Assembly (NCBI GenBank): GCA_026415985.1
Contig: JAOAGA010000044.1
Span: forward strand, 8,382-14,913
Origin: Pseudomonadota bacterium
GTDB lineage: Bacteria > CALINM01
DNA: 6,532 nucleotides
Reading direction: 5' to 3'
In this document: one piece after another, positions 1 through 6,532 of the stretch
How positions within the stretch are numbered: position 1 is the stretch's first letter
How the letters are laid out: every line of letters starts with the position of its first letter
Translations under genes and position numbers: made by a program
The notes under the pieces: model-generated
The model's input: only the letters and a program-made list of their open reading frames with translations
What the model was told of the DNA's origin: nothing
Database searches by the model: none

Positions 1-51
1 CTTACTTATATTCAATATTTACCAGATAAATAAATTTTTTTCAATTTTTTT

Positions 52-1005
52 TTATCTGATTTGATATTTGCCTAAACCAAAACTTGTGTTCTTTCCTACG
101 TGTAAGATTTCTCCTGCCTTAAGTATCTGAGTAAAGGGAGAAATTTTACCTGTGAATGTTACCGAACCTATGAGCCCTCCTAATCTCATTCTTGTTTGTT
201 GTCTTGTGGAGTATCTTTCCCAATCCCACCATCTCAGATTGTCTTTTGAAACGGTTACGTTTTTTGACAGTTCTATGATTTTTTTGTAATCCCATTCTGA
301 CTTTGTACCATCACAGTGAAAAAAATGGAGTAAGTCTATCCTCATTAATAGTGACTTGACGAGTATGGAAAAATCAAGTTTTGTTACGAGGTCTTTGTTG
401 TTTTTTAGTCTTAAGGGGGTTTCGAAATTTAATGTGAGGGACGTATCTTCTCTGTCTTCGGCATCAGATATTTTCTCATCTATGTTGATTTCTTCATAGT
501 CAGGGGGTATTATATTGCTTTTTTCATCATCGTAAACTTTTTCGCCTCTATGGGAATAAACTTCTTTAACTTTGAAATGACCGCGTCCTTTTCCAATACC
601 AATTTTGCCACATTCGATAAAGGTGTAGATAAAATAGGGTAGATATGATCTTGCCTTGCCTATGAGTATTAAAGAAAAGGTTATATTTTCATTGGCTGAA
701 AAAAACTTTTTGCTGTTTAAGGGAGGTTCAATAATAAAGGGGTGTGGAATATTTTTGTTGTTACCCTTTTTGAAGAAGGGTTTATCCAAAGGTTCCGGCG
801 TTTCAAATACGTAGGCGTATATACAACTTTGCTTTAGGATACAGTTATCGCACGTTCTTGTTTTTAAGGCACATACTACTTTTTTAAATGTGTTTCCAAA
901 CACACCTCTGAAGGTGGATCCTTTAAAGTAGGGAAGACTGATAGTTTCCGTTGCAATAATTTTGAAGTTGAGTTTGATATAGGGAATTTTCATTGTTATT
1001 TTCAT
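52..1005 (-). CDS. cas6: Cas6-family CRISPR RNA-processing endoribonuclease (RAMP superfamily)
   Basis: A 317-residue protein resembling Cas6, the metal-independent endoribonuclease that cuts pre-crRNA within the repeat to give mature crRNAs. Seen here: an N-terminal RAMP-like part with FRGVFGNTF (residues 32-40), a four-cysteine cluster C45-x6-C52-x2-C55-x5-C61 that looks like a zinc knuckle, a glycine-rich GIGKGRG segment (136-142) and a C-terminal glycine-rich loop GKNTSFGLGKY (304-314), the usual Cas6 signature. The length is a little above typical Cas6, the extra being the Cys region. It is the last gene of the operon, 42 bp after the second cas2. The start is uncertain: ATG at 1005 and an in-frame ATG at 993 (MKIPYIKL) both lack a clear ribosome binding site. 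The catalytic residue cannot be assigned by eye because Cas6 active sites vary. The family call is fairly sure; which array it serves is unknown. Confidence 0.87.
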   Translation of the reverse strand: MKITMKIPYIKLNFKIIATETISLPYFKGSTFRGVFGNTFKKVVCALKTRTCDNCILKQSCIYAYVFETPEPLDKPFFKKGNNKNIPHPFIIEPPLNSKKFFSANENITFSLILIGKARSYLPYFIYTFIECGKIGIGKGRGHFKVKEVYSHRGEKVYDDEKSNIIPPDYEEINIDEKISDAEDREDTSLTLNFETPLRLKNNKDLVTKLDFSILVKSLLMRIDLLHFFHCDGTKSEWDYKKIIELSKNVTVSKDNLRWWDWERYSTRQQTRMRLGGLIGSVTFTGKISPFTQILKAGEILHVGKNTSFGLGKYQIR

Positions 1006-1047
1006 ACCATAAAATTATTTTTTTTTAAAATGCTTTTTGTTGGGCTT

Positions 1048-1326
1048 TTATTTTAGGAAGATTGTTACACCTTCAGGTATTCTGTCTCCCTGACCCATAA
1101 CTATTACTTTAGGTTCAGAAGGAAGCGGATAGATTCTGACATCGTCCTGATTTTCGTCGATAAGTTCCAGTAATCTCTCTTTTAGTTCATTGAGCTCCTG
1201 CCAGCTAAGATAGCCATAAAATACAGAGTATTGAAGTTTGAGGCATCTGCTTTTTAGATAGTTGTGAATTTTTGTTAGTCTTTTCTCGTCTCTGATGTCA
1301 TAAGATATTAAATAGTTTGATTTCAT
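1048..1326 (-). CDS. cas2: Second Cas2 paralogue (Cas2'), CRISPR adaptation
   Basis: A 92-residue Cas2-family protein with a ferredoxin-like fold. Cas2 dimers bridge Cas1 dimers in the spacer-integration complex. Seen here: the first strand YLISYDIRDEKR with the conserved Asp at residue 10, then SVFYGYL, the ELxELKERLLELI helix and DDVRIYPLP, all typical Cas2 elements. The ATG start overlaps the TGA stop of the upstream cas1-like gene in an ATGA arrangement, with AAAGGG 6 bp upstream, so translation is coupled to that gene. It differs clearly from the other Cas2 in this window (3077-3358), so it is a paralogue and not a recent tandem copy. The C-terminal tail (residues 73-92) also differs. 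It could pair with Cas1', with Cas1, or with the first Cas2 as a heterodimer; the sequence does not decide this. Confidence 0.92.
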   Translation of the reverse strand: MKSNYLISYDIRDEKRLTKIHNYLKSRCLKLQYSVFYGYLSWQELNELKERLLELIDENQDDVRIYPLPSEPKVIVMGQGDRIPEGVTIFLK

Positions 1327-2129
1327 CTCTTGCCCTTTATTATTAGCTTTATTTCTTTTAAAAAGGTTTGAAGTAGTCTGTCAAAAATTGGCTTTCCCTT
1401 TTCAAAAAGAGAGATTGTTACTCTCATGCCTTCGTCATTGAGCCAGTTACCGTTGTAAAAATCTTTATATTTCCGATAGCACAAGATTTTTGCAGAGAGA
1501 ACATCCATAATGGGATCTACAACGCAAAGGAGATCACAAACAAAGCCGAATCTCTTTTTATCGTTAATTATACCGATTTCCGGGTTTAACTCTTCTGATA
1601 TACATTTGGCTGTTATCAGGCCAATAAACAGGTCTTTGAATTTTCTCCTTGTGTTGAAAAATTTTTTTCTTTCATTATTGCAGAATTTCATTATGTAGTA
1701 GAAATATTCTTTATCTGTAAAGCTGTGGGTTTTTAATGCTTTATAAAGGTTTTTGTCGAAGGATTTTATGGCATATATTTGTATCTGCTTTTTCTTTTCA
1801 ATAAGCCAGGTGTGAAACTCAGTTTTTATTTCTTTTTTATTTATTGCTATTCTTTGCGGTATTTCCTCGAAGTATCCGCTGTCAGAGACGGGTATTATAT
1901 GAAGTGAATCGTTTTTATAGAGGCTTGTTATTACCGCAGGTTTTTTAAATCTTAAGAATTCTCTCAGGATATCCTGATTTATCTTTTCTTTGCTGTCTAT
2001 GTGAACAAAATCAATGTATTCGTATGGAATCCTTCTGGGTGATTGGTTATTTTTGTTGACCAATAGGGAGGGGCCGTCTATTTTTATAATGTAGTCTTTT
2101 GTGTTATGAAGATATAGTGTCTTTTTCAT
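1323..2129 (-). CDS. Divergent Cas1 paralogue with degenerate active site (Cas1')
   Basis: A 268-residue protein homologous to Cas1 but much diverged. The N-terminal beta domain lines up with the neighbouring Cas1: TLYLHNTKDYIIKIDGPSL here against TLYIDRKDLHIKLDGNSL there. In the helical C-terminal domain LNPEIG (181-186) matches LDPSIG of the true Cas1. The catalytic His that follows in Cas1 is Asn189 here; Asp199 (VCDLL) is retained and a nearby acidic residue of Cas1 is replaced by Cys202. The first catalytic Glu is uncertain (perhaps E141), since the usual EGxxSxxYF context is lost. The ATG at 2129 is chosen over an in-frame TTG at 2147 because AAGGAGG lies 7 bp upstream of it. The gene overlaps the end of cas1 by 26 bp and the start of cas2' by 4 bp. 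The intact frame and tight coupling argue against a pseudogene. It is probably an inactive or structural Cas1 subunit (inference). Confidence 0.82.
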   Translation of the reverse strand: MKKTLYLHNTKDYIIKIDGPSLLVNKNNQSPRRIPYEYIDFVHIDSKEKINQDILREFLRFKKPAVITSLYKNDSLHIIPVSDSGYFEEIPQRIAINKKEIKTEFHTWLIEKKKQIQIYAIKSFDKNLYKALKTHSFTDKEYFYYIMKFCNNERKKFFNTRRKFKDLFIGLITAKCISEELNPEIGIINDKKRFGFVCDLLCVVDPIMDVLSAKILCYRKYKDFYNGNWLNDEGMRVTISLFEKGKPIFDRLLQTFLKEIKLIIKGKR

Positions 2130-3063
2130 CTGTAAGCCTCCTTGCAAAATTTGTTATATCTTCTCGTATTCTTGGCCTAAGGGTTTTTCGCCATTCTTCA
2201 GAAAGGGGATAAAATTTTGCTCTGCCGTTCTTTTTTAAGTAACAACCTGAAGTATCGGTTTCAATTATAAAGTCGTTTGCTATTATTTGTCTTGTTTTAA
2301 AGAGTTCCCAGACGAATTTGTCTGCCTCTGCACGGTATTTCTCAACAAAATCGCAGGCTAAGGATTCTCTACCATATTCAAAGCTATGATAGAAGCCAAT
2401 AGAGGGATCTAAACCAATCATCTCAATCTCTCTGACACATTCAAAATGAAGAAGGGTGTAGGTAAGTGACAGCATTGCGTTAACGGGGTCTTTAGGAGGT
2501 CTTCTGTTTCTATTGGTAAAATTGAGAGATGGAGCAAAAAGTTTGGTATAAAAGGAAAAATATAGGTTGCTTGCACCACCTTCATATCCTCTTAAGCTTT
2601 CTAAAGTCAGGTTTTCATTGTCAATTTTTCTTATAATTTCGTTCAAAGAATCTTCTGTCTTTGTTGCGTCGTAACGTAAATCCTGCCTTTGGTCTTTACA
2701 GAAGTTTATAAAATCTATCTGACTAAAAATCTTTTCCTTAACAAGGTTTTTCGAAAAATCTATGATGAAGTTTCCTTTATAGTTTTCATATTGTCTCAGT
2801 CTTAGCAGGGCGTTGTTGTGAAGAGAGCCGTGAAGCATCCCCGCAAATCTGAGATTTTTTGCGGTCAGAAAGATCAGGCTTATATTTTCATCGGCAAGCT
2901 TATGAAAAACATTTGAATCAATGGTTACATTTCCAACTACTATTATTCTTTTTATTGGATAGAGTGGCGCATTGCCTTCTTTTTGCCCATTTATGTAGAA
3001 TGCGAGAGAATTGCCATCTAATTTAATGTGAAGGTCTTTTCTGTCAATATAAAGGGTGCCCAT
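2104..3063 (-). CDS. cas1: CRISPR-associated integrase/endonuclease Cas1
   Basis: A 319-residue Cas1, the metal-dependent integrase that with Cas2 inserts new spacers at the leader end of a CRISPR array. Seen here: the N-terminal beta domain (residues 1-85) with TLYIDRKDLHIKLDGNSL, then the helical catalytic domain. The expected active site is present: Glu161 in GYEGGASNLYF, His226 in LDPSIGFYHS and Asp238 in ESLACDFVEKYR, with NRRPPKDPVNAMLSL between them. Length is normal for the family. The ATG is supported by AAAGGAGG 7 bp upstream, a site that overlaps the stop codon of cas2 (13-bp gap). Its 3' end overlaps the second, degenerate cas1 by 26 bp. This copy should be the catalytically competent one of the pair. 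No reverse transcriptase or other fusion is seen. Confidence 0.96.
   Translation of the reverse strand: MGTLYIDRKDLHIKLDGNSLAFYINGQKEGNAPLYPIKRIIVVGNVTIDSNVFHKLADENISLIFLTAKNLRFAGMLHGSLHNNALLRLRQYENYKGNFIIDFSKNLVKEKIFSQIDFINFCKDQRQDLRYDATKTEDSLNEIIRKIDNENLTLESLRGYEGGASNLYFSFYTKLFAPSLNFTNRNRRPPKDPVNAMLSLTYTLLHFECVREIEMIGLDPSIGFYHSFEYGRESLACDFVEKYRAEADKFVWELFKTRQIIANDFIIETDTSGCYLKKNGRAKFYPLSEEWRKTLRPRIREDITNFARRLTDEKDTISS
2137..2143 (-). promoter_or_regulatory. Ribosome binding site fixing the cas1' start
   Basis: AAGGAGG on the minus strand, 7 bp before the ATG at 2129 and inside the last codons of cas1. It decides for the ATG over the in-frame TTG at 2147, which would lie upstream of this site, and shows that the degenerate Cas1 has its own strong initiation signal. 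Confidence 0.8.
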
Positions 3064-3076
3064 ATTTTGTCCTCCT

Positions 3077-3358
3077 TTAACCTATATAAAAATAATCAGG
3101 GTCCTGCGGTTGAATTGCAATACCTAAGGTGTGGGTTTTACTTCTGCCATCGAGTGTAAAAATATGAATTCGGTCTTCAAAGGGGTGTATCAGATTCATC
3201 AGGCCATTTTTTACTTTCTCTAACTCCGCAGGACTTAAAAAACATTCATAAACGGACTTCTGCCCGCCGGTGCTAAAGTTTTTAAGGAAGTAATGGACCT
3301 TAGCAAGGCGTCTTTCATCGGATATATCATATGCAACTATATAAAGCGTTCTTGACAT
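3077..3358 (-). CDS. cas2: CRISPR-associated protein Cas2
   Basis: A 93-residue Cas2, the dimeric structural subunit of the spacer acquisition complex. Seen here: the first beta strand YIVAYDISDERR with conserved Asp11, RLAKVHYFLKNF, GGQKSVYECFL and DRIHIFTLDGRS, in the order expected for Cas2. The C-terminal tail ends in DPDYFYIG. It precedes cas1 by 13 bp. The ATG is preceded by a weaker ribosome binding site (AAGGGG, 7 bp away) that sits in the loop of a short perfect inverted repeat, described separately. A 75-bp gap separates it from the upstream DUF4258 gene. It is the first gene of the adaptation block in transcription order and is one of two Cas2 paralogues in the window. Confidence 0.95.
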   Translation of the reverse strand: MSRTLYIVAYDISDERRLAKVHYFLKNFSTGGQKSVYECFLSPAELEKVKNGLMNLIHPFEDRIHIFTLDGRSKTHTLGIAIQPQDPDYFYIG

Positions 3359-3378
3359 GATTAAACCCCTTTTTAATC
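3359..3378 (-). promoter_or_regulatory. Hairpin placing the cas2 ribosome binding site in its loop
   Basis: A perfect 7-bp inverted repeat directly abuts the cas2 ATG. On the transcript it reads GATTAAA, then AAGGGG, then TTTAATC, then ATG. The six loop bases are the ribosome binding site itself. The stem is all A-U except one G-C pair, so it is weak, particularly if the host is a thermophile. The distal arm also carries the stop codon (TAA, 3373-3375) of the possible 17-codon reading frame upstream, so a terminating ribosome would disturb the stem. The inverted repeat is seen directly; a regulatory role is inference. Confidence 0.35.
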
Positions 3379-3426
3379 TTTTAAAATCACATAAATCAAA
3401 ATTAAAAGAATAATAAGAGTTTCCAT
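3373..3426 (-). CDS. Possible 17-residue hydrophobic leader/membrane peptide
   Basis: A very short frame in the gap between the DUF4258 gene and cas2: ATG at 3426, 17 codons, translation METLIILLILIYVILKD, stop TAA. The middle is a continuous hydrophobic run flanked by a Glu near the start and Lys-Asp at the end, like a tiny single-pass membrane peptide. GAGG lies 4 bp upstream, a short but tolerable spacing, and overlaps the TAG stop of the preceding gene. Its stop lies inside the inverted repeat around the cas2 ribosome binding site. Against it: AT-rich DNA readily encodes Ile/Leu runs by chance, and no family is recognised. It may be a leader peptide, a small membrane protein or nothing. 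Confidence 0.3.
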   Translation of the reverse strand: METLIILLILIYVILKD

Positions 3427-3433
3427 TTTTCCT

Positions 3434-3736
3434 CTAATGTTGTCTGTATTTCTTTAAACTGGGATTCTTAAAACCTGTTATTACAATCTTTTCATCTCCA
3501 TAGGGCTGGACAATAATGTTAAGTCCTTCCGCACTTCTTAAGTCAATTCCAAGTTTGCGCGCCTTTTCAACCTCTTTCTTGCCTACAAAATAAATCTCTG
3601 CTCCATTTGAATAAAATTTCCTTCCGTGAATAACAGCAAGATTGAAGAGTTCATCATTAATCCGTCTTGCTGAAAACCTTTTTAGGGAGTGGTCAGTAAA
3701 AATAAATTTTTTGTTCCTGATAATTTTTTCTGCCAT
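3434..3736 (-). CDS. DUF4258-family small protein in CRISPR operon
   Basis: A 100-residue protein resembling the DUF4258 family, small proteins thought to share a fold with BrnT/RelE-like toxins; their activity is largely uncharacterised. Seen here: the family-type N-terminal signature TDHSLKRFSARRI with H16, R20 and R24 (HxxxRxxxR), then GRKFYSNGAEIYFVGKKEVE (39-58), a GxNIIV strand, and IVITGFKN near the end where other members often have a VxTxYRN-like strand. The ATG at 3736 is chosen over one at 3805 because AAAGGAGG lies 8 bp upstream of it; the longer version would only add a poor, chance-like N-terminus across the regulatory gap. It sits between the csx3-like gene and cas2 with the largest intergenic gap of the window in front, so it may be separately regulated. 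It could be an RNase-like toxin or an operon regulator; no antitoxin is seen beside it. Confidence 0.72.
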   Translation of the reverse strand: MAEKIIRNKKFIFTDHSLKRFSARRINDELFNLAVIHGRKFYSNGAEIYFVGKKEVEKARKLGIDLRSAEGLNIIVQPYGDEKIVITGFKNPSLKKYRQH

Positions 3737-3737
3737 G

Positions 3738-3777
3738 GTTCTATCCTCCTTTGCATCTTTTAATTCAAGGATAGAAC
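3738..3777 (-). promoter_or_regulatory. 10-bp inverted repeat overlapping ribosome binding site of DUF4258 gene
   Basis: A perfect 10-bp inverted repeat: on the coding strand GTTCTATCCT (3777-3768) and AGGATAGAAC (3747-3738), separated by 20 bases. The proximal arm contains the AGG end of the AAAGGAGG ribosome binding site (3752-3745) and finishes one base before the ATG. In RNA this would form a stem hiding part of the ribosome binding site. In DNA the two arms could be the half-sites of a dimeric repressor. The repeat is seen directly; which of these roles applies, if any, is inference. Confidence 0.5.
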
Positions 3778-3820
3778 AGTTTTGAAAAAATAATAATAAA
3801 ATCAACGTTTTGAAAACATT

Positions 3821-3836
3821 TAGGAAACGTTTCCTA
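3821..3836. promoter_or_regulatory. Perfect 16-bp palindrome of LacI-family operator type
   Basis: TAGGAAACGTTTCCTA reads the same on both strands. The AAACGTTT centre with a middle CG step is characteristic of operators bound by LacI/GalR/PurR-type repressors. It lies between the csx3-like gene and the DUF4258 gene. A poor promoter match lies upstream (TTGATC at 3888-3883, 17 bp, TTAAAT at 3865-3860), which would place the palindrome just downstream of a start site; that promoter is only a weak guess. It is not a convincing terminator because no T-tract follows directly. No LacI-type regulator is encoded in the window. Confidence 0.4.
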
Positions 3837-3868
3837 TAAGATTAGCTTACAAAATCTTGATTTAAATT

Positions 3869-4123
3869 TTAGAAGGGAGAATGATCAAAAATAGTTACAT
3901 CACCGGTTACAGGTGAACGGTAAGTTAACTTTATAACTTTTCCATGTAAACAATGGGCAACTTTCAAATAGAGCCAGATAGGCCCCTGCCCGGTAATTAC
4001 AATCTCATTACCTTCCCCTGCTATTTGAAGTGCCTTTTTACAGTATTTATCTAAATCAGCAAGTTTGGCGGTAGAGTCTTCAGTCTCTTTGTATAAGTCT
4101 TCAACGTTTAAAATTATCTGCAT
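3869..4123 (-). CDS. csx3: Csx3-like protein, possible cyclic oligoadenylate ring nuclease
   Basis: An 84-residue protein resembling Csx3 (Crn3), a small type III accessory protein reported to bind and cleave cyclic tetra-adenylate and so switch off signalling. Seen here: EIVITGQGPIWLYLKVAHCLH (40-60), matching the Csx3 core with a G-x-PxWLY motif and an HxxH pair (H57, H60), followed by a strand ending IFDHSPF with D80 and H81. Odd points: the YDPR-type segment I expect from the family is YRSPVTG here, and the chain ends at the last His with no C-terminal tail, so it is shorter than usual members (about 100 or more residues). AAAGGA lies 7 bp before the ATG, inside the end of the upstream gene (3-bp gap). 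Its place right behind two CARF effectors fits an off-switch or signal sink. Activity may differ from classical Csx3. Confidence 0.72.
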   Translation of the reverse strand: MQIILNVEDLYKETEDSTAKLADLDKYCKKALQIAGEGNEIVITGQGPIWLYLKVAHCLHGKVIKLTYRSPVTGDVTIFDHSPF

Positions 4124-4126
4124 AAT

Positions 4127-5623
4127 TTATCCTTTCAACAGTTCTTTTTTTAAGATACCCTCTAATTCATCTAAACAAGCATAAGCAATATTGTGTTTCT
4201 CTGCGTTATTTCTTTGCTCAATGATTTTATTATCAAAGTAAGATGGATATTTTATTGTCCCATTATCTCTTATTTCAAGAGATTTTAATAGAGGTCCAAC
4301 TATGATGGTTTTACTGTAGGGACCACTTTTCTTCAAAGTTTGGTTTTCTTTTCCTTCAATTGTATCCCCTGAAAAATCATATGTCTTAGCTTCAAGGACT
4401 AATGTGGTTCCAAACCTTGTTGTGATAACAATATCAAGCTCTGCATCTTGTTGAGCATTTTCTCTAAGTGGCTTGGTTTTAACCCCTAAATGGATTTGAG
4501 CTACCTTACTTTTTAATTCAGTATTCTGCTCAATAATACCTAAAATTTTGCTTGCTACCATCCACTCAAAAAGATGACCGTTTCTATCAAACACTGAGAA
4601 GGCTTCTACACAGGAACGCTTTATAATATCAGAGCAGTCCTCTGAAATTTTACCACCTAATGATTTTATTTGTTCCTTGATGATATTGATTTTTTCCTGA
4701 GAGATTGGTTCATTTATTAATGGATAATCCTGTTCGTTGATCTTTTTATTAAGTTCATCAATTAAGGCACGTTTCATATCGTTCCAATACTCATTGAAGA
4801 TTTCCTCAGGATTTTGTATTAATTTAAGAGGTTTTATTAATTCTCTTATTCGAAAAATGTCATTACTTTTAGTAAGTTCCTTAATTAAACTGCCTATCTT
4901 TTTTTCAAGGTCTTCGTAGCCTGCACTTTTTATCTTTAATTCGTTAACCTTAGGTTTTATTGAATTAAGAAATTTTCTAATTTGATTTTCTATTCCTCCC
5001 TTGACTTCATCGACAACTGGATTAGGTTTCATGATAGCAAAAAATAGTTTTCTAAAAGTTTCTTCCTTTTCATAATAATCAAGTGCTTTTTTGCCCACAT
5101 CTAAATTACGTTGACAGTCTTTATCGGCCTCTGGGAAGATTTGTGTTTTTTCATAGGCATTCGTATTATAAAGAGTAAAAATATCATCAAGAGAGATATA
5201 TGCATCAGCAGTAATTTCCATAACCTTTTTATGCTGATTGTAAATTAAATACTTTGTGGTATTAGCCTCAAAATAAATTATCAGGTCCTCATATTTATTA
5301 GAGACTCTATTTAGAAAGGCTTCATACATAGCCAAACTGTGGTATTTTTGACCACCAGTTATATTCCAGAGAACATATTTAATTGAGGTTGTCTCCTCTA
5401 AAAACTGATTTTTTAGTTCATTGATATCCCTTTCTTTTTCGACATTAAAAAATTTGCTTTTAATATTGTGTGCCTCGTAAACCTTTTTTAGGTTAAGCCC
5501 TCTTTCCTTTTCTGTGGTAGCAATAATAACACTTGGTATTTTAAGCTGTATCACAGGCAAAAAGTTTACCGTCTGATTTCCCGTAGAAAAGCAAAACATA
5601 TGGTATTTGTTAAATATAGTCAT
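4127..5623 (-). CDS. CARF-domain PD-(D/E)XK nuclease (Card1/Can2-like, enlarged)
   Basis: A 498-residue protein combining an N-terminal CARF sensor with a C-terminal restriction-like nuclease, as in the Card1/Can2 (DUF1887-related) effectors, which cut nucleic acid when cyclic oligoadenylate binds. Seen here: a Rossmann-like CARF part (about 1-150) with the ligand-loop motif WNITGGQK (86-93); a long, charged, mostly helical middle (about 160-345) with no recognised domain; then the nuclease core with E353 (GHLFEWMV), D397 (AELDIVI) and E411-x-K413 (LVLEAKT), followed by KKSGPYSKTIIVG as in relatives. It is larger than Card1 (about 370 residues), the extra being the middle part. It starts 3 bp after the csx1 stop with no clear ribosome binding site, which suggests translational coupling. 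Whether it prefers DNA or RNA cannot be told. Confidence 0.85.
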   Translation of the reverse strand: MTIFNKYHMFCFSTGNQTVNFLPVIQLKIPSVIIATTEKERGLNLKKVYEAHNIKSKFFNVEKERDINELKNQFLEETTSIKYVLWNITGGQKYHSLAMYEAFLNRVSNKYEDLIIYFEANTTKYLIYNQHKKVMEITADAYISLDDIFTLYNTNAYEKTQIFPEADKDCQRNLDVGKKALDYYEKEETFRKLFFAIMKPNPVVDEVKGGIENQIRKFLNSIKPKVNELKIKSAGYEDLEKKIGSLIKELTKSNDIFRIRELIKPLKLIQNPEEIFNEYWNDMKRALIDELNKKINEQDYPLINEPISQEKINIIKEQIKSLGGKISEDCSDIIKRSCVEAFSVFDRNGHLFEWMVASKILGIIEQNTELKSKVAQIHLGVKTKPLRENAQQDAELDIVITTRFGTTLVLEAKTYDFSGDTIEGKENQTLKKSGPYSKTIIVGPLLKSLEIRDNGTIKYPSYFDNKIIEQRNNAEKHNIAYACLDELEGILKKELLKG

Positions 5624-5626
5624 ATT

Positions 5627-6532
5627 CTAAATGGCATCAATAAGCCAGTTGCTTATTGTTTCAATAAACTCTTTATTGTACCTGAAAAATATATTATCAT
5701 CAGATTTTTTATACTCTGTTACATTACTTTCAAATCCAGCGTGGGCAAAGAAGTTTCTCTTTTGCGGAGAGGTAACTTCCCTATCATAATATAATGATTC
5801 TGCAAGCCTTTTCCAGTCATTGGAATCTTTGATATTTTTTAATCTATCCAGTTCATTTCCAAGTACCGAGTCATTTAAATTTAGCTTGTAATAATTATAA
5901 ATTTCTTTAAATGCTGGTCTTATCTTATTCAGCTCAACTTCTTCAATTTCTTTTATATCAACCTCTATTAGCTTTTTTGATAACCCTAAATAAAATCCAA
6001 AGGTATGTAAGACTTTTATATAATCACTTTTAACAAGATTTGGTGTTTCTGAATAACTTTTCTTTAAATTTGCCTCCATAATTTCCAAAAAAATTCTAAA
6101 TTGATTCTTCAAGTAATTTGTATCTAAATATCCGTTCATATACAAAAACAGTGGAGTGTTATTTTTTATTGCTGAGAAAGTCAGCCCAAAACTTTTTAAA
6201 ATTTTATGCAATTCCTTTTTTAGTGGTCTACTTTGATCAGTAGAAAAAATTTTTTTTGCAAGAGTTGTATTATTTATATCATCTTTACTTACTGGAGATG
6301 AAAAAAAGATCCTTGATTTATGTTCCTCAAAGGTAATTCTGAAAGGTCCTTTGAAACCTGAAATTATTGGCTCTGAAACTGCTATCTCGAAAGTGGTTTT
6401 CAAATCGTTCCATTTATTTAATCTCAGCCATGTATCGATATGCTTTAGGGATTCTATAAGTGCTGATACATAGTTATTATGGCCACTTGAAATATCGATG
6501 ATTATTTTCTCTATTTGATCGCCTTCCTCCAA
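5627..6532 (-). CDS. csx1: Csx1-family CARF-HEPN RNase (5' end outside window)
   Basis: The C-terminal 301 residues of a protein resembling Csx1 of the MJ1666 type, a type III ancillary RNase activated by cyclic oligoadenylate. Seen here: the CARF motif IIIDISSGHNNYVSALIE (residues 10-27 of the visible part), a helical linker, then a HEPN domain with the catalytic R-x4-H motif RNFFAHAGFE (R259, H264; bases 5758-5741). HEPN RNases use this Arg/His pair as a dimer to cut single-stranded RNA. The first strands of the CARF domain are missing because the frame runs off the right edge; the TTG at 6532 is not a believable start. It stops 3 bp before the CARF nuclease gene, so both are likely in one transcript. 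The family call is firm; the ring size of its activator cannot be inferred. Confidence 0.87.
   Translation of the reverse strand: MEEGDQIEKIIIDISSGHNNYVSALIESLKHIDTWLRLNKWNDLKTTFEIAVSEPIISGFKGPFRITFEEHKSRIFFSSPVSKDDINNTTLAKKIFSTDQSRPLKKELHKILKSFGLTFSAIKNNTPLFLYMNGYLDTNYLKNQFRIFLEIMEANLKKSYSETPNLVKSDYIKVLHTFGFYLGLSKKLIEVDIKEIEEVELNKIRPAFKEIYNYYKLNLNDSVLGNELDRLKNIKDSNDWKRLAESLYYDREVTSPQKRNFFAHAGFESNVTEYKKSDDNIFFRYNKEFIETISNWLIDAI

Follow-up and report, generated by a model that had tools for sequence, protein, structure and literature searches.

A probable type III CRISPR adaptation operon encoding a second, active-site-less Cas1 and two diverged Cas2 proteins, a candidate for a naturally asymmetric spacer integrase

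Introduction

The ordinary spacer integrase is homomeric, with four Cas1 and two Cas2 subunits, and its inner positions hold Cas1 copies identical to the others, with active sites that go unused. In Cas4-containing integrases, Cas4 and the PAM are the source of asymmetry. In known integrase structures, half of the Cas1 subunits are non-catalytic (PMC12259127, PMC8102632), and the known integrase, although C2-symmetric, has to be placed on the CRISPR leader in a single orientation (PMC12259127). Some states of the Cas4-containing integrases are asymmetric PAM/non-PAM complexes, according to the title of structure 7mi5. RT-Cas1 complexes combine a catalytic Cas1a with a non-catalytic Cas1b (PMC8102632). 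Cas1 homologues with an incomplete catalytic set also occur outside CRISPR operons as Cas1-solo group 1 (Krupovic 2014, as cited in PMC9939771 and PMC9755687).

The locus described here resembles the ordinary integrase loci in having an intact Cas1, the Cas2 fold and a cas6 in the operon, but differs in a separate gene for a Cas1 without active site (here Cas1') and in two diverged cas2 genes (cas2A and cas2B). In contrast to Cas4-containing integrases, no cas4 was seen at the locus. Cas1' is, like Cas1-solo group 1, without the full catalytic set, but its gene is placed between cas1 and cas2B. Modules from Sphaerotilus, Aeromonas and Allochromatium have a Cas1 of the same clade and matching Cas2A and Cas2B, but no cas1' gene. 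A second type III locus of the same genome (contig C110, L013 1849-12563) encodes Cas10, RAMP proteins, one catalytic Cas1 in a Cas6-RT-Cas1 fusion and one Cas2, and has its own array. Nothing relevant on a double Cas1 or a double Cas2 was found in the searched literature, which mostly excluded subscription papers, and within that scope the layout is undescribed, as the initial annotation had supposed.

Organization of the locus

The window, i.e. the whole stretch of 6,532 nucleotides analysed, is the terminal part of its contig, and the contig end is the window end. The source genome (1.57 Mb, 84% complete, 161 contigs) belongs to a bacterium known from its genome alone. The main genes of the window are all encoded on the minus strand and are listed in the order of transcription:

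5627..6532, minus strand, Csx1-type CARF-HEPN effector, truncated by the contig end (Pfam Csx1_HEPN 2.5e-17; PADLOC CARF9--CARF_HEPN 3.5e-72)
4127..5623, minus strand, CARF-PDDEXK effector, Card1/Can2-like (Pfam CARF_Card1 7.6e-7; PADLOC CARF4--CARF_PDDEXK 8.5e-32)
3869..4123, minus strand, csx3, csx3/crn3 ring nuclease family (Pfam Cas_csx3 1.7e-6)
3434..3736, minus strand, orf6, about 100 aa, matching no family in Pfam or PADLOC
3077..3358, minus strand, cas2A, 93 aa, paralogue type A (Pfam PF09827 2.3e-17)
2104..3063, minus strand, cas1, 319 aa (Pfam PF01867 6.8e-73)
1323..2129, minus strand, cas1', 268 aa (Pfam Cas1 1.7e-5, barely over the curated cut-off)
1048..1326, minus strand, cas2B, 92 aa, paralogue type B (Pfam PF09827 6.3e-19)
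52..1005, minus strand, cas6, crRNA-processing endoribonuclease (Pfam CRISPR_Cas6 6.1e-18; PADLOC Cas6 7.1e-109)

The four-gene cluster cas2A-cas1-cas1'-cas2B was recovered from open reading frames and Pfam with the coordinates and overlaps that the initial annotation had given. cas1 and cas1' overlap by 26 bp (2104-2129), and cas1' and cas2B by the 4 bp ATGA (1323-1326). The cluster is wider than these four genes, with cas6 as a further member downstream and csx3 and two CARF effectors upstream. The copies, which had been called clearly diverged, share about 20% (Cas1 and Cas1') and about 32% identity (Cas2A and Cas2B). Cas2A carries the motif STGGQKSVYE, with a conserved C-terminal third, and Cas2B the motif LQYSVF. 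The overlaps suggest translational coupling; the further claim that the four products are made in fixed proportion is more than they imply, and cas1' is preceded by its own strong Shine-Dalgarno sequence, AAGGAGG.

Of a type III system, CARF effectors, Csx3 and Cas6 are encoded at this locus, but the contig ends at csx1, and the Cas10 found in this genome is encoded on contig C110, with its own Cas6-RT-Cas1. A casposon or Cas1-solo element (Cas1 with a PolB-type polymerase and inverted repeats, without Cas2) was rejected, as two cas2 genes and cas6 adjoin the Cas1 genes and no polymerase was recognised among the open reading frames of the window contig.

An Rfam search of the window gave no match, and promoter and terminator scans gave no enrichment over shuffled sequence. 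Between orf6 and cas2A (3371-3424, minus strand) lies a very short ORF for a hydrophobic peptide, METLIILLILIYVILKD, that has a Shine-Dalgarno-like sequence. Its counterpart in the related genome MAG SKW176, MLEFLMFIIIISLFLIIKE (L004 804-863), occupies the same place despite diverged flanking DNA; the product is a candidate single-pass membrane peptide. A further feature, some 85 bases upstream of orf6, is the perfect 16-bp palindrome TAGGAAACGTTTCCTA (3821-3836), which looks like a repressor operator and is partly altered in MAG SKW176.

Recurrence in a second genus

The layout is not confined to one genome. A search of three genomes of the phylum detected the same module in MAG SKW176 (JAOABK010000012.1), which belongs to another genus of the same family. 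The gene order csx3-orf6-cas2A-cas1-cas1'-cas2B-cas6 is that of the window, and both overlap lengths match (26 bp for cas1/cas1', 4 bp for cas1'/cas2B). Amino-acid identities between the two genera were 83% for Cas2A, 61% for Cas1, 46% for Cas1', 72% for Cas2B and 54% for Cas6. A third genome of the family is without the module, and its single Cas1 belongs to another kind. One of the two operon-bearing contigs is 57 kb long and includes chromosomal genes such as cysS. On a different contig, MAG SKW176 also encodes a csm module of type III-A.

A Cas1' profile run over 386 genomes found only the two known genera; a weak match in genome G299 proved to be an unrelated protein. Cas1' was not found in viral contigs and plasmids, and a non-exhaustive scan of genome contigs with two short peptide patterns returned MAG SKW176 alone. 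A PF01867 survey of the 386 genomes contained no adjacent strong Cas1 pairs among the matches listed. Cas1' is known from two genomes of one family.

No CRISPR array was detected on the 14.9-kb contig of the window, nor in the 17 kb examined of the MAG SKW176 contig. Both contigs stop upstream of the operon and, since they end nearby, the operon is tied to no array or effector module.

The csx3 and orf6 DNA (3434-4123 of the window, L004 1-681) is 93-95% identical between the genera (csx3 93%, orf6 94-95%), while the adjoining cas genes are 68-77% identical. The high identity ends at the end of orf6. This pattern points to a recent exchange of the upstream accessory part and agrees with the module shuffling known to occur near cas6 and the adaptation genes (PMC6452270).

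Cas1 and Cas1'

The catalytic residues of Cas1 (E161, H226, D238 and E241) are all present, and in the alignment these four positions (Glu, His, Asp, Glu) are conserved in 29-30 of the 30 canonical Cas1s. As in an adaptation module, a Cas1 with the Glu-His-Asp/Glu active site is encoded alongside Cas2, here two of them. The closest solved relatives of Cas1 are Cas4-containing integrases, namely I-C (8d3l) and the I-G Cas4/Cas1 fusion (7mi4/7mi5).

The Pfam Cas1 match of Cas1' was weak in the window (1.7e-5) and absent in the MAG SKW176 orthologue, and Cas1' would therefore be overlooked by routine annotation. An HMM search of the PDB using the two Cas1' proteins alone recovered no Cas1. Profile comparison (hhalign) of the Cas1' pair with the 30 canonical Cas1s aligned 260 columns with a score of 65.6, compared to a top score of 24.8 among 200 column-shuffled controls. 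An AlphaFold model (pLDDT 82, pTM 0.84) superposed on Thermotoga maritima Cas1 (4xtk) over 261 residues with Z 23.6 and rmsd 3.2; its alignment included four canonical Cas1s, which favour the Cas1 fold. The two orthologues by themselves gave a poor model (pLDDT 53), with secondary structure similar to that of the better model. By profile and model, Cas1' is a genuine full-length Cas1 with an N-terminal beta domain and a C-terminal helical domain.

At the catalytic positions, Cas1' of the window has M147 in place of Glu, N189 in place of His and C202 in place of the second acidic residue, and D199 alone is kept. MAG SKW176 has Met, Asn, Asp and Ser, respectively. Of these assignments, that of the Glu position is the least secure, but no Glu conserved in both orthologues occurs in its vicinity. 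Having lost the catalytic Glu, the catalytic His and one acidic residue of the pair, Cas1' should be catalytically inactive in both genera. The initial annotation was silent on these missing residues.

Between the window and MAG SKW176, the reading frame of cas1' is intact, with pN 0.34 and pS 0.80, the latter near saturation. Therefore, cas1' has long been under purifying selection. Cas1' also diverges faster than its operon neighbours (46% identity compared to 54-83%), which fits weak constraint as well. An origin of Cas1' from the neighbouring Cas1 gave p 0.485 in the AU test, which leaves both outcomes standing.

An older Cas2 pair shared with relatives

The closest named relatives of Cas1 are plasmid-borne, in Sphaerotilus sulfidivorans (37% identity), Aeromonas media (31%) and Allochromatium vinosum (about 29%). 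The genes are arranged as cas2-cas1-cas2 in S. sulfidivorans and in A. media pMC64A (type III-B), and as cas2-cas2-cas1 in A. vinosum pALVIN01. All three modules adjoin CRISPR arrays. In the Cas1 tree, the window Cas1, these relatives and the broken Cas1 of genome G361 (see below) formed one clade (support 100/97), and its apparently intact other members, which are the three plasmid modules, encode two Cas2s each. No more members were found in a further 400 and 386 genomes.

Phylogenetic analysis of Cas2 separated the upstream Cas2s, as a Cas2A clade (99/96), from the remaining ones, as a Cas2B clade (83/70), the two being sister to each other (96/86). A Cas2 duplication private to the window lineage was rejected (AU p 0.018); the trees rest on 80 columns and have long branches, so that this result is good and not final. 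The cas1 loci sampled elsewhere comprised 77 with one Cas2 and four with none in the stretch examined, a few loci being counted twice. Outside the Cas1 clade of the window, two Cas2s occurred among the sampled cas1 loci only in G299 (L010 825-2415), where one cas1 and two adjacent cas2 genes lie beside an array. These Cas2s branch apart from the A/B pair, and cas2 doubling may therefore have arisen more than once.

On these sequences, the Cas2 doubling predates Cas1' and is shared by relatives with one Cas1. Most simply, the ancestral unit was cas2A-cas1-cas2B, and the window lineage later gained Cas1' by insertion between cas1 and cas2B; the alternative that every other lineage lost it is less simple. 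The initial annotation had read the cluster as one doubled, mirror-ordered module, and this reading gave way to that of an old Cas2 pair with a later added Cas1'.

In a further relative, G361, from another phylum, cas2A and a broken cas1 were present and cas1' was not detected. Its cas1 (contig C145, L066 1480-2862) breaks off near residue 220; next to it comes a VapBC-like toxin-antitoxin pair that looks like an insertion, and the neighbouring cas6 is broken as well. The module of Allochromatium tepidum pAt1 (L060 5339-7023) is closely related to that of A. vinosum and possibly decaying: no type A cas2 was found in it, and an ORF annotated as a PEGA-domain protein contains the type B cas2. 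In A. media pMC64A (L058 7260-8291), a toprim-domain gene separates cas2-cas1-cas2 from the genes of the type III-B effector.

Between the two genera, identity over the C-terminal third is 97% in Cas2A and 90% in Cas2B, compared to 60-84% for the other parts. The C-terminal part of Cas2 contacts Cas1 in Cas1-Cas2 structures, and such conservation is expected if each Cas2 has its own fixed partner surface.

Discussion

The locus is best read as a type III CRISPR-Cas adaptation operon whose spacer integrase would be built from unlike subunits, a complex that we infer and to which we give a probability of about 0.5. Cas2A and Cas2B would form the central heterodimer of a four-Cas1/two-Cas2 integrase, with Cas1 in the outer catalytic positions. 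Cas1' would take the inner non-catalytic positions as the dead structural partner of Cas1 on the Cas2A-Cas2B core. With the dead paralogue, contacts to Cas2 and the CRISPR repeat would be assigned to one kind of subunit and DNA joining to the other, while the unlike Cas2s of the core would render the two ends of the complex different. More speculatively, this asymmetry might help to orient the prespacer or to pick the leader end.

If the idle position had its own gene, one would expect just such a dead Cas1, kept by selection next to a live one. A heterodimeric core best explains why the two Cas2s have stayed together, across phyla, in loci with one Cas1. The heteromeric integrase of the initial annotation thus stands as the best explanation, strengthened by the lost active site of Cas1', with the complex itself still conjectural. 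Against the mixed-integrase reading, the relatives in the clade have two Cas2s and do without Cas1', which is thus not needed in general. The stronger version, an obligate hetero-oligomer in which the catalytic and structural Cas1 roles are split over two genes, Cas2 is a permanent heterodimer and subunit identity chooses the spacer end or leader side, is tentative and somewhat short of an even chance.

It is unlikely that the operon encodes two complexes, Cas1-Cas2A for ordinary integration and a non-integrating Cas1'-Cas2B acting, e.g., in prespacer capture, protection or regulation. Such a division would account for the ATGA coupling of cas1' to cas2B in both genera, for cas2A adjoining cas1 and for the distinct, highly conserved Cas2 C-termini. 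However, relatives without Cas1' keep cas2B beside their sole Cas1, which argues that Cas2B is not there to serve Cas1'.

Cas1' might also be a brake, forming non-productive dimers with Cas1 that limit spacer acquisition and guard against self-immunity. We consider this improbable: a dead subunit from the same operon could be dominant negative, and two CARF nucleases are encoded at the locus, but cas1' is not separated from cas1 in regulation, and this role is a matter of deduction.

That Cas1' is a decaying duplicate heading for loss, with no role of its own, is also quite improbable. The gene has lost its active site, evolves fastest in the operon and is absent across the wider Cas1 clade, but a full-length ORF persists in two genera at 46% identity with pN well below pS, the overlaps are conserved and a complete fold is predicted, and chance retention over such divergence is unlikely.

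An assembly or binning artefact or a chance similarity is very improbable and already contradicted: both records are MAG contigs, MAG SKW176 has 5% contamination and csx3-orf6 is far more similar between genera than the rest, but the two contigs are independent, carry continuous operons and in one case extend over 57 kb with cysS, and the Cas1' homology score is far above the shuffled controls.

The recurrence of the operon in another genus makes it probable that the spacer-storing CRISPR enzyme exists here in a naturally asymmetric version. With single-gene Cas1 copies, it is difficult to examine how active and idle subunits are assigned, or how the two ends are distinguished when neither Cas4 nor a PAM is involved. 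Here the roles are perhaps on separate genes, and each position would then be mutable alone. The Cas2 part is testable at once, since Allochromatium vinosum and Sphaerotilus, which are named and culturable, also have the Cas2A/Cas2B pair. If the hetero-oligomer is indeed obligate, the genes themselves would break the symmetry of the classical integrase.
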